IMG/VR virus record: IMGVR_UViG_3300032116_000250 | Location: 1 to 55,587 of that record | Strand: one strand, 5' to 3' | Origin: a virus | Length of the DNA stretch: 55,587 bases | Shown: positions 1 to 55,587 of the stretch, piece by piece | Layout: every line of letters starts with the position of its first letter | Position numbering within the stretch: position 1 is the stretch's first letter | Made by a program: the position numbers and the translations under genes | Notes under the pieces: generated by a model | What the model was told of the DNA's origin: nothing | Databases searched by the model: none | The model's input: only the letters and a program-made list of their open reading frames with translations

Positions 1-972
1 CGACGTATCGCCACGGCTCCCGCCGGAGCCACCGCCACCCGGAGCAAACACGTACGCCTGAGCGTACTTCAACCCCGGCCGCTTCGTCCACGTCCCACCC
101 GCCAGGAACGTCTGCACATCGCTGCCGATGTGCCGCACCACCCACGTCCCGCCCGCCGCATCGGTCAACGCCAGCTCGCATTCGCCAGAGGCAAACACCT
201 GCGTGAGCGTGGCCACACCGATATCGTCCTTGATCGTCAGCGTGCCGGTGCCGTCGTTGATGATCCGGATGGTCCAGCCCGTGCCCATCGCCGTGCCATC
301 GGAGTAGGCCGGTCGCCGCACTTCCTGATCCGATGCGCCCGTGAATCGCTGGATCTGCTTGCTGCTGATCGTCAGCGAGGTCACACCGCCCGCCGTCACC
401 GTCGACTGGCTCGCCGTCCGCAGATTCGTGCTGACCTTGATGATCGTGCCCGTCAGCGTGCCGTCAATGTTTGCATCGTTGTCGATCTGCAGCGAACCGG
501 CCGCCATCGTGCTTGCCGATAGCAGCGTTCCATCCCACGTCAGGCCCGCATCGCCCGAAAACGTGGTTCCGTTGTTGTACTGAACATGCGTGGTCGAGCC
601 GCCAGGTGTCTGGTCGCCCGTGTTGGTACCAGATAGGGCCGTCACTGCTGCGGGCACGCCACTGGTGATGTCGCCCCATGCGTGCGTGTGCGTGGGCAGG
701 GCCCCGTTGACCCACTGGGAGCCGTTGTAGGACAGCACCTGATTGGTGCTGGGTGTCGTGATGGTAACGTCGGTGAGCCCATTGAGGTTGGTGGCACCTC
801 CACCACCCCCGGAGATAGCCGAGAGGCTGGTCCACGCGGTCACGCCGTCACCAAACTTGAGTTCCCCGGTGTCCGTGTCGTACCCGGGCTCTCCGTTGAG
901 GAGCACAGGGTCGTTGGTGGTCCACTGAACGGTGGTACCACGGCGAATCTGGATGGTAGTCGGACTGCTCAA
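1..972 (-). CDS. Tail fibre protein, N-terminal part (runs off window start)
   Basis: Likely receptor-binding tail fibre. The frame is open from a TTG at 972 to base 1, exactly 324 codons. The TTG overlaps the stop of the upstream adaptor gene (TTGA). Residues about 5-46 (IQIRRGTTVQW, then LLNGEPGYDTDTGELKFGDG) match the short beta-rich repeat common at the N terminus of phage tail-fibre and major-tropism-determinant proteins. The middle is Thr/Ser/Gly-rich. The last visible residues are glycine-rich (APGGGGSGGS), typical of a fibre tip. The C-terminal end of apparently the same gene is at 55544-55587, but the two pieces do not join in frame if the window ends are simply ligated, so sequence is probably missing. 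Role inferred from composition, N-terminal repeat and position downstream of the adaptor. Confidence 0.8.
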   Translation of the reverse strand, partial: MSSPTTIQIRRGTTVQWTTNDPVLLNGEPGYDTDTGELKFGDGVTAWTSLSAISGGGGGATNLNGLTDVTITTPSTNQVLSYNGSQWVNGALPTHTHAWGDITSGVPAAVTALSGTNTGDQTPGGSTTHVQYNNGTTFSGDAGLTWDGTLLSASTMAAGSLQIDNDANIDGTLTGTIIKVSTNLRTASQSTVTAGGVTSLTISSKQIQRFTGASDQEVRRPAYSDGTAMGTGWTIRIINDGTGTLTIKDDIGVATLTQVFASGECELALTDAAGGTWVVRHIGSDVQTFLAGGTWTKRPGLKYAQAYVFAPGGGGSGGSRGDTS

Positions 973-1949
973 GGAGTGCCTCCGTCGATGCCGCTGCCGG
1001 TGCCGGTGTCGCCCACCATGCCTGCACCGTACTGGGCGGACATCGTGGCGTAGTTCCGGTTGCGGTAGCTGTCCTTCTCGAAGTTCCGACCCTTCTGCAT
1101 GTTCTTGTGGGTGACCTCGTCGAGGGCAGTCTTCAGGTTGGTCTGGTAGACCTTCTGAAGGTTGGCGAGGTGTGCCTGCGAGGTCTTCTTCGCCACACAG
1201 AGGTTGTAGCTGGCGAGGACCGCCACGGTCTGGTAGTACGCGAAGTCCAGGGGCGGGGCCACCTCATAGCGTTGGAGCCCCGCCAGCGTATCACTGAACG
1301 GTGTCAGGACGCTCACGTTCCAGTAGGTGCCGTCCCAGGAGCTACTCGTGATGAGGCGTTCTTCGACTACGCCGGTGGCGGGCAGCATCCTCAGGTACAT
1401 ACCTACGAGGGAGTTCTCCCGCCGGTCGATGATCCCGTAGGTGGGGGTGCTGTTAGTCAGTTGGAAGACGTCCTTGGCGGCGGAGAGCGTGCCCCGCTTG
1501 TCGTCGGCTAGGCAGGCGTGGGGCCAGCAATCAAAGCTGGGCACATACTCCATCTCCAGCGTACCCGTCGTCAGCGTGAGGGGAGGGATGATGAGGGTGC
1601 GGTCCTGGATCTCGAAGCCGGGCTGCTTGAAGTTGTACCGCGACTTGCTCACCATCTCGCTGGTGACGTTCCCCAGGGAGTCCCGGATAACCACCCGCGA
1701 TACCTCCTGCACGTTCGGAGGCATGGTGAACTTGGTGCTCTGCGTGCCACTGAACCCCGTCAACACCATCGAGGTATATACCGGGGTGTCCGTCGCCAGG
1801 TTAAGGCGGGACTGCACCGTCTTCATCGCGGGCAACACAAACAACCGAATGAGGTCCGAGTCCTGATACTTGGCAAACACATCAGGATCATCCGCGTACA
1901 CCCGGATGTAGTCCACCATGCTGGCCAGGAATGAGTAGTTGGTGTTCAT
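969..1949 (-). CDS. Head-tail adaptor (connector)-like protein
   Basis: A 326-aa protein directly downstream of the capsid module and upstream of the fibre. This is where podoviruses encode the gp11-like adaptor that joins the portal ring to the tail. An N-terminal helical part (YIRVYADDPDVFAKYQDS) is followed by a beta-rich middle. A helical segment near residues 235-275 (YNLCVAKKTSQAHLANLQKV) resembles the helix-rich ends of head-tail connectors. The start ATG at 1949 overlaps the upstream stop (ATGA). The C-terminal tail is Gly/Thr-rich. The function is inferred mainly from position and size. Confidence 0.6.
   Translation of the reverse strand: MNTNYSFLASMVDYIRVYADDPDVFAKYQDSDLIRLFVLPAMKTVQSRLNLATDTPVYTSMVLTGFSGTQSTKFTMPPNVQEVSRVVIRDSLGNVTSEMVSKSRYNFKQPGFEIQDRTLIIPPLTLTTGTLEMEYVPSFDCWPHACLADDKRGTLSAAKDVFQLTNSTPTYGIIDRRENSLVGMYLRMLPATGVVEERLITSSSWDGTYWNVSVLTPFSDTLAGLQRYEVAPPLDFAYYQTVAVLASYNLCVAKKTSQAHLANLQKVYQTNLKTALDEVTHKNMQKGRNFEKDSYRNRNYATMSAQYGAGMVGDTGTGSGIDGGTP
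1576..1586 (+). repeat. GTGAGGGGAGG dispersed repeat, copy 1
   Basis: Exact copy inside the adaptor gene. On the coding strand it reads as codons for Pro-Pro-Leu-Thr. Confidence 0.8.
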
Positions 1950-2494
1950 GAGGTGCCATCACTACCACTGACAATCTTGTTGCCTTCGCTCATGATCTTA
2001 CGCATGTCCTTCAGTTGGTCGCCACCCTGACGCTCCGTGGTCCAGGGAGTACGGCCCTGGAGGATATCGTCGGCGGCAGCATCCAGACCCTTCTTCCTGA
2101 GGGTCCTCGCCATCTCCTTGCGTTCCAGCATTTCTTCCTGCTGGGTGAGACGCTTCTCGACGACACGCTCGCGGGCCCCCGCGAACTGCTCCTTGAGGTG
2201 CTCCTCCTTGTGGCGGAACCTCCGGTGCATCCACTCCTTCGACAGAGAGTCCTGGGGCCGGTTCTCACCCGCCCACAGTTCGAGGCACAGCCCCCGGTAC
2301 GTGGGGGTCCGTTCCTGGATCCACTCGGCGAGGACGTACTTCTTCTTCAGGCGGTGCCAGTACACAAACAGCTTGGGCCGGTTGAAGGACTTCTTGACCC
2401 CTAGGAGCCACTCGGTCTCAGGAATGACCTCGTGGTGCTCCTGCATGTAGAGTGCTTCCTGGTCGTCGAGGTCGATGTCAAAGTCACCGTTCAC
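1946..2494 (-). CDS. Hypothetical coiled-coil head/tail-region protein
   Basis: A 182-aa protein with a GTG start at 2494, preceded by CCGGAG with 8-base spacing. The stop overlaps the start of the adaptor gene. The N terminus is acidic (DFDIDLDDQE). The middle is rich in charged helices (KEEHLKEQFAGARERVVEKR) likely to form a coiled coil. I recognise no family. Its place between the capsid terminator and the adaptor gene suggests a head-completion or connector role, which is inference only. Confidence 0.65.
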   Translation of the reverse strand: MNGDFDIDLDDQEALYMQEHHEVIPETEWLLGVKKSFNRPKLFVYWHRLKKKYVLAEWIQERTPTYRGLCLELWAGENRPQDSLSKEWMHRRFRHKEEHLKEQFAGARERVVEKRLTQQEEMLERKEMARTLRKKGLDAAADDILQGRTPWTTERQGGDQLKDMRKIMSEGNKIVSGSDGTS

Positions 2495-2536
2495 GGGTAG
2501 TCTCCGGGGGTTCTGCCGGTGTGCGGGTAAAATGAA

Positions 2537-2565
2537 ACCGGCTACCCAACAAGGATAGCCGGTTC
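2537..2565 (-). terminator. Rho-independent terminator after the capsid gene
   Basis: A 9-bp perfect stem, AACCGGCTA/TAGCCGGTT, with an 11-nt loop. On the minus strand it is followed by TTCATTTT. It lies 90 bases past the capsid stop and just upstream of the 182-aa gene, so it would let capsid be made in excess over downstream tail genes. Confidence 0.8.
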
Positions 2566-2654
2566 CTGGAGACCCCGCGTCATTGCCGCGTGGTGGGCTT
2601 CAAAATATCCCAGGCATGACCCGGGGGTTCCCGCTCCTTCCCTCTCAGCCCTTA

Positions 2655-4352
2655 TTAGTCACCGTAGGTACGATCCTCAGCGAGGTTCGTAAGCTTGATA
2701 CCCGTGACCTGATCCGGAACAAGCTGCATCCGCAGCTGACCCGGCATCTGAACCGCCTCAGTAACAAGGGTGTTACCGGGGGCAGCCGCCAGCCGCTGGA
2801 TCGGCATGAACAGGCTGGAGGTACCCGTGAGGGCCGGTGCCACGAACTCGAAGGGGATGAAGCTGGCCAGCTTATCGAACCCCTTGGTGCCCTTGGGCGA
2901 CGGGGGAGCATAACGCTTCCAGTTGTTACCACCCTTCTTGAACATGTAGCAGGAGCCAGCCTCCACATAGCTATCGGTCATGAAGGTGTAGGTGTCACCA
3001 TCGAACACAAAGGTCATGCCTTCCTTGGAGCCTTCGCTCGACAGGCTGCTGGTGCGGCCCGTACGGTCAAGGATCTCACGGCCGATCTTCTGCTGCTCAT
3101 AGGCCAGCAGCACACCATCGGACATCACAGCGAAGTCAATCGTGTGGCCGTACTTACGCTTGGCCATCTTGAAACGACGCAGGATCTTCCGAAGCTCATG
3201 CTCCGTCAGGGGCTGACCACCCATATCACGGGTAAGGCTCTTGAACTCCGGGTGGGTCAGAACGTTGATAGTGCCACCACCAAGACTGTCAGTAACCGCA
3301 TCATTACCAAGCAGTGAGTTCTGGGCAGCAGTACCGCCCACAACGCCACCCTTGATCCACGAGTTCAGACCCGCAATACCACGGAACGAACTGTTCTGGC
3401 GGGTATTAGCGGGCACAACAAAGAAGTAGTTAGCGGCCGTGGTACTGGCGGCACCGCTCGGGGGCAGCGAAGCAGCCGGAATAGTGATGGTGGAACCTGT
3501 TCGGTTCACAAAGTGAACAGTCACAGTACCCGCGATCTCATCAACGCGAGTGACGTACGCAGGCACGCGAACGCTGGACGCCTCGTTTACACGGACAGTA
3601 CCGTTACCCTGGTACATATCCACGCGCATACCCACCATGAAGCGGTCCACAGCAAGGTTGTGCGGGGTGAAGGTAATACGCAGCGTACCACCATTGATAG
3701 CAATCACGCGAGCCGTCGAACCATCCGGGGTAAAACCAGTTTCGGTGCCGTTGGCAGCAACGAGGGCGTAGCTGGCCGCAGTGGTGTAGTTGCCGTACGC
3801 AAGAGCGTAGTTATCGTTCTCGTTGACGTACCACTGGTTGCAGACGTTCTGCGTGATGTTGCGGGCAAAGCCCACCATCTTTGGAGCGATGACCTCGCCT
3901 AGAACCGCCGAGGTCGCATCAGCCTGCATCTCCGCCAGAGTCAACTGGAGGTTCGCAAGACTGGCGTTCAGCGGAATAGTCAGGCGATAGGACTTTGCCA
4001 TCGGACCATCACCCGCATCCGGGAAGGTATTGCTGACAGCGGGCTGCAACAGCAGCTTATCCAAACCACCGGGGGCTGCACCCGCATCGTTGTCACCAAA
4101 CAGACCGAACTGGCTGTTTCGGTCCGTACCAGCCCACGGAGACTGCTCGATCACACCGGCCAGGCTGCCCTGGTAGGTCTTACGGATCAGCAGATCGCGG
4201 CCCAGTTCATCGGCAGAGCCGACGCCCTGCGAGCTAGCGATACTGTCCTTCCACACGGGAGAGACAGCCGCCATGAACTGAGTGATGTTGTTGTTGAGGA
4301 CTTCCTTGACCTTAGACGAGTTGTTTGCAAACCATTGGCCGACGTTAGGCAT
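2655..4352 (-). CDS. Major capsid protein
   Basis: A 565-aa protein following the probable scaffold gene and preceding a strong terminator, the usual place and arrangement for the major capsid gene. It starts at ATG 4352 with AAGGA 8 bases upstream. The sequence is mixed alpha/beta, starting with an N-terminal helical region (VKEVLNNNITQFMAAVSP). Later come regions such as DKLLLQPAVSN and MAKRKYGHTIDFAVMSDG that look like the P-domain and long-helix parts of HK97-fold shells, but I cannot prove the fold. The coding sequence has a smoother, less C-heavy third-base pattern than its neighbours, consistent with very high expression. The identity rests on gene order, size and this pattern. Confidence 0.8.
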   Translation of the reverse strand: MPNVGQWFANNSSKVKEVLNNNITQFMAAVSPVWKDSIASSQGVGSADELGRDLLIRKTYQGSLAGVIEQSPWAGTDRNSQFGLFGDNDAGAAPGGLDKLLLQPAVSNTFPDAGDGPMAKSYRLTIPLNASLANLQLTLAEMQADATSAVLGEVIAPKMVGFARNITQNVCNQWYVNENDNYALAYGNYTTAASYALVAANGTETGFTPDGSTARVIAINGGTLRITFTPHNLAVDRFMVGMRVDMYQGNGTVRVNEASSVRVPAYVTRVDEIAGTVTVHFVNRTGSTITIPAASLPPSGAASTTAANYFFVVPANTRQNSSFRGIAGLNSWIKGGVVGGTAAQNSLLGNDAVTDSLGGGTINVLTHPEFKSLTRDMGGQPLTEHELRKILRRFKMAKRKYGHTIDFAVMSDGVLLAYEQQKIGREILDRTGRTSSLSSEGSKEGMTFVFDGDTYTFMTDSYVEAGSCYMFKKGGNNWKRYAPPSPKGTKGFDKLASFIPFEFVAPALTGTSSLFMPIQRLAAAPGNTLVTEAVQMPGQLRMQLVPDQVTGIKLTNLAEDRTYGD

Positions 4353-4386
4353 GTGTTATTCCTTGACTGGATTGTGAGACTGTGTG

Positions 4387-5262
4387 TTAAGAGAACGCAT
4401 TAGGAGTGTTCTTCAAGGTCGAGATAAGCTCGAAGCTCGTCAGGTCCTTGATTGCGGCCTCCTGGTCCGCACGCGACATCCCCGGCTTGGGTCCGCTAGG
4501 CCGGTTCTTGGGCTCGAAGTAATCCAACTCGCTTTCTGTTTCCGATGCCCGGCCGAGACCGCCTGTAGCACCGATGACTGAAGCATACTTCTTCGCGTGA
4601 TGTGCAGTGGCCGACGCGATGGCCCGCTGCATCAGTGATTCTGAGTACCTCGCACCTTTATCCAGTTCAGCCGCGATAAGCTGCTTGGCGGACGCCTGAA
4701 TATCCTCGAAGGCATTCGCCATGAACTCCCGGGCCTGCTCCCCACCCTTCACCTCGCGGATAGTCTTCTGGATCTCAGCCAACTGGCTGCCTTCCATAGC
4801 GGCCTTCAGCCCATTGGTGAACTGGCTGCTGATCTTTTCCTTGACCTGCTGAACCTGCGACTCCTGAAGAGCCTTCAACTCACTGCGGATACTCCCCAGT
4901 TCATCGGGGTCCTCTTCGCCTTCGGTGCCCTTAGGACGTCCCTTACCCCGGGGACGTTCCTCGGGGGCCTCCTCTTGAGCACCCTCGCCGGTAAGCTCGC
5001 GGATGTGGGCCTCAATATCGGCCCGCCGCTCAGCACCCAGCCGCTTGGTCAGCATGGTCCGGAGGGCGTAGATCTTCTCATCCGTGGCGGCCTGCGGATC
5101 CGCCAGCTTCCACGCCACCTCCTGATCAGCTTCGAGGGCCCGGATCTTGGCCTGCGACTCCTCGTACTTGGCACGGAAGTCCTCGGGCGGCGGACCCTTG
5201 GGGGCACTCTCCACGGGTGCGGTGTTCTGAACGGGGGGATCGATCTTCAGTTCATCAGCCAT
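4387..5262 (-). CDS. Capsid scaffolding protein
   Basis: A 291-aa protein from ATG 5262, which has GGAG 6 bases upstream. An in-frame start at 5319 is less likely because it lies in the gene-poor leader. It is acidic and strongly helical. It has Pro/Glu-rich linkers (EEAPEERPRGKGRPKG) and a coiled-coil-prone middle (RSELKALQESQVQQVKEKIS). This is the usual composition of a scaffold that directs shell assembly and then leaves or is cleaved. It sits between portal and capsid genes, as in T7-like phages. Function inferred from composition and synteny. Confidence 0.75.
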   Translation of the reverse strand: MADELKIDPPVQNTAPVESAPKGPPPEDFRAKYEESQAKIRALEADQEVAWKLADPQAATDEKIYALRTMLTKRLGAERRADIEAHIRELTGEGAQEEAPEERPRGKGRPKGTEGEEDPDELGSIRSELKALQESQVQQVKEKISSQFTNGLKAAMEGSQLAEIQKTIREVKGGEQAREFMANAFEDIQASAKQLIAAELDKGARYSESLMQRAIASATAHHAKKYASVIGATGGLGRASETESELDYFEPKNRPSGPKPGMSRADQEAAIKDLTSFELISTLKNTPNAFS

Positions 5263-5321
5263 ATGGGTCTCCAGGTGCGGGTGTGACTGCACTATGCAGC
5301 CATCTATAAATACTAGCACTA

Positions 5322-5332
5322 CCTCCCCTCAC
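5322..5332 (-). repeat. GTGAGGGGAGG dispersed repeat, copy 2
   Basis: Intergenic exact copy between portal and scaffold genes. Its CCCCT pairs with AGGGG at 5339-5343, giving a small hairpin (5325-5343) just after the portal stop. Confidence 0.8.
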
Positions 5333-5351
5333 GTGGCAAGGGGTTGTTAGG

Positions 5352-7427
5352 TTACATGGGGGGTTGCTGTCCGGGGGGTCCACCGGGTCCCGCCATCTGC
5401 ACCTGTGCGGCACCCGGCATCCCAGCCCCCGGACCCATCTGCATCATCTGGGCCTGCATCGCGGCATCCTCGGGGTTAGGAACTCCCGGGGGCAGGACAC
5501 CAGCCATCTGCTGCTGCAACATCTCCCTGTAATCGAGGAATGCATTCTGCACTTCCACGGACGCCACCGCCATCTTGGGGTCCGCCATGAACGCACTCAA
5601 CAACCGCAACTGAATATCCGGTCGGACCATCCCCGGCACAACCACGATCTCACCCGGTGACTGACCATCGCCATAGAGCAGCAGGATGTTCCTCACGATC
5701 ATCTCGTAGGCTGACCGCTCCTCGGTCACATCCATGGCGAAGTCCAGGCCTTCCCGCAGACTGAACAACACAAAGCTATCCCAGTCGGGCTTGCCCATCT
5801 TGGCCTTCATGTCGGCCATCTGGATAGCTTCCTGCTTACGAGCCACCTCACTCCGGGGGCTCTTCTCCTTGATGGAGAACGCCAACCGGCCCACCTCCGG
5901 GATGGGGTTCTCTCGGAACCTCACCTCATTCTTCTCCATATCAATGACGGCACCCACGAGGTCAGTCGTAAGCTCCCCAACCGGGAGAGCACGCCTGCTG
6001 AAGGTGATCTGGTGTGCCATCTGCTGGCACGCACTGCGATAGATGTCCGAGTAACACGCACTGATCCCATAGGTCGGGGCGGTCATTGCCTGGTTGACCT
6101 GCTCATCGAGGAACGAGAGGCCACTCGCGGAGTCAACCCGCCCCTTCTCCTGGATCAGATCCGCAATGGGCGACAACCCCTGCATGAGTTGCTTGGTCAT
6201 ACCCGCGACCTTACCCGGGAAGTCACCCGTGGTCGTAGGACTGATAGCGAACGGCCGGAACCCCTCGGTCATGGGGTCCGGCTCCCAGGGCAGAACCTTG
6301 AGGTCCTTACCAATCTCCTGGAGTGCCGCCCTGTTGTTGAACTGCCCATTGGGAATAACCAACAGACCGTAGTGGTTCATGTCGTTGACGTTGTTGAACA
6401 GGCTGGTGAGCAGCTTCTCATGCTGCCTTGCCAGGGGCCACAACAGGTCAAACATACCCGCCCCATACCACGTCCCATTGTTCATGAACCGTGCGACCTT
6501 CACCGACGGGTAGACCTCCGCCTGGCTGTGATCCTGATCCGCGAACACATAGTCACCGCTCGCCATGATGTACCGCGAGCACGTACCCCGGACTCCATCC
6601 AGCCACAACTCCCGGATCCTGACCATCTTGATATCAGTCTTGGCCGAGCTACCCCCACCATAATCACTGTCACCGGACATCACTTTGGTGCGGCTCAGAC
6701 CAGCCGCCCCCATGAGGGTCGTACTATCCATGGAGTCATTCACCCCCATGCTGGTAACGTAGGCCCCCGGGGCCACCGTGAAGTACTCCATGTCCTCCAA
6801 GTTGGCCATGAGCTTCTTCTTGGGGAAGAACTTCTCCAGGAAGTCCATCGAGACAATCCGCTGACGCATCACACCCCGGCACTTTGTGTAGTCCTGCCCC
6901 AGGTTTGGGAAGGGGAACAACTCCCGGGGATGGATGACCTCCATATCGGCCGTGAGCCCCACCACCGGGTGATCAACCGCCTTAACGGACAACCCTGCGA
7001 ACCCCAGCGTGGTGAGCAACCACGTGAACTCATCATGGAGTTTGACCAGTTGGTTGTCACTGATGCCGCTGTTGAGGATGATCTGGGCCACACTGCGGTT
7101 ACGGATCCCATCCAGCGACATACCCGTACGCTTGACCACAGGTCGGACATCGAGGGAACTCAGGCGTCCCTGCACTCGGTTGCATTCCTTCAGGAGTTCC
7201 TGGGATTGGAACTCCAGCTTGCCATCACTGTCGGTGTACTCACCCAGGACGGTGCCCGTGTTCATGTCGAAGGTTGTGAACTTGCGGATGCCCTGCATGT
7301 AGTACCATGCGAGCATCCACCACATCCGCTTGAAAACGTACAGGGACTCACTCCGGACCGCATGGGTCCGCATGATCCGTGCGATCTCCTTGGGGTCCGT
7401 GGGCAGGTTATAGTTATCAAGCGACAT
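5352..7427 (-). CDS. Portal protein
   Basis: A 691-aa protein with the length and feel of T7 gp8-like portals, the dodecameric ring through which DNA is packaged and the tail attaches. It starts at ATG 7427 with AAGGA 9 bases upstream. The N-terminal wing region (RMWWMLAWYYMQGIRKFTTF) is followed by beta-rich segments. A helical stem region then includes LDEQVNQAMTAPTYGISA and ends in a Met/Pro/Gly/Gln-rich tail (MQMGPGAGMPGAAQ). It lies between terminase and scaffold/capsid genes, the standard portal position. A 489-codon open frame on the opposite strand here is a shadow of codon bias. Confidence 0.85.
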   Translation of the reverse strand: MSLDNYNLPTDPKEIARIMRTHAVRSESLYVFKRMWWMLAWYYMQGIRKFTTFDMNTGTVLGEYTDSDGKLEFQSQELLKECNRVQGRLSSLDVRPVVKRTGMSLDGIRNRSVAQIILNSGISDNQLVKLHDEFTWLLTTLGFAGLSVKAVDHPVVGLTADMEVIHPRELFPFPNLGQDYTKCRGVMRQRIVSMDFLEKFFPKKKLMANLEDMEYFTVAPGAYVTSMGVNDSMDSTTLMGAAGLSRTKVMSGDSDYGGGSSAKTDIKMVRIRELWLDGVRGTCSRYIMASGDYVFADQDHSQAEVYPSVKVARFMNNGTWYGAGMFDLLWPLARQHEKLLTSLFNNVNDMNHYGLLVIPNGQFNNRAALQEIGKDLKVLPWEPDPMTEGFRPFAISPTTTGDFPGKVAGMTKQLMQGLSPIADLIQEKGRVDSASGLSFLDEQVNQAMTAPTYGISACYSDIYRSACQQMAHQITFSRRALPVGELTTDLVGAVIDMEKNEVRFRENPIPEVGRLAFSIKEKSPRSEVARKQEAIQMADMKAKMGKPDWDSFVLFSLREGLDFAMDVTEERSAYEMIVRNILLLYGDGQSPGEIVVVPGMVRPDIQLRLLSAFMADPKMAVASVEVQNAFLDYREMLQQQMAGVLPPGVPNPEDAAMQAQMMQMGPGAGMPGAAQVQMAGPGGPPGQQPPM

Positions 7428-7439
7428 AGGGTAGTTTCC

Positions 7440-8102
7440 TTACCGACGACTGCCAAACACACGGGCCAACGCTTCCTTTAGCTTAGCACTTCGGGGATCC
7501 GCCATCTCCGCCCTCCTCTGGGCGACCAACTCGTTACTTTGCCTTGAAATATCCCGAGGGTGCATGTCCGCCTCTAAACCTGCTTGAATGTGTTCTGGGA
7601 TTCCCATACGACCGGGCATCTCATACCTGCGACCGTAGATAAGTTCGTTTAACGCCTCGGTTTTACCCTGCCTCAACTCATTCAACATAAAATCCAAGTA
7701 AGGTTCTCTTTGCTGTTCTATGTAGGTGTTGTAGTAATCAAAGTCTTGCCAAGGCGGCTTAGTCCCTATAAAGGGTTGATCCCCCAGATAAGACGCTTGA
7801 TGTTTTTGAGTTTGTTCAATTTCTTTAGCCAACCCAGGATCGTCGAAACCATTAAGAGTATCTACTTTTTTGAGTCCTAGTATCTTTTCAGAAGCTATCT
7901 TGGTATTAATGGACGTGATTGGTTGGAACCTTGACTTCTCCCGGAGGTCCTTCACGTAGTCCCGCCTGCGGGTCTTTGAGACCATCTTCTCGTAGTTTCT
8001 ACCATGGGGGTATGACTCTTCGAGAAAGCGATAGGCCGCCGCCTCCAACGGATGCATCACCGGCGGGATACTCGGTATCGGGATGGGCTTCTTCAAGGAC
8101 AT
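7440..8102 (-). CDS. Hypothetical protein with an AT-rich central part
   Basis: A 220-aa protein with ATG at 8102 and AGGA 9 bases upstream, ending just before the portal gene. I recognise no family. Both ends are rich in Arg/Lys and helices. The central section, bases about 7640-7925, has clearly lower GC than anything around it and encodes a Lys/Glu/Gln/Asn-rich stretch (SEKILGLKKVDTLNGFDD). This suggests that the middle was acquired separately from the ends. The position between large terminase and portal suggests a head-related or moron gene. Confidence 0.65.
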   Translation of the reverse strand: MSLKKPIPIPSIPPVMHPLEAAAYRFLEESYPHGRNYEKMVSKTRRRDYVKDLREKSRFQPITSINTKIASEKILGLKKVDTLNGFDDPGLAKEIEQTQKHQASYLGDQPFIGTKPPWQDFDYYNTYIEQQREPYLDFMLNELRQGKTEALNELIYGRRYEMPGRMGIPEHIQAGLEADMHPRDISRQSNELVAQRRAEMADPRSAKLKEALARVFGSRR

Positions 8103-8108
8103 GACAAC

Positions 8109-8357
8109 TCATCCTGTGGGTTGGGTACGAGCTTTACCCCCGGGGGTCCAGCCCTTCACACCCGATTGTAGCGTGTACGCCACCGGAGCCCCCGAGGTAG
8201 GACCCACGGGTGCAACCTGTGTGAGGGGAGGAGCACCCCGCTCCTGCACACCAGCGGCACGATCCCCACCACCCCAGTAGCACGCCGCCAACCTACAGAA
8301 CAACGCCATTGGCACCATCACATGGGTCTCAGTGGACGGTAAGTTCGGGGTCTCCAA
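8109..8357 (-). CDS. Small hypothetical protein between terminase and portal region
   Basis: An 82-aa frame starting with TTG at 8357, with CCGGAG about 8 bases upstream, 15 bases after the terminase stop. It fills the only gap in the packaging operon. It has a short hydrophobic Cys-containing stretch (VMVPMALFCRLAACYW), which could be a weak membrane or lipid-contact segment. A Gly/Pro-rich tail follows. No family recognised. Support is positional and from the ribosome-binding site. It contains a copy of the dispersed 11-bp repeat. Confidence 0.5.
   Translation of the reverse strand: METPNLPSTETHVMVPMALFCRLAACYWGGGDRAAGVQERGAPPLTQVAPVGPTSGAPVAYTLQSGVKGWTPGGKARTQPTG
8221..8231 (+). repeat. 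GTGAGGGGAGG dispersed repeat, copy 3
   Basis: Exact copy inside the 82-aa gene. Read on the coding strand it gives Pro-Pro-Leu-Thr. Confidence 0.75.
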
Positions 8358-8372
8358 GGTTGTACTCCGGGG

Positions 8373-10232
8373 TCAGATGAGGTTGACTGCGTCCTTCGGG
8401 CGTTGTTCTCCGAGGAACTTTAGCACCCGCTCCAACGGCAGCGTCGTGATGTCCACTATCCGCGAGAGATTTCCCAACCCCTCCACCTGCTCATTGCGTT
8501 CAATGAGGTCCATAATGGTGGACTCCACCACATCATCCGTCCCCGTGGGTGTGGCCTTCCACCCCACCACGGACTCACCCATGGCGACCACGTCGAGGGC
8601 GTCGTCGTGGTCAATACCTCCGTTGGGGGCGTCCGCATTGAACGCCCCGATCTCCCGGAACAACTCATTCCAGGGGGCCTTATTCCTCAGGTGCACCGGC
8701 AACCTGATCTTGTTGTGCTCAAACCGATAGCTGAGCGAACTATCAATCCTCTTGGTCTTATCCCCCGTGGGCGTAATCGGGCGTAGGGCGGGCACAAAGC
8801 TCAACCCCTTGAGGGTGGACGCCCGAGTCCTCAGCTTGTTGAGGATGCTCGCGATCAAGTTCTTGGAGCCCTTCTCCTTTTCAGGGCACAGCAGGGGTAC
8901 TTTCCACCGCTCGGCGAAGGTGAAGATGGCGGCCTCCAGTTCGCTTTCGGGGCACCTCTTACAGAACAGATCCAGAACGAACAACTCATTCGTCGTGGGC
9001 AGGTGCAGTAGGCAGGCCGCCGCCTTGTAGTCACTGGTTGGTCCGTGGGTGTCGCTGGTATCTGCTGTGATGGCGAGCCTCCCCTCACGTAGCACTTCGG
9101 CGAGTGACCGGGTGGTGGAGCCCCAGCGGATCTCGTCGCCCTCGATGGAGTAGCCCCACCGGTCGATGGCGTCGCTCTCGTCGAACGTCGGGAACTTCCT
9201 ACCCTCAACATCACCGGGTCGGCCCTGGTACTCACTCTGGAAGACTGCCTCACCGAGGCCCTCGCGGATCTCCACCAGGGTCCTGCGGTTGGGCACCTTG
9301 AGCCGGATCCGCTCCTCATTGTCCACGGGCCACATATGCGGCCACGCACTAATAGCCTCACCATTGGGCCCGTGGTAGAGGGCCTGTACAAAGAACCTAT
9401 TCCAGAAGTTGAACCGGGGGTCTCGTGCCATCCCCCGCTCATCGACCAGCATGGCCTGCCACGCATAGTGACGCTTGCTGACAAACGTATTGGTCCACCG
9501 CACCCCGGTGTTACCTCTCATCACCATGGGCATCACCAACTTGAACAGCAACCGCTGCATGTAGTCACGCAACATACTCACATCGGTGGACTTCTTCTCA
9601 TCAAACTCGGGGTCATCGAGGTGGAACCACCGGGGGCGGATACCACGCATCTTGCTCTCCACCGACATACACCGCAGCCAACTCCCATTCTCCAGGTAGA
9701 AGAACTTATCCCCCGTAGGCTTGACCCCTCGGGCGGGCTTCATGCGTCCGAAGTCCGCCGTGATCCGCTCGTTGTAGTACAGTTGCTGCTTGCACGCGAT
9801 ACCCGTACCCACGGCGTTATCATTCGACGACGTCGCATACACAAAGCTGTTGGTGGGCCTCGTGAGCATGTCCTGGATCTGGACCTTCCGCTTCAGGTTG
9901 GTCTTGGCAGAACCCCGGGGTGCCGTCGCAATACACAGGTCATGAAGGGTCCACTCACTGAGTAGGGCGTAGTGGAAGTCGGGTGATGGGCACGGAACCT
10001 CGTCGTAGAACTGAGGATCGAAGTCCTGTTCCACGTCGGCATGAAGGTACCACAGGTCGAAGAACCTGGTACTCGCCGTACGACAGAGCATCTTGAGGTC
10101 CGGGTCGCTCGTGGGGTACTGCCACAACGCACTCGCATTGACCCTTGCCATCCGCTGGCCCTCGCTGCTGAGGTCCGCGTAGTCGTGCGGCAACGGGAAG
10201 ATCGGACTCTCCCGGAACAACTTGAGTCCCAT
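8373..10232 (-). CDS. terL: Terminase large subunit
   Basis: A 619-aa DNA-packaging motor with ATPase and nuclease domains. The ATPase Walker A is APRGSAKT at 104-111. Walker B is WFHLDDPE at 202-209, preceded by KMRGIRPRW. In the RNase H-like nuclease, a likely metal-binding Asp lies in ITADTSD (388-394), D401 follows, and DHDDALD is at 541-547. The start ATG at 10232 overlaps the upstream stop by one base. The protein docks on the portal and cuts and pumps the genome. Its nearest relatives by layout are podovirus terminases of the T7/P22 size class. I could not run a search to place it more closely. Confidence 0.93.
   Translation of the reverse strand: MGLKLFRESPIFPLPHDYADLSSEGQRMARVNASALWQYPTSDPDLKMLCRTASTRFFDLWYLHADVEQDFDPQFYDEVPCPSPDFHYALLSEWTLHDLCIATAPRGSAKTNLKRKVQIQDMLTRPTNSFVYATSSNDNAVGTGIACKQQLYYNERITADFGRMKPARGVKPTGDKFFYLENGSWLRCMSVESKMRGIRPRWFHLDDPEFDEKKSTDVSMLRDYMQRLLFKLVMPMVMRGNTGVRWTNTFVSKRHYAWQAMLVDERGMARDPRFNFWNRFFVQALYHGPNGEAISAWPHMWPVDNEERIRLKVPNRRTLVEIREGLGEAVFQSEYQGRPGDVEGRKFPTFDESDAIDRWGYSIEGDEIRWGSTTRSLAEVLREGRLAITADTSDTHGPTSDYKAAACLLHLPTTNELFVLDLFCKRCPESELEAAIFTFAERWKVPLLCPEKEKGSKNLIASILNKLRTRASTLKGLSFVPALRPITPTGDKTKRIDSSLSYRFEHNKIRLPVHLRNKAPWNELFREIGAFNADAPNGGIDHDDALDVVAMGESVVGWKATPTGTDDVVESTIMDLIERNEQVEGLGNLSRIVDITTLPLERVLKFLGEQRPKDAVNLI
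9078..9088 (-). repeat. GTGAGGGGAGG dispersed repeat, copy 4
   Basis: Exact copy inside terL, read as Arg-Glu-Gly-Arg just before the nuclease Asp motif. This is a different frame from the Pro-Pro-Leu-Thr copies. Confidence 0.8.
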
Positions 10233-10789
10233 TAGCTATGACCTCGGGTGACCCACGACGTGACGATGAGGTGCATCGTGGCCAACCGTGCGAGTGCTCG
10301 CATCGCTACGTTGGGGTCATAGCGGTGAGGGGTCCACTCGCTGATCATGGCGGTCCACTGGGTGAACAACAGGGTCGGCTCGTTGGACTTCGTCAACAGG
10401 ACCCCCCGCACCTCCCGGCCCAACGCTGTCAGACCCCCCAACCGGTTCAACGTGTGGGACATGTCCGCCAGGTAGATGTCCTGGAGTAGCCCCAGGGAGG
10501 TCCGCAGGAGATCCTCCGGAGGCATGGACAGCAGAGCCTGGTGCAGCGACGCCCCCAAGGCCGTAAGCCTGGGGCTTGTAGATGAGGGCTGCTGGGGTGC
10601 TAGTTGGGGGGAGTCCTTCCCCGAGGCTGCTGAGGAATCTTGTGGTGCTGATGCTGGCTGTTCCGCTTTCAAGCTGCTGGGTTGCGGTGGCGGTGCCGAT
10701 CTTGCCTTCAAGGGTTGCAAGCTCCCGGAGGTAGCGGGTGAGTTGGTTGCTTGCGGCGAGGCTGACGTGGGGGTCTGGGTTTCTGACAT
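10232..10789 (-). CDS. Hypothetical protein upstream of terL (candidate small terminase, or 3' part of a frameshifted gene)
   Basis: A 185-aa frame from ATG 10789 (AAGGA upstream); an in-frame TTG lies 6 bases earlier. The stop overlaps the terL start. The N-terminal 80 residues are low-complexity Pro/Ser/Ala. The C-terminal 100 (LLRTSLGLLQDIYLADMSHT and on) look like a real helical protein. Small terminase subunits normally sit here. The frame overlaps the 10317-10955 frame over 473 bases. In that overlap the protein-like part is in the other frame first and in this frame later, so a frameshift product spanning both is a good alternative. Function unproven. Confidence 0.5.
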   Translation of the reverse strand: MSETQTPTSASPQATNSPATSGSLQPLKARSAPPPQPSSLKAEQPASAPQDSSAASGKDSPQLAPQQPSSTSPRLTALGASLHQALLSMPPEDLLRTSLGLLQDIYLADMSHTLNRLGGLTALGREVRGVLLTKSNEPTLLFTQWTAMISEWTPHRYDPNVAMRALARLATMHLIVTSWVTRGHS

Positions 10790-10955
10790 GGTCAATGAGT
10801 CCTTCTACGAGTTCTTGCTGGGTGAACGCTTGAGCCCTCAGGGCGAGGTCTGCTCCCTCACTGTTGAAGAAGCTGTCGAATCCTGTGCTTCGGGCGATTT
10901 TGCTTGTGTTGATTCGGGGGTTTCGGGCACCTTGTCCCGGGTAGGAGGGTTCCAT
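10317..10955 (-). CDS. Hypothetical protein (candidate small terminase, 5' part of a possible frameshifted gene)
   Basis: A 212-aa frame from ATG 10955 with AAGGA 9 bases upstream. It overlaps the end of the 215-aa gene by 118 bases. The first 130 residues look like true protein (FFNSEGADLALRAQAFTQQE, then VSLAASNQLTRYLRELATLE). From about base 10590 the frame becomes Gly/Pro/Val/His-rich shadow sequence, while the +1 frame becomes protein-like. A run of six C lies in the changeover zone. This could be a +1 frameshift, an assembly indel, or two truly overlapping genes. The helical N-terminal part and location fit a small terminase, but this is inference. Confidence 0.5.
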   Translation of the reverse strand: MEPSYPGQGARNPRINTSKIARSTGFDSFFNSEGADLALRAQAFTQQELVEGLIDHVRNPDPHVSLAASNQLTRYLRELATLEGKIGTATATQQLESGTASISTTRFLSSLGEGLPPTSTPAALIYKPQAYGLGGVAAPGSAVHASGGSPADLPGATPGHLPGGHVPHVEPVGGSDSVGPGGAGGPVDEVQRADPVVHPVDRHDQRVDPSPL

Positions 10956-11485
10956 GGGATGACATCCTTGAGGTCTCGGAGGGCTTGTTTGGTGAACGCA
11001 CGCAACTCAGCGGGTGTCGGCGGGTTCTTCTCATAGAGCAACCGCATCGACTCCTTGAACTGATCCTGAAACTCCTTGAGGGCAATCCCCTTGGTAAGGT
11101 TACGTGCAATCAGGAGTTCCGCCAGCAGGGGGATGACCTTCGAGTGCTCAGCAAACCTGTCGGGCTTGATGCGGCCCTTCACGATCTCCTTGAGGGCGAA
11201 GTTGGGGGAGCCCGGCCGCCCACACTTGAACAGGGCGACCTCCACCCAGAACCCGTGGTAGTACCTCACCCCATCGGGCATCAGTACGTAGGGGACCCCC
11301 AGGTAGTACATGAAGGTCCGCACTCCCTCCAGACTGTCGATGCCGCACCCCTGAAGCATCTTGTAGTAGTGGCCTTCGCTGTAGTACCGGTTACCCACAG
11401 AGGTAGCGAAGAACCCCAGTGGAATAGTTGTGCGGTCCTTGTAGCCAACGTTGGTTTTGAAGGGATATTTGCCTTTTCGAGCCAT
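10838..11485 (-). CDS. Hypothetical protein, first gene of the leftward packaging operon
   Basis: A 215-aa protein with ATG 11485 and AAGGA close upstream. It is the first leftward gene and is divergent from the helicase across a 121-bp control gap. The N terminus is basic (MARKGKYPFKTN). The body has aromatic-rich segments (YYSEGHYYKMLQG, RYYHGFWVEVALF) and charged helices (LKEFQDQFKESMRLLYEKN). The last 40 residues are Ser/Thr/Glu-rich and overlap the next frame. No family recognised. It could be a DNA-binding or packaging accessory protein, judging only by position. Confidence 0.65.
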   Translation of the reverse strand: MARKGKYPFKTNVGYKDRTTIPLGFFATSVGNRYYSEGHYYKMLQGCGIDSLEGVRTFMYYLGVPYVLMPDGVRYYHGFWVEVALFKCGRPGSPNFALKEIVKGRIKPDRFAEHSKVIPLLAELLIARNLTKGIALKEFQDQFKESMRLLYEKNPPTPAELRAFTKQALRDLKDVIPWNPPTRDKVPETPESTQAKSPEAQDSTASSTVREQTSP

Positions 11486-11606
11486 TTTCCTTGGGGTCCA
11501 GAGGGTGAGGAACTATACTTCAGTCCGTCCCAAAAACTTAAAAACACGTGTGTACTCGTGTACTGTTCCCCAGAGCATATCCCCCCTGACCCCCGGAGTC
11601 TACCCC
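11486..11606. promoter_or_regulatory. Divergent control region between packaging operon and helicase
   Basis: A 121-bp gap between divergent genes, AT-richer than its surroundings (AAAAACTTAAAAAC). It holds a TGTACT direct-repeat pair at 11551-11564, a TATACT at 11514-11519 (TATAGT on the minus strand, a possible leftward -10 box), and the CCCGGAG ribosome-binding site for the TTG start at 11607. No convincing -35 boxes could be fixed. Confidence 0.45.
11551..11564 (+). repeat. TGTACT-N2-TGTACT paired repeat upstream of the helicase
   Basis: TGTACTCGTGTACT: two TGTACT units in direct orientation with 8-bp period. It is the same unit as in the two 85-bp modules at 13231 and 35521, and is likely bound by a protein encoded here or by the helicase itself. 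Confidence 0.6.
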
Positions 11607-13076
11607 TTGACCACCTTGAGTCTTCCTGTCACCCGTCCGGTCCTCGTGGCCAAGTTCCTCGTCAACAAGTTCTTCCGTACACCCGGGGGTAAGCAGGGCA
11701 TCTGGTACCACAAGGGCAAGTTCTGGTGCTGGCGGGCCGAGGTCTGGAAGGAGTACACCCGCGACCAGATGCGTGCCGAGATATCCCGCACCCTCATGGA
11801 CGCCACCGTCATCAAGGAGGACGGCAGCACCAGCCCCCTGAACCCCGGCACGTCCACGGTTGAGGACGTGACCACCTTCGTACAGGACCTCTGCGAGTGT
11901 CCCTACGAGAGGTTGCCCGTGTGGTTGCACGGCACGACCCCCGACGGTCTGAACCCCGATCTCGTCGTTGCGTTCCGCGACAAGCTCGTCAGCGTCGAGG
12001 GGGGTGAGTTCAAGTTGATGGACCGCACCGAGGACTGGCTGGACAACGGCGTGCTCGATGCCTCATGGGAGGACGGCCAGTCCGGGGAGTGCCCCACGTG
12101 GATGCGGTGCCTAGCCGAGTGGTCCGGGGGTGACCCCCAGTGGATCGCCCTCATGCAGCAGTGGATGGGCTACAACTTGGTTCCGTCCCGTAGGCGTGCC
12201 CGTTGGATGCTGAAGCACGGCAGCATCCGTGGCGGTAAGGGCACCAGCGACCGGGTGTTGCAGCGGATCATGGGTCCCACAGTGTGCCGGGGCATGTCCA
12301 TGATGGGGCTGACGCGGCAGTTTGGTCTCACGGGGCTGGTCCACGCACGGAGTATCCTCATCTCGGAGTGCCACGAGATGCAGAGTGCCCAGGGGAGCCA
12401 GCTTGCCAGCCTCATCAAGAGTGCTCTGGGTGAGGACCCCCTCGATGTGGATGTGAAGTACGGGGCGGTGCTCCAGAATGTGGTGCTCCGATGTGCCATC
12501 ACGGTGTCCTCCAATGAGATCCCCACCATGCCCAACAAGGGGTCCGGGTTGTCGGGCAAGATGCTGGTCCTCCCCTTCGTACATAGCTTCGTGGACCGCG
12601 AGGACTTCAACCTTGAGGACAAGTTGGCAGCGGAACGGTCCGCCATCGCCGTGTGGGCCATGCAGGGGGCCCTTCAGGTGAGTGGTGCATCGTCCCGGTG
12701 GGCCGTCGCCAACGGGACCCGCGAGGTGATGCTGGAGTACACCACCTACAAGAACCCCGTGGGCCAATTTCTGGAGGACGCCATGTCCGTCCGCGTGGGT
12801 AACCGGGTGGATTTCAACGAGGTGGTGTGGCCCCGCTGGCAGAAGTGGTGTGCGGAGAACAAGCACACCGAGAACACCTCGAAGAAGGAGTTGCAGACCC
12901 GCCTCAAAGAGCAGGCCGGATGGCATCTGAAGGTCGTTAGGCCTGTAGCCGGGGGTCCCTACTACCTTGAGGGTGCTATCCCCAAGTCGTGGGATGTCAG
13001 GCAGGGCCCCGTTGGGCCCGTGGTAGGTGTGGAGGACCGCGAGGACACCGACCTTCAGGAAGGCCCCAACGATTAA
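11607..13076 (+). CDS. SF3 (P4/D5-type) replicative helicase
   Basis: A 489-aa ATPase of the phage/plasmid primase-helicase family, which unwinds DNA as a ring at the phage origin. Walker A is GSIRGGKGT at 205-213, Walker B is SILISECHE at 249-257, and the motif C sensor is ITVSSNEIP at 298-306. KMLVLPF at 318-324 stands where the family has RxxxLPF. I choose the TTG at 11607 because GGAG lies 8 bases before it; upstream in-frame codons run through the divergent promoter. No primase (TOPRIM or AEP) motif is visible in the N-terminal 200 residues, which are Trp/Arg-rich and may bind DNA. It lies next to an origin-like region. Confidence 0.85.
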   Translation: MTTLSLPVTRPVLVAKFLVNKFFRTPGGKQGIWYHKGKFWCWRAEVWKEYTRDQMRAEISRTLMDATVIKEDGSTSPLNPGTSTVEDVTTFVQDLCECPYERLPVWLHGTTPDGLNPDLVVAFRDKLVSVEGGEFKLMDRTEDWLDNGVLDASWEDGQSGECPTWMRCLAEWSGGDPQWIALMQQWMGYNLVPSRRRARWMLKHGSIRGGKGTSDRVLQRIMGPTVCRGMSMMGLTRQFGLTGLVHARSILISECHEMQSAQGSQLASLIKSALGEDPLDVDVKYGAVLQNVVLRCAITVSSNEIPTMPNKGSGLSGKMLVLPFVHSFVDREDFNLEDKLAAERSAIAVWAMQGALQVSGASSRWAVANGTREVMLEYTTYKNPVGQFLEDAMSVRVGNRVDFNEVVWPRWQKWCAENKHTENTSKKELQTRLKEQAGWHLKVVRPVAGGPYYLEGAIPKSWDVRQGPVGPVVGVEDREDTDLQEGPND

Positions 13077-13120
13077 TTGTGGGGCGTACCCCGGGGGGTC
13101 GATCTACGGACCCCTAGGAG

Positions 13121-13131
13121 CCTCCCCTCAC
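13121..13131 (-). repeat. GTGAGGGGAGG dispersed repeat, copy 5
   Basis: Intergenic copy after the helicase gene. CCTCCC pairs with GGGAGG at 13138-13143 to form a hairpin that may end helicase transcription. Confidence 0.8.
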
Positions 13132-13230
13132 GTGGCTGGGAGGTGGCAAGAAACGGCCCTAGCGTCGAAACGTACCCCCGGGGACAATGACCCGGGGGTA
13201 CTTGTCGTTCTGGGGGCACATGACCCCGGG

Positions 13231-13315
13231 AGTACACGAGTACACGTGTCATTACGTATTCTTTTATATATTACTTTACTTTTACTTTTAGAAAAGAGAG
13301 ATGTACTCATGTACT
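13231..13315 (+). repeat. 85-bp TGTACT module, copy 1 (possible replication origin)
   Basis: AGTACA-cg-AGTACA at 13231-13244, then 57 bp of AT-rich DNA, then TGTACT-ca-TGTACT at 13302-13315. The ends are inverted relative to each other. The core contains TTTATATATTACTTTACTTT and, near the right end, AAAAGAGAGA. An inverted relative with identical geometry is at 35521-35605. AT-rich DNA flanked by iterons beside an SF3 helicase gene is the classic layout of an origin; regulatory operators are the alternative. Confidence 0.6.
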
Positions 13316-13364
13316 AGGAGGTATTACACATGAGATATGACCTTTTGGAGGCGTGTAGTCCCCG

Positions 13365-13380
13365 TGTACTGATTTGTACT
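13365..13380 (+). repeat. Loose TGTACT pair
   Basis: TGTACT at 13365-13370 and 13375-13380, direct repeats with 10-bp period, 50 bp right of module 1. The spacing differs from the canonical 8-bp period, so it may be a weaker binding site. Confidence 0.4.
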
Positions 13381-13440
13381 GGCGATATTGGGTCACCAGC
13401 GGGCACATTATTGGTCAATTAGGGGGACGTTAGGTTTCAT

Positions 13441-13496
13441 AGGGTCAGGAATTCTGGTAGAAAAGGGGGGTCCAACCCCACCAAACACCTGACCCT
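13441..13496. other. Long interrupted hairpin
   Basis: Outer stem AGGGTCAGG (13441-13449) with CCTGACCCT (13488-13496) is perfect over 9 bp. Inside, TGGT/ACCA and GGGGT/ACCCC can pair with short bulges around a CCA loop. It could be a single-strand initiation structure, an RNA element or a terminator; there is no U-tract. Confidence 0.45.
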
Positions 13497-13520
13497 CTGG
13501 GGGCCGACGGGGGCTACCCT

Positions 13521-13580
13521 TTGACAGGGATCTAACAGATGCACACTGCTCGTATACTCTTCCATGCGAGTGCCTCGCAT
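13521..13580 (+). promoter_or_regulatory. Candidate promoter boxes with a perfect dyad operator
   Basis: TTGACA is at 13521-13526 and TATACT at 13553-13558, but they are 26 bases apart, so they are not one standard sigma70 promoter. Just downstream is the dyad ATGCGAG-TGC-CTCGCAT (13564-13580), 7-bp perfect arms, placed where a repressor would cover a start site driven by TATACT. Confidence 0.35.
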
Positions 13581-13718
13581 ACTAAGACATCACACCTTCC
13601 AACCACCAAGTCCTCCGTTCGGTTCTCGTTCACTACACACGGACTACACGTTTAGTACACCCCGGCGTTATCGGACGGCCCCCTGACCCCACCTACTAGG
13701 TTATCGTTTGGTTGTGCG

Positions 13719-13745
13719 TTAGTAGTCTGTTTGTTGGGCTACTAA
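13719..13745. repeat. Inverted repeat TTAGTAG/CTACTAA
   Basis: Seven-base arms at 13719-13725 and 13739-13745 around a T/G-rich 13-nt loop, in the leader of the first small early gene. Possible operator or leader hairpin. Confidence 0.35.
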
Positions 13746-13780
13746 AGACACAAACCCTCAAACCCCGGAGCACACAAGTC

Positions 13781-14056
13781 ATGAAACGACTGACCGCGAT
13801 GGCTAAGCACTACCAAACCCACACCCAACCCCACCTCGACACCCAGTGCAAACGCCACCTCGACCTCGCCATCACCCACCACACCAAGTCCCTCACCACC
13901 CCATCACACACCGACGCCGTCGCCCACCACAACACCGCCCTTTACCACCTAGAAACCGCCTCCCTTTACAACTTCGACCTAACCCTTACAACAACCTACA
14001 ACGGACAACTCCTCGTTGACCTCCTCGGCAAACGTCAGCACATGCCTCCAATGTAA
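13781..14056 (+). CDS. Small His/Thr-rich hypothetical early protein
   Basis: A 91-aa protein from ATG 13781 with GGAG 11 bases upstream. The open frame extends farther 5' but that part is control DNA. It is rich in His, Thr and Leu (HYQTHTQPHLDTQCKRHLDL) and predicted helical. No family recognised. It is the first gene of the rightward region. Its stop codon lies inside the first of three operator-like dyads, so anything bound there would separate it from downstream genes. Possibly a host-takeover protein, by position only. Confidence 0.6.
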   Translation: MKRLTAMAKHYQTHTQPHLDTQCKRHLDLAITHHTKSLTTPSHTDAVAHHNTALYHLETASLYNFDLTLTTTYNGQLLVDLLGKRQHMPPM

Positions 14057-14098
14057 CCGCTTACACAAGATGTAACCGCTTACATGTAACCGCTTACA
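14052..14098. promoter_or_regulatory. Three TGTAACCGCTTACA dyads (LacI/cre-like operators)
   Basis: Identical 14-bp sites at 14052-14065, 14071-14084 and 14085-14098; the last two are directly abutted. Each has TGTAA/TTACA arms around CCGC. They agree with the published cre consensus (TGWNANCGNTNWCA) of LacI-family regulators. They sit between the first and second early genes. Confidence 0.65.
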
Positions 14099-14115
14099 CC
14101 CACCACCTCACCCCC

Positions 14116-14147
14116 AGCACCATCCCACCCAACGGTGGCTTGGTGCT
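14116..14147 (+). terminator. Hairpin after the operator cluster
   Basis: AGCACCA (14116-14122) pairs with TGGTGCT (14141-14147), with an inner CACC/GGTG stem around CAAC. TTTC follows. It may be a terminator or attenuator ahead of the second early gene. Confidence 0.45.
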
Positions 14148-14251
14148 TTCGTAGATAGCTTGGTTATGGGGCTATGAGAACCTGAATCCAGCGTGCATGT
14201 TGCACCCTGAGGTTGCTCACCCCATCCCCGGCACTACTTGGAGTCCTAGTT

Positions 14252-14713
14252 ATGAAGTCCATCTTCTCAGCCCCCCTGGCCCCCATCTCCTCGACCTACA
14301 CCGTCATGGAGATCACCTTCTACGAGGGCAACAACCGCCAGGTCCTCAAGTTCAACGGCACCAACGAAGACACCGTCGCCCGCAAGGCCGAGTCCATCAC
14401 CGAAGCCCTCGGCTCCCCCGAGTGGATCGGCATCGCCCGTGCAGTGAACACCAACCCGCAGGCCCTCGCCGAGTTGTACGCATGGGCGACCGCCAACGCC
14501 GTGACCGACAACCCGCCCGCCGACAAGGTCCGCAGCACCTTGACCTACGTCACCACGATGGTTCCCACCTCCTGCTACATCACCGACCGCCGAGCAGCCG
14601 TCACAGCGGCCTTCTCCGGCGGCTCACGCAAGTCCAACGCCGCCGCCGACCTCGCCAGTTCAGTCAAGCGGCCCACCGCCCTGAACGTCGCCCCCGGCGA
14701 AATCCCCTTCTAA
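14252..14713 (+). CDS. Hypothetical early protein
   Basis: A 153-aa protein from ATG 14252, which has GGAG 8 bases upstream. Residues about 15-60 form a beta-hairpin-like stretch followed by helices (ITFYEGNNRQVLKFNGTNED). The middle is Ala/Asn/Thr-rich (ALAELYAWATANAVTDNPPA). No family recognised. A strong hairpin terminator follows, so it may be expressed as a single unit under the upstream operator cluster. Confidence 0.65.
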   Translation: MKSIFSAPLAPISSTYTVMEITFYEGNNRQVLKFNGTNEDTVARKAESITEALGSPEWIGIARAVNTNPQALAELYAWATANAVTDNPPADKVRSTLTYVTTMVPTSCYITDRRAAVTAAFSGGSRKSNAAADLASSVKRPTALNVAPGEIPF

Positions 14714-14744
14714 CGGTCCCATAGGTCAGCCAGCACAACCTCAG

Positions 14745-14777
14745 GACTCCACGGCCCACCAGCCGTGGAGTCTCTTT
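14745..14777 (+). terminator. Rho-independent terminator
   Basis: Perfect 11-bp stem GACTCCACGGC/GCCGTGGAGTC (14745-14755, 14762-14772) with a 6-nt loop, followed by TCTTTCG. Confidence 0.75.
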
Positions 14778-14835
14778 CGTCGGAAGCCGCACGTGCGTCT
14801 CCCAACTTACAGCACCTCTCTCCAGGAGCACTCGC

Positions 14836-15078
14836 ATGACACTCAGCGTTAGCCGTCCCCACCTCAAGACCCCCGCCCAGATCCACAGCTACCTCATCAG
14901 CTACTACCCCAACGAGCAGGTACTCGCCGAACTCGACCGCTTCACCGGCGAGACCACCGAAGCCCTCACCGAATGTGCCGTCCAAAAAGCCCTCACCATC
15001 GCCAAGTCAGGCCGTCACCACAGCATCCGCATCCTCATCACAGCACAGCGTGCCATCATCCTCGGCCAGCACCACTAA
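14836..15078 (+). CDS. Small hypothetical helical protein
   Basis: An 80-aa protein with ATG 14836, GGAG 8 bases upstream. Mostly helical (NEQVLAELDRFTGETTEALT), ending in an Ile/Arg/His-rich segment (HSIRILITAQRAIILGQHH). No family recognised. It is separated by short gaps from the neighbouring small genes, each with its own ribosome-binding site. Confidence 0.65.
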   Translation: MTLSVSRPHLKTPAQIHSYLISYYPNEQVLAELDRFTGETTEALTECAVQKALTIAKSGRHHSIRILITAQRAIILGQHH

Positions 15079-15093
15079 CTCAAGGACCCCCAC

Positions 15094-15447
15094 ATGTCAA
15101 TCCCCACCTCCCAGTGCCAGTACCTCCTGACCCGACTGACAGCCCTGAGCATCGCCGTCGAGGCCAACATCCGCACCCTCAACACCTACCTCGCTGACCC
15201 CACGGACACCTCCGCTCTCCGTGACTACCTCCGCACCTCTGCCGACCTCGAACGCCTCTCCCCTGACTTCCACAGGTCAGCCGCCGACGACTACTTCCAT
15301 GGCCAGGAAGACGTCCCCAGCAACCCCACACACGAAGAGGAGATCGCCTACCAAGCCTACCTCGACAGCAAGGAACGCGAGCACGACGCCCAGTACGGCA
15401 ACCCCCACGGCGAGTCCCCCGAACGCTTCGACACATCCGCCCAATAA
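15094..15447 (+). CDS. Small hypothetical acidic helical protein
   Basis: A 117-aa protein from ATG 15094 with AAGGA 8 bases upstream. The N-terminal half is helical and neutral. The C-terminal half is strongly acidic with many Asp/Glu/His (HEEEIAYQAYLDSKEREHDA). No family recognised. It is followed by a terminator with a clear T-tract at 15460-15493. Confidence 0.65.
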   Translation: MSIPTSQCQYLLTRLTALSIAVEANIRTLNTYLADPTDTSALRDYLRTSADLERLSPDFHRSAADDYFHGQEDVPSNPTHEEEIAYQAYLDSKEREHDAQYGNPHGESPERFDTSAQ

Positions 15448-15459
15448 CACCACCACCCC

Positions 15460-15493
15460 AGCACATCGAGCCCAACGGCTCCCTGTGCTTTTT
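15460..15493 (+). terminator. Rho-independent terminator
   Basis: AGCACA (15460-15465) and inner GAGCC pair with GGCTC and TGTGCT (15484-15489) around a C-A-A-C-containing loop, followed by TTTT. The T-tract makes this one of the clearest terminators in the early region. Confidence 0.75.
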
Positions 15494-15552
15494 CCCGGGA
15501 CTACATCGTGTACTCCCGAACTTACCCCAACTCCCATCCAGGAGTCCTGACC

Positions 15553-16521
15553 GTGTCCAAAAAGCCCCTCCCCCGCCGCAACCCCCTAACCCCTTCCACC
15601 AACTTGTCACCCGCAGACCTACCGGGTCAAACAGAGATCTTCACAAAGCGACTCCTCCCATCGGGCAAACCCGCCATCCACCTGAACATACCGGTCCCCA
15701 TCTCCACCACCCGCTCTCACTGGTCCCAACGTCCTCCCACCCAACTCAAGAACCCCACCACAGGCCAGCCCCTCTACGACCACAACGGCGAGCCCCGCTA
15801 CCTCTACCCCAATCCGGAAATCGGACGCCTCACCCTCAACACGAGCACCCCCATCACCTACACAGACGACGACGGCACCAAACGCACGGGCACCATCGGC
15901 TGCTACATCAGCTTCCACGTGGTCCTCCCCGAGACCCCCCTCGCCCACAGGTTGGAGAGCGAGACCCTCAACAACGACACCATCAGCGACCCCGACCCAA
16001 CATCACCCGCCTACGCCCAGCGTGACAAGGACAACCCCCTACGCAAACTCGCCGACAACAACGGGTCCTTCGCACCAACCATCGACGCTCAGGTCAGTCC
16101 TGTGCAAGCCCGCCAGCAGGAACTCACCGCCAACATGACCAAGCGTGCCGCCCCCCTACCCACCTACACCAGCAGGTCCACCAAGAAGAAGATCTCCACC
16201 TCCGTGTTCTCCACCTACACCACCAAGTTCAATGACCTCCGCGACTCCTACGGTGGGTCCAAGATCCCCCCCGAACTCTACGCCACCGAACTCCGAGCAC
16301 TCTACGAACTCCTGGAACCCCCCTACCTGACCCCCGAGGACGCCCTCGTCGGCCCCAACCTCCAGGACAAGATCTCCAGCGAACTCTCGACGGTAGAGGT
16401 CCTCCTCGTCAACCCCGAGGTCAGCGACTCCGACCAACAGGTGAGTTCCACCCTGGCCAACGACGTCTCCAACATCTCACCGGTCATCCCCGTGACTGAC
16501 TCCTACGACAGCGACGAATAA
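15553..16521 (+). CDS. Hypothetical early protein, Thr/Pro/Ser-rich
   Basis: A 322-aa protein from GTG 15553, which has GGAG 8 bases upstream; the open frame continues 5' but without a ribosome-binding site. The N terminus is basic and proline-rich (SKKPLPRRNPLTPSTN). The middle is beta-rich (IGRLTLNTSTPITYTDDDGT, then IGCYISFHVVLPETP). A helical acidic C-terminal third includes YGGSKIPPELYATELRALYE. No known family identified. Its size among very small genes suggests a substantial enzyme or binding protein. Confidence 0.65.
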   Translation: MSKKPLPRRNPLTPSTNLSPADLPGQTEIFTKRLLPSGKPAIHLNIPVPISTTRSHWSQRPPTQLKNPTTGQPLYDHNGEPRYLYPNPEIGRLTLNTSTPITYTDDDGTKRTGTIGCYISFHVVLPETPLAHRLESETLNNDTISDPDPTSPAYAQRDKDNPLRKLADNNGSFAPTIDAQVSPVQARQQELTANMTKRAAPLPTYTSRSTKKKISTSVFSTYTTKFNDLRDSYGGSKIPPELYATELRALYELLEPPYLTPEDALVGPNLQDKISSELSTVEVLLVNPEVSDSDQQVSSTLANDVSNISPVIPVTDSYDSDE

Positions 16522-16535
16522 CACCAACCCCATAG

Positions 16536-16563
16536 GTGGGTCCCCCGAGAGGAGGACCCCCCA
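16536..16563 (+). terminator. Intergenic hairpin
   Basis: GTGGGTCC (16536-16543) pairs with GGACCCCCCAC (16553-16563) with a small bulge. No T-tract, so it may protect RNA ends or be a weak terminator. Confidence 0.45.
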
Positions 16564-16595
16564 CTTCCCGTACCCTTACCCCCTGGAGCCCCAAC

Positions 16596-16949
16596 ATGCT
16601 AACGTTTTTCCACTGGTCCCCTGACACCGTCACAACTCCTGGCCACACCAACACCCCTGTCCAAGTCCGCTCTCTCACACCGGGCACTCTCTTCATCATC
16701 GACAACGGTGACCCCCACCCCCACATCTACCTCCTCATCAAACCCTCTTACCGCGTGGACGTCGGCATCTACGACAAGGTCCCTCTGACCGGCCAACCCC
16801 GAGCCACCCGCTACGAATTCCTCGCAGTACGCCTGACCGCAACAACCAGCGAAAGCTTCCACATCACCGGCGACCACTACACCGAAGTCCTCCCCCTAAC
16901 CCAACAGAACCTCCTCGTCATCCTCCCCGAGGTCAAAGCCCCGGAATAA
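16596..16949 (+). CDS. Small hypothetical beta-rich protein
   Basis: A 117-aa protein from ATG 16596 with GGAG 8 bases upstream. It alternates hydrophobic and charged residues as in an all-beta fold (VQVRSLTPGTLFIIDNGDPH, later RYEFLAVRLTATTSESFHI). No family recognised. Confidence 0.65.
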   Translation: MLTFFHWSPDTVTTPGHTNTPVQVRSLTPGTLFIIDNGDPHPHIYLLIKPSYRVDVGIYDKVPLTGQPRATRYEFLAVRLTATTSESFHITGDHYTEVLPLTQQNLLVILPEVKAPE

Positions 16950-16958
16950 CTGTGGGGT

Positions 16959-16989
16959 GTGTTGCGGCCCTGTGGGGGGGCCCCAACAC
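16959..16989 (+). terminator. GGCCC-type intergenic hairpin
   Basis: GTGTTG-c-GGCCC pairs with GGGCC-c-CAACAC. It is one of four hairpins with a GGGCCC-like arm next to a G-run (others at 21509, 30547, 30979). The gap it sits in (16950-17186) otherwise has a GCACA/TGTGC hairpin (17076-17095), a dispersed 11-bp repeat and a T-rich stretch. Confidence 0.5.
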
Positions 16990-17109
16990 AAGGGGGTGTG
17001 TAGGTCCAACAACTCAACGGCCCAACGGCCACCACCCCAACTCCTGGAACCCTCCCCTTGCACAGGTAATCCCCAGCACATCCCCCGCGATGTGCGACGG
17101 CCACACCAT

Positions 17110-17120
17110 GTGAGGGGAGG
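17110..17120 (+). repeat. GTGAGGGGAGG dispersed repeat, copy 6
   Basis: Intergenic copy followed by GTTTTCTTTT, preceded by a GCACA/TGTGC hairpin. Together they resemble a terminator end. Confidence 0.8.
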
Positions 17121-17186
17121 GTTTTCTTTTGCGCAACCCTGGGCTATCATTGGCCCAACTTTTACCCCCTTGTTCCGGAGACCTGT

Positions 17187-17441
17187 ATGCCCGACGATCC
17201 CACCCCTGCAACTACCAAGCACATCGAGAACCTGCCTCTCCGTGATGTCCCCCCACTCGCCACCACCTACTACGCCTTCCAAGGACTCTTCAGCACCAAC
17301 ACCAAGGAATGGGGCCTCTACACCTTTGCCACCCTCAAGCAGGCCCACCAGATGCACGCCTACTACATCAAACAGGGCTTCACAGTACATCCCGCCATCC
17401 ACGAAATCACCCTGACCCACCAATCCCACCCCGGAGAATAA
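17187..17441 (+). CDS. Small hypothetical protein
   Basis: An 84-aa protein from ATG 17187, CGGAG 7 bases upstream. It has an aromatic/helix-containing centre (YYAFQGLFSTNTKEWGLYTF and HQMHAYYIKQGFTVH) reminiscent of a small alpha/beta fold. No family recognised. Confidence 0.65.
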   Translation: MPDDPTPATTKHIENLPLRDVPPLATTYYAFQGLFSTNTKEWGLYTFATLKQAHQMHAYYIKQGFTVHPAIHEITLTHQSHPGE

Positions 17442-17445
17442 CCCC

Positions 17446-17700
17446 ATGACCATCACCATAGACCCCCAGGACATCTTCATCCTCAAACAACGGGACGAGT
17501 GCGACTTCTACCTCATCCAGCAACGCCGCAACAAGTTCCGAAACGTCGGCGACTCCAAGTAGTACCCCGGCTACCACGACGACATCCCCCTCTCCCCCAC
17601 CGTCGCATTTGCTCTGATCTTTTCGATGGGCCACACCCTCAAATCCAACACGCTTCCCAGTTTCAACCCCAACGCATGTATGCGTAAACCCAAGGACTAA
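17446..17700 (+). pseudogene. Small gene with an in-frame amber codon (or readthrough gene)
   Basis: From ATG 17446 (GGAG 9 bases upstream) the frame gives 38 codons, then TAG at 17560-17562, then 45 more open codons to TAA at 17698. The sequence around the stop (GDSK-TAG-YPGYHDD) looks continuous, as if TAC or CAG had become TAG. It is either a recent pseudogene, a sequencing error, or a gene using amber readthrough. The N terminus (MTITIDPQDIFIL) resembles that of the truncated frame just downstream (MTIDIHPGDTFNL), suggesting a duplicated pair. Function unknown. Confidence 0.5.
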
Positions 17701-17704
17701 CCCC

Positions 17705-17767
17705 ATGACCATCGACATCCACCCCGGCGACACGTTCAACCTCCTCGCCGAAGGCGGTGCCGCGTGA
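17705..17767 (+). pseudogene. Truncated small frame at the left edge of the gene cassette
   Basis: ATG 17705 with AAGGA 8 bases upstream, only 20 codons, ending in the TGA that overlaps the GTG start of the first cassette gene. Its first residues resemble the preceding gene's N terminus. I read it as the left remnant of a gene cut when the cassette arrived, now perhaps serving as a short leader peptide coupling translation into the cassette. Confidence 0.45.
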
Positions 17768-18045
17768 AGCAAGGGAAGAAACGCAACAAGCCATTAGGCA
17801 GCCGGGCCATTGACTACGCCGCGAAACGGATAGCACCGGACGGACACATCGGGCTGGAACAGATCGACGACGCCCGGTACTACGGACTGATTCAGGGCTA
17901 CCTCGCAGGATTCAGGGCGTGTTCCGCCCAGCGTGCCGCACGGAAGGCGAAGCCCCGCAAAGAGAAATGCACCCGCGATGCGGCGTGCCGCGTTCACACC
18001 CACAGCGATTGTCCGGGCGGACACAAATCAAGGAGCGAGAAGTGA
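17764..18045 (+). CDS. Cassette gene 1: small basic Cys-containing protein
   Basis: A 93-aa protein with GTG 17764 overlapping the upstream stop. Basic N terminus (MKQGKKRNKPLGSRA). A helical centre (YYGLIQGYLAGFRACSAQRA) is followed by a C-terminal Cys/His group (CTRDAACRVHTHSDC) that could hold a metal. No family recognised. First of eight genes packed with 1-11-base overlaps and a codon pattern unlike flanking phage genes. Confidence 0.6.
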   Translation: MKQGKKRNKPLGSRAIDYAAKRIAPDGHIGLEQIDDARYYGLIQGYLAGFRACSAQRAARKAKPRKEKCTRDAACRVHTHSDCPGGHKSRSEK

Positions 18046-18473
18046 ACGACAAACCCGACCTGCTGAACATCATCGAAGCCGCGATGAACACCTGCCATGC
18101 GGAAGGTGACTACGACCCGGAGAACGACTACATCAAAGACCCGCTCTGCCGTCGCGTATATCACGCTCTCGGCCAGTCCGCCGCCGAGATCACACGTCTC
18201 CGCGATGCCGTCCGCGTGCTGGGGGCGGATTTGCTAGTGTGTCGCAAGATAGCTGCTTTCCCAATCAAGTATCACGTTTACCTCAACGGTGTAAAGTGCG
18301 GATGCTGCGGGCAAATGACGCACGGGGTTTATGAAGACGATGAAGGCCGGATTGATCACAGCAAGGTTTATCACAGTACAAACTGCCTTGTAACCGAGAG
18401 GAAAAAGACCTTTGCTGCCGTCGAATCCGACCCCATCGCCGCCGCCGCCGTGCGGGGGGAGGTGAAGGAATGA
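18042..18473 (+). CDS. Cassette gene 2: hypothetical protein with Cys pairs
   Basis: A 143-aa protein from GTG 18042 (AAGGAG upstream), overlapping the previous stop. The helical N-terminal half (LLNIIEAAMNTCHAEGDYD) is followed by a compact Cys section (VKCGCCGQMTHGV, later STNCLVTERKK) that could bind zinc. Residues about 70-110 fall in a lower-GC stretch. No family recognised. Confidence 0.6.
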   Translation: MNDKPDLLNIIEAAMNTCHAEGDYDPENDYIKDPLCRRVYHALGQSAAEITRLRDAVRVLGADLLVCRKIAAFPIKYHVYLNGVKCGCCGQMTHGVYEDDEGRIDHSKVYHSTNCLVTERKKTFAAVESDPIAAAAVRGEVKE

Positions 18474-18679
18474 GCGAACCATCAAGAACGTTCCAACACG
18501 CCGACAAGAGCGGCACAACGAAGATCGGCCGGAACTCCACCAGCACTGGAATCCTCATCGTCCAGCAACGTCCCATGACCGACACCGAGCGAGTCATCAT
18601 CCCGTGGGCGGACTGGCCGACGTTCCGCGATGCGATGGAGCGGTACTACGTCGAACACACAGCAAAGGAGAGCAAATGA
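18470..18679 (+). CDS. Cassette gene 3: small hypothetical protein
   Basis: A 69-aa protein with ATG 18470 overlapping the previous stop as ATGA. A short polar N terminus is followed by a beta/alpha stretch (MTDTERVIIPWADWPTFRDA). No family recognised. Confidence 0.6.
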   Translation: MSEPSRTFQHADKSGTTKIGRNSTSTGILIVQQRPMTDTERVIIPWADWPTFRDAMERYYVEHTAKESK

Positions 18680-19053
18680 ACCCCGACACGATGAGCCTTG
18701 TCGAACTTCGAGCATGGTTGGCGATAGATGACGGCTGGACGTACGTAAACAGCGCGCGGCACGTCGGATGGTGGATGCACGCCACCCTGAACGATTGCAA
18801 CGACGGCGACCATCCGCACCGGGACAGCATTGACGGTGCGGCGGCAGCGATGCCAGCGGGATGGTTTTGGATGAGAGATGGCGGAAGCGAGGCGAACCCG
18901 CAGGGACTACTGCTAAAGTGGGTTGCTTGCCAAATCGGGGCAACCCGCTGGGGCATTGTCTCAACCCTTGACACTGGCGACGAGATCACGGATCGTTATC
19001 GCCTTGCTGTCAAGTGCCGCATCGCGGAGAAGGAGTCCAAGCATGGAAACTGA
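18676..19053 (+). CDS. Cassette gene 4: hypothetical Trp-rich protein
   Basis: A 125-aa protein from ATG 18676, AAGGAG upstream, overlapping the previous stop. It is unusually Trp-rich (WLAIDDGWTYVNSARHVGWW, then AGWFWMRDGG) and ends with RYRLAVKCRIAEKE, a pattern I associate with small phage-island proteins acting on or next to short accessory genes. No named family. Confidence 0.6.
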   Translation: MNPDTMSLVELRAWLAIDDGWTYVNSARHVGWWMHATLNDCNDGDHPHRDSIDGAAAAMPAGWFWMRDGGSEANPQGLLLKWVACQIGATRWGIVSTLDTGDEITDRYRLAVKCRIAEKESKHGN

Positions 19054-19288
19054 ACTGCACTTTGTCGTTCGTACATTCCTCGAAGCGTACCTCAAACTGG
19101 ACGACGCCGACAAGGGTAGCGTCGATGTTCTGATTAGTCTGATCCGCACCGACCCCGACGAGTGCAAGACCGATCCCAGCACGTTCAACGGCATCGTTCA
19201 CACCGTATGGGAAGTCATGGACCGCACCCCACCCCAGCCGCCCATCATCATCTGCGAACGCGACAAGGAGTCCCCCAATGGAAACTAA
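19043..19288 (+). CDS. Cassette gene 5: small acidic hypothetical protein
   Basis: An 81-aa protein from ATG 19043 overlapping cassette gene 4 by 11 bases. Helical and acidic (LEAYLKLDDADKGSVDVLIS). No family recognised. Confidence 0.6.
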   Translation: METELHFVVRTFLEAYLKLDDADKGSVDVLISLIRTDPDECKTDPSTFNGIVHTVWEVMDRTPPQPPIIICERDKESPNGN

Positions 19289-19640
19289 CCTCCCCGAACT
19301 CTGCCGCCGCGTGTGGGGGAGGGTGCCCGCCGTGATCCCATACGACACCGAAGATCACCTCTCGGTGGTGGTGCCCAAGCGACCGGACGAAGACCCCGTG
19401 TGGTACATCCCCGGCCGCACGCACGCGATCAGCGACGACATGGCCGAGTCCATGATCTGCGATTCGTGCCACATTTGGTTGTTAGATCGTGGGTGTGCCA
19501 CATCTAGCGGCCCCAACTACACCTATCGAGTCTACCCCACCAGTGGCCGAGACTCATGGGAAGTGTGTCATTCTGACCTCACCACCTGCCTCCTCCTCGC
19601 CGTGGAGCGGTGCCATGAGTACAAGGAGTCGAAGCAGTGA
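19278..19640 (+). CDS. Cassette gene 6: hypothetical protein
   Basis: A 120-aa protein from ATG 19278 (AAGGAG upstream). Alpha/beta composition with several Cys (ICDSCHIWLLDRGC, then VCHSDLTTCLLLAVERC) that could bind a metal or form a small Cys-stabilised fold. No family recognised. Confidence 0.6.
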   Translation: METNLPELCRRVWGRVPAVIPYDTEDHLSVVVPKRPDEDPVWYIPGRTHAISDDMAESMICDSCHIWLLDRGCATSSGPNYTYRVYPTSGRDSWEVCHSDLTTCLLLAVERCHEYKESKQ

Positions 19641-19834
19641 TTATCGACAAGATCATCGAGCGTGTGAAGTACGCCAACGTCGTCGGGGCCATCGCGGGCA
19701 TGGTCCTCGCAGGCTACCTCTACAAAGTCTTCTACGACCGTGGTGCCATCGCCCACCACGAAGGCCGCGTAGCCGTCACCGTGCTACCGGACGGGTCGAA
19801 GGTGTTGACAACTGTGAAGGAGAACAGCAAGTGA
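19637..19834 (+). CDS. Cassette gene 7: single-pass membrane protein
   Basis: A 65-aa protein with GTG 19637. One transmembrane helix at about residues 14-32 (VVGAIAGMVLAGYLYKVFY) separates a short basic N terminus from a hydrophilic tail. Small size and topology would allow a holin-like, superinfection-exclusion or toxin role, but nothing selects among them. Confidence 0.6.
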   Translation: MIIDKIIERVKYANVVGAIAGMVLAGYLYKVFYDRGAIAHHEGRVAVTVLPDGSKVLTTVKENSK

Positions 19835-20193
19835 AGATCGACGAACTGATCCATGACCTGACCGAACACGCAGACAAGATCACCGACCAGAACTACCGCG
19901 ACGAGGGCCTAGACGTTCGCACTGCCGCCCGCCTCCTCCGCGAGTGCCACGCGGCGGGGTTCATCACGGACAGCGGAGGGGTGAGGAGGGTGCTGGGGAC
20001 GCTGCCGCTTACGGCGGATGGGTGCATCGCCTGCCAAGACTCCGTGATATGGCACCCAACGGACGGGGCGTGCTACCCGGTCCCAGACGGGTTGAACGTA
20101 TCAGCAAAGGTGTACGGCGGTGCAAGACTTGTACCCACCAACGAATGTTTCAAGACCCGCGAAGCCGCCCAGACCGCAAGAGAGAAGAACTAA
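19831..20193 (+). CDS. Cassette gene 8: hypothetical Cys-containing protein
   Basis: A 120-aa protein from GTG 19831 overlapping the previous stop. Helical acidic N terminus (IDELIHDLTEHADKITDQNY). The second half has a short Cys-x-x-Cys (DGCIACQDSVIWHPTDG). No family recognised. It ends 3 bases before the thyX start, marking the right edge of the cassette. Confidence 0.6.
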   Translation: MKIDELIHDLTEHADKITDQNYRDEGLDVRTAARLLRECHAAGFITDSGGVRRVLGTLPLTADGCIACQDSVIWHPTDGACYPVPDGLNVSAKVYGGARLVPTNECFKTREAAQTAREKN

Positions 20194-20196
20194 CCC

Positions 20197-20874
20197 ATGA
20201 TCACCCATACCACCAGCACCCTCACCTACATCGACCACATGGGCGACGACCGACGCATTGCGGAGGCCGCCTGGGTCTCCAGCAGCAGAGGCTCCAACCG
20301 CACCGACGAAGAGGTCGCCCGCGTCATCCGCTACCTCGCCCGCAACAACCACTGGACCCCCTTCGGCCAAACCAGCATCACCATCCGTTTCCACGTACCC
20401 ATCTTCGTCGCCCGCCAACTCCTGAGGTCAAACGTCGGCATCGTCTGGAACGAAGAATCCCGGCGTTACATCACCAACGAACCCGAGTTCTACATCCCCA
20501 AGTTCAGGGAACGCAGCCCCAGTATGAAGCAGGGCAGCGGCGGACCCCTGGGTGAAGCCCTCAACCAGACCATCGGTACGACCTACCGCGACATGACTGA
20601 ACAAGCCCTGATCTTCTACAACCTCATGCTCCTCCAAGGGGTAGCCCCCGAACAGGCAAGGACAATCCTCCCCCAGAACATGTTCACCAGCATCATGGGA
20701 ACGTTCTCTCTGGCGGCACTCGCGAGGCTCTACTCCCTGCGTTCTCACCCCCACGCCCAGCAGGAAATCCAGGAGGTCGCGGGGTCAATCAACCAACTCA
20801 TGGGAGAACAACCCCTGGGTAATGCCTTCGCCGTGTCCTGGCCCGCCCTCACCACAGGAGCAACCCTTGAGTAA
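20197..20874 (+). CDS. thyX: Flavin-dependent thymidylate synthase
   Basis: A 225-aa protein that would make dTMP from dUMP with FAD and methylene-tetrahydrofolate. Typical ThyX pattern: NHWTPFGQTSITIRFHVPIF (51-70), then VARQLLRSNVGIVWNEESRR (71-90), then a helical half with LPQNMFTSIMGTFSLAALAR. The signature, normally RHR-x7-S or KHQVG-x2-NE-x-S, reads RSNVGIVWNEES here, so the His/Gln positions are Ser/Asn. The downstream NEESRRY needed for dUMP binding is kept. The gene follows the foreign cassette. Confidence 0.9.
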   Translation: MITHTTSTLTYIDHMGDDRRIAEAAWVSSSRGSNRTDEEVARVIRYLARNNHWTPFGQTSITIRFHVPIFVARQLLRSNVGIVWNEESRRYITNEPEFYIPKFRERSPSMKQGSGGPLGEALNQTIGTTYRDMTEQALIFYNLMLLQGVAPEQARTILPQNMFTSIMGTFSLAALARLYSLRSHPHAQQEIQEVAGSINQLMGEQPLGNAFAVSWPALTTGATLE

Positions 20875-21154
20875 AGGCCTCAACACCTCCCACATCTATG
20901 CCCTCATGACGGCCTGTTCCGACCTCGCCGACTGGATCCGCCTGCACCATCCCCAACATGTACGACTTGCCGAATCCAACTTCCTTACCGCTTGGGACAC
21001 CTTTCATGACAGCCAAACCCAAAACCGATATCGTCGGGTTAAGCGACCTAAAGGACCCACCACCCCTGAAAGCCTTAAGGAACCTCCCCAAGAACGAGAC
21101 CCCGACCCAGTTCCTGACCCGCCTGAGGAACCGCCGGGCCCGCCCCCAACCTGA
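20867..21154 (+). CDS. Small hypothetical protein overlapping thyX and the zinc-ribbon gene
   Basis: A 95-aa frame from TTG 20867, with GGAG 6 bases upstream; it starts inside the thyX end. The first 55 residues look real (LNTSHIYALMTACSDLADWI). The tail becomes Pro/Glu/Asp-rich while the overlapping frame from 21006 becomes protein-like. It may be a true gene overlapped by 149 bases, or its end may be altered by a frameshift. No family recognised. Confidence 0.45.
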   Translation: MSKGLNTSHIYALMTACSDLADWIRLHHPQHVRLAESNFLTAWDTFHDSQTQNRYRRVKRPKGPTTPESLKEPPQERDPDPVPDPPEEPPGPPPT

Positions 21155-21353
21155 CGGCACCACCTGGTGGCTCTGCAAGGGCTGCTCCATCCCCAAACCC
21201 CCGCTGATGTTCGACAAGAACTACCGCTCCCACAACGGAATCAACTCCATATGCAAAGTCTGCACCAAACTCCGAGCCCCCCGCAAACCCCGGCGTCCTG
21301 CCCCTACTGCCGCCTCAACCGCCAGCACTTCATCGAACTCGTCATCGCCGTGA
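21006..21353 (+). CDS. Small zinc-ribbon-type hypothetical protein
   Basis: A 115-aa protein from ATG 21006. Contains CKGC (residues about 56-59) and CKVC (about 82-85) around an aromatic/Asn-Gly stretch (MFDKNYRSHNGINSICKVC), as in phage zinc-ribbon or HNH-related proteins. The C-terminal Arg/Pro/Ser-rich tail overlaps the next frame. Probably nucleic-acid-binding. Neighbouring frames overlap heavily on both sides. Confidence 0.55.
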   Translation: MTAKPKTDIVGLSDLKDPPPLKALRNLPKNETPTQFLTRLRNRRARPQPDGTTWWLCKGCSIPKPPLMFDKNYRSHNGINSICKVCTKLRAPRKPRRPAPTAASTASTSSNSSSP

Positions 21354-21589
21354 TGCTGACCTTCACAGGTGCCATCGTGTGTGCCCGCTGGTCACCACCC
21401 ACGATCTTCACCGACATCGCCGCTTACCTCCTCATGCTCACCTCCAGCTTCCTCTTCGGAGCCCTCATCCTCTCGTACAGCATCCACGCACGAAGGTCGG
21501 GGGTGTGTGGTGCGGGCCCTGACGGGGGGCCCGCACCATCTGGTGGTGTGAAAGGTCCAACCCCAAGCCTAACCAAGGAGTCCCCATGA
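21251..21589 (+). CDS. Small two-pass membrane protein with CxxC
   Basis: A 112-aa frame from ATG 21251; an alternative start is ATG 21353, which overlaps the previous stop as TGATG. Residues include CPYC followed by two hydrophobic helices (FIELVIAVMLTFTGAIVCAR and AAYLLMLTSSFLFGALILSY). The tail crosses a strong hairpin (21509-21537) and ends where the next ATG begins. Two helices with a short loop fit a class II-like holin, but this is speculative. Confidence 0.5.
   Translation: MQSLHQTPSPPQTPASCPYCRLNRQHFIELVIAVMLTFTGAIVCARWSPPTIFTDIAAYLLMLTSSFLFGALILSYSIHARRSGVCGAGPDGGPAPSGGVKGPTPSLTKESP
21509..21537 (+). terminator. GGGCCC-type hairpin
   Basis: Perfect 11-bp stem GGTGCGGGCCC/GGGCCCGCACC with loop TGACGGG. 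No T-tract. It lies inside the tail of the two-pass membrane gene, which casts some doubt on that gene's 3' end. Confidence 0.55.
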
Positions 21590-21984
21590 ACAATCCCCCC
21601 GACGTCACCATCTCCTACGAACTCGCAGCCCGCATCGACTGGGTCCTCCAGGAGTTCAGCAACGTCCTCGCAAGGGCCGAATCCAGTTCCGGACGCCTCA
21701 TCCAGATGAACGGCTACGTCGCCTCCCTCTCCCTCAAACTCGCCGAATCCGCAGGCTGCCCATCCACCTCCGTCACCGACCCCCTGGTCATTATCATGCG
21801 TGACAAGGTCATCGAGATCTTCACCCGCAAGAACCCCGAGTGCCTCCAGCACGACCGCTTCGCCGACTCCCCCAACAACCTTAACCCGGAGACCTCCCAT
21901 GACAACGCCGAACCCACCGACAGCACCTTCTTCGAGTTCAAACTCACCCGTGACCATCCCCCGGGCCCTTCTCCGCAGGGCTGA
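21586..21984 (+). CDS. Small hypothetical helical protein
   Basis: A 132-aa protein from ATG 21586 (AAGGAG upstream). Amphipathic helices (ARIDWVLQEFSNVLARAESS, VIIMRDKVIEIFTRKNPECL). The last 29 codons overlap the next gene. No family recognised. Confidence 0.6.
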   Translation: MNNPPDVTISYELAARIDWVLQEFSNVLARAESSSGRLIQMNGYVASLSLKLAESAGCPSTSVTDPLVIIMRDKVIEIFTRKNPECLQHDRFADSPNNLNPETSHDNAEPTDSTFFEFKLTRDHPPGPSPQG

Positions 21985-22231
21985 AGGGTTAGCCACCCAG
22001 TTCCCCTGGGTCGCAGGCCTCGCCACCGGCGAAAACCCCATCAGCAGTTTCAAGGACGACTGGGTAACCAACTTCTCCAGCAGCCATGGCCGCATGATGA
22101 TGCAACGCAACCCCGGGGAAACCTCCGAGATGGCCCACCTCATCTTCGAGATGCACACCCTCATGACCGAGTTGAAGGACCTCAACCGTCAGTACGACCA
22201 GCACAACAAGCTCCTACACAGCGGGATCTAA
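21899..22231 (+). CDS. Small hypothetical protein
   Basis: A 110-aa protein from ATG 21899, CGGAG 8 bases upstream; longer in-frame starts lie in the shadow of the previous gene. Pro/Ser-rich start, then FPWVAGLATGENPISSFKDD and a long helix (MAHLIFEMHTLMTELKDLNR) likely to coil. No family recognised. Confidence 0.6.
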   Translation: MTTPNPPTAPSSSSNSPVTIPRALLRRAEGLATQFPWVAGLATGENPISSFKDDWVTNFSSSHGRMMMQRNPGETSEMAHLIFEMHTLMTELKDLNRQYDQHNKLLHSGI

Positions 22232-22232
22232 C

Positions 22233-22520
22233 ATGGCAATACTCTGGAAAACCGCTTCCGGCCAACACCTCCTCCTCAAGGAGATGTCCACCGAACACAT
22301 CACCAACACCATCCTCATGTTGATCCGCAAAATCTACAATATCACCAAGAAACGCCCATCCTGGGACATCCGCGATCTCCGTGTGAACGACTACACTTGT
22401 CTTGTCTGGATCCAAGCCTTCCAGCGGGAACTCCGCGACCGTCACGCCCAAGACATCAACATGATGAACTGGGACACTGACAACATGGGTGATGACGACG
22501 ACATCCGCGACGAGCACTAA
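22233..22520 (+). CDS. Small hypothetical protein
   Basis: A 95-aa protein from ATG 22233, one base after the previous stop. Helical (TEHITNTILMLIRKIYNITK), with a strongly acidic C terminus (TDNMGDDDDIRDEH). No family recognised. Followed by a hairpin made partly of the dispersed 11-bp repeat. Confidence 0.6.
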   Translation: MAILWKTASGQHLLLKEMSTEHITNTILMLIRKIYNITKKRPSWDIRDLRVNDYTCLVWIQAFQRELRDRHAQDINMMNWDTDNMGDDDDIRDEH

Positions 22521-22565
22521 CCAACCTTGATCTCTCTCCTCGCCACCTCCCCCACGTCCAACGAT

Positions 22566-22576
22566 GTGAGGGGAGG
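22566..22576 (+). repeat. GTGAGGGGAGG dispersed repeat, copy 7
   Basis: Intergenic copy. It pairs with CCTCCCCCAC at 22546-22555 to make a hairpin followed by TTTA, so here the repeat doubles as a terminator arm. Confidence 0.8.
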
Positions 22577-22601
22577 TTTATCACATCCAAGGACCTACCC
22601 C

Positions 22602-23975
22602 ATGAACCACCTCCCATGCCCCCTCTGCTCCACAGAACCCCGCATCCCTGAAACCAACAACAAGTGCTACAAGTGCGGCTTCGAGTACGACGACGACGCC
22701 GCCAACTTCATCGCAATCGACCCCAACACCCTCCCCACGGGCGACTCCAACCTCTGGACCCGCATCCACGTGTATGGCATGTCCAGCACCCACAACTCCC
22801 ACCCCGAGTGGCCCCTCTTCAACGGGGTAGCCTCCCTGCTCGCCCACCTCAACCGCATGTACCCCGTACCGCATCCCGCCCTCAAGCGGATCGCTACAAC
22901 AAGTGCCAACTACGTCAGCGACCGAGAGTGCGGCAGGCTGTACGTCAGCAGCAACCCCTGGCTAGGCCTTTCCGAACTTCTCAACAACGTCAGCGACCTT
23001 CCCGACGACGATCTCATCCGCATCGCAAGCTCTCCCACCCCCGTACTTATCCACAGGTACGCCTTCGAGGGGGCCATGTACAACTTCTCCTCCCGTTCCG
23101 TCAAAGGCCTCAACCAAGACCTGGAATCCCGACGTCCAGGTGCCCGAGCCCAAGGCCTCCTCGTCTACAGCAACGAGTACAAGGGTAACTACCGCCTGGG
23201 TCTGAACGCAAGCTCCCTCAAGCGCAATGTCACCCGCAACGCCAACAAAGACGTCAAGAAGTCCCTCGCCAACCATCGCTCCACCCGCATCGACCACTGG
23301 ACCCCCGAGTCCTTCAACACCCTTTACAGATTCTTCGAAGGTATCAACCGCAAGTTCACCTACCTCAAGGAATACCAACCCTACTACCGCAGCTACCACA
23401 ACAAACCCCCCCTCAGCTACAAAGTCACCGACCTCATCGACCTCATGGGAGACCCCCAGACCTACACCACCCGCTGGATCAACGGCACCGACCCCAGCGG
23501 CATCACGAACCTCCAAAGCTGCTTCGCCCGCTACGTCATGAACACCCTACACGCAGCCGACAAACGCCCCGGCCTCCTCAGGTCCATCCACAGGGTCATG
23601 GGCCCCGGCACCCTCGTACTCATGTACGCCATCTACCTCGACGGCTGGGCCCGACGCTACGGTTACCCAGCAGCCCCCCGCTCGGGCGACCCCACAACTT
23701 ATCCCCAATGTGCCCTGCGTTATCTCAACCGCGTGACAACCAGCACCTTGGACACTACAATCCCCGACTGGTGGTCCAAATACATACCCCCTCGCTATAC
23801 CGAGGCCGACCTCCTCAACGACTTCCCCGAACTCAAACCCAAGAAGTCCAAGAGGTCCCTGATAAACAGCACCCTACCAGGCAATGACATCCTCATCGAC
23901 GTCACCCTGAACAGCACACCGGCCCAATGTGGGTCGGATTCCATTGCACCGGAGGCACTGACCTCCACCGTTTGA
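22602..23975 (+). CDS. Zinc-ribbon hypothetical protein
   Basis: A 457-aa protein from ATG 22602. An N-terminal zinc ribbon, CPLC then CYKCG (residues about 6-25), precedes a large mixed region containing RCALRYLNRV-type helices, many Tyr/Asn and a basic section (RNVTRNANKDVKKSLANHRS). Zinc ribbons of this kind open phage primases and transcription regulators, but I see no TOPRIM, AEP or helicase motif afterwards. As the phage has an SF3 helicase and a polymerase but no visible primase, a divergent primase is possible and untested. Confidence 0.65.
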   Translation: MNHLPCPLCSTEPRIPETNNKCYKCGFEYDDDAANFIAIDPNTLPTGDSNLWTRIHVYGMSSTHNSHPEWPLFNGVASLLAHLNRMYPVPHPALKRIATTSANYVSDRECGRLYVSSNPWLGLSELLNNVSDLPDDDLIRIASSPTPVLIHRYAFEGAMYNFSSRSVKGLNQDLESRRPGARAQGLLVYSNEYKGNYRLGLNASSLKRNVTRNANKDVKKSLANHRSTRIDHWTPESFNTLYRFFEGINRKFTYLKEYQPYYRSYHNKPPLSYKVTDLIDLMGDPQTYTTRWINGTDPSGITNLQSCFARYVMNTLHAADKRPGLLRSIHRVMGPGTLVLMYAIYLDGWARRYGYPAAPRSGDPTTYPQCALRYLNRVTTSTLDTTIPDWWSKYIPPRYTEADLLNDFPELKPKKSKRSLINSTLPGNDILIDVTLNSTPAQCGSDSIAPEALTSTV

Positions 23976-23988
23976 AGCGAGAACCCCT

Positions 23989-24702
23989 ATGACCGACAGC
24001 ACCACCGTGACCAACGCCACTCCCTCCAACACTCCCTTCAACGGGAACGCCGTGGGCAACAACTCCCAGATGGCGATGCTCAGCAACATCCAACTGGGTG
24101 TTTCCGACATCACCAGCATCGCCACCGCCAAGCAGGAACGCTCCCTCAAGGAGGCCCTCGAAGCCGCCCTCAAGGTCGTCCGTCAGGCCGAGGACCTCCT
24201 CACCAAGTGCCGCAAGCACTACGACACCTACCTCGCCGACCAGGAGGCCGAGGCCCGCCGCATCGTCAAGGGCACCTTCATCAATCTCTACCTCAACGGC
24301 CAGTACGTCGGCATCAACGACAAGACCGCCGACATCACCAACGTGACCTGCCGCACCGTGACCAACAACATCGGCGAGACCATCTACGACCTCTCCGTCA
24401 CTGCCATCTACAAGAGCAAGACCACCAACATCACGTGGTCCGAGACTTTCACCCAGCCCTACCCCACGGCCGAGGTCCGCAAGCTCCAGGGCCTGATCGA
24501 CGACGCCCAGACCAACGTGACCGTCGCCACCCGCGAGGCCACCCGCATCCGCCACCAACTCGCCGACCTCCCGGCTCTGGAACGCCAGGCCAAGGCCGCC
24601 CTCGCGGGTGCCGTCCTCCAGTCCCAGGGCGACAACGGCACTCGTCTCTTCAACGCCGTCACCCAGGGCGACGCCACCAAGGCCCTGCCCCCCGTCTCCT
24701 AA
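23989..24702 (+). CDS. Hypothetical coiled-coil protein, likely abundant
   Basis: A 237-aa protein from ATG 23989. A Thr/Asn-rich N terminus, a first coiled coil (about 50-80, SLKEALEAALKVVRQAEDLL), a beta-rich centre (FINLYLNGQYVGINDKTADI) and a second helical region (about 155-205) end in a short tail. Regular GAG/AAG/CTC codons suggest strong expression. No family recognised; perhaps an abundant early binding protein. Confidence 0.65.
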   Translation: MTDSTTVTNATPSNTPFNGNAVGNNSQMAMLSNIQLGVSDITSIATAKQERSLKEALEAALKVVRQAEDLLTKCRKHYDTYLADQEAEARRIVKGTFINLYLNGQYVGINDKTADITNVTCRTVTNNIGETIYDLSVTAIYKSKTTNITWSETFTQPYPTAEVRKLQGLIDDAQTNVTVATREATRIRHQLADLPALERQAKAALAGAVLQSQGDNGTRLFNAVTQGDATKALPPVS

Positions 24703-24715
24703 CACAAGGAATCCT

Positions 24716-24868
24716 ATGAGCCAGACCAAAATCGTTTCCTGCACCTGCAAGCACGAGTACCAGGACAAAACCTACGGCCCCTACAAGCGTGTTGCCAACG
24801 CCAAGAAGACCGGCAAGGACTCCAAACCTGAGTACGTCTGCACCGTGTGCACCCGTACCCACTCCTAA
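24716..24868 (+). CDS. Tiny zinc-finger protein
   Basis: A 50-aa protein from ATG 24716 with AAGGA upstream. Two Cys pairs, CTC near residue 10 and CTVC near residue 43, separated by a Lys-rich loop, suggest one zinc-binding finger. Positive charge favours nucleic acid binding. No family recognised. Confidence 0.6.
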   Translation: MSQTKIVSCTCKHEYQDKTYGPYKRVANAKKTGKDSKPEYVCTVCTRTHS

Positions 24869-24898
24869 GTTCTGAAACCTGACCCCCGGGTCAGATCC

Positions 24899-24926
24899 CC
24901 CGGCACACCCCAACGGATGTGCCGGG
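24899..24926 (+). terminator. Intergenic hairpin
   Basis: CCCGGCACA (24899-24907) pairs perfectly with TGTGCCGGG (24918-24926) around CCCCAACGGA; ACTTCC follows. A second small stem, TGACCC/GGGTCA, is just upstream. Likely a terminator before the 24954 gene. Confidence 0.6.
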
Positions 24927-24953
24927 ACTTCCCCCCACAACCCGAGAACCAAC

Positions 24954-25274
24954 ATGCCCACCCCCATCACACCCGACGACCTCTACCCCTGGGACCCTGC
25001 CGCACCCCAGTACATCACAACCCGCTTCGCCGACTCCAACCCCGTGGTCCCACTACCCGGACTCCCTTGCATCATCCTCTCGATGGACCTCCCCTACGTC
25101 GCAGTCTCTGTCCTCACTGAGAACGGCACCTTCGAGAACCCCCGGATCCTCGATACCAGGGATATCAAGTTTGCCCGCCTGACCACCGAGTTCGTCGAAC
25201 GCATCACAGCCCACATCCGCTCACCCCATGAATACCCCACTGCCCCAGTTCTACCCCGGGATCAACCCGAGTGA
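24954..25274 (+). CDS. Small hypothetical protein
   Basis: A 106-aa protein from ATG 24954. Pro-rich start, then a beta-rich domain (VPLPGLPCIILSMDLPYVAV) and a helical end (LTTEFVERITAHIRSPHEYP). It overlaps the start of the glycosylase-like gene by 47 bases, suggesting coupled translation. No family recognised. Confidence 0.6.
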   Translation: MPTPITPDDLYPWDPAAPQYITTRFADSNPVVPLPGLPCIILSMDLPYVAVSVLTENGTFENPRILDTRDIKFARLTTEFVERITAHIRSPHEYPTAPVLPRDQPE

Positions 25275-26001
25275 AGGCTGCACCCACTGCACCCTCAACA
25301 CCGGCTGCAAACGCCCCGGCATCTCCAGCACCATCAGGGGCCCCTGGGACTCCCACCGCCCCACCCTCTACGTCCTCGGTATGAACCCCGGGCTGGAAGA
25401 AGACACCTACGGCGTCCCCTTCATAGGTCCATCCGGCAAGCTCCTCACCAACACCTACCTCGGGTCCACGGGCATCGACAAGCTCGCCAACATCATCATC
25501 GCCAACACCGCCCGCTGCTACACCAGCACCAAACCTCCCACCGCCAAACAGTTCCGCGAGTGCACCACCCGGTGGAACCTCCCCGAGCTAGCTCATCTGC
25601 ACGGCGTCTCCCGTTCCCTGAGCATACTGGCACTAGGTTCTCACGCCATCGGCACGTTGACCAAACTGTTCGACGGCAAGGCCCTACCCCTGGCAAGTGC
25701 CATCAAGTCCCAACCCCTGAGCATTGCCGTGGGTGACGACAACGTCCCCGTGTTCATTACCTACCACCCCGCCGCACTCCTCCGCGATAACTCCCTGATC
25801 CAGGCCGTGCGTGACCACCTGCACCACCTGCACAATCACCTCCTGGGTCACGAGCCCTTCGCCAGCACCCCCACCATCGTACCTCCAGCACCTCCCCTCA
25901 CGAAGGATGATGACACATGCACACCCCTGGTCCCTGGAAGATCTACACCGCACGATCCGACAACATCTACATCGGAACCATCAACCCTGACCCTGAGCTA
26001 G
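25228..26001 (+). CDS. Uracil-DNA glycosylase superfamily protein (family 4/5-like)
   Basis: A 257-aa protein. Key pattern: GMNPGLEEDTYGVPFIGPSG at 51-70, the family 4 active-site and phosphate loop, and HPAALLR at 180-186, the closing motif. Cysteines at 18, 21, 27 and 97 could hold an iron-sulphur cluster, though the spacing is not fully canonical. The expected reaction is removal of uracil from DNA. The last 65 residues (Pro/Thr/Ser-rich) overlap the next gene and look like an added tail. Confidence 0.8.
   Translation: MNTPLPQFYPGINPSEGCTHCTLNTGCKRPGISSTIRGPWDSHRPTLYVLGMNPGLEEDTYGVPFIGPSGKLLTNTYLGSTGIDKLANIIIANTARCYTSTKPPTAKQFRECTTRWNLPELAHLHGVSRSLSILALGSHAIGTLTKLFDGKALPLASAIKSQPLSIAVGDDNVPVFITYHPAALLRDNSLIQAVRDHLHHLHNHLLGHEPFASTPTIVPPAPPLTKDDDTCTPLVPGRSTPHDPTTSTSEPSTLTLS
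25891..25901 (-). repeat. GTGAGGGGAGG dispersed repeat, copy 8
   Basis: Exact copy in the C-terminal tail of the glycosylase-like gene, read as Pro-Pro-Leu-Thr, just before the ribosome-binding region of the next gene. Confidence 0.8.
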
Positions 26002-26249
26002 GCTGGAAGCATGACGACATCTGCTACTTCTACGAAGACATCAGTGAACGCGATGAAAACCCCGAGTACCTCAACGCCCCCAATCACCTGGCCAACGCAA
26101 GGTTGATCGCCGCAGCCCCCGACCTCCTCGCCGCCCTGCGTGCCGCATACCCCATGCTGGAAGCGCACGAGCACACCGGCTGTGACTGCCCCGATACCGA
26201 AGCCTCCCGTCTTGCACGTGCCGCCCTCCGCAAGGCCACCTCAGGTTGA
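25917..26249 (+). CDS. Conserved phage hypothetical protein (ANARLIAAAPDLL type)
   Basis: A 110-aa protein from ATG 25917. It opens MHTPGPWKIYTARSDNIYIG and contains ANARLIAAAPDLLAALRAAY, a combination widely seen in small phage proteins of unknown function. A Cys pair (GCDCPDTEASRLARAAL) follows. It overlaps the glycosylase-like gene by 85 bases. Confidence 0.75.
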   Translation: MHTPGPWKIYTARSDNIYIGTINPDPELGWKHDDICYFYEDISERDENPEYLNAPNHLANARLIAAAPDLLAALRAAYPMLEAHEHTGCDCPDTEASRLARAALRKATSG

Positions 26250-26265
26250 CCCACAGGTTGAACCC

Positions 26266-28314
26266 ATGACGTCCTCACGCCTGATCTCACTGGACACTGA
26301 ATCCTATGGAAGCGTCACCCACACCCACCTCGGTACACCTCTCACCCGGCAAAACCATTTCCATCCTCTGCGATGCATGGTACAAGACCACCCCCCTGGT
26401 CCTGACTATCTCGCTCACACGGTTACCATCACAGAGATACTACATGGTCGAGATCCTGGAGACATCACCCTCTGGGAACCCGGCACCACACAAGTCCTAC
26501 ATCCCTACCTCCCAGGTCATAGAAGAATCCTCATCCAGTGGCTGCGACATGCAACGACAATCCTCGGGACCAATGTACCGTACGACATCAAAATGCTCTG
26601 GGCTGCATTCCCCGAAGTGCGTTCCTCCCTCTCTCGGCTCACCCACCGGTTGGTGGACGTTACAGTCCTGAACTACCTCCACAGCGAACTCCGACCAGAG
26701 CGTTCTTTGAAATCCCTCGGTCCACTGCTGGGTACCCACCGCTACGACCGCACCCTCAACGCCGACGGTCGCTTCCCCCGGCCCAGTGACCCGGCCCACG
26801 AGAGCTACGCCGCCCAGGACTCCCACAACAACATCCTCGCCGCCAACGCCCTCGCAAGAGGCATCCTCAGGGACCACCCGGGTAGTGCCAAGCTCACCCC
26901 CTACTCCCAGAACTTCTACAGCAACACCCTCTGGACCTGTATCGAGATGTCATACGCCGGGGTCCCCTTCGTAGGGTCCAAGCTCACCAAGCTCCACGAG
27001 GACATGCTCGCGAAGCACTCCACCCTCGGTGAGGCCCTCCGCCCCTACGACCTCCACCCCGACGGCCCCGAACCCCAGATCCGCAGGAACAAATTCCTGA
27101 CCCAGTGCGTGGACCAACTCGTCGAGCACAACCCTACCGCCATGGACCGTCTGGAACTCACCGACAAGACCAAGGCCATCCGCTTCAGCAGTGCCAACAG
27201 GTCCATCCTTCGTACGAGCATCCCCCAGAACTCGCCCCTCCAGCAGGCACTCACCCTGTTCGATGAGTTCAGCTACGCCGACAAACTCCTCGGCACCTAC
27301 ACCTGGAAACGCCTGCACCACAAACGCAAGGACCCCACCAACCAGCGGGACAAACTCCTTCCCCACCCTACCTTCCCCGATACATTGATGGCGTACCCCT
27401 CATGGTACCCCACACCTGCTCCCGAGAAGGACGGGCAGGGCGATGAAGGTGGTACCAAGCAGGCCCGCATCACCGCAAAGTATCCAACCTTGCAGACCGA
27501 CCCCCCGGAACTCCAAGCCTGCCTCCAACCCCTCATCTCCTGCGACCTCTCCCAGATCGAACTGCGTGTACCTGGCATCCTCTCCGGTGAGCCCGCCATG
27601 CTCCGTGCGTACAACGAGGGCATCGACCTCCACTACGAACGCGGCGACTCCATGGCGGCGATATTGCTTGACTACAACCCCGAGATGTACCACGAGCTGC
27701 TCACCAAACTGGGTGATAAGTTCCGCAAGGTCTTCCGTCAGGGTGGCAAGGGCATCAACTTCGCCGACCTCTTCTGGAGTTCAGCAGCCACCATGCAAGC
27801 CCAGGTCGCAGGGCTCATGGGCATCGTCCTGCCCCTTGACTTCTTCCAACGCATCGCCGACAACAGGTCCAAAGACCGACCCGTCCTGTACGCCTGGCAG
27901 GAATCCCTGGTACGTGAGGCCCACAGCACCAACAAGCTCACCCTACCCCTGGTCGGGCAGTCCCGTTACTTCTGGCCCAAACAGAAGAAGGGTCGTCGCA
28001 CCGCGTGGCCCACCAACGAGATCGTGAACTTCCCCGTACAAGCCACCGCAGGCAACGTCATGCTCGACTTCCAGTCCCGGGTCCAGACCCACTTCCTACA
28101 GCACAACCTCCCCTACCGCGTGTGCCTCAACATCTACGACGCCTTCTACATACGGCATCTCTTGAGGCCAACGTTCACGGGGTCTGAGAGCACCCGCATC
28201 ACAGGCATCATCAACGAGTGCCTCCACGAGGTTACTACCCGGGGGTACTGGCATGACCTCCAGCAGCACTACGGCCGCACCCTCCCCCTCGTTATTGAGA
28301 TCAAAACCCCATGA
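26266..28314 (+). CDS. Family A DNA polymerase with proofreading exonuclease
   Basis: A 682-aa replicative polymerase from ATG 26266. Exonuclease: Exo I LDTES (D10, E12), Exo II N103 and D107 in TNVPYD, Exo III YAAQD (Y181, D185). Polymerase: motif A CDLSQIELRV (426-435, D427), motif B/O-helix FRQGGKGINFADLF with K495 and F499, and motif C NIYDAFY (622-628, catalytic D625). Motif C lacks the usual His and Glu of HDE (here Y-D-A). The TLQTDPPE segment upstream of motif A also fits family A. It acts with the SF3 helicase in genome replication. Confidence 0.93.
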   Translation: MTSSRLISLDTESYGSVTHTHLGTPLTRQNHFHPLRCMVQDHPPGPDYLAHTVTITEILHGRDPGDITLWEPGTTQVLHPYLPGHRRILIQWLRHATTILGTNVPYDIKMLWAAFPEVRSSLSRLTHRLVDVTVLNYLHSELRPERSLKSLGPLLGTHRYDRTLNADGRFPRPSDPAHESYAAQDSHNNILAANALARGILRDHPGSAKLTPYSQNFYSNTLWTCIEMSYAGVPFVGSKLTKLHEDMLAKHSTLGEALRPYDLHPDGPEPQIRRNKFLTQCVDQLVEHNPTAMDRLELTDKTKAIRFSSANRSILRTSIPQNSPLQQALTLFDEFSYADKLLGTYTWKRLHHKRKDPTNQRDKLLPHPTFPDTLMAYPSWYPTPAPEKDGQGDEGGTKQARITAKYPTLQTDPPELQACLQPLISCDLSQIELRVPGILSGEPAMLRAYNEGIDLHYERGDSMAAILLDYNPEMYHELLTKLGDKFRKVFRQGGKGINFADLFWSSAATMQAQVAGLMGIVLPLDFFQRIADNRSKDRPVLYAWQESLVREAHSTNKLTLPLVGQSRYFWPKQKKGRRTAWPTNEIVNFPVQATAGNVMLDFQSRVQTHFLQHNLPYRVCLNIYDAFYIRHLLRPTFTGSESTRITGIINECLHEVTTRGYWHDLQQHYGRTLPLVIEIKTP

Positions 28315-28556
28315 GCCACATCAAACCCACCCGTACTTACTACTACGAGATTATCGACATGTACAACCACGAGCGTGTGCATGATGGCTACTACGCCACC
28401 CACTATGAAGCCCTCCTCGGGTGGTTCGACAGGTCCAATATACCCGCTATCCACCCCGTCACCTACAAACGCATCAAAAGGTCTCACGTCTACAGCATGA
28501 CAGTCCACGGCAAACCCCTCGCCCTCATCGTCCGCAGGTCCAAGAACACCCACTAG
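28311..28556 (+). CDS. Small hypothetical protein
   Basis: An 81-aa protein from ATG 28311, overlapping the polymerase stop (ATGA). Tyr/His-rich (TRTYYYEIIDMYNHERVHDG) with a basic C terminus. Likely alpha/beta. No family recognised. Confidence 0.65.
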   Translation: MSHIKPTRTYYYEIIDMYNHERVHDGYYATHYEALLGWFDRSNIPAIHPVTYKRIKRSHVYSMTVHGKPLALIVRRSKNTH

Positions 28557-28574
28557 GTCATCCACCTCAACCAT

Positions 28575-28585
28575 GTGAGGGGAGG
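28575..28585 (+). repeat. GTGAGGGGAGG dispersed repeat, copy 9
   Basis: Intergenic copy between the small Tyr-rich gene and the ERCC4-type nuclease gene. Upstream CACCTCA can pair with TGAGGGG partly. Confidence 0.8.
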
Positions 28586-28607
28586 TACCCCGGGTCTGAC
28601 CGCTGAG

Positions 28608-28624
28608 GTCTATACTGACCCATG
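28608..28624 (+). promoter_or_regulatory. Possible promoter at the nuclease start (near-leaderless)
   Basis: A TATACT box lies about 6 bases before the ATG at 28622, and no Shine-Dalgarno sequence is visible before that ATG. If the box is a real -10, transcripts would start at about the ATG, making a leaderless mRNA. The -35 region is unclear. Confidence 0.3.
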
Positions 28625-29155
28625 CACCGCGACTGGACCATCATCGTCGATGACCGGGAGAAGAAACCCCTACCCTTCCCCGAGCACCTAGTCATAGCAG
28701 ATGAGATCGGCAACCCCTGCACCATCCGCCTACACACCACCTCCCAACGTATCCACAAGGGTGACTACCACCTACTAGGTTACGAACGACACTGCGTCAT
28801 CGAACGCAAGGGCTCCCTAGGCGAGGTCCTCAACAACCTCAACACACCCGCGGCGGCAAAGAGGTTGGAGGACGAGATGTTCTACCTCCGGACCCACGTG
28901 GCTCACCCCGTGCTTCTGTTTGAGGGGGACTTCGGCCACCTCAACCCCAACCTCAGGGACGGCACACCCGCAGGTGCCGTCACCTACGGCCTCCTCGCAA
29001 TGCTGGCCCGCCACCGGATCACCCCGCTGTTCATGAGTTGTGCTACACTTGCCCAACGTCGTACGTTCGCGGAGAACACCGCCAGGTTACTGATCGCGGG
29101 TGCTCTCCACCTCAGCCAGCCTCAACCCCAACCTCAGGTGACTCATGCCACGTAA
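28622..29155 (+). CDS. ERCC4/XPF-type nuclease domain protein
   Basis: A 177-aa protein with the ERCC4 nuclease core: DDREKKP (10-16), KGDYHLLG (46-53) and VIERKGSLGEV (59-69), giving the Asp, Glu and Lys metal-dependent active site. Such phage proteins cut structured or single-stranded DNA during recombination or repair. The C terminus (Gln/Pro-rich) overlaps the next gene. Its neighbours are replication genes. Confidence 0.8.
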   Translation: MHRDWTIIVDDREKKPLPFPEHLVIADEIGNPCTIRLHTTSQRIHKGDYHLLGYERHCVIERKGSLGEVLNNLNTPAAAKRLEDEMFYLRTHVAHPVLLFEGDFGHLNPNLRDGTPAGAVTYGLLAMLARHRITPLFMSCATLAQRRTFAENTARLLIAGALHLSQPQPQPQVTHAT

Positions 29156-29555
29156 CTCAGTAACGGTACTCCCTGTAGCAGGTACTCGAACCCGCATCTT
29201 CAAGTCGGCAGGTCTCACTCCCGCCGATCACCCGGGTGGTGCCGCCAAACTCACAGGCCCCGTCGGTGGCATCATCATTAAGCACACCGGCTCCACCACT
29301 GACACCTTCAACAACCTCGCAACGGGCATCATCATGGTCGAGGTGGTTACGTTGGGTCACGAAACTGGCGGCACCGCAGGCATCCGCACCCTAGGCTACC
29401 CCCTGCGTCCCAACGAGGACGTCGAATACTGGTCCTACGACGGCCAGCCTCCCATCACCGAGGTCTGGGCATGGGTCGCCACCGGCACAACCCCAACCCC
29501 TACGGACTGCTGCGTAGCCGTAACTGTGAGTGCTGGTCGCGGAAGTTCCTGCTAA
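29145..29555 (+). CDS. Hypothetical beta-rich protein
   Basis: A 136-aa protein from ATG 29145, overlapping the nuclease gene by 11 bases. Strongly beta (IIIKHTGSTTDTFNNLATGI) with Gly/Thr/Val, like a small jelly-roll or virion-associated Ig-like domain. No family recognised. It lies just before two membrane proteins. Confidence 0.6.
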   Translation: MPRNSVTVLPVAGTRTRIFKSAGLTPADHPGGAAKLTGPVGGIIIKHTGSTTDTFNNLATGIIMVEVVTLGHETGGTAGIRTLGYPLRPNEDVEYWSYDGQPPITEVWAWVATGTTPTPTDCCVAVTVSAGRGSSC

Positions 29556-29572
29556 CCAACTCCGGAGAGAAC

Positions 29573-29878
29573 ATGACGACCAACAGTACCATCACTGAGG
29601 AGCAGGACTCCTCCGTCACAGTCAAGCTCAGCCGTGCCGAGTGGCTCAAGATCCTCGGCGTATTCATGACAGGTTGTATTTCCCTGGGCACACTGGGCTG
29701 GTCGTGGGCCACCCGCCTCTCCAACGAGGTCAACGACCACAACTACCGGCTCCAAGCTCTCGAACAGTTCAAGCAAGAGACCCGCAGTGACATGAAGGAA
29801 CTCCTCGTCGAGATGAAGGCCATGCGTACAGCCCTCGACATCCTCACCGGTCGCACCTTCCCCGGAAACCCCCGATGA
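29573..29878 (+). CDS. Small membrane protein with coiled coil (possible holin)
   Basis: A 101-aa protein from ATG 29573 with CGGAG upstream. One transmembrane segment at about 24-46 (WLKILGVFMTGCISLGTLGW) is followed by a coiled-coil tail (SNEVNDHNYRLQALEQFKQE). This layout recalls class III holins or membrane-anchored accessory proteins. The stop overlaps the next start. Confidence 0.55.
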   Translation: MTTNSTITEEQDSSVTVKLSRAEWLKILGVFMTGCISLGTLGWSWATRLSNEVNDHNYRLQALEQFKQETRSDMKELLVEMKAMRTALDILTGRTFPGNPR

Positions 29879-30537
29879 AAACTCCGCACTGGTTCCTCGA
29901 ACTCGTCAACGCGGTCAAGTACCTCTTCACCACCGAGCCCGTCCGCAGGGGCAAGCCCTCCCGCAGGTGGACCTACGCCGCCATCGGAGCCTGCATCACC
30001 CTGCTCCTCATCTCCCTGCTCCTCGCTCTCGGGGGCTGCGAGAGTGCGACCTCCAACATCTCCGAGGCTAACACCTCCATCACCAATCACGCCCAAGCGG
30101 CGACCGCCGACATCAAAGAGGCCATCGCAACCAACGACGTGGGCCCCCTCGCACTGCCCCACCTCAACAGTGCCACCGGCCACATGGCCGCCATCCAGGG
30201 CGACACCATCAAGGTCAGTCGTAACCTCACCAAGGTCAAAGACATCACCCCCTGGTGGGCCACCCTCATGGGCAACATCGCCCTCATCGTCCTCGTGATC
30301 GCCGTGTTCCTGGGGTCCCTCTACCTGGGTCTCTTCCCCGTGGTCAGGGCCGCCATCGCGGTGACCTTCGGCTGGTTGAAGTTCCTCCCCAAGTCAGACA
30401 CCACCAGTGCGAAGTTCGACCTGGAGTATCTCCAGACGAACCCCAACGACGGTCCTGCCCGCGAACGCATCGCGGCACGACGCTCCAGCGACCCCACCTA
30501 CGACGCGGCCTTCCGCTTGCTCAAGCCCCGCAAGTAA
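29875..30537 (+). CDS. Membrane protein with two hydrophobic regions (possible lysis or envelope protein)
   Basis: A 220-aa protein with ATG 29875 overlapping the previous stop. Hydrophobic segments at about 33-54 (YAAIGACITLLLISLLLALG) and about 130-165 (IALIVLVIAVFLGSLYLGLF). LALGGCES just after the first segment resembles a lipobox. The region between is predicted periplasmic, with Thr/Asn-rich helices. With the preceding gene it forms the only cluster of membrane proteins in the early region, so it is a lysis-module candidate; no endolysin motif is visible nearby. Confidence 0.55.
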   Translation: MKTPHWFLELVNAVKYLFTTEPVRRGKPSRRWTYAAIGACITLLLISLLLALGGCESATSNISEANTSITNHAQAATADIKEAIATNDVGPLALPHLNSATGHMAAIQGDTIKVSRNLTKVKDITPWWATLMGNIALIVLVIAVFLGSLYLGLFPVVRAAIAVTFGWLKFLPKSDTTSAKFDLEYLQTNPNDGPARERIAARRSSDPTYDAAFRLLKPRK

Positions 30538-30546
30538 CGGTTGTGG

Positions 30547-30577
30547 GGTTGTGGGCCCTTACGGGGGGCCCACAACC
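30547..30577 (+). terminator. GGGCCC-type hairpin
   Basis: Perfect 12-bp stem GGTTGTGGGCCC/GGGCCCACAACC with loop TTACGGG. Same architecture as the hairpin at 21509. Confidence 0.6.
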
Positions 30578-30594
30578 GGGTTGGAGTTTAACCT

Positions 30595-30966
30595 ATGAGT
30601 ACACGCACATACCAGTGGGTTGATGGAGTCATCACCCGCAAAGACCTCCGCTGCAACCCCCGACTTGCTTACATCTTTGGGGACAACCTCATCAGTCAGG
30701 GCCGTGGAGGCATGGCAGGTGAGATGCGGGGCGAACCCAACGCCTTCGGCATCCCCACCAAGAGGTTTCCAGCAATGACCCCCGAGTCATTCTTCTCCGA
30801 CAACCACTACGACGAAAACATCCGCTGCATCATCGCAGCCATCGACACCATCCCCGGGTCATTCACAACGGTGATTGTTCCCAAGGGTCTGGGTCGTGGT
30901 CTTGCACAACTCCACTCACGTGCTCCCCGGACTTACGCCAAGCTCGTCGAGCTTCTCACCTCCTGA
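30595..30966 (+). CDS. Conserved hypothetical (YIFGDN...RGGMAGEMRGEPNA type)
   Basis: A 123-aa protein from ATG 30595. AYIFGDNLISQGRGGMAGEM followed by RGEPNAFGIPTKR is a recognisable conserved pattern in phage and bacterial small proteins, sometimes grouped with macro-domain-like folds. The biochemical role is not known. The stop is followed at once by a dispersed repeat. Confidence 0.7.
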   Translation: MSTRTYQWVDGVITRKDLRCNPRLAYIFGDNLISQGRGGMAGEMRGEPNAFGIPTKRFPAMTPESFFSDNHYDENIRCIIAAIDTIPGSFTTVIVPKGLGRGLAQLHSRAPRTYAKLVELLTS

Positions 30967-30977
30967 CCTCCCCTCAC
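30967..30977 (-). repeat. GTGAGGGGAGG dispersed repeat, copy 10
   Basis: Starts directly after the TGA of the 30595 gene and leads into the hairpin at 30979-31009. Confidence 0.8.
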
Positions 30978-30978
30978 G

Positions 30979-31009
30979 TGGGGTTGCTCCCTTAACGGGG
31001 GGCACCCCC
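30979..31009 (+). terminator. Hairpin followed by TTTACC
   Basis: GGGG-TTGC-CCC pairs with GGG-GCA-CCCC around TTAAC with small mismatches. The CTTTACC after it makes it a plausible weak terminator. Confidence 0.5.
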
Positions 31010-31032
31010 TTTACCCCAACACAAGGACTCAT

Positions 31033-31680
31033 ATGGCATTTCACCCTTACACCGGTATCGGTTCGCGTAAGACGCCACCCGCTGTCCTTGCGAAGATGGA
31101 GGCCATCGCCCAGTTCCTCGGCGAGAAGGGCCTCGGTCTTCGCAGTGGTGGTGCCATTGGTGCTGACGCTGCCTTTGAACGTGGAGCCCTCCGCAGCAAA
31201 GGTCCCATCGCCAGCTACCGCATCCCGGGGAACAACGGCATGACCCTCAGGCCTGACGAAGTACGCGGAGGCCCCCAGCCCTGGATGCAGGACTCCACCC
31301 AACTCCCCGGGTGGAAGGACACCGCCAGCATTCTCGACCAACTGGGACGCATGGTCTACCACAACATCCCCAGGTTCCCCATCTCAGAGAACTCCTACCC
31401 CCAACGCCTGCAACGCCGCAACATCTTCCAGGTTGTTGGTCCCAAGCTGGACACCCCCAGCAAGTTCACCGTGGCATACACACCAACAGGTTACAAGGGT
31501 CAGGGCCTCCTCGACTACAACAACCCCGACCAACGCAGCGGTACCAACACCGCCATCAAGATGTCCGCCGCGAACGACGTGCCCGTCTTCAACCTGCACA
31601 ACCCCGAGTACCCGGACCTCCCCAACGAGCAAGAACTCGCCGCCCTGCGAGCCTTCCTCCGGGACACTCACCTCATCTAA
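31033..31680 (+). CDS. SLOG-family (DprA/LOG-like) protein
   Basis: A 215-aa protein from ATG 31033. YTGIGSRKTPPAVLAKMEAI (6-25) and LRSGGAIGADAAFERGA (36-52) are the SLOG Rossmann-fold motifs that bind nucleotides or ssDNA, seen in DprA and phage relatives. A Lys/Pro-rich second half (FTVAYTPTGYKGQGLLDYN) follows. It may load or sense DNA ends with the nearby exonuclease and Sak4-like genes; this role is inferred. Confidence 0.8.
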   Translation: MAFHPYTGIGSRKTPPAVLAKMEAIAQFLGEKGLGLRSGGAIGADAAFERGALRSKGPIASYRIPGNNGMTLRPDEVRGGPQPWMQDSTQLPGWKDTASILDQLGRMVYHNIPRFPISENSYPQRLQRRNIFQVVGPKLDTPSKFTVAYTPTGYKGQGLLDYNNPDQRSGTNTAIKMSAANDVPVFNLHNPEYPDLPNEQELAALRAFLRDTHLI

Positions 31681-31703
31681 CAACTGACCCCGGAGACTCA
31701 CCC

Positions 31704-33107
31704 TTGGAACCCCCCATTGGCAGTGGCCAATCCGCTATCGACTGGATGTCCCACCACGGGTACACCCCCTGCACCCCCAACTGCTCCCCCAGTGCCCTGG
31801 ACACCGCGATGTCCAATCCCTTCGTTTACCTCCTGTCCTCACGGTACCGCCTGGCCCCCCGCTATGAACGCATCGAGGCTTTCTCCCGGGGCATCTGGTT
31901 CCACAAGCGGTTCGAGTACCTCCTCTACCCCGACAACGAAGCCCGCACCATGATGTCCCGGGCCTGGTCCCTCCACCAACGGGCCCTCCTGAGCGACCTC
32001 CGCACCAGCGGCGTGTCCCGGGACAAACAATCCCAGATCCTCGAAGAGGACCGCCACGACATGCAAACCACCACGGCATGGTTCGATGCGGCCCGCACCA
32101 TCCCCATCGGCAGGCACGGCACCTTCGAGCACATCCTCAAGAACGGACACTTCACCATCTTGGACCAGGAGGTCACCCTGGTCCATCAGGCTGAGGCCCG
32201 CAAGTCCCAGGGGTCCTACCCCCTGAAGGGCCGCATCGACGGCCTGCTCCTCAACAACAAAGACAACACCCTCTGGGTCCTTGACCTCAAGACCACGGGT
32301 AAGCAGACCCCTCCGCTCGACCGGATGGCTCAGTGTCCATACGACACCCAGACCCTCCACTACATCCGGATGCTGCACCTCATGCAGGGTCACATCATCG
32401 ACACCTACAAGCTGGACCCCAGCACCACCGTCGGCGGCATGATCCACCTGGTCGTCGCCAAGCCCCCCATCGAGTACGGTGAGAAGGACCGCCAGTACAC
32501 GTTGGATACCTCACCCTTCAAGAGCGGTCCCCGGAAGGGCCAGCCCCGCAACGAACGCATCTACACCGGTGACCCCAACCTCGCCATGTACACGGCCCGC
32601 TGCCGTGAATGGTTCCTCGGGGAGGGTGACTACCTCCACGAAAACGAAGATCGAAAGTTATCCCCGAAGATCAACATTTCGTACACGAAAATCTCTCCCG
32701 AGTTTGACCACGATGACTGGTTTTCCTATCATCAACTCCTGCACAACTTCGAACGCCTCTCCATGGGACCTGCTCTCCTCCAACGTTTCTATAAGCACCC
32801 CAGTGGAGCCTCCGGACCCTATGCCCCGTTCTATCCGGCACACCCCCGTGACTGGCCCAGCATCATCCAAGAGCATGGCTTCCGCTATCGGCCTATCACG
32901 GCCGACGAGCCCGGCCTCTCCTCGGACAACCTCAAGAACCCCAACCTCCTGACCGACATGTACAGTGTCGCAGAGGTCTTCGCAGATCCATATTCCCCCG
33001 CACCCCTAACACTGGAGACCCCCGATGGCAGCCAAGAAGACAGCCCGCAAGAAGACCCCCCGACGCAAGACCCCCAGGACCCTCCCCTGGATCAAGGGGT
33101 TCAATGA
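31704..33107 (+). CDS. PD-(D/E)XK exonuclease-like protein
   Basis: A 467-aa protein from TTG 31704 with CGGAG 8 bases upstream. GRIDG (176-180, D179) and WVLDLKTTGK (191-200, D194 and K196) form the PD-(D/E)XK core of Cas4/RecB-type nucleases. H68 in IWFHKRFEYLL may be the extra metal-site His of that family. Such enzymes resect DNA ends for recombination; the Sak4-like ATPase and its binding partner follow. The C-terminal tail is Pro/Asp/Gln-rich and overlaps the next gene. Confidence 0.8.
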   Translation: MEPPIGSGQSAIDWMSHHGYTPCTPNCSPSALDTAMSNPFVYLLSSRYRLAPRYERIEAFSRGIWFHKRFEYLLYPDNEARTMMSRAWSLHQRALLSDLRTSGVSRDKQSQILEEDRHDMQTTTAWFDAARTIPIGRHGTFEHILKNGHFTILDQEVTLVHQAEARKSQGSYPLKGRIDGLLLNNKDNTLWVLDLKTTGKQTPPLDRMAQCPYDTQTLHYIRMLHLMQGHIIDTYKLDPSTTVGGMIHLVVAKPPIEYGEKDRQYTLDTSPFKSGPRKGQPRNERIYTGDPNLAMYTARCREWFLGEGDYLHENEDRKLSPKINISYTKISPEFDHDDWFSYHQLLHNFERLSMGPALLQRFYKHPSGASGPYAPFYPAHPRDWPSIIQEHGFRYRPITADEPGLSSDNLKNPNLLTDMYSVAEVFADPYSPAPLTLETPDGSQEDSPQEDPPTQDPQDPPLDQGVQ

Positions 33108-33621
33108 GGTTATCGTCAACGAGGTGATTGCACCCCGCCTCAATAACACCATTGCGAGTTCCGACGAACCCATCACCACGATGAAGCAGTTCCGGGGGTC
33201 ATTCGAGCGGACCTACGCCGTGAAGGTCTCACCGCCTGTGTTCCGTGAGTGGTGCAACCACCTCGGCTACTCCTTCAAGGCGGCCCTTGCGACCCGTGCC
33301 CAGACCCCCTACGACCAGGACGGCAGCGTCTTCCGCAACCCCCGCACAACGGGTATCCTCACCGATGTACTCCAGCAGGCCTTCACCAAGTCCGAACTCC
33401 TCAACGCCAGCACCTTCGTCACCCCCGAGTCAGAGCCCGAGGGTGAACTCCTCGACGACGGTGATCCCGAGACCGACGCCATGGGGCCCCTGGGCGGACC
33501 ACCCGCTCCCGTCCGGCAGCCGGTCGATAACGACCCGTGGGGCGTTGACTACCGCACGGCAGTCGCCAGCCGGTCGGACACCCCCGGTGTGACCCTCGCA
33601 CCTCGCCACCCCGGGTCCTAA
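33025..33621 (+). CDS. Hypothetical basic N-terminal protein
   Basis: A 198-aa protein from ATG 33025 overlapping the exonuclease gene by 83 bases. The N terminus is Lys/Arg-rich (MAAKKTARKKTPRRKTPRT), like a nucleic-acid-binding tail. A helical centre follows (PPVFREWCNHLGYSFKAALA), with a Pro-rich acidic end. Position between two recombination genes suggests a DNA-handling partner. Confidence 0.6.
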   Translation: MAAKKTARKKTPRRKTPRTLPWIKGFNEVIVNEVIAPRLNNTIASSDEPITTMKQFRGSFERTYAVKVSPPVFREWCNHLGYSFKAALATRAQTPYDQDGSVFRNPRTTGILTDVLQQAFTKSELLNASTFVTPESEPEGELLDDGDPETDAMGPLGGPPAPVRQPVDNDPWGVDYRTAVASRSDTPGVTLAPRHPGS

Positions 33622-33633
33622 CAGGAGAACCCC

Positions 33634-34560
33634 ATGCAGCAATCGTTCCAAGTGGGCACCCCCAAGTGGGGTACCGCCCTCGGTGGCATGACAAACTCGG
33701 TGATGGGGGCACCCGCCCACGCTATCCGTGCCATGATCCTCGGACGTCCCAAGGTCGGCAAGTCCACCTTCCTCCAGACCAACCCCGACGCCTTCATCTT
33801 CAACTTCGACGTGTCCCCCACCGTCACCAACGGGCCTGCTCCCGCCACCATCTGGCCCGGCGTCTCCAACGAAGGCCAACCCATTGAGTTCGATGGGAAG
33901 CCCTTCATCTTCCACTACAAGGAAGTGCTCCGCAAGATCATGGTCCTCAAGGAGTTGGCCGCCAAGGGCCAGGCTCGCCCCAAGACCATCGTGTTCGACA
34001 CCATCACGGTGTGGATCAAATTGCTCCGCGAGTATGTCACCCAGAACTCCGTGGTGCTGGGCCTCACCAAGGACGAAGTCAAAGAGTTCCGCCACCTCGA
34101 CGGACGCAGTGCCCACGACCTCGTCAACAACCTCATCCGCAACACCATCCTGGAACTGCACGCCTGCGGATACGGCGTCTACGTGGTGGGCCACATCGCC
34201 AATGCCAAGATCGCCCTGGCCGACGACATCACCAGCTACATCCCCGAGTTGAAGGGTGTGAGTGACGGCCTGTGGGCCTCCCTCCAAGGGCACCTCGACC
34301 TCATCGCGGCGTTCGAGAGCACCGTCCAACTGGTGAAAGAGCCCGTCTACAGCACCTCCAACCCCGGGATCAAGACCGGGGAACGCACGGTGTCCGTCAG
34401 CAAGCGTCAGATCGTCCTCAACAGTCCCGCATACGCAGGGTTGTGCGGCAAACGTGTCCGCACACTCCCTGATGCAATCCCCCTCGAAGCCGACACGGCT
34501 TGGGCAGACTTCGAGAAGGTTTACAACAACGCCCTCGCACAGCAGAAAGGTCTCGTATGA
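33634..34560 (+). CDS. Sak4-like RecA-fold ATPase (single-strand annealing recombinase)
   Basis: A 308-aa ATPase. Walker A is GRPKVGKST (37-45) and Walker B is TIVFDTIT (118-125). Downstream RecA-like segments include ILELHACGYGVYVVGHI and LKGVSDGLWASLQGHLDLIA. Phage Sak4 proteins of this size act in strand annealing or exchange together with an SSB-like partner, which is the next gene. ATG 33634 with AGGAG upstream. Naming as Sak4-like rests on motif layout and gene context. Confidence 0.8.
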   Translation: MQQSFQVGTPKWGTALGGMTNSVMGAPAHAIRAMILGRPKVGKSTFLQTNPDAFIFNFDVSPTVTNGPAPATIWPGVSNEGQPIEFDGKPFIFHYKEVLRKIMVLKELAAKGQARPKTIVFDTITVWIKLLREYVTQNSVVLGLTKDEVKEFRHLDGRSAHDLVNNLIRNTILELHACGYGVYVVGHIANAKIALADDITSYIPELKGVSDGLWASLQGHLDLIAAFESTVQLVKEPVYSTSNPGIKTGERTVSVSKRQIVLNSPAYAGLCGKRVRTLPDAIPLEADTAWADFEKVYNNALAQQKGLV

Positions 34561-35075
34561 GTTTCTCAGACAACGACATCATGAATCAGTTCAAGGAAGA
34601 CGTCTCCAAGATCGAGACGCAGGGAGGTCTCCCGGACGACGGCGAGTACGTCGCCCAGGTCACCGGCCTGAACCTCAACCCCAAGACCGTCATGGGCAAC
34701 AAGGGGGCCACCGTGCCGGTCACCTACGCCAGCTTCTCCTACAAGCTGGTCGATGACCCCCTGAGCCCCACCGACGGCCGGGCCTTCCGTGGGTCCCTCT
34801 TCTCCATCATCAAGGCCAGCGACATCGACACGGCCTTCGAGGGTGGTCAGAAGCAGTCCAAGGAAATCTCCAAGCAGCAGTTCATCGGAGCCCTCGCCGC
34901 CATCACCGGTGAGAAGCCCACCGACCTGGGCACCTCCATGCTCCAGGCCAAGGAACTCTTCGCCAGTGCAACCCCGCCCGTGGTGAAGCTGCGTGTCTCG
35001 ACCCGCAAGTACCCCAAGAAGGACGGCACCACGGGGTCCGATACCAGCGAACGCATCATCACCCGGGTCTCTTAA
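34557..35075 (+). CDS. Probable ssDNA-binding protein (partner of Sak4-like ATPase)
   Basis: A 172-aa protein from ATG 34557, overlapping the ATPase stop. Beta-rich OB-like composition (VAQVTGLNLNPKTVMGNKGA) with a central helix and a basic C terminus (KLRVSTRKYPKKDGTTGSD). Proteins of this size directly after Sak4-like genes are usually SSB-like. Last gene before a strong terminator. Confidence 0.65.
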   Translation: MSFSDNDIMNQFKEDVSKIETQGGLPDDGEYVAQVTGLNLNPKTVMGNKGATVPVTYASFSYKLVDDPLSPTDGRAFRGSLFSIIKASDIDTAFEGGQKQSKEISKQQFIGALAAITGEKPTDLGTSMLQAKELFASATPPVVKLRVSTRKYPKKDGTTGSDTSERIITRVS

Positions 35076-35111
35076 CCCCAGCAACCCGAGACCTTGTTGG
35101 TCTCTGCACAC

Positions 35112-35145
35112 GGGGTACCCGGGGGTAAAACCTCGGGTACCTTTT
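35112..35145 (+). terminator. Rho-independent terminator ending the early operon
   Basis: GGTACCCG-GGGG pairs with CCTC-GGGTACC around TAAAA, followed by TTTT. It closes the rightward operon before the tRNA genes. Confidence 0.8.
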
Positions 35146-35162
35146 CCCCACCCCCTCCCGTA

Positions 35163-35192
35163 GGGTCCGTCTTTCTAACCGGGGACGGACCC
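35163..35192 (+). other. Hairpin immediately 5' of the first tRNA
   Basis: GGGTCCGTC (35163-35171) pairs perfectly with GACGGACCC (35184-35192), ending 4 bases before the tRNA acceptor stem. Possibly an RNA-processing signal or terminator. Confidence 0.5.
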
Positions 35193-35196
35193 CTTA

Positions 35197-35277
35197 GGCC
35201 CTGTAGCACAATGGTAGTGCGACGGCTCCGTAACCATCCGGGCCGACGAAGTGTGGGTTCGACTCCCACCAGGGCCA
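35197..35277 (+). tRNA. tRNA-like gene with enlarged anticodon arm (Arg-CCG or Thr-CGT)
   Basis: Acceptor GGCCCTG/CAGGGCC, D-stem GCAC/GTGC, T-arm GTGGG-TTCGACT-CCCAC and discriminator A are all normal. The anticodon arm is not. ACGGC (35222-35226) pairs with GCCGA (35242-35246) across a 15-nt loop, TCCGTAACCATCCGG. Removing the 8 bases 35234-35241 gives a normal 7-nt loop and a normal 73-nt tRNA. As written the anticodon is CGT by spacing (with C33) or CCG if U33 is used. No CCA is encoded. Confidence 0.6.
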
Positions 35278-35381
35278 TTCCCCCAGAGCGTGGCGGGCAA
35301 GCGCCTCCTGTCCTTTCGGTCCGCAACCCGGCAACTCACGGCGTCAGGGTAAACACAAACGATCAATCGTCTCTGGGGTTT

Positions 35382-35453
35382 TCCCGGGTAGCACAATGGC
35401 GGTGCATCGGCCTTTGGAGCCGAGGGTTGTGGGTTCAAGTCCCACCCCGGGGG
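35382..35453 (+). tRNA. tRNA-Gln (TTG)
   Basis: A complete 72-nt cloverleaf: acceptor TCCCGGG/CCCGGGG (one G-T pair), D-stem GCAC/GTGC, anticodon stem TCGGC/GCCGA with loop CTTTGGA (anticodon TTG at 35414-35416) and T-arm GTGGG/CCCAC. The discriminator G fits Gln. No encoded CCA. It would read CAA codons, and may help translation in a host poor in that tRNA. Confidence 0.85.
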
Positions 35454-35455
35454 TT

Positions 35456-35482
35456 AGTACACGGGAGTACATGGTTAGTACA
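35456..35482 (-). repeat. Triple AGTACA (TGTACT) repeats after tRNA-Gln
   Basis: AGTACA at 35456-35461, 35466-35471 and 35477-35482, spaced 10 and 11 bases, about one helical turn. They lie just left of the second 85-bp module. Confidence 0.5.
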
Positions 35483-35520
35483 CGGCGTTTCCGACCTAGG
35501 AAACAAGGCCTTTACCCCCG

Positions 35521-35605
35521 AGTACATTAGTACATGTCTCTTTTTGTAAAGTAAAGTAGAGATATATAGTAGAAGTAATCCCAAACCCCCGTGTACTCAT
35601 GTACT
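35521..35605 (-). repeat. 85-bp TGTACT module, copy 2 (inverted relative to copy 1)
   Basis: AGTACA-tt-AGTACA (35521-35534), 57 bp of AT-rich DNA, TGTACT-ca-TGTACT (35592-35605): exactly the geometry of copy 1. The core matches copy 1 only when reverse-complemented (shared TTTACTTT and AAAAGAGA near the same end). It directly precedes the strong ribosome-binding site of the 35631 gene. Confidence 0.6.
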
Positions 35606-35630
35606 ACGGCCTACCCTAAGGAGATCCCCC

Positions 35631-36095
35631 ATGACTCAGCTTATGACTCGTTGTTTCCGTGACGTCCCCAACGGCTATGTCCTCGACGCAGGCAGCTTGC
35701 CTTCCAACTGGATCGGCATGTACAAGGGTGAGCACGAGAAGCACCTCGAAATCACCGTGGGCAACGCAGATGAGGGACACTCCGCCAGGGTCCTCATCGA
35801 CAAGCACCAGGCCTACATCCTGAGCGTTAAGCTCCGGGAGTACGCCCGCACCAGCAGCTTCAGTAGGGGTAACCCCCGGGTCATTCCGTGGCTGGGTGGC
35901 CACATGCTGGTCAGCAACCTGGAACTCGGCGTGGACGTCGAAATCCCAGACACCTACACCCCAACCTGCGGTAAACCTTCCACCGCACCCCGCAAGCGGA
36001 AGGCACGCACCCCCAGCACAAGGAAGTGCACTATGGCCAAGAAGCCCGCACCGAAGAAGCCCGCCCCCAAGGGTGGCAAGAAGACCGCCTGCTAA
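35631..36095 (+). CDS. Hypothetical protein with Lys/Pro/Ala C-terminal tail
   Basis: A 154-aa protein from ATG 35631, with AAGGAG 7 bases upstream, one of the best ribosome-binding sites here. A beta-rich body (YVLDAGSLPSNWIGMYKGEH) precedes a basic tail (AKKPAPKKPAPKGGKKTAC) like that of histone-like or DNA-binding proteins. An in-frame ATG at 36034 with AAGGAAG upstream could also yield the 20-aa basic tail alone. It lies directly downstream of the TGTACT module, so it may be under its control. Confidence 0.7.
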   Translation: MTQLMTRCFRDVPNGYVLDAGSLPSNWIGMYKGEHEKHLEITVGNADEGHSARVLIDKHQAYILSVKLREYARTSSFSRGNPRVIPWLGGHMLVSNLELGVDVEIPDTYTPTCGKPSTAPRKRKARTPSTRKCTMAKKPAPKKPAPKGGKKTAC

Positions 36096-36133
36096 TCCCA
36101 GGTCAACTCCCACTCCCCCACACGCAACCGCAT

Positions 36134-36144
36134 GTGAGGGGAGG
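36134..36144 (+). repeat. GTGAGGGGAGG dispersed repeat, copy 11
   Basis: Intergenic copy. Upstream CTCCCCCACA pairs with TGTGAGGGGAG around a CGCAACCGCA loop, giving a hairpin between the last two rightward genes. Confidence 0.8.
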
Positions 36145-36161
36145 TTCCTCAGGTACGATAT

Positions 36162-36590
36162 ATGCCCACCAACATGACCCTCAGCGGTAGTGGTTATCCC
36201 CTGCTCAACGTCAGGGACCCCCTGCGGGGGCCACCCTACACCTTCAACAAGAAGGTCCAGGGGTACCTGTGCCTCCGGGGTGAGACCTCCTGGATCCAGG
36301 TGTCAGCCGTAGGCGTACCTCCCCTCACGAAGTCGCCTGAGGGGCTGGTGGTGCCCTTGGGACCCCTGAAGGTCGAGCACCGTACCGTCGCCACCCACAA
36401 GGGCGTACCCCGCACCCTCATCCGGCTGGGCGAACCCGCCACCAACCTCCTCACGGAGGTCCTCACCCCCAGGGTCATCTGGCCCCGCCTCCTGGACGAC
36501 CGGGTCGATAGGTACCTGTGGGTCGTACTACTGAGCGGAGAAGTCTCCGAAGTCCCCGAACTGCCCGAAGCTGGACCTATCCCGGCCTGA
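36162..36590 (+). CDS. Hypothetical protein, last rightward gene
   Basis: A 142-aa protein from ATG 36162, beta-rich (GYLCLRGETSWIQVSAVGVP) with a Leu/Val/Arg-rich end. It overlaps the convergent 1381-aa gene by 63 bases tail to tail. No family recognised. The absence of a terminator between them means antisense transcription is possible. Confidence 0.6.
   Translation: MPTNMTLSGSGYPLLNVRDPLRGPPYTFNKKVQGYLCLRGETSWIQVSAVGVPPLTKSPEGLVVPLGPLKVEHRTVATHKGVPRTLIRLGEPATNLLTEVLTPRVIWPRLLDDRVDRYLWVVLLSGEVSEVPELPEAGPIPA
36318..36328 (-). repeat. GTGAGGGGAGG dispersed repeat, copy 12
   Basis: Exact copy inside the last rightward gene, read as Pro-Pro-Leu-Thr, only 184 bp from copy 11. Confidence 0.8.
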
Positions 36591-39500
36591 CCCCGGGAGC
36601 CCCTGCTCCTTCGCCAGCCGGTCACGGGCCTCCTTGGACATGCTCTCATAGCCCGGCCGCAGGTCGTTCCGGTCGTTCGCGGTACCAGAGGCGAGGGCCT
36701 CCGCAGGTACGTTGAACCTGTTGGCGTTCTCCTGGGCCAGCGGGCTATACATGCTCCGCAACTCGGGGGGCAACCTATCCAGGATACGCTCGGGACGTGG
36801 CGTGACCCGCTGCTTGACGTAGCCGTCGAGTTGGGCCCGCGTCACCGTGAGGGGGATGCCCTTCTTGGTGGTGGGATCCTTGAACCGCTTGCTGAACTCC
36901 TGACTGACGGCTTGGGCCTCACGGGTGTTCCCGTCCACGACGTGCTGGATGTACTTCTGCTTGTACTTGAGGATCTCCTCACGCTGCTTCACGAGGTAGT
37001 TGTCCAGTTCGCTGCCCGCGTTGAAGTTACCGAGGTCCACACCCACGGCACGCATAACCAACTGACCGGGGGTCCGGTAGTCGATGAGGGTTCCGTCCGC
37101 CTTGTACAGGGGGACACGCCCGTCAGGGAGGGCGGCCGAGTAGTCCGCGTAGGTCTTCTGGAGCAACCCATCACCGGGTAGTTCGGGTGCGACACCCAGC
37201 ATCTTGCTGAGGTGGATACCCCCGGGGATAGTCCTTGCGATGCTGGTCTGCAACATCGCACGGTCACCCAACGCCACACCTCGCACCAGCCCCACACCAA
37301 TATCGATGGCGGGCGGCAACGGATAGGGGTTACCCTCGGACTTCTCGAACAGGGCGTTGTTACCCGTGGCAAGACCCGTCGCGGCGTCGTAGTAGAGGCC
37401 CTTGCTGAGGTCAATCCCGAAGGCATTCCGACCCAACTCATAGGCAATCGCAGACACACCCACTCCACGCAAGGTCGTGCTCATCAACCCCTTGAGGTAG
37501 CTGCTCTCGTGCATGCGGGGCAGGTCCCACACGGCTGCCGTCAGCGACTTCATGGGGAACGCCAGGAACTGCCGGATCACGGGGTCACCGAACAGGTTGC
37601 TGGAGTGAAAGAGTGTGGGACTGCCGAACTTGTCGGCTGCAAACTGGAACCTGTTGACGGCTTCGCTGGAGTCCGTGAGGAACTTACCCAGGAGTTGGGG
37701 ACTGAAGGGGTTCAACCCGTCCTTGAGGTAGGACCGCTTGACCATGTGGGCAGTGACGTTGCGGTTCAACCACTCGGACTGCTGGAACCCCAGCATCATG
37801 AAGTCCTGCACCTTATCCAAGGTCGAACGCCGCCCAGCCTCGATACCTCCGCTACCAATAGCGTCCACCAGACCCATGGCGGACTGGGGGTTGATGCGGA
37901 TCACATCCACTCCACGGGTCACACCCTCTTTGAGGCCCCGGGCGATGTCCTTGGTGGCACCCGCCATCGAGAAGTGCTTCATGATCAGGGCCTCCTGGAT
38001 GTCATTCTCCAGGGGGCGAAGACCATAGCGTCCGATGCGGTCCTTCCAGTAGGAGAACTGCTCGCCGAGGGCGTCCACGTACGCGGGGATCAGGTTGCCG
38101 TAGCCACCCGCGTTACCTGCGAGCACGAAGGGTTGGAGCAGGTTGACGGCTACGCTCGCGGGGTTGAGACCCAGGTGGCTGGTGTACAACCACCGGGCCA
38201 CATCATGGGTGAGACCGCTGCCCCCGTACACGACGTTCCGGGGGTCGGCGAGCATGTCCACTTTGTTCATGAGGGAGCGGCCCCAGTCACCCGCACCCCG
38301 GATCTTCTTACCCAACTCGCTCTTGGAGATGCCCGCGAGGAGGCCCTTGGCCTCGTAGATCTGGCCCTTTGCGATGGCGAGGTCCACGCCACCACGTCCC
38401 ATGGTGACGTCCATCCAGGAGTTGCGGTACTTGGCGGCGGCCCAGTCGTTACCCACGTTCTGGAGCATCTTGTAGTTGGTGTCGTAGAGGTCCATCGGGC
38501 TCATGGACCTGCGGAACTGCTCACCCACGGCATCCTGCCGGTTGAAGGCCGCCATGAACTGCTCCTCGTTGAGGGGTTTCAGGCGGGTCTTCGGTCGGCC
38601 CAGACTCACGGGGTTCCGGGTAGTGTTATCCACGAGGGTCCGTTGGCCGGTACCCAGGGGATCCTCCAGCAGGGTCACGGCGGGCTGCTTGTCGGGGTGC
38701 TTGCGGAGGTAGTCCTCGTAGGCGGGGCTCTTGGGGACCTCCTGCCACTCCATCATGCCGGGGTTGTCGAAGGAGATGCCCTGGGGTGAGCGGCCCTTGA
38801 CCGCCTGCAACTCCCGCATCGACTTCTCCAGAGATTCGATCTCCAACCGCGTCACGGGACGGGTCACGTGGCTGGCGGTACGGGCATTGTTGGTGAGGCT
38901 CGACACCATCACCTCATGGAAGTTCATATTCAGCGTGAGGGGAGGCCTCTTCGACACATCACTCATGACCTCTTCCACCGCCTTGTTGGTGGACTCACGG
39001 AGTCCGTTGGCGGTGCCCTCGTCGATGAAGCCCTTCCGCTGCCACGAATCAATGACGTCGTGGTTGAATAGCACACTGTCGCCCTGTTGGGGGGCATACC
39101 GGTCCATGCGGGTGGTCCGCAGGTAGGCGGCCTCCTCCAGTGAGTGGGCCCCCTTGAGGTCAGCACCCCCAACACGCAGCGGTGTATCCTGGAACACGGG
39201 AACGTAGGTGTTGCCCCGGGCGTTGTTATCGAACAGCTTGACGATCTCCTGCCTGAGGTCGTCGGCTTTCATCTCGCCACGGGCGATCTTCCCGATCTGG
39301 TCCTCATCGAGCAGGCCGTACACAAAGTCCATGCCCTGGATGGCATCCTTGGAGAGGCCCTCCCGGCGCAGGACCTCAGGCGGGGTCATGATTCCCCGGA
39401 CCAGCTTGTCAACCTTGGCCCGGTCCACGGGCATAACACCTTGGCCGCTACGGATCCACGTGTCCATATCGGCGTGGTCCATGAGGCCCAGGAGTGCGGC

Positions 39501-40673
39501 GTTCGTGCGGCGGGCTGACCGCTGCATCCCCTCCATGTAGCCCTCCACGAGGTCGAGGGGGGCGTACTTACTGAGGGAGGCGTCCACGGCCGCCATGTTG
39601 AAGCCCTTGCCCTCCCCCAGGATGGGCCGAATGCTCTGGAAGGTAGACCCGTCGTACTTGAGGTCGCCGTCCCGGAGGACTTTGGGCTTCTTGTAGAACC
39701 TCACGAACTCCCACGTGTCGCCCTCGGCACGGAAACTACCCGGATCATCAACCTTGGGGCGGTTCAGGAGGCTTTGCTTGAGCTTCTCAGCTTCGGCAGC
39801 GGGCATGGTGATGCCGTCCTTGCTGAGGAACTTCTTGAGGTAGACCTCCATGTTGTGATCGGTCTCAGCAACCTTGGCGTCCATCTCGTTATACCACCGG
39901 GAGATGTACGCTTGGTCAAGACTTCCCGAAGGAGTCTCGGGCTCGGGGGTGTTCTCCCCGAGGTACTTGGCACGCACCTGTCCAGTGTCGTTACCGGCCT
40001 CGTCGAGGACCTTCTCAAACTTCACCTTGTTGTAGGTGCTGTAATATTCATTCTGGAGTTCGGCGACCCGCTTGCCCGCATTGAGGTTCTTGACCCGCAT
40101 AGCCTCCATGATGTCAGTCATGATGACCTGAGCTTCACCTGTAAGGTCCGAGGGCCTCAAGCTATCAATGCGGAGGTGGGGGAACTTGGCCTGAAGATGT
40201 TCCAGGAGCTTACCCATCTCGGGGAGGTATTCGCTGGCGGCGGCTACCGAGAGCTTCTCTGATTCCCGGGCACTGATACGACCCGCCATCGTACCCACGG
40301 GGGTAATCGCGGAGTCCATACCCGTGAGTCCAAGCACCTGGAACACGCTGGGGAACTTGGAGGTCCACGTCTTGAAGACCTTGGCGGAGAACATCTCACC
40401 AGCATGTTTGACGGCAGAACCTCCCACGGGCGAGGTGATGAATGCCAACCACGTGAAGGGGTTAAGGAGGACGCCCGCCACTGCTTTCATCAGGGGGTTA
40501 TCCCCTGTGATGCTGGCGACCTTGTCCTTCAGGGTTGAGCGTTCGTCGGGGGTGAGTTCTTCCGGTGCGAGAGCCAGCTTCTTGAAGGTCTCGAAGTTGC
40601 CCTCCCCGTCGAGGATCATGCTCAGGGCGATGCTGGGCTTATCGTACACGGTGATAGGCTGAAACTGGCTCAT
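36528..40673 (-). CDS. Large internal virion (ejection) protein
   Basis: A 1381-aa protein, the largest here. ATG 40673 has only a weak Shine-Dalgarno. An in-frame GTG at 40694 lies within the preceding terminator stem region and is less likely. Early hydrophobic stretch (LLNPFTWLAFITSPVGG). A long helical middle follows. Conserved-looking late segments include LNPASVAVNLLQPFVLAGNA and DPVIRQFLAFPMKSLTAAVW, reminiscent of podovirus gp16-like and polyvalent ejection proteins. No transglycosylase motif found. It likely enters the host with the DNA. Confidence 0.7.
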   Translation of the reverse strand: MSQFQPITVYDKPSIALSMILDGEGNFETFKKLALAPEELTPDERSTLKDKVASITGDNPLMKAVAGVLLNPFTWLAFITSPVGGSAVKHAGEMFSAKVFKTWTSKFPSVFQVLGLTGMDSAITPVGTMAGRISARESEKLSVAAASEYLPEMGKLLEHLQAKFPHLRIDSLRPSDLTGEAQVIMTDIMEAMRVKNLNAGKRVAELQNEYYSTYNKVKFEKVLDEAGNDTGQVRAKYLGENTPEPETPSGSLDQAYISRWYNEMDAKVAETDHNMEVYLKKFLSKDGITMPAAEAEKLKQSLLNRPKVDDPGSFRAEGDTWEFVRFYKKPKVLRDGDLKYDGSTFQSIRPILGEGKGFNMAAVDASLSKYAPLDLVEGYMEGMQRSARRTNAALLGLMDHADMDTWIRSGQGVMPVDRAKVDKLVRGIMTPPEVLRREGLSKDAIQGMDFVYGLLDEDQIGKIARGEMKADDLRQEIVKLFDNNARGNTYVPVFQDTPLRVGGADLKGAHSLEEAAYLRTTRMDRYAPQQGDSVLFNHDVIDSWQRKGFIDEGTANGLRESTNKAVEEVMSDVSKRPPLTLNMNFHEVMVSSLTNNARTASHVTRPVTRLEIESLEKSMRELQAVKGRSPQGISFDNPGMMEWQEVPKSPAYEDYLRKHPDKQPAVTLLEDPLGTGQRTLVDNTTRNPVSLGRPKTRLKPLNEEQFMAAFNRQDAVGEQFRRSMSPMDLYDTNYKMLQNVGNDWAAAKYRNSWMDVTMGRGGVDLAIAKGQIYEAKGLLAGISKSELGKKIRGAGDWGRSLMNKVDMLADPRNVVYGGSGLTHDVARWLYTSHLGLNPASVAVNLLQPFVLAGNAGGYGNLIPAYVDALGEQFSYWKDRIGRYGLRPLENDIQEALIMKHFSMAGATKDIARGLKEGVTRGVDVIRINPQSAMGLVDAIGSGGIEAGRRSTLDKVQDFMMLGFQQSEWLNRNVTAHMVKRSYLKDGLNPFSPQLLGKFLTDSSEAVNRFQFAADKFGSPTLFHSSNLFGDPVIRQFLAFPMKSLTAAVWDLPRMHESSYLKGLMSTTLRGVGVSAIAYELGRNAFGIDLSKGLYYDAATGLATGNNALFEKSEGNPYPLPPAIDIGVGLVRGVALGDRAMLQTSIARTIPGGIHLSKMLGVAPELPGDGLLQKTYADYSAALPDGRVPLYKADGTLIDYRTPGQLVMRAVGVDLGNFNAGSELDNYLVKQREEILKYKQKYIQHVVDGNTREAQAVSQEFSKRFKDPTTKKGIPLTVTRAQLDGYVKQRVTPRPERILDRLPPELRSMYSPLAQENANRFNVPAEALASGTANDRNDLRPGYESMSKEARDRLAKEQGLPGSGRDRSSFGQFGDFGDFSAQ
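38935..38945 (+). repeat. GTGAGGGGAGG dispersed repeat, copy 13
   Basis: Exact copy inside the 1381-aa gene, giving Pro-Pro-Leu-Thr on the coding strand. Confidence 0.8.
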
Positions 40674-40686
40674 AGTTAAATGATAA

Positions 40687-40713
40687 GCCCCCACCTTGTC
40701 TAAAGGAGGGGGC
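40687..40713 (-). terminator. Terminator after the decoration-like gene
   Basis: GCCCCC-a-CCTT pairs with AAGG-a-GGGGGC. On the minus strand it is followed by TTATCATTT. It lies between the 279-aa gene and the large ejection gene, so the latter would be expressed at a lower level. Confidence 0.75.
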
Positions 40714-40737
40714 CTACCACAGCGAGAAAGTCACAGG

Positions 40738-41577
40738 TTAAGAACGACGTTGACGGACACGAACACTCACAAGGACCGGGGTGCCGTTGAGGTTGGCGTT
40801 GCCCAGGTTAGTACCACCAGAGAACGCATTGGTACCCCAGTTACCCGAAGACAAGGTTGCAGCAGCCGTGATCGTGATGCGGCCCCAAAGGACATCGCCG
40901 GGGTTCATCACGTTGTCTGAGATGTTGAACACGCGACCACCAACGGTGGCACGTGACCCATCGGACGCGAGGAGCGGTTGATCCGCAGGACCCGCAATAC
41001 CAGCGGTACCCGGATCAATCGGCACACCCAGAACAGCGGGCGGCAGGACACCACCACCAGCGACGGCAATGGTGGACCCATAGAGAGCGGTGGTGCGGGG
41101 CTTGTAGTACGTCGAGGGCACACCAGGGTTGACGTCAAACCCGAACGGACCCGTGGCACCCACGAGTTGCAGAGGCTGGCTCACAGGAACCAGAAGACCC
41201 GGGGTACCAATGGTTGTGAGGGTGGCGTTCGCGGAACTGCGATTGACAAAGACACCCAACCGGCTGACGTTCAGGGTGGCAGCCGTAGCCGCAGCAAACA
41301 TCTCAGGGCACTGCTTACCAAGCTGGAAGCTCATACCCGTGATGGCCTGGTTGGCGGTAGCATCACAATACACAGCAGGGATACGCACCAGACACTCATC
41401 AACGATGTACCGCAGACCCGGGAGGATCGGCAGCGGCACGTTGATCGTGAGGGGGGTGGTTGCAGCCGCCTGAGCCGTAGACCTGTTAATCAGGTCCAGC
41501 CAGGGGAACTCAAAGTTGAAGCGGTCACTGACAAAGTCAGGGACTTCACGGTTCAGAATCGGACGGTCAAAGGCCAT
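40738..41577 (-). CDS. Candidate capsid decoration/head fibre protein
   Basis: A 279-aa protein from ATG 41577, with GGAG 8 bases upstream; an in-frame start 15 codons earlier is unlikely. All-beta composition with Thr/Ala/Gly/Val (TPLTINVPLPILPGLRYIVD). Its third-base pattern is similar to that of the major capsid gene, and it has its own terminator, both signs of very high expression. This suggests an abundant virion surface protein, although it sits far from the capsid gene. Confidence 0.5.
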   Translation of the reverse strand: MAFDRPILNREVPDFVSDRFNFEFPWLDLINRSTAQAAATTPLTINVPLPILPGLRYIVDECLVRIPAVYCDATANQAITGMSFQLGKQCPEMFAAATAATLNVSRLGVFVNRSSANATLTTIGTPGLLVPVSQPLQLVGATGPFGFDVNPGVPSTYYKPRTTALYGSTIAVAGGGVLPPAVLGVPIDPGTAGIAGPADQPLLASDGSRATVGGRVFNISDNVMNPGDVLWGRITITAAATLSSGNWGTNAFSGGTNLGNANLNGTPVLVSVRVRQRRS

Positions 41578-41642
41578 GGCGGACTCCTTCGTTGGGTGCG
41601 GGTTCCAGGGGTAAGCCCTCAAGCATAGGCGGGCTCAGGGGC

Positions 41643-44447
41643 TCAGGGGCGTACGGGGATCAGGGAGGCACGCTTGCGGGTCTTGCGGATGATGTTGAAT
41701 TTCTCGACTTCCTCCGGGGAAGCATTGGAACGGGGACCACCCGTGGTGACGAGCTTCTTCTCGTCGAATTCATTGAGGCGGGGTTTACCCTTAGGACGAC
41801 GCTTAGCAGCGAAGGCCTCGGCCCACCGCATCAGAGCCTGCGTGACCGCCACACCCTTGGCCATTTCGGGCTTATCCGGGGACAGTGGCCGTGCCTTGCT
41901 GGACACCACCGGAACCTCGGGGGCAGCCTGCTTCTTGCGTTCAACGGGTTGACCTTCCCGAGTAATTGCGGTTTTCACAGGGGGCTTGTCCCGCAGGGTC
42001 CGGGCCCTCTGGAACGGGTTAAACACACGCACGATCCGGTCCTTGGGTTCGGGGGTTTCCAGCTTACGGGTGACCGGAGTAACCTGACCAACTCCCGGAC
42101 CCTTATCCACCTCATAGGGCTTACCCTCAGGAGGTGGGGGCCCCTTGATGACCATCCGTCGAAGGAAAGACTTCTTGCGGTAGGGCTCCATGGACTCAGA
42201 CCGTTTGAGCTTGGACTGGAAGCTCTCCGGGTCCTTGAGGGCTTTGTTAATGTCGCTCTTGGCCTTAAGCCCGGGGAGGTTCTTGTAGAAGTAGCGGTTA
42301 CGGGCCTCAGGGGTCACCTGGGACTTGAGCTTCTGGTCGATGTAGGTGGCTTGCTCGGTCTTGGCCTTCTTGTTGCTCTGGGCCGCGATCTTATTGATAA
42401 CCACGCTCTGGTGGCTGGCGGGCCACGTGTCGAAGTCGGGGTGCATCTTCCGGGCCACACTCAAGAACCCCTGCACAGTGCGGGGCTTGGTCTGAAGGGG
42501 TCGGTCGGGAAACTCCTTGGCGGTGTCCTTGGCCTGGAGGTCGAAAAGGGCCGCGTCACTGGGCTTATTGATCTTGCGTTTACGGGCACGCTCACCACCG
42601 TAACCGCCTTGCTCGCGGTCGTAGCGGGTGATCCAGTTGTAGAGGTCGTTGGTGGGTTGTTCTCCACGACCCTGCTGGATGTAACGCACCCGTTGGGTGA
42701 GGTCCGCTTCGAGGGCCTTACGCTTCTCAGGGTCTTGGGTGTTGGCCATCGCCCGGAGGTCCTCTACCAGCTTGCGGGGGTGCAGGGGCTGGTTGGGGTA
42801 CATCGCGGAAACGGCAAACTCCTCGTCCTTGATGGACTTGTCAAATCGGCGTTGCTCGTAAGTTTCTTTGCCGTGGTTCTTGAGGAAGGACTTACCCGTT
42901 TTGAACCGCTCACCCTTGATGACGGATTGGAGCAACTCCCTGCGGGTGGGCTGCTTGCGGTCCTCCATCTCGACCATGTCCTCGGGCTTCTGGTACTGGA
43001 CCCGGTCATCGGGGGCCTCGGTGTTGTCCCGGGACCTCTGGATCTCACGCTCCATGAGGTCCTGCTTGAACTCCCTATCCAGGAACACCCCATGCGACCG
43101 TGAGGGGAGGCCCGTGTGATACCGAGATGGATCCGCAGCGAACTGATCCTGGAGTTCGGTGACAACCTTCCGGGCGTGCTCAGTAGCGGCCGAGTCCCTG
43201 AGCCCATCAAGCTGGTTGAGGACGTTATCCCGCACGTGAACCCCGTTACCACGGGCCACCATGGCGGCGTTCATGAGGTCGTTGGCGGCGTACGCAGAGA
43301 GCATGGCACGTCCGGGGTGCGTCTTCATCTGACGACCCTGAAGCGTGAGAATGGGGAATCCGGCCTTGTTCTTGGAGAACATTGCCAGCTTGCTCCAGTC
43401 ACCACCATCTTTGAAGTGGTCGAAGATACGACGCTTCAGGGGGTCCGTCAGACTGGACTCCATGCCCTTACGGTTCAGAGTGTTGTGGAGTTGAACATAC
43501 TTCAACTCAGGACCAAGGGCACCACCTCCGAGCAACTTCATCATGAGGGCGAGTTCTGCCCCATCAACGGTCTGACTACCGAGGTTGTTGTCGGCCTTGA
43601 TCTGGGGGTCAATGCGGTCGATGGGGAGGATGCCGAAGAGCTTCTGCATCATCTTGGCAAGGACCGGTGACTTCCGGGGGTCAACACCTTCAGCCAACCC
43701 GTAGTAGTTGCTCTCGGCCCCCGGCAGCGGACGATACACCTGAGCCCGTGGAGGACGTGCCCTCAACCTGTTGTGGTCGGGGTCCACCAGAGTGTCTCGA
43801 ATGCCCCTCTGAGACTGTACCTGGTTTCGTTGCCAGCGGAGGGAATCATCGAAGCTGTTGGCTTTGCCCTGAATTTCCTCGTGGTAGCCCTTGAGGTCAC
43901 GGGCGAAGTGGCTCTCGGCGGCATCAGCGGCAGCACCCAAGATTTTGAACTCCAGGTCTTCACGCATACCTGGGATTTCAATGTTGTCAAGGAGTTGGAG
44001 GGCCTCTGCGTTGGACATACCGGGGGTTACCCCGGCTTTGCGGAGTATCAACTCTTCGGCACCGGCCCCCAAATCGGGGATCCCCATGTCCTTCCCATAG
44101 AAGTGGTTGCGGTCAGGGGCACGCCCCGGGTGTGGAACCCCCTGAAACCGCTCATGGTTCTGGAGTTTGAGGTTATAGTCCCGGAGGGCTTCCTCGAACT
44201 CAATCTGGTCCGCTAGCTCACTCCCTGTAAACGCATAGGGGTCCGTCTCCCGGAGGTTGGTGGGTGCAGGACCTCGGGGACGCACAGGACCCTCAAACAC
44301 AGGGGTGGGAAGGTTCATCTCACCCCGGGTCATAGGGCCTTGGTGGCGGGCAGCCACAACCGCCGGATGCTGATTGAGAGCCCCACCCTTGGACTTAATC
44401 AGGGCGGCCACGATCTTGTCCAACTTGGGTGTACGTGACCTTGCCAT
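41643..44447 (-). CDS. Internal virion protein
   Basis: A 934-aa protein from ATG 44447, after TAACC. Predominantly helical, charged and Lys/Arg/Glu-rich (RQVEKRLTQQ-like stretches such as EAQVSKFQDQ are absent, but ERKKQAAPEVPVVSSKARPL and similar basic linkers are common). The C terminus is Lys/Arg/Pro-rich. It has the size, position and composition of podovirus ejection proteins such as gp15/gp16 analogues. No enzymatic motif found. Confidence 0.6.
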   Translation of the reverse strand: MARSRTPKLDKIVAALIKSKGGALNQHPAVVAARHQGPMTRGEMNLPTPVFEGPVRPRGPAPTNLRETDPYAFTGSELADQIEFEEALRDYNLKLQNHERFQGVPHPGRAPDRNHFYGKDMGIPDLGAGAEELILRKAGVTPGMSNAEALQLLDNIEIPGMREDLEFKILGAAADAAESHFARDLKGYHEEIQGKANSFDDSLRWQRNQVQSQRGIRDTLVDPDHNRLRARPPRAQVYRPLPGAESNYYGLAEGVDPRKSPVLAKMMQKLFGILPIDRIDPQIKADNNLGSQTVDGAELALMMKLLGGGALGPELKYVQLHNTLNRKGMESSLTDPLKRRIFDHFKDGGDWSKLAMFSKNKAGFPILTLQGRQMKTHPGRAMLSAYAANDLMNAAMVARGNGVHVRDNVLNQLDGLRDSAATEHARKVVTELQDQFAADPSRYHTGLPSRSHGVFLDREFKQDLMEREIQRSRDNTEAPDDRVQYQKPEDMVEMEDRKQPTRRELLQSVIKGERFKTGKSFLKNHGKETYEQRRFDKSIKDEEFAVSAMYPNQPLHPRKLVEDLRAMANTQDPEKRKALEADLTQRVRYIQQGRGEQPTNDLYNWITRYDREQGGYGGERARKRKINKPSDAALFDLQAKDTAKEFPDRPLQTKPRTVQGFLSVARKMHPDFDTWPASHQSVVINKIAAQSNKKAKTEQATYIDQKLKSQVTPEARNRYFYKNLPGLKAKSDINKALKDPESFQSKLKRSESMEPYRKKSFLRRMVIKGPPPPEGKPYEVDKGPGVGQVTPVTRKLETPEPKDRIVRVFNPFQRARTLRDKPPVKTAITREGQPVERKKQAAPEVPVVSSKARPLSPDKPEMAKGVAVTQALMRWAEAFAAKRRPKGKPRLNEFDEKKLVTTGGPRSNASPEEVEKFNIIRKTRKRASLIPVRP
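43100..43110 (+). repeat. GTGAGGGGAGG dispersed repeat, copy 14
   Basis: Exact copy in the 934-aa gene; the frame gives Leu-Pro-Ser-Arg, unlike most other copies. Confidence 0.8.
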
Positions 44448-44449
44448 GG

Positions 44450-45310
44450 TTAGGCTCCGCGTGGGATGCTTGCAGCCAGTCGTTCCAGGGCGTCCGGGAG
44501 TTGGGTGCCCCCGATGATACGTCCACCACGGGGCACACTCCTGCCGTACACAACCTTCTGGTAGAGTTCGGGTTGCATCTGCATCATCAGTTGGGCGTTC
44601 TGGGCGGCTGCCTGCTGCAACCGCTGCATGTCCATCTGACGCTTGCGTTCGTTGAGGGCAGCTTGGATCTGGGCGTCCACGGCGGCGTTCTGCTGACGCC
44701 GACCGGGAGACTGGTAGCCAGTGAAGTCCCCCGCTACTTGGGCGTAGAGTTCCTTGGCGAGATCAGCCCCCAAGTCACCCACCAGACCAACGGTACTGAT
44801 AGCACCGAGGGCTCCGAGGGCTACGTTCCCGGGGTTGTTCTTGGCGTAGGAGCCCGCCTTCCGGAGGAGGTTCCACGACTTCACCGAGGGCTTCCCGGGT
44901 CCTTCCACCTTGTTAGAGGACACCTGGAGTGGGGTGTTCGGATCCCACGACCCGATGGGTGCAGCCGTGGGAGCGGGAGGCCCCATCTGGTCAGAGGGAC
45001 CGAAGCCCTTAGCCATCATGTAGCGGTCGGGACCACTCGTCGGCATAGCTCCCTTCTGCAACACGTGAGGGGAGGCATCACTGGCGGCCTTCAACTGAGC
45101 AAAGTAGTCGGCCTTCGCAAGGTCCTGCTCCTCAATCATCTGACGCAGGGCATCCAGGGACTGCTTGTCGGCTTGCTTCTTGTTGGAGTCAGCCGCCATC
45201 TGCTTGTACACGCTCTCCTCGGGAGCCGGTGCCTCAAATAGACTACCCGTGGGCTCCTTGGGTTTGGCCTTGCGGGTACGGGGCTTGGAGGTTGAAGGCT
45301 TCTTTGCCAT
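44450..45310 (-). CDS. Internal virion-type protein with Gln/Ala-rich C terminus
   Basis: A 286-aa protein. ATG 45310 follows the previous stop as TAACCATGG, the same junction as at 44447, so I choose it over the upstream in-frame start. Basic N terminus (AKKPSTSKPRTRKAKPKEPT), a short hydrophobic centre (VALGALGAISTVGLVGDLGA) and a helical Gln/Met-rich end (MDMQRLQQAAAQNAQLMMQM). Typical of a small ejection or membrane-active virion protein. Confidence 0.6.
   Translation of the reverse strand: MAKKPSTSKPRTRKAKPKEPTGSLFEAPAPEESVYKQMAADSNKKQADKQSLDALRQMIEEQDLAKADYFAQLKAASDASPHVLQKGAMPTSGPDRYMMAKGFGPSDQMGPPAPTAAPIGSWDPNTPLQVSSNKVEGPGKPSVKSWNLLRKAGSYAKNNPGNVALGALGAISTVGLVGDLGADLAKELYAQVAGDFTGYQSPGRRQQNAAVDAQIQAALNERKRQMDMQRLQQAAAQNAQLMMQMQPELYQKVVYGRSVPRGGRIIGGTQLPDALERLAASIPRGA
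45065..45075 (+). repeat. GTGAGGGGAGG dispersed repeat, copy 15
   Basis: Exact copy in the 286-aa gene; the frame gives Ala-Ser-Pro-His-Val. Confidence 0.8.
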
Positions 45311-45312
45311 GG

Positions 45313-45795
45313 TTAGTCCGGCCACACACCTGCTTGACGCAGGAATGACTCAAGGGGGTTAGTGGTAGGAGCCTGAGGCTGCATCGACTGGAGGGCGTGC
45401 TGCTCAATAGCAGTGAGGTTCAACTGGCTCATGAGGTCGGAGAGTTCACTCTGGTAAGGGTTACCCGCACGCTGCCGCAGGATGTCCGTCATGGTGGAGT
45501 TGCTCCGCTCCATGATGTCGGCCTCACCCGCGTACGACTCCGGAGCACTCGCAAGTGCAATTCGTGCGGCCTGATCCGCAGCGGACTGCTTCTCACCCCC
45601 GACGTCGGCACCAAACATGTTGGCGATGGGCTTGTACGAGAGGGCAGCACCAGCGGTGGCACCAATCCCAAGGGCGATTTTGCCTTTTCGAGATCCAAGA
45701 AAACTCTTACCCTTGGCGATCATGCCGGGCTGGGCGGGTGTAACCCCTGGAACGGGTTGGTACAAGGGATCGTTGAAGGGGTTGTGTGTGCTCAT
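45313..45795 (-). CDS. Small virion-region protein with hydrophobic segment
   Basis: A 160-aa protein from ATG 45795 (GGAGG upstream), overlapping the previous stop. Hydrophobic glycine/alanine segment (KIALGIGATAGAALSYKP) then helices rich in Gln/Ala/Ser. Possibly a minor internal or membrane-interacting virion protein. Confidence 0.6.
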   Translation of the reverse strand: MSTHNPFNDPLYQPVPGVTPAQPGMIAKGKSFLGSRKGKIALGIGATAGAALSYKPIANMFGADVGGEKQSAADQAARIALASAPESYAGEADIMERSNSTMTDILRQRAGNPYQSELSDLMSQLNLTAIEQHALQSMQPQAPTTNPLESFLRQAGVWPD

Positions 45796-46058
45796 CGGGG
45801 GCCTCCGTAGAACTGGCGGGCAATCTCCTGCATCTCCATCCGGCGACGATCACTGAGGGCACCCCGGGGCTGCTTCTTCCGAAGTTGACCATCGGGTCCG
45901 ATCTCATAACCCGGGGGAATACCCTCGTCGGGGTTACCTTCGCCACCTCCGAAGAAGCCCTTGCCCATGTCGTAAGCGAACAGGCCGGTGCCGAGGGCGT
46001 TCAACCCCGTCATCGCGTAGTTGCCTGCTGTTGCTAGTGCTGCAAGTGGTAGGGGCAT
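45792..46058 (-). CDS. Small virion-region protein
   Basis: An 88-aa protein from ATG 46058. A short hydrophobic N-terminal segment (LPLAALATAGNYAMTGLNAL) is followed by a Gly/Pro/Arg-rich acidic-basic tail (GYEIGPDGQLRKKQPRGALS). Unrecognised; the stop overlaps the next start. Confidence 0.6.
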   Translation of the reverse strand: MPLPLAALATAGNYAMTGLNALGTGLFAYDMGKGFFGGGEGNPDEGIPPGYEIGPDGQLRKKQPRGALSDRRRMEMQEIARQFYGGPR

Positions 46059-46060
46059 CG

Positions 46061-46339
46061 TTACTCCTTGGTGAGGTGGCCAGCCCGCAGGCTCCAGACC
46101 CTCCCCTCACGTTGGAGGAGGAGTAGGTCGGGGGGTTGTTTGCGGGTGTTCCAGAACCATGTGCGTACTACTTTAGGCGTCAACCGCTCCACGAACACAG
46201 GCTCGACCTCCAGGGAGCAGGTGGCCCCACCCTCGGGTACGGGACCCAGGAAGTGCCAGAACACCCGGGTGCCCTCGACGGCATACTCCCGGAGACTATC
46301 TTCCGCGATACACCGTGCGATCTCCCGATGGGTCATCAT
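46061..46339 (-). CDS. Small hypothetical protein
   Basis: A 92-aa protein, ATG 46339 preferred; a long upstream extension overlaps the 554-aa gene in another frame. Helix then beta (REIARCIAEDSLREYAVEGT, VRTWFWNTRKQPPDLLLLQR). No family recognised. Confidence 0.6.
   Translation of the reverse strand: MMTHREIARCIAEDSLREYAVEGTRVFWHFLGPVPEGGATCSLEVEPVFVERLTPKVVRTWFWNTRKQPPDLLLLQREGRVWSLRAGHLTKE
46100..46110 (-). repeat. GTGAGGGGAGG dispersed repeat, copy 16
   Basis: Exact copy in the 92-aa gene; the frame gives Arg-Glu-Gly-Arg, as in terL. Confidence 0.8.
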
Positions 46340-46343
46340 GGGG

Positions 46344-48008
46344 TTACTTCTTCCAGGGGTTTTTTGTGAGTAGGCCTTCCGCCAGGGCACGTTCTTCGGC
46401 GTTCTTCTTTTCGATTTCCTTACGCTTGGTACTGACCGTGGTGTAGAACTCGTCGTCAAGCTGGCCTTCACGCTGCATGGTCTTTGTGCCTGAGGCTTTC
46501 TTGGCTTCACGCTCCTGACGGTTGAGGTCACGACGCTTAGCCCCAAGATTAACCCGTTGACCGGTACGCACCTGAACCTGAGGACCAACTTCACCTTCAG
46601 GCAGAGTATTCTCAGACTTCATCTTGAACAAGCCATCCATGTCCTCAGGGGTCAGGCCCTCATTGCGGAGGGGCTCAGACTGACTCATGACTTCACCCGT
46701 AAGTGAGTCAACAATTTCACCTTGGAGTTTGGGGGACATGGACTGCCCCGACTCCTGAACCTGACGAGCCACAAGCGTTTCCAACATGGTCTTGATTCCC
46801 TCACGGTCATCAACGAGGCCCATACTGATAAGCTGAGGTAGATTAGCCTTGATGTGTTGACTGACTTTGGCGAGGTCCTTATCGAGGGCAGCGAGGTTGG
46901 TCTTGCGGAGGAAGCTGAGATCAACCCCCTTAACCCTCTCGTAGGTTTTGCCCATGTAGGTGTTTATGTCACTGTTCAGTGCTTTGGGGTCGGCCGCAAG
47001 GTTACGGATCTGCTCAGAAGCGTTTGTATTCAGGGACTGGTGGATGCTTGCAATGTCATCATCAGTAATACCCGAAGCGTTCAAGGTTTTCTGGGCTGCC
47101 TGCTGAGCTTCCTTAGTACCTGTGAACATGGTGTACAACAGGCCCGCGACCGTGGGATGACTAATACCCCCACTTTCAGGTACAAGAACCTGAGCCACAT
47201 CTCCGAGGACAGACTTCAGGATCTGATCTTCATTAGGGTTGGCTACTTGCTGTTGAATGTCTTGGGGCATCTTACCCGCTTGACGGCCAGCTTCTGTAAT
47301 CCATTCACCCCAACTACGAGAAGCTGTTTTTGCCTGACCCTCAGCCTTAAACCGAGCACCCGCTGTACCAAGACCCTCTTTGATCTTCATGTTGATCCGC
47401 TCATCGGAGTTTTTCCGCTGGGTAATAAGGGGATCAAGGGTGTCCTTGTACCGGACAAGCACCTTGATCCCGCCCTCCCCAAGGGCTGCTGAGAACAAGC
47501 CCTGCTGATGCATCATGGACTGAACCTCATCACCTTGTTCCTGGATGCTCCCAATCTTTTCATCAAGGAGACGGGCTTCATCGAGGCGGTTGTCCATCTT
47601 TGCCTTGTCACGGCGTTGCGCAAGGTCCTGCATGTCCTGTTGAAAGGTCTGCCAGCGTTCACCGGTACGTTGGTTCATCTGCTGGAACACAGACTGTTGC
47701 ACACCCATGGAGGTGGCAAACTCCTGCTGCTGCTGCTGCATCGCAAGCTGCTGCTGGGCAATAGTCTGCTGGAACGCATCATTCTTCTTCTGCTGGAGGG
47801 CCTGATCGACGGCCATCTTCTGCTGGAAGTTCTGTCCCTGAACTTGTAAACCCAAAGACTGCTGGGCAAGTTGATTACTCTGGGAAGCTGAGTTAGCCGC
47901 CCCGGGGTTACCCCTCTGAGAGTTGGCCATACCAACCTGCACAGCCGAGTTGATGGCTTGGCTGGTGTCAACACCCGTAGTAGGATTCGTCGAGTCAAGA
48001 AGGGGCAT
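46344..48008 (-). CDS. Gln-rich coiled-coil internal virion protein
   Basis: A 554-aa protein from ATG 48008, GGAG 7 bases upstream. The N-terminal 200 residues are very Gln-rich (QQTIAQQQLAMQQQQQEFAT) and form a likely coiled coil. The rest is helical and charged. GC is lower than in most of the genome. Similar proteins in podoviruses are ejected internal core proteins. No catalytic motif seen. Confidence 0.6.
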   Translation of the reverse strand: MPLLDSTNPTTGVDTSQAINSAVQVGMANSQRGNPGAANSASQSNQLAQQSLGLQVQGQNFQQKMAVDQALQQKKNDAFQQTIAQQQLAMQQQQQEFATSMGVQQSVFQQMNQRTGERWQTFQQDMQDLAQRRDKAKMDNRLDEARLLDEKIGSIQEQGDEVQSMMHQQGLFSAALGEGGIKVLVRYKDTLDPLITQRKNSDERINMKIKEGLGTAGARFKAEGQAKTASRSWGEWITEAGRQAGKMPQDIQQQVANPNEDQILKSVLGDVAQVLVPESGGISHPTVAGLLYTMFTGTKEAQQAAQKTLNASGITDDDIASIHQSLNTNASEQIRNLAADPKALNSDINTYMGKTYERVKGVDLSFLRKTNLAALDKDLAKVSQHIKANLPQLISMGLVDDREGIKTMLETLVARQVQESGQSMSPKLQGEIVDSLTGEVMSQSEPLRNEGLTPEDMDGLFKMKSENTLPEGEVGPQVQVRTGQRVNLGAKRRDLNRQEREAKKASGTKTMQREGQLDDEFYTTVSTKRKEIEKKNAEERALAEGLLTKNPWKK

Positions 48009-48023
48009 ACTAGTTCTCCAAGA

Positions 48024-49658
48024 TCAGGTGTTCATGTACGGGACAGACCCACCAATATTGTTTTCCGGGTTGTTAAACGGACGTAAGCCATTATCCCAAC
48101 CATAGGAACCCTGAGGCATGTTCCAGGGCTCTACATAATTGCGTTCATTTCGTGGACCTCGGGGTTCCCGAAGTGAGACATTAGGTTGGTACGGGTTCTG
48201 AGCCTGCTGAGCTTGAGGCTGCTGTTGGGGGGTCGGTTGGTCATATTGATCCCCGCCATAAGCATTGCCACCATAGGGGTTGCCCCCGCGACCCGAACTA
48301 CCTTGAGCCACCGTCATAGAGGGCATGTTGACCCTGCCGAACCCTGACTCCTCAACACTAGCAATCTGGAGAAGACCCGCACCAATAGCAAGTTGCGGGG
48401 GCGGATTGTTCTGGAGGGCCTGAGCATACCCCGTGAGACCGTTCATGATGAAGCTCGCAGCCTGCAACACACCCGCCGACTCCAACGAGCTAATACTCTG
48501 GTTGTATGCCTGACGATTGGCGATGTCCTGCTGCACAATCTGGGCCGACGTGGTGGCACCACGGCTGGCAAAGTCCGTGCGTTGGGACTCTGCCTGCAAC
48601 CCACTATTGGCGAGGTTGTTGAACTGCTGACCAGCGTTAGCCTGAGTCTGTGAGAGTCCCATCTGAAGTTGAGACATGCCCTGCATAAACTGCTGGAACA
48701 ACGGAGCCTGTGCCTGCTGCTGCTGGGTACGAGCCGTACTCTGGATGTTGAAGAGGGCCTGCTCCCGCTGAGTAGGATCCATGCCTGGGTTGGAGTACAG
48801 GGCCTTCATCGAGTCGTTGAGGGCCTGGCCAATGGACTGAGCCACAGCACTCGCGTTCTGGACGCTGTAGTCTTTGAAGTCGGTGACGGCCTTACGAGCA
48901 CTCTCAACAGAACTGCGGATGTTACCTGCGGCCTCACCAGCCCACGCATAGAACGGATCCGTGTTCAGGGTCGCTGCCTGACGGACGCCTGCTGCGGATG
49001 CCTCGCTGCGAGAGGTGGCGGCATCTCGCTCACCACGCATCTCCTGACCCGAGCGTTGGGACTGATCACGGATGGCAGCGGCCTGATCCTGAGAACCCTG
49101 AAGTGCCGCACCATTAGCGGCGTCCACTCGTTCGTACTGCTGTTGGGCACGACGTTGGTTCTCAACTACCTCGTTCCGCATGAGGTCCATGGTGCCTTGG
49201 TAGGGATTGTTCTGCTGGAGAGCAAGGGTGCGTGCGGTATCGTTGACGGCACCGTTGTTGATGATGCGGTAGGTCGTCTGACCAAAGGTGTTGCCACCCT
49301 CGGGCACCATGAGGTCGCCGTTGGGAGCGAAGTACGACCCCGGATACTGCTGACGGACAGTCTCACGCTGGGTGGTTAGGTTACCGGAGGCAGACTGCTG
49401 GAGGACGTTCCGCTGGCCAGGGTCATTACGACCCTGAGCGGTGTTCATGGCCTGCTGACCAGTTTGCTGGTTGTAGCCTCCAATGGGCCCACTCGGGGCA
49501 TAGGGGTTACCAGCCGACTGAGTGGTCGGAGAGTACACGGGATTGTTGGTGGGGGCTGAGTTCCGATTACCCAGCGTGGGAAGCACGGAGCCACTACCCC
49601 CTGTGTTCCAGGGGTTCTGCACGGGACCCATACCACTTGCTGCATCGTTCAGGGGCAT
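48024..49658 (-). CDS. Gln/Ala-rich virion protein
   Basis: A 544-aa protein from ATG 49658 with GAGG upstream. Asn/Gly/Gln-rich ends flank a helical Gln/Ala/Ser centre (QSIGQALNDSMKALYSNPGM, TRTQQQQAQAPLFQQFMQGM). This fits another ejected internal protein. The stop lies 15 bases upstream of the 554-aa gene start. Confidence 0.6.
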   Translation of the reverse strand: MPLNDAASGMGPVQNPWNTGGSGSVLPTLGNRNSAPTNNPVYSPTTQSAGNPYAPSGPIGGYNQQTGQQAMNTAQGRNDPGQRNVLQQSASGNLTTQRETVRQQYPGSYFAPNGDLMVPEGGNTFGQTTYRIINNGAVNDTARTLALQQNNPYQGTMDLMRNEVVENQRRAQQQYERVDAANGAALQGSQDQAAAIRDQSQRSGQEMRGERDAATSRSEASAAGVRQAATLNTDPFYAWAGEAAGNIRSSVESARKAVTDFKDYSVQNASAVAQSIGQALNDSMKALYSNPGMDPTQREQALFNIQSTARTQQQQAQAPLFQQFMQGMSQLQMGLSQTQANAGQQFNNLANSGLQAESQRTDFASRGATTSAQIVQQDIANRQAYNQSISSLESAGVLQAASFIMNGLTGYAQALQNNPPPQLAIGAGLLQIASVEESGFGRVNMPSMTVAQGSSGRGGNPYGGNAYGGDQYDQPTPQQQPQAQQAQNPYQPNVSLREPRGPRNERNYVEPWNMPQGSYGWDNGLRPFNNPENNIGGSVPYMNT

Positions 49659-49666
49659 ACATCACC

Positions 49667-52477
49667 TCAGATACTGGAACTCAGGGAACTTGCGAGCACC
49701 GACCCACGCACGGTAAAGCTCACCAGATCGTAGGACGTTCCCAGGGTACACATCTCCACCCCCGGGCTAATGATGAGGGCCTGCACACCATGGCGGGTAC
49801 CAGCACCCCCGGTACCAAAGCGGCTGAAGTTCCACTCCACGGGGTTGTTCGCATCCCGGATAGACCCATCGATCACCGTACCGGACCTGTCCGTGGGGAA
49901 GGCCCCATGGAGGTATTCGGTGTTGTTGCCGATGGCGACAACCCCCCGGTACTTCCCGGTGCCCGTCACCCCTGTGAACAGGGCCCCGATGGAATCTACC
50001 TTGCGGACCCGGGAGAAGCCCGTGTCGAACACCTGGCCCTGCTCCGCCTGGGGCATGATGGGCCGTGACATCACCCGGGTGTAAATACCCCCGAGTAACC
50101 CGCTGGTGAGGCTCTCGCTGGACCAGGACACCCAGGGGTCGGTCTCGGTGTACTTCCAGGTGGCGATCCGGTCGGACCCCGAGACGGCACCATCTACGTA
50201 GATGAGCTTGCGGGTCTCCGAACCTGAGGCCGCCCCATTGGAGTACATGGTCCACCCGTTGAAGATGTTCCAAGTACCGGCAGCCCCACCCGTCACCGTA
50301 ACGGGCACATTCCCCCCGCTCGCAGTCCCGTTCGTCCCCAACGTGAGGGGAGACGCATTAACCGCCGAGGACGAACCCACGTAGTAACCCACCACCGTGG
50401 AATCCACCCGGGGCAACCACACCCGACAGTGCTTCGGGGGATCTGTAAGCGTCCCACTGGCACGGAGGGTCGTGTCCTGAAAGAACAGGGCCCTCTGCGT
50501 CAGGGGCTTCTGAATCGCAGGCGTCGGCCCCATGGAATAATCGGCATCGGGTCCCGTGTTGCCCGGCCACTTCCCTGACCGCACAATGCGGCACGGCACA
50601 TCCAGCAACTCACCCGTACTCGCAGTGTTGAAGTTGTACTGCACCACCTGCTGGTGGGCCGAGTTAAACACATAGAGCGTGCCCTTGAGTACGTCGTATC
50701 CCATGCTGACGTAGTTGAGGTCGTCCGCCCACGGGCCAATAAACAGGCTGTTGTACGACCTCACGTCATCCACCTGACCGTTGACATCGACGGCCTTCAT
50801 GCCCTTCTCGTTGAGGAAGTAACACAACGTACCCACCACCTCGCAGGCGTTCTTACCCACCGTACCGAACCCCACGTGCTTCTCCACCCACTGGATATCC
50901 AACTGCTCATCGCGGTACAACCAATACTGGCGGTCCCGTGAGAACCCCACCATCTGGTTATCAAGGGTGACCCACCGGATCACAGTGTTACCCGGGGTTG
51001 AGGGCACCAGCTTGTTCATCGGGGGGAACAACTCCGGGGATTCCTGGTACAGGCTGCTGTACCGGGTCTCCCCAATCTGACCCATGAGGGTGGCGGGCAT
51101 CAGGTCGGCCGCACGACCTCCCGTCACAAGGGGCCCCTTGATATTACTTGCCAGCATGGTCTTGCCCCACATGGCAATCTCACCAGCGGCAGGCACCTCC
51201 GGATCAAAGAGTTCCCGGTCATCCCAGGTCGGCCGGTACACCAGGGCCTGATCCCCGAACCTGTAGAAGTAAATCGCCCGCTTCACGGGGGATGTGGGCT
51301 GCAAACACGTCGAGAAGTTAGCGAGGTCGATGATGCGGTCCGTGTGGAGGATACCCGCTTGGTAGCTACCACCCACGCCCTCGACCCGCACACTCCGGTA
51401 GATGATGGCACGGTCATACAGGTTGGAGTTGTAAACGATCTCGATGTAGGCCTGCTTCTGCCGGGCCACATACGTCTCAGGGTCCGTACTCACAGTGACC
51501 GCGAAGTCCGACGACGTCACGTACACGATGTCGGAGATGGCGGACCTACGCCCACTCTTGGAGTCCACGAGTTGGTAGGCGAACGCATAGCTGCCGGGGA
51601 GCAAGGTGACGAAGTCCCCCGTGAACATGTTCTCACCGAAGTCGTCATCGGGGACGGCCGCCGTCTTCAAACTAGCACAATCCCCAGAAACCCCCTCAAA
51701 GTCCGCAAGCACCAACCCGTGGGCAATCTCATACTTCCACACCTTGAGAGCCGTAGTCGTTGTGCCCTTGGGGAGTGCATCCGTGAGGTTGACCTGACCG
51801 ATGGCAGGGTAAGTCACACCGGCCTGTGTAAGTGAGTTCACCGTGAGGGGGGTGTTCCCATTGGCCTGGGTGAACATCTTGGGGCGTTGACCAGGTCCCA
51901 TGGGTTTGGTCACACGGGTGGTGGCCGTCACCGCCGTACCCGTGGTGTCAAAGTACCACACCAAAGGATCCTGTAGCCCACTAGGGGACTGTACCGTTAC
52001 GTAGAGGAATCGTCCGTAGGTGGTAACCCCCATCTCGTAGTTACTGGGGATGCCCGCACCACTAAGCCCGTCGTGGATAAGGACGGCACGGTCGGCGTTG
52101 GGGTACCACGAGGCCGTGTCACTACGCCACAACCGCAGGAAGATATCACTGACGTCAGGACTCGCCTCCCGGCTATACCTCAGGACGTACCCGTAGGCAT
52201 AGTCCGTAGCTCCAATCCGCAGGTGGATAGGTCTTGCATCGAGGAGGCGGCTCCGCTCATCGTGGTTGCTGTTGGCGGCACCTGTAGCATCACCCAGGTC
52301 GAACTGGTCCCCGAGTTCAAACCCCTTGAAGGGGGTGGCGGCACCTTCAGCACCGACGTCTGTACCAATGATCTCCCAGAAGGCCCCCTGGTCCACGGAG
52401 CTACGGACGCCCTGCTTGTCCACACGGGTCTCTGCACAGGAGATTTCCCAGGTCACATTGGGGATTTCAGTTGCCAT
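49667..52477 (-). CDS. Tail nozzle-like (beta-propeller) protein
   Basis: A 936-aa protein from ATG 52477 with a weak Shine-Dalgarno. Repeated beta segments with Asp/Trp/Gly/Tyr turns, such as VGFSRDRQYWLYRDEQLDIQ and YFLNEKGMKAVDVNGQVDDV, look like a propeller. This is the known platform of podovirus tail nozzle (T7 gp12-like) proteins, which are of similar size. It lies between fibre-associated and internal virion genes. Function by composition and context. Confidence 0.65.
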   Translation of the reverse strand: MATEIPNVTWEISCAETRVDKQGVRSSVDQGAFWEIIGTDVGAEGAATPFKGFELGDQFDLGDATGAANSNHDERSRLLDARPIHLRIGATDYAYGYVLRYSREASPDVSDIFLRLWRSDTASWYPNADRAVLIHDGLSGAGIPSNYEMGVTTYGRFLYVTVQSPSGLQDPLVWYFDTTGTAVTATTRVTKPMGPGQRPKMFTQANGNTPLTVNSLTQAGVTYPAIGQVNLTDALPKGTTTTALKVWKYEIAHGLVLADFEGVSGDCASLKTAAVPDDDFGENMFTGDFVTLLPGSYAFAYQLVDSKSGRRSAISDIVYVTSSDFAVTVSTDPETYVARQKQAYIEIVYNSNLYDRAIIYRSVRVEGVGGSYQAGILHTDRIIDLANFSTCLQPTSPVKRAIYFYRFGDQALVYRPTWDDRELFDPEVPAAGEIAMWGKTMLASNIKGPLVTGGRAADLMPATLMGQIGETRYSSLYQESPELFPPMNKLVPSTPGNTVIRWVTLDNQMVGFSRDRQYWLYRDEQLDIQWVEKHVGFGTVGKNACEVVGTLCYFLNEKGMKAVDVNGQVDDVRSYNSLFIGPWADDLNYVSMGYDVLKGTLYVFNSAHQQVVQYNFNTASTGELLDVPCRIVRSGKWPGNTGPDADYSMGPTPAIQKPLTQRALFFQDTTLRASGTLTDPPKHCRVWLPRVDSTVVGYYVGSSSAVNASPLTLGTNGTASGGNVPVTVTGGAAGTWNIFNGWTMYSNGAASGSETRKLIYVDGAVSGSDRIATWKYTETDPWVSWSSESLTSGLLGGIYTRVMSRPIMPQAEQGQVFDTGFSRVRKVDSIGALFTGVTGTGKYRGVVAIGNNTEYLHGAFPTDRSGTVIDGSIRDANNPVEWNFSRFGTGGAGTRHGVQALIISPGVEMCTLGTSYDLVSFTVRGSVLASSLSSSI
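50343..50353 (+). repeat. GTGAGGGGAGA near-copy of the dispersed repeat
   Basis: One mismatch in the last base. Inside the nozzle-like gene, reading Ser-Pro-Leu-Thr. Confidence 0.55.
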
Positions 52478-52483
52478 GCACGA

Positions 52484-52861
52484 TCATAGTCGTCGGAGCA
52501 AGGCTCCATAGGTCTCCAGAACTTCCGCGAGGGCATGACCCACACGCTCACTGAGGCCCCACCGGTCGGTTAGGGCCTTCAACCGGACCAGGCACCCACA
52601 ACCGGGCAGGGGTTCCCGCAGTTTGACCCCCTGCACGGAGAGCACCACCCGCCGGGGTGCGGGGACCCCCCACCACAGGAACCACTTCCACCGGACCTTG
52701 CCGTCCCGGGTGTGCCAGCCCTTGGGACACGCGACCCCTGTGCTGCAATCCGCGAGAGTCACGGTGCCTCCCCTCACACGGCACGCGCTGGTGGTGGGGT
52801 TGGGGCGGTAGAAGTGAGGGCACGAGCGGCACATAGCAGCATTGGTCCGCTGCCGGTCCAT
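52484..52861 (-). CDS. Small Cys-rich zinc-binding-type protein
   Basis: A 125-aa protein from ATG 52861 with GAGGG 5-6 bases upstream; the open frame extends farther but into the previous gene. CRSCPHFYRP, CRVRGGTVTLADCSTGVACP and GCGC give several Cys pairs for zinc binding. Followed by a Leu/Arg-rich helix. Unusual beside structural genes. Confidence 0.55.
   Translation of the reverse strand: MDRQRTNAAMCRSCPHFYRPNPTTSACRVRGGTVTLADCSTGVACPKGWHTRDGKVRWKWFLWWGVPAPRRVVLSVQGVKLREPLPGCGCLVRLKALTDRWGLSERVGHALAEVLETYGALLRRL
52767..52777 (-). repeat. GTGAGGGGAGG dispersed repeat, copy 17
   Basis: Exact copy in the Cys-rich small gene; the frame gives Val-Arg-Gly-Gly. Confidence 0.8.
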
Positions 52862-52905
52862 GGCGGCCCTCATAATCAGGCTGGATGTACTACAACCCCC
52901 ACAAC

Positions 52906-54039
52906 TCACAGGTAATCTCCGATGTAAGACTCCCCGGTACCTGAGCACGTGCGTACACAGGGCGACTGGGGGTTACAGAACAACGTAGCCGTCACGGTGC
53001 CAATCTTCGTCGTGGTGCTGAACTCATCACCAGTTACCTGGTTGCAGGTAGCCACATAGCTGTAGCAGCTTTCCGTCACGGTACCATCCAGCCCGAGGTC
53101 TGCAATGGCCTTGATAAATCCCCCATACAAGTCCAGCCCAATCGGTGGCGAGTCACAATTGAAAATCAAGCTCACCGTACTGGAACTCGTAGAACTTGAT
53201 GGGGCCGACGTGCTAAAGGTAGACTCTACCTCCCACGAGCTAGTGCCCACAATAGCAGCACCACTACCTGAACCACTAGCTTCTGTGAGAGTCCAACTTC
53301 CATCGCTGAACTCAGTGAGGTCACTCCAGAACACATCGTAACTATACGTACAATCCAACAGGTCACCCGTGCCCGGATCTATCCGCCCACAACAACAGTT
53401 GGAAAATTCTGTGCTACTCGCACAGTCTTCCAAACAGTCATTACAGCACGTGCTCGCCGCAATAGAGGTACCCCGGAGGTCCGTCACGAGGTCAGTCACA
53501 CCAATCGCCGTGGGGTACGCAAGGTACACGCACTCGGCACACGACCCGTCCATGCAGTACACCCGACGGTTACCCTCTTCAAGAGGTAACTCTTCGCCAT
53601 TACAGCCGGTAACCACCCATGCGACGTTCGCGGGGGTGCATTCGACGGCGGCACACCCGGCCCCTACCACGGGGAAGGTCGGGGCCCCCTCTACGTACCG
53701 AAACACAATGGGCACGCAGGGGATCCCATCGGTCCACTCGACTACCTGACACTTGCTCTTGTCGGTTGAACCTCCGAACGTAGCCGTGTAGCAGATCCCA
53801 TAGATGTTGTACACGTTACCATCGGCGGGTGTGTCGAGGAGCCGCTTGTCCACGATGATGCAGGGCACACTAGTAGTACCGACGTCATCGCATCCGGAGT
53901 ACGTGGCACTACATGGGGTGAGGCCTACGTAGTAGACCCCGGGCTCATCATCGAGGCAGGGCTTCGTGGCACAACAGCAGGTTCTATGACCCGTGGGACT
54001 GAGGATGATGCGGCCCGTGCTATCCAGCTTGCGTGTCAT
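52906..54039 (-). CDS. Cysteine-rich structural-region protein
   Basis: A 377-aa protein from ATG 54039, overlapping the previous stop as ATGA. It has about 30 Cys, including CCC near residue 22, STCCNDCLEDC and SNCCCG. Pairs and triplets are spread over a Thr/Ser/Val/Gly-rich beta sequence. No known phage family recognised. It could be a disulphide- or metal-stabilised virion surface protein, next to the nozzle-like and fibre genes. Confidence 0.6.
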   Translation of the reverse strand: MTRKLDSTGRIILSPTGHRTCCCATKPCLDDEPGVYYVGLTPCSATYSGCDDVGTTSVPCIIVDKRLLDTPADGNVYNIYGICYTATFGGSTDKSKCQVVEWTDGIPCVPIVFRYVEGAPTFPVVGAGCAAVECTPANVAWVVTGCNGEELPLEEGNRRVYCMDGSCAECVYLAYPTAIGVTDLVTDLRGTSIAASTCCNDCLEDCASSTEFSNCCCGRIDPGTGDLLDCTYSYDVFWSDLTEFSDGSWTLTEASGSGSGAAIVGTSSWEVESTFSTSAPSSSTSSSTVSLIFNCDSPPIGLDLYGGFIKAIADLGLDGTVTESCYSYVATCNQVTGDEFSTTTKIGTVTATLFCNPQSPCVRTCSGTGESYIGDYL

Positions 54040-55115
54040 GGGCAAGGATCAGTGTCGGGAACCTCAGCAACGTCCCAGAGCTTGAGCGTATCAATATCGT
54101 AGAACGCGATACCGTAGCTACCGGCGGCAGCCTCCGTGATTAGCCCGTTGGGGCGTGCCTTCTGCACCGGTACACTTGTACCCAGGATGTTATCATCGAG
54201 GTCCTTGACGGTGTAGGTCCAAGTGCTCGCCGTACTGGAGGTACCCACGACGCCCCCGTCCTTGGTGACCTTCACCGCAAAGGTGCTGCGGTACTTCTCC
54301 CAGAACGGATCCAGGTTGATGAGGGCCCACTTGAGGCCTGTGCCCGCTTGCTTCCAGATGACGCGGGCAGGACCCCAGGGAGCACTCAGGAGTTGGGTGG
54401 TACCGCTGTTGTACCTCGCGTACCTGTCGGTAGCAGCACCAAAGCTCACCTGGGCATACGTGAGGCCACCCCACACCGCCGTACCAATAGACCCCGCGTC
54501 GAGGTCCTGCTGGAGGATCACGACCTTGCGAGTATGCGAAAACGTACCGGGGAGCACCGCATTCAGGGTGAGTCCGCTGGCATAGCCCGTGGCGAGGGTG
54601 GGAGGAGTTCCTGCAAGGAGGAAGCTGGCCTCCGGGTCCTCAACCACCATGGGGTTGTATGCGAGGACGGTACCCCCGGTGTCGTTCTTGACCTTGACGA
54701 GGTACTTGTAGTCCTTGCCGGGGATGCTGTCACCCGAGCGACCCCGGGTGTTCTGTCCGTACCCGGGACCTGTCAGTGAACCACCACCTCCGGGATTACC
54801 CGTAGTTGTGGGCCGTGGTGGCTGGCCCCGGAACGGATAGGTCGTCTGGGTGGGATCCGGATTGAACCCCAGAGTGGACACCGTGAAGCCCGTAGCCACC
54901 CGGGAGTTAGGAACCCCCGGTGGCAATGTGAATGCTTGGTCCCATCCAGAGTAGGGTGTAAACCCCGGGGTACCTTGGCCCATACCCCCCGGGATAGCGG
55001 CCCGCCCACGCCCCACCGACCGCCCCCGCGTGAGGGGAGGACCCTGGCGTGCCGGATACTGGGAGAACCCCTGGGACAGCCACTGCTTCACAATGGACGA
55101 CCAGTCCTGTGTCAT
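54036..55115 (-). CDS. Hypothetical structural (tail/fibre-region) protein
   Basis: A 359-aa protein with ATG 55115 overlapping the previous stop. A Gly/Pro/Arg-rich N-terminal 120 residues is followed by a Thr/Val/Gly-rich beta domain (YLVKVKNDTGGTVLAYNPMV) and a C terminus with YGIAFYDIDTLKLWDVAEVP. No family recognised. Context suggests a minor tail or fibre component. Confidence 0.6.
   Translation of the reverse strand: MTQDWSSIVKQWLSQGFSQYPARQGPPLTRGRSVGRGRAAIPGGMGQGTPGFTPYSGWDQAFTLPPGVPNSRVATGFTVSTLGFNPDPTQTTYPFRGQPPRPTTTGNPGGGGSLTGPGYGQNTRGRSGDSIPGKDYKYLVKVKNDTGGTVLAYNPMVVEDPEASFLLAGTPPTLATGYASGLTLNAVLPGTFSHTRKVVILQQDLDAGSIGTAVWGGLTYAQVSFGAATDRYARYNSGTTQLLSAPWGPARVIWKQAGTGLKWALINLDPFWEKYRSTFAVKVTKDGGVVGTSSTASTWTYTVKDLDDNILGTSVPVQKARPNGLITEAAAGSYGIAFYDIDTLKLWDVAEVPDTDPCP
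55030..55040 (+). repeat. GTGAGGGGAGG dispersed repeat, copy 18
   Basis: Exact copy in the 359-aa gene, reading Pro-Pro-Leu-Thr near its N terminus. Confidence 0.8.
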
Positions 55116-55534
55116 AGGGTGATCGCCACACGGAACATGTCATCAATCTGGTCCGACGTCAACCCCATCGCGGCCCCCACCTGCACCACAAAGGGGTTGT
55201 TCCGATAGAACTGCGAGGAGTAGTCCCAGAGGATACGAGCATTACTCCGTTGTTCTGCGGGAAGAGCGTCAATCATCTGGGTGATAACTGCCTCGGTGAT
55301 GCCCTGCGAGGCCAGCACCAGCCGGATCTGTGCCGGGCCGACGAACTCAGGCACCGGCACCACCACCGGCTCCGGCTCCGGTGCCGTGAAGTTCTCGCCG
55401 TCGAACGCGTGGCCCGGTCCAACCGGCGAATCGTCGGCCAGCTCCACGAACACCACACCCTCCGCCGCCGGGGGCTGCTCGCCCCACACTTCAACGTTGA
55501 TCACTGTGCCATTGACGATTCGTGCGTATCGCAT
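55112..55534 (-). CDS. Tail fibre assembly/chaperone-like protein
   Basis: A 140-aa protein. The N-terminal MRYARIVNGTVINVEVWGEQ then acidic Pro/Glu/Val linker and a helical end (QIRLVLASQGITEAVITQMI) match the usual small gene after phage fibre genes that helps fold or attach the fibre. It lies directly downstream of the fibre C-terminal fragment (10 bases). Confidence 0.7.
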   Translation of the reverse strand: MRYARIVNGTVINVEVWGEQPPAAEGVVFVELADDSPVGPGHAFDGENFTAPEPEPVVVPVPEFVGPAQIRLVLASQGITEAVITQMIDALPAEQRSNARILWDYSSQFYRNNPFVVQVGAAMGLTSDQIDDMFRVAITL

Positions 55535-55543
55535 AGTTGTTCA

Positions 55544-55587
55544 GAAATAGCACACCACGTAGACCACACCGGCACCGCCCGCGCCAC
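55544..55587 (-). CDS. Tail fibre protein, C-terminal fragment (runs off window end)
   Basis: The last codons read GAGGAGVVYVVCYF then stop, a glycine-rich fibre-tip ending. It most likely belongs to the gene that runs off base 1. Joining base 55587 to base 1 puts the fragments in different frames, so bases are missing or an error lies in the repeat-like glycine region. Confidence 0.65.

What the first reader, a model, noticed from the sequence alone, without database searches (positions are those of the whole stretch)
26266..28314. Family A polymerase with altered motif C (Y-D-A in place of H-D-E)
Proofreading and motifs A and B look intact, and the catalytic Asp625 is present, but the flanking His and Glu are Tyr and Ala. 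This may alter metal binding or nucleotide choice and could point to a distinct subfamily, perhaps one adapted to modified DNA. The phage also encodes ThyX and a uracil-DNA glycosylase-like protein.
Basis: partly seen in the sequence, partly recalled or inferred. Interest (0 to 1): 0.5.

Follow-up and report, generated by a model that had tools for sequence, protein, structure and literature searches.

The report
Phage DNA polymerase subfamily, altered motif
This environmental phage carries a DNA polymerase of the bacterial Pol I kind with two unusual residues beside a catalytic aspartate; they turn out to be the hallmark of a group of uncultured phage polymerases that travel with a uracil-DNA glycosylase gene, and one of the two changes is common in phages and probably harmless.

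Summary
In detail: window 26266-28314 encodes a 682-aa family A DNA polymerase whose motif C reads Tyr624-Asp625-Ala626 in place of His-Asp-Glu. The two changes differ in meaning. Loss of the Glu is ordinary: 51 of 88 viral PolA rows lack it, while 77 of 79 sequences from bacterial genome contigs keep it; a paper on Thermus phage Tt72 Pol reports 76% activity with Ala there. The Tyr marks a subfamily: 75 of 78 rows (window included) carry it, two more have Phe, and on a tree built without those columns the 21 sampled members form one group (SH-aLRT 100). No member was seen among the named-phage matches listed. Motif B is also changed. A family-4-like uracil-DNA glycosylase lies upstream or is fused in 67 of 77 relatives. 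Modified DNA is not supported: ThyX is in 0 of 8 relatives' records and no modification enzyme was found among 29 window proteins. Best reading: an active, proofreading phage replicase using two aspartates. Unexpectedly, relatives (not the window) carry insertions in polymerase loops that encode small genes in the +2 frame while the polymerase frame stays open; in two relatives the polymerase gene is split there.

The parts
26266..28314 (+). family A DNA polymerase, 682 aa, 3'-5' exonuclease plus polymerase domain
26293..26301 (+). exonuclease motif I, D10-x-E12
26584..26586 (+). exonuclease motif II Asp107
26806..26820 (+). exonuclease motif III Y181-x3-D185
27544..27567 (+). motif A, D427-LSQIELR (catalytic Asp427; Glu432 = steric-gate position)
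27736..27777 (+). motif B, R491-x3-K495-x3-F499-x3-F503-W504; the usual Tyr-Gly end is altered
28027..28041 (+). N588-x3-Q592, conserved Asn/Gln pair before motif C
28135..28143 (+). motif C, Y624-D625-A626 (HDE in cellular Pol I)
25228..26001 (+). family-4-like uracil-DNA glycosylase, four conserved Cys; companion gene of the polymerase
11451..13076 (+). D5-like helicase candidate (Pox_D5 match, residues 435-488, 24.9 against 21.4 bits), possible replication partner
28622..29155 (+). ERCC4-type nuclease-like protein (PHROG E 9e-6; Pfam below its cut-off)
33634..34560 (+). Sak4-like recombination ATPase
20197..20874 (+). ThyX thymidylate synthase (not linked to the subfamily)

Best explanation
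It is the phage's own replicative DNA polymerase, a proofreading family A enzyme of a subfamily seen here only in environmental contigs and marked by motif C Tyr-Asp-Ala. Shown by computation: the fold, the intact exonuclease residues, the two catalytic aspartates (D427, D625), the subfamily, and the link with a glycosylase gene. Inferred: it copies DNA by the usual two-metal reaction held by D427 and D625 alone; A626 merely drops an auxiliary carboxylate that many phage PolAs have lost; Y624 replaces a His that, by recall, lies near the primer terminus in known enzymes, so it may change mismatch sensing or primer fit rather than chemistry. The glycosylase, upstream or fused, probably works at the fork beside the polymerase to remove or flag uracil.
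For: Pfam 42.9 bits over a 34.3 cut-off; AlphaFold2 model pLDDT 87.0, pTM 0.85; VIA-align Z 26.7, rmsd 3.4 over 531 residues to Bacillus Pol I 4dqi. D427, E432, R491, K495, F499, N588, Q592, D625 invariant in nine sequences. Motif C YDA 72, YDS 3, FDA 2, HDS 1 of 78 rows. Subfamily one group of 21 sampled rows, SH-aLRT 100, motif C columns left out. Glu absent in 51 of 88 viral rows, present in 77 of 79 rows from bacterial genome contigs. Tt72 Pol: S616A 76%, D384A 4%, D615A 4%, parent 89% of wild type (PMC9324360, passages). UDG upstream or fused in 67 of 77 loci; 8 of the other 10 have under 900 nt before the polymerase ORF. Replication and recombination type neighbours.
Against: I found no assay of a member, but did not check whether any of the virome polymerases expressed in PMC9069017 (passages seen) belongs here, and the literature searches were by words, not sequence. 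Motif B is altered at two further places, so activity is not certain. The role of the Tyr is a guess from recall. Tt72 Pol has Ser by nature and its sequence was not compared here, so its result may not carry over. NCBIfam Pol I models match far below their cut-offs (best 37.9 of 640 bits). The tree was built by the quick method and has long branches, the window's among them.
Confidence: 0.8

Rival explanations
1. Adaptation to modified DNA: the altered motif C accepts a modified dNTP or template base, with ThyX and the glycosylase as parts of a base-modification system.
For: The window has ThyX and a UDG-superfamily gene. A UDG-like gene also occurs in Bacillus phage SP-15, a phage recalled to have modified DNA.
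Against: ThyX in 0 of 8 relatives' records; no base-modification enzyme among 29 window proteins scanned (not every small ORF was scanned); the steric-gate Glu432 is kept; the subfamily spans many phages with one motif.
Confidence: 0.05
2. A structural or accessory polymerase with a weakened active site, the phage relying on another replicase.
For: Motif B and motif C both depart from the Pol I consensus.
Against: Both catalytic Asp and the exonuclease residues are conserved in the subfamily; only one PF00476 place in the window; the gene sits with replication genes. Other polymerase families were looked for only through the proteins scanned.
Confidence: 0.07
3. The glycosylase is mainly a polymerase tether or processivity factor, as vaccinia D4 is, and only secondarily a repair enzyme.
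For: Adjacent or fused in 67 of 77 loci; a UDG domain fused to 21 of 80 other viral PolA loci searched; four Cys kept in 61 of 63 rows, while motif 1 departs from G-x-x-P-G in 6 of 63. Vaccinia D4 has both roles (PMC10253040, abstract start seen in listing).
Against: Most rows keep both active-site motifs (57 of 63 and 61 of 63), which argues for real uracil excision. No physical contact was tested.
Confidence: 0.2

Closest known systems
Vibrio phage SIO-2 / VHS1-type PolA
   Same: Best named matches to the window (Vibrio rows 24.4-31.0% identity over 31-78% of the query); Glu of motif C also replaced (HDA in those aligned); exonuclease plus polymerase
   Different: His kept, motif B ending YG; no UDG match by Pfam in the SIO-2 or RcZahn records; separate branch of the tree
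Thermus phage vB_Tt72 DNA polymerase
   Same: Phage family A enzyme without the motif C Glu (Ser616), strong proofreading, active (PMC9324360, title and passages)
   Different: Ser instead of Ala by nature; its sequence was not aligned here
Bacterial Pol I large fragment (Bacillus, Taq)
   Same: Fold over 531 residues, two Asp, steric-gate Glu
   Different: HDE in motif C, Tyr-Gly at the end of motif B; 14% identity in the structural alignment to 4dqi
Other phage PolAs with an N-terminal UDG domain (e.g. L026, L035, L049)
   Same: UDG joined to PolA, and Glu absent in 20 of the 21 found (L045 has HDE)
   Different: His kept (HDS, HDA, HDG, HDQ, HDD, HDE); other branches of the tree. L083 (YDS) has only a sub-cut-off UDG match

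Membership tests
Family A DNA polymerase (PF00476) | Pfam match over the curated cut-off | tested here: met
   42.9 against 34.3 bits
Family A DNA polymerase (PF00476) | motif A Asp and motif C Asp (two catalytic aspartates) | tested here: met
   D427 and D625
Family A DNA polymerase (PF00476) | right-hand fold with 3'-5' exonuclease domain | tested here: met
   model pLDDT 87; Z 26.7 to 4dqi
Family A DNA polymerase (PF00476) | template-directed DNA synthesis | not testable with these tools
   needs purified enzyme
Cellular-type DNA polymerase I (HDE type) | His-Asp-Glu motif C | tested here: not met
   YDA; HDE in 77 of 79 rows from bacterial genome contigs
Cellular-type DNA polymerase I (HDE type) | NCBIfam equivalog cut-offs | tested here: not met
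   best 37.9 of 640 bits
YDA subfamily of phage PolA (defined here) | Tyr/Phe-Asp-Ala/Ser in motif C and placement in the group | tested here: met
YDA subfamily of phage PolA (defined here) | UDG gene just upstream or fused | tested here: met
   window 25228-26001; 67 of 77 relatives
Family 4 uracil-DNA glycosylase (upstream gene) | UDG superfamily match and four Fe-S type cysteines | tested here: met
   PF03167 55 against 24.3 bits; C18, C21, C97, C112
Family 4 uracil-DNA glycosylase (upstream gene) | curated family 4 cut-off (TIGR00758) | tested here: not met
   60.6 against 125.3 bits, hence 'family-4-like'
Modified-DNA phage polymerase | base-modification genes in the same phage | tested here: inconclusive
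   none found in 29 proteins scanned, but not every small ORF was scanned

The most novel reading that the evidence does not exclude
The polymerase gene of this subfamily is a landing place for other genes. In relatives (not in the window copy) small coding ORFs sit in loop insertions of the polymerase (after window residues 64, 205, 370 and, less clearly, 287) in the +2 frame, many with their own start and a Shine-Dalgarno-like sequence at the insert's edge, while the polymerase frame stays open as a linker; unrelated small proteins occupy the same site in different lineages, and in two lineages the polymerase has been split into two genes at one of these sites. A replicase that repeatedly hosts overprinted genes at its loops and domain joints would be a new kind of gene-in-gene arrangement.
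Probability: 0.6. Interest if true: 0.65.

Novelty: new variant of a known kind. Interest (0 to 1): 0.42.

Why it matters
It separates two changes that look equally odd in one sequence: loss of the motif C Glu is a common phage state with published evidence of little cost in one enzyme, whereas the Tyr (and altered motif B) marks a coherent subfamily found here only in environmental contigs. Such enzymes are useful for asking what the His and Glu of Pol I really do, and as possible new polymerase reagents. The steady link of a glycosylase with the replicase makes the role of uracil handling in phage replication testable. The nested genes in relatives, if confirmed, show how a replicase tolerates new coding sequence at its loops.

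Tried and rejected
Single-protein search for relatives of the polymerase in viral contigs found none; alignment queries were needed. The window's terminase had no match in named phages and two in viral contigs. A first glycosylase profile that included fused proteins drifted into the exonuclease domain and was thrown away; the count used comes from a profile built on stand-alone glycosylases. The glycosylase motif table left out rows under 180 aa and cut rows over 400 aa. The idea that the N-terminus of SIO-2-type polymerases is a decayed glycosylase was inconclusive (hhalign probability 29%). The idea that loss of Glu goes with a joined UDG: 38 of 39 UDG-linked rows lack Glu, 30 of 50 without UDG keep it (3 rows unknown; UDG presence for the window's group was entered; L083 was counted as without UDG although one search gives a weak match in its polymerase ORF), but only 4 independent pairs on supported branches exist (6 on all branches), so it cannot be told from shared descent; not claimed. 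A Pfam D5 helicase as constant partner: 2 of 8 relatives' records, one over the cut-off; not claimed. Not every insert holds a nested gene: of 12 at site 370, seven (L127, L139, L145, L151, L154, L155, L156) have no alternative ORF over half the insert and two (L165, L185) only a 33-aa one in +1, and all nine score best in the polymerase frame; L126 at 287 and L149 at 64 also score best in the polymerase frame; L167 at 64 has its longest ORF in +1. Literature: Czernecki et al. 2023 on reclassified family A polymerases is not held, so whether that work already delimits this group is unknown.

Full report
What is there. Window 26266-28314 (+) translates to 682 residues without a stop. It matches Pfam DNA_pol_A at 42.9 bits (cut-off 34.3) and PHROG 17, DNA polymerase (E 1.3e-29). 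Motif C is Y624-D625-A626. A profile of the window and eight homologues aligned to PDB chains places this on the HDE motif of Taq Pol I (two alignments shown). The exonuclease residues D10, E12, D107, Y181 and D185 are intact.

Structure. AlphaFold2 with an alignment of nine sequences gave mean pLDDT 87.0 and pTM 0.85; the only segment reported under 50 is 382-407. Foldseek's first PDB rows are bacterial Pol I chains, and VIA-align gives Z 26.7, rmsd 3.4 over 531 residues to Bacillus Pol I 4dqi. The model was not inspected atom by atom, as its coordinates were not among the files given to scripts.

How common is each change. Of 89 aligned viral PolA rows (window, seven named phage records, and loci; chosen by resemblance to the window and its kin, some near-copies included), 88 show motif C: HDE 37, HDS 21, HDA 17, YDA 8, YDS 2, HDD 1, HDQ 1, HDG 1; the last, L067, is cut short. 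So 51 of 88 lack Glu. Of 79 sequences from bacterial genome contigs, 77 are HDE, one YDE and one HDA. Loss of Glu is therefore an ordinary phage state; on the tree the trait needs at least 8 changes. Published work agrees: Thermus phage Tt72 Pol has Ser at this place, and Ala there left 76 +/- 3% activity (parent exonuclease-minus enzyme 89 +/- 5%) against 4% for either Asp change (PMC9324360, passages read).

The Tyr marks a subfamily. A profile search of viral contigs brought 126 relatives, of which the best 80 were kept. With the earlier ones and one genome contig, and after dropping 12 duplicates, 78 rows (window included) give YDA 72, YDS 3, FDA 2, HDS 1. On a tree of 92 rows built without the motif C columns and positions 503-504, the 21 sampled members are one side of a branch with SH-aLRT 100; His against Tyr/Phe needs 3 changes, which fits one gain in the group, L172 (HDS) within it, and the outsider L083 (quick method, 31 of 89 inner branches weak, several long branches). 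Searches of 50,697 phage records with the window and four relatives gave only matches under 60% identity; the rows listed, 6 to 38 of up to 1537 records, are 22-31% identical. The one further candidate read, MT838254, is HDE. One member lies on a 10.6-kb contig of a Phycisphaerae MAG (L185), a weak host hint.

The glycosylase companion. PF03167 is found over its cut-off in 7 of 8 records of subfamily members (the eighth is a 21.6-kb fragment). In 77 loci the gene is upstream on the same strand in 61, in the polymerase ORF in 6 (one, L020, cut by the contig end) and not seen in 10; 8 of those 10 have under 900 nt before the polymerase ORF, and the other two are the split genes L183 and L184. 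The five fused forms that are on the tree (L019, L021, L171, L172, L182) branch outside the 16-row inner group. Four cysteines are kept in 61 of 63 rows, and the H-P motif in 61 of 63. UDG domains also occur in the polymerase ORF of 21 of 80 other viral PolA loci searched. ThyX, in contrast, is in 0 of 8 relatives' records.

Mechanism. Established: family A polymerases hold two metals with the two aspartates. Inferred here: the enzyme works with D427 and D625 alone. Recalled, not tested: the His of HDE lies near the primer terminus, so Tyr may affect mismatch sensing. The glycosylase may act at the fork; whether as repair enzyme, sensor or tether is open. A parallel with vaccinia, whose D4 glycosylase is also a processivity factor (PMC10253040, abstract start in listing) and whose D5 is, by recall, a helicase (the window has a D5-like match), is only suggestive.

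Nested genes in relatives. While explaining odd polymerase lengths I found 33 inserts of 25 or more residues in 27 of 78 rows: 14 after window residue 64, 3 after 205, 4 after 287, 12 after 370. In the polymerase frame the long ones are Ser/Thr- or Pro-rich. In 22 of 33 the +2 frame has the best codon score (0.00 to 0.29, against 0.15 to 0.33 for true coding sequence outside), while outside the inserts the +2 frame scores -0.18 to -0.59; in 23 of 33 a +2 ORF covers more than half of the insert. At sites 205 and 370 these ORFs nearly equal the insert (in L179 by an inner ATG); at site 64 they start 4 nt before the insert in 11 of 14 and run on past its end; at site 287 three of four have their first start far upstream, so the case there is weaker. 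At site 64 AAGGA stands upstream in 10 of 14 and GGAG in 3, though those bases also encode polymerase residues. Between relatives the +2 products are better conserved than the polymerase-frame linker: z 32.0 against 9.1 (L170/L173, site 205), 12.3 against -0.2 (L178/L179, site 370), and 7.6-24.5 against 0.7-10.1 within the L016 group of five tested at site 64. Pairs from different groups at site 64 mostly show no likeness (z -1.6 to 5.3), so unrelated proteins seem to use the same site (9 of 14 rows tested at site 64). The chance that the polymerase frame stays open under random synonymous coding of the nested gene is 0.002 to 0.369 in ten cases tried, under 0.05 in six. In L183 and L184 the polymerase frame is broken at site 370 and the gene is in two pieces around a small ORF; the L184 small protein has a stand-alone relative in L167 (E 1.1e-8). 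The window polymerase shows no such region: its +1 and +2 frames score negative throughout. Expression was not tested, many rows are related, and one literature search gave no such report in its listing.

Verdict. Observation confirmed, interpretation partly supported: a distinct subfamily, yes; modified DNA, no evidence.

Noticed in passing
L014, L016, L126, L132, L138, L144, L148, L152, L153, L157, L160, L170, L173, L176, L178, L179 polymerase genes: Small ORFs with coding-like codon use nested in the +2 frame inside loop insertions of the polymerase (after window residues 64, 205, 287, 370), with the polymerase frame kept open.
   Followed up: yes
L183 3001-5610; L184 1032-3183: Polymerase gene split at the place of window residue about 371 by a stretch holding another small ORF; the polymerase frame is broken by stops or a frame change.
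   Followed up: partly
window ends and L010: A second contig, 100% identical over the 16,551 bases aligned, joins the window's end to its start with 661 bases between, so the genome seems circular or permuted and the window lacks about 0.7 kb.
   Followed up: partly
window 20197-20874: ThyX with RSNVGIVWNEESRRY where, by recall, the usual motif is RHRxxSxNExSxR; a ThyX variant.
   Followed up: no
window 35197-35277: ARAGORN calls a tRNA with a four-base anticodon (ccgt) next to a tRNA-Gln.
   Followed up: no
viral PolA rows: 38 of 39 PolAs joined to or beside a UDG lack the motif C Glu, against 20 of 50 without one; too few independent lineages to separate from descent.
   Followed up: partly
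L186 (Alphaproteobacteria MAG contig JAUIJX010000161.1): A PolA with YDE in motif C, Tyr with Glu kept.
   Followed up: no
L185 (PAFA01000027.1): A subfamily member with FDA on a contig binned as Phycisphaerae; possible host group.
   Followed up: no
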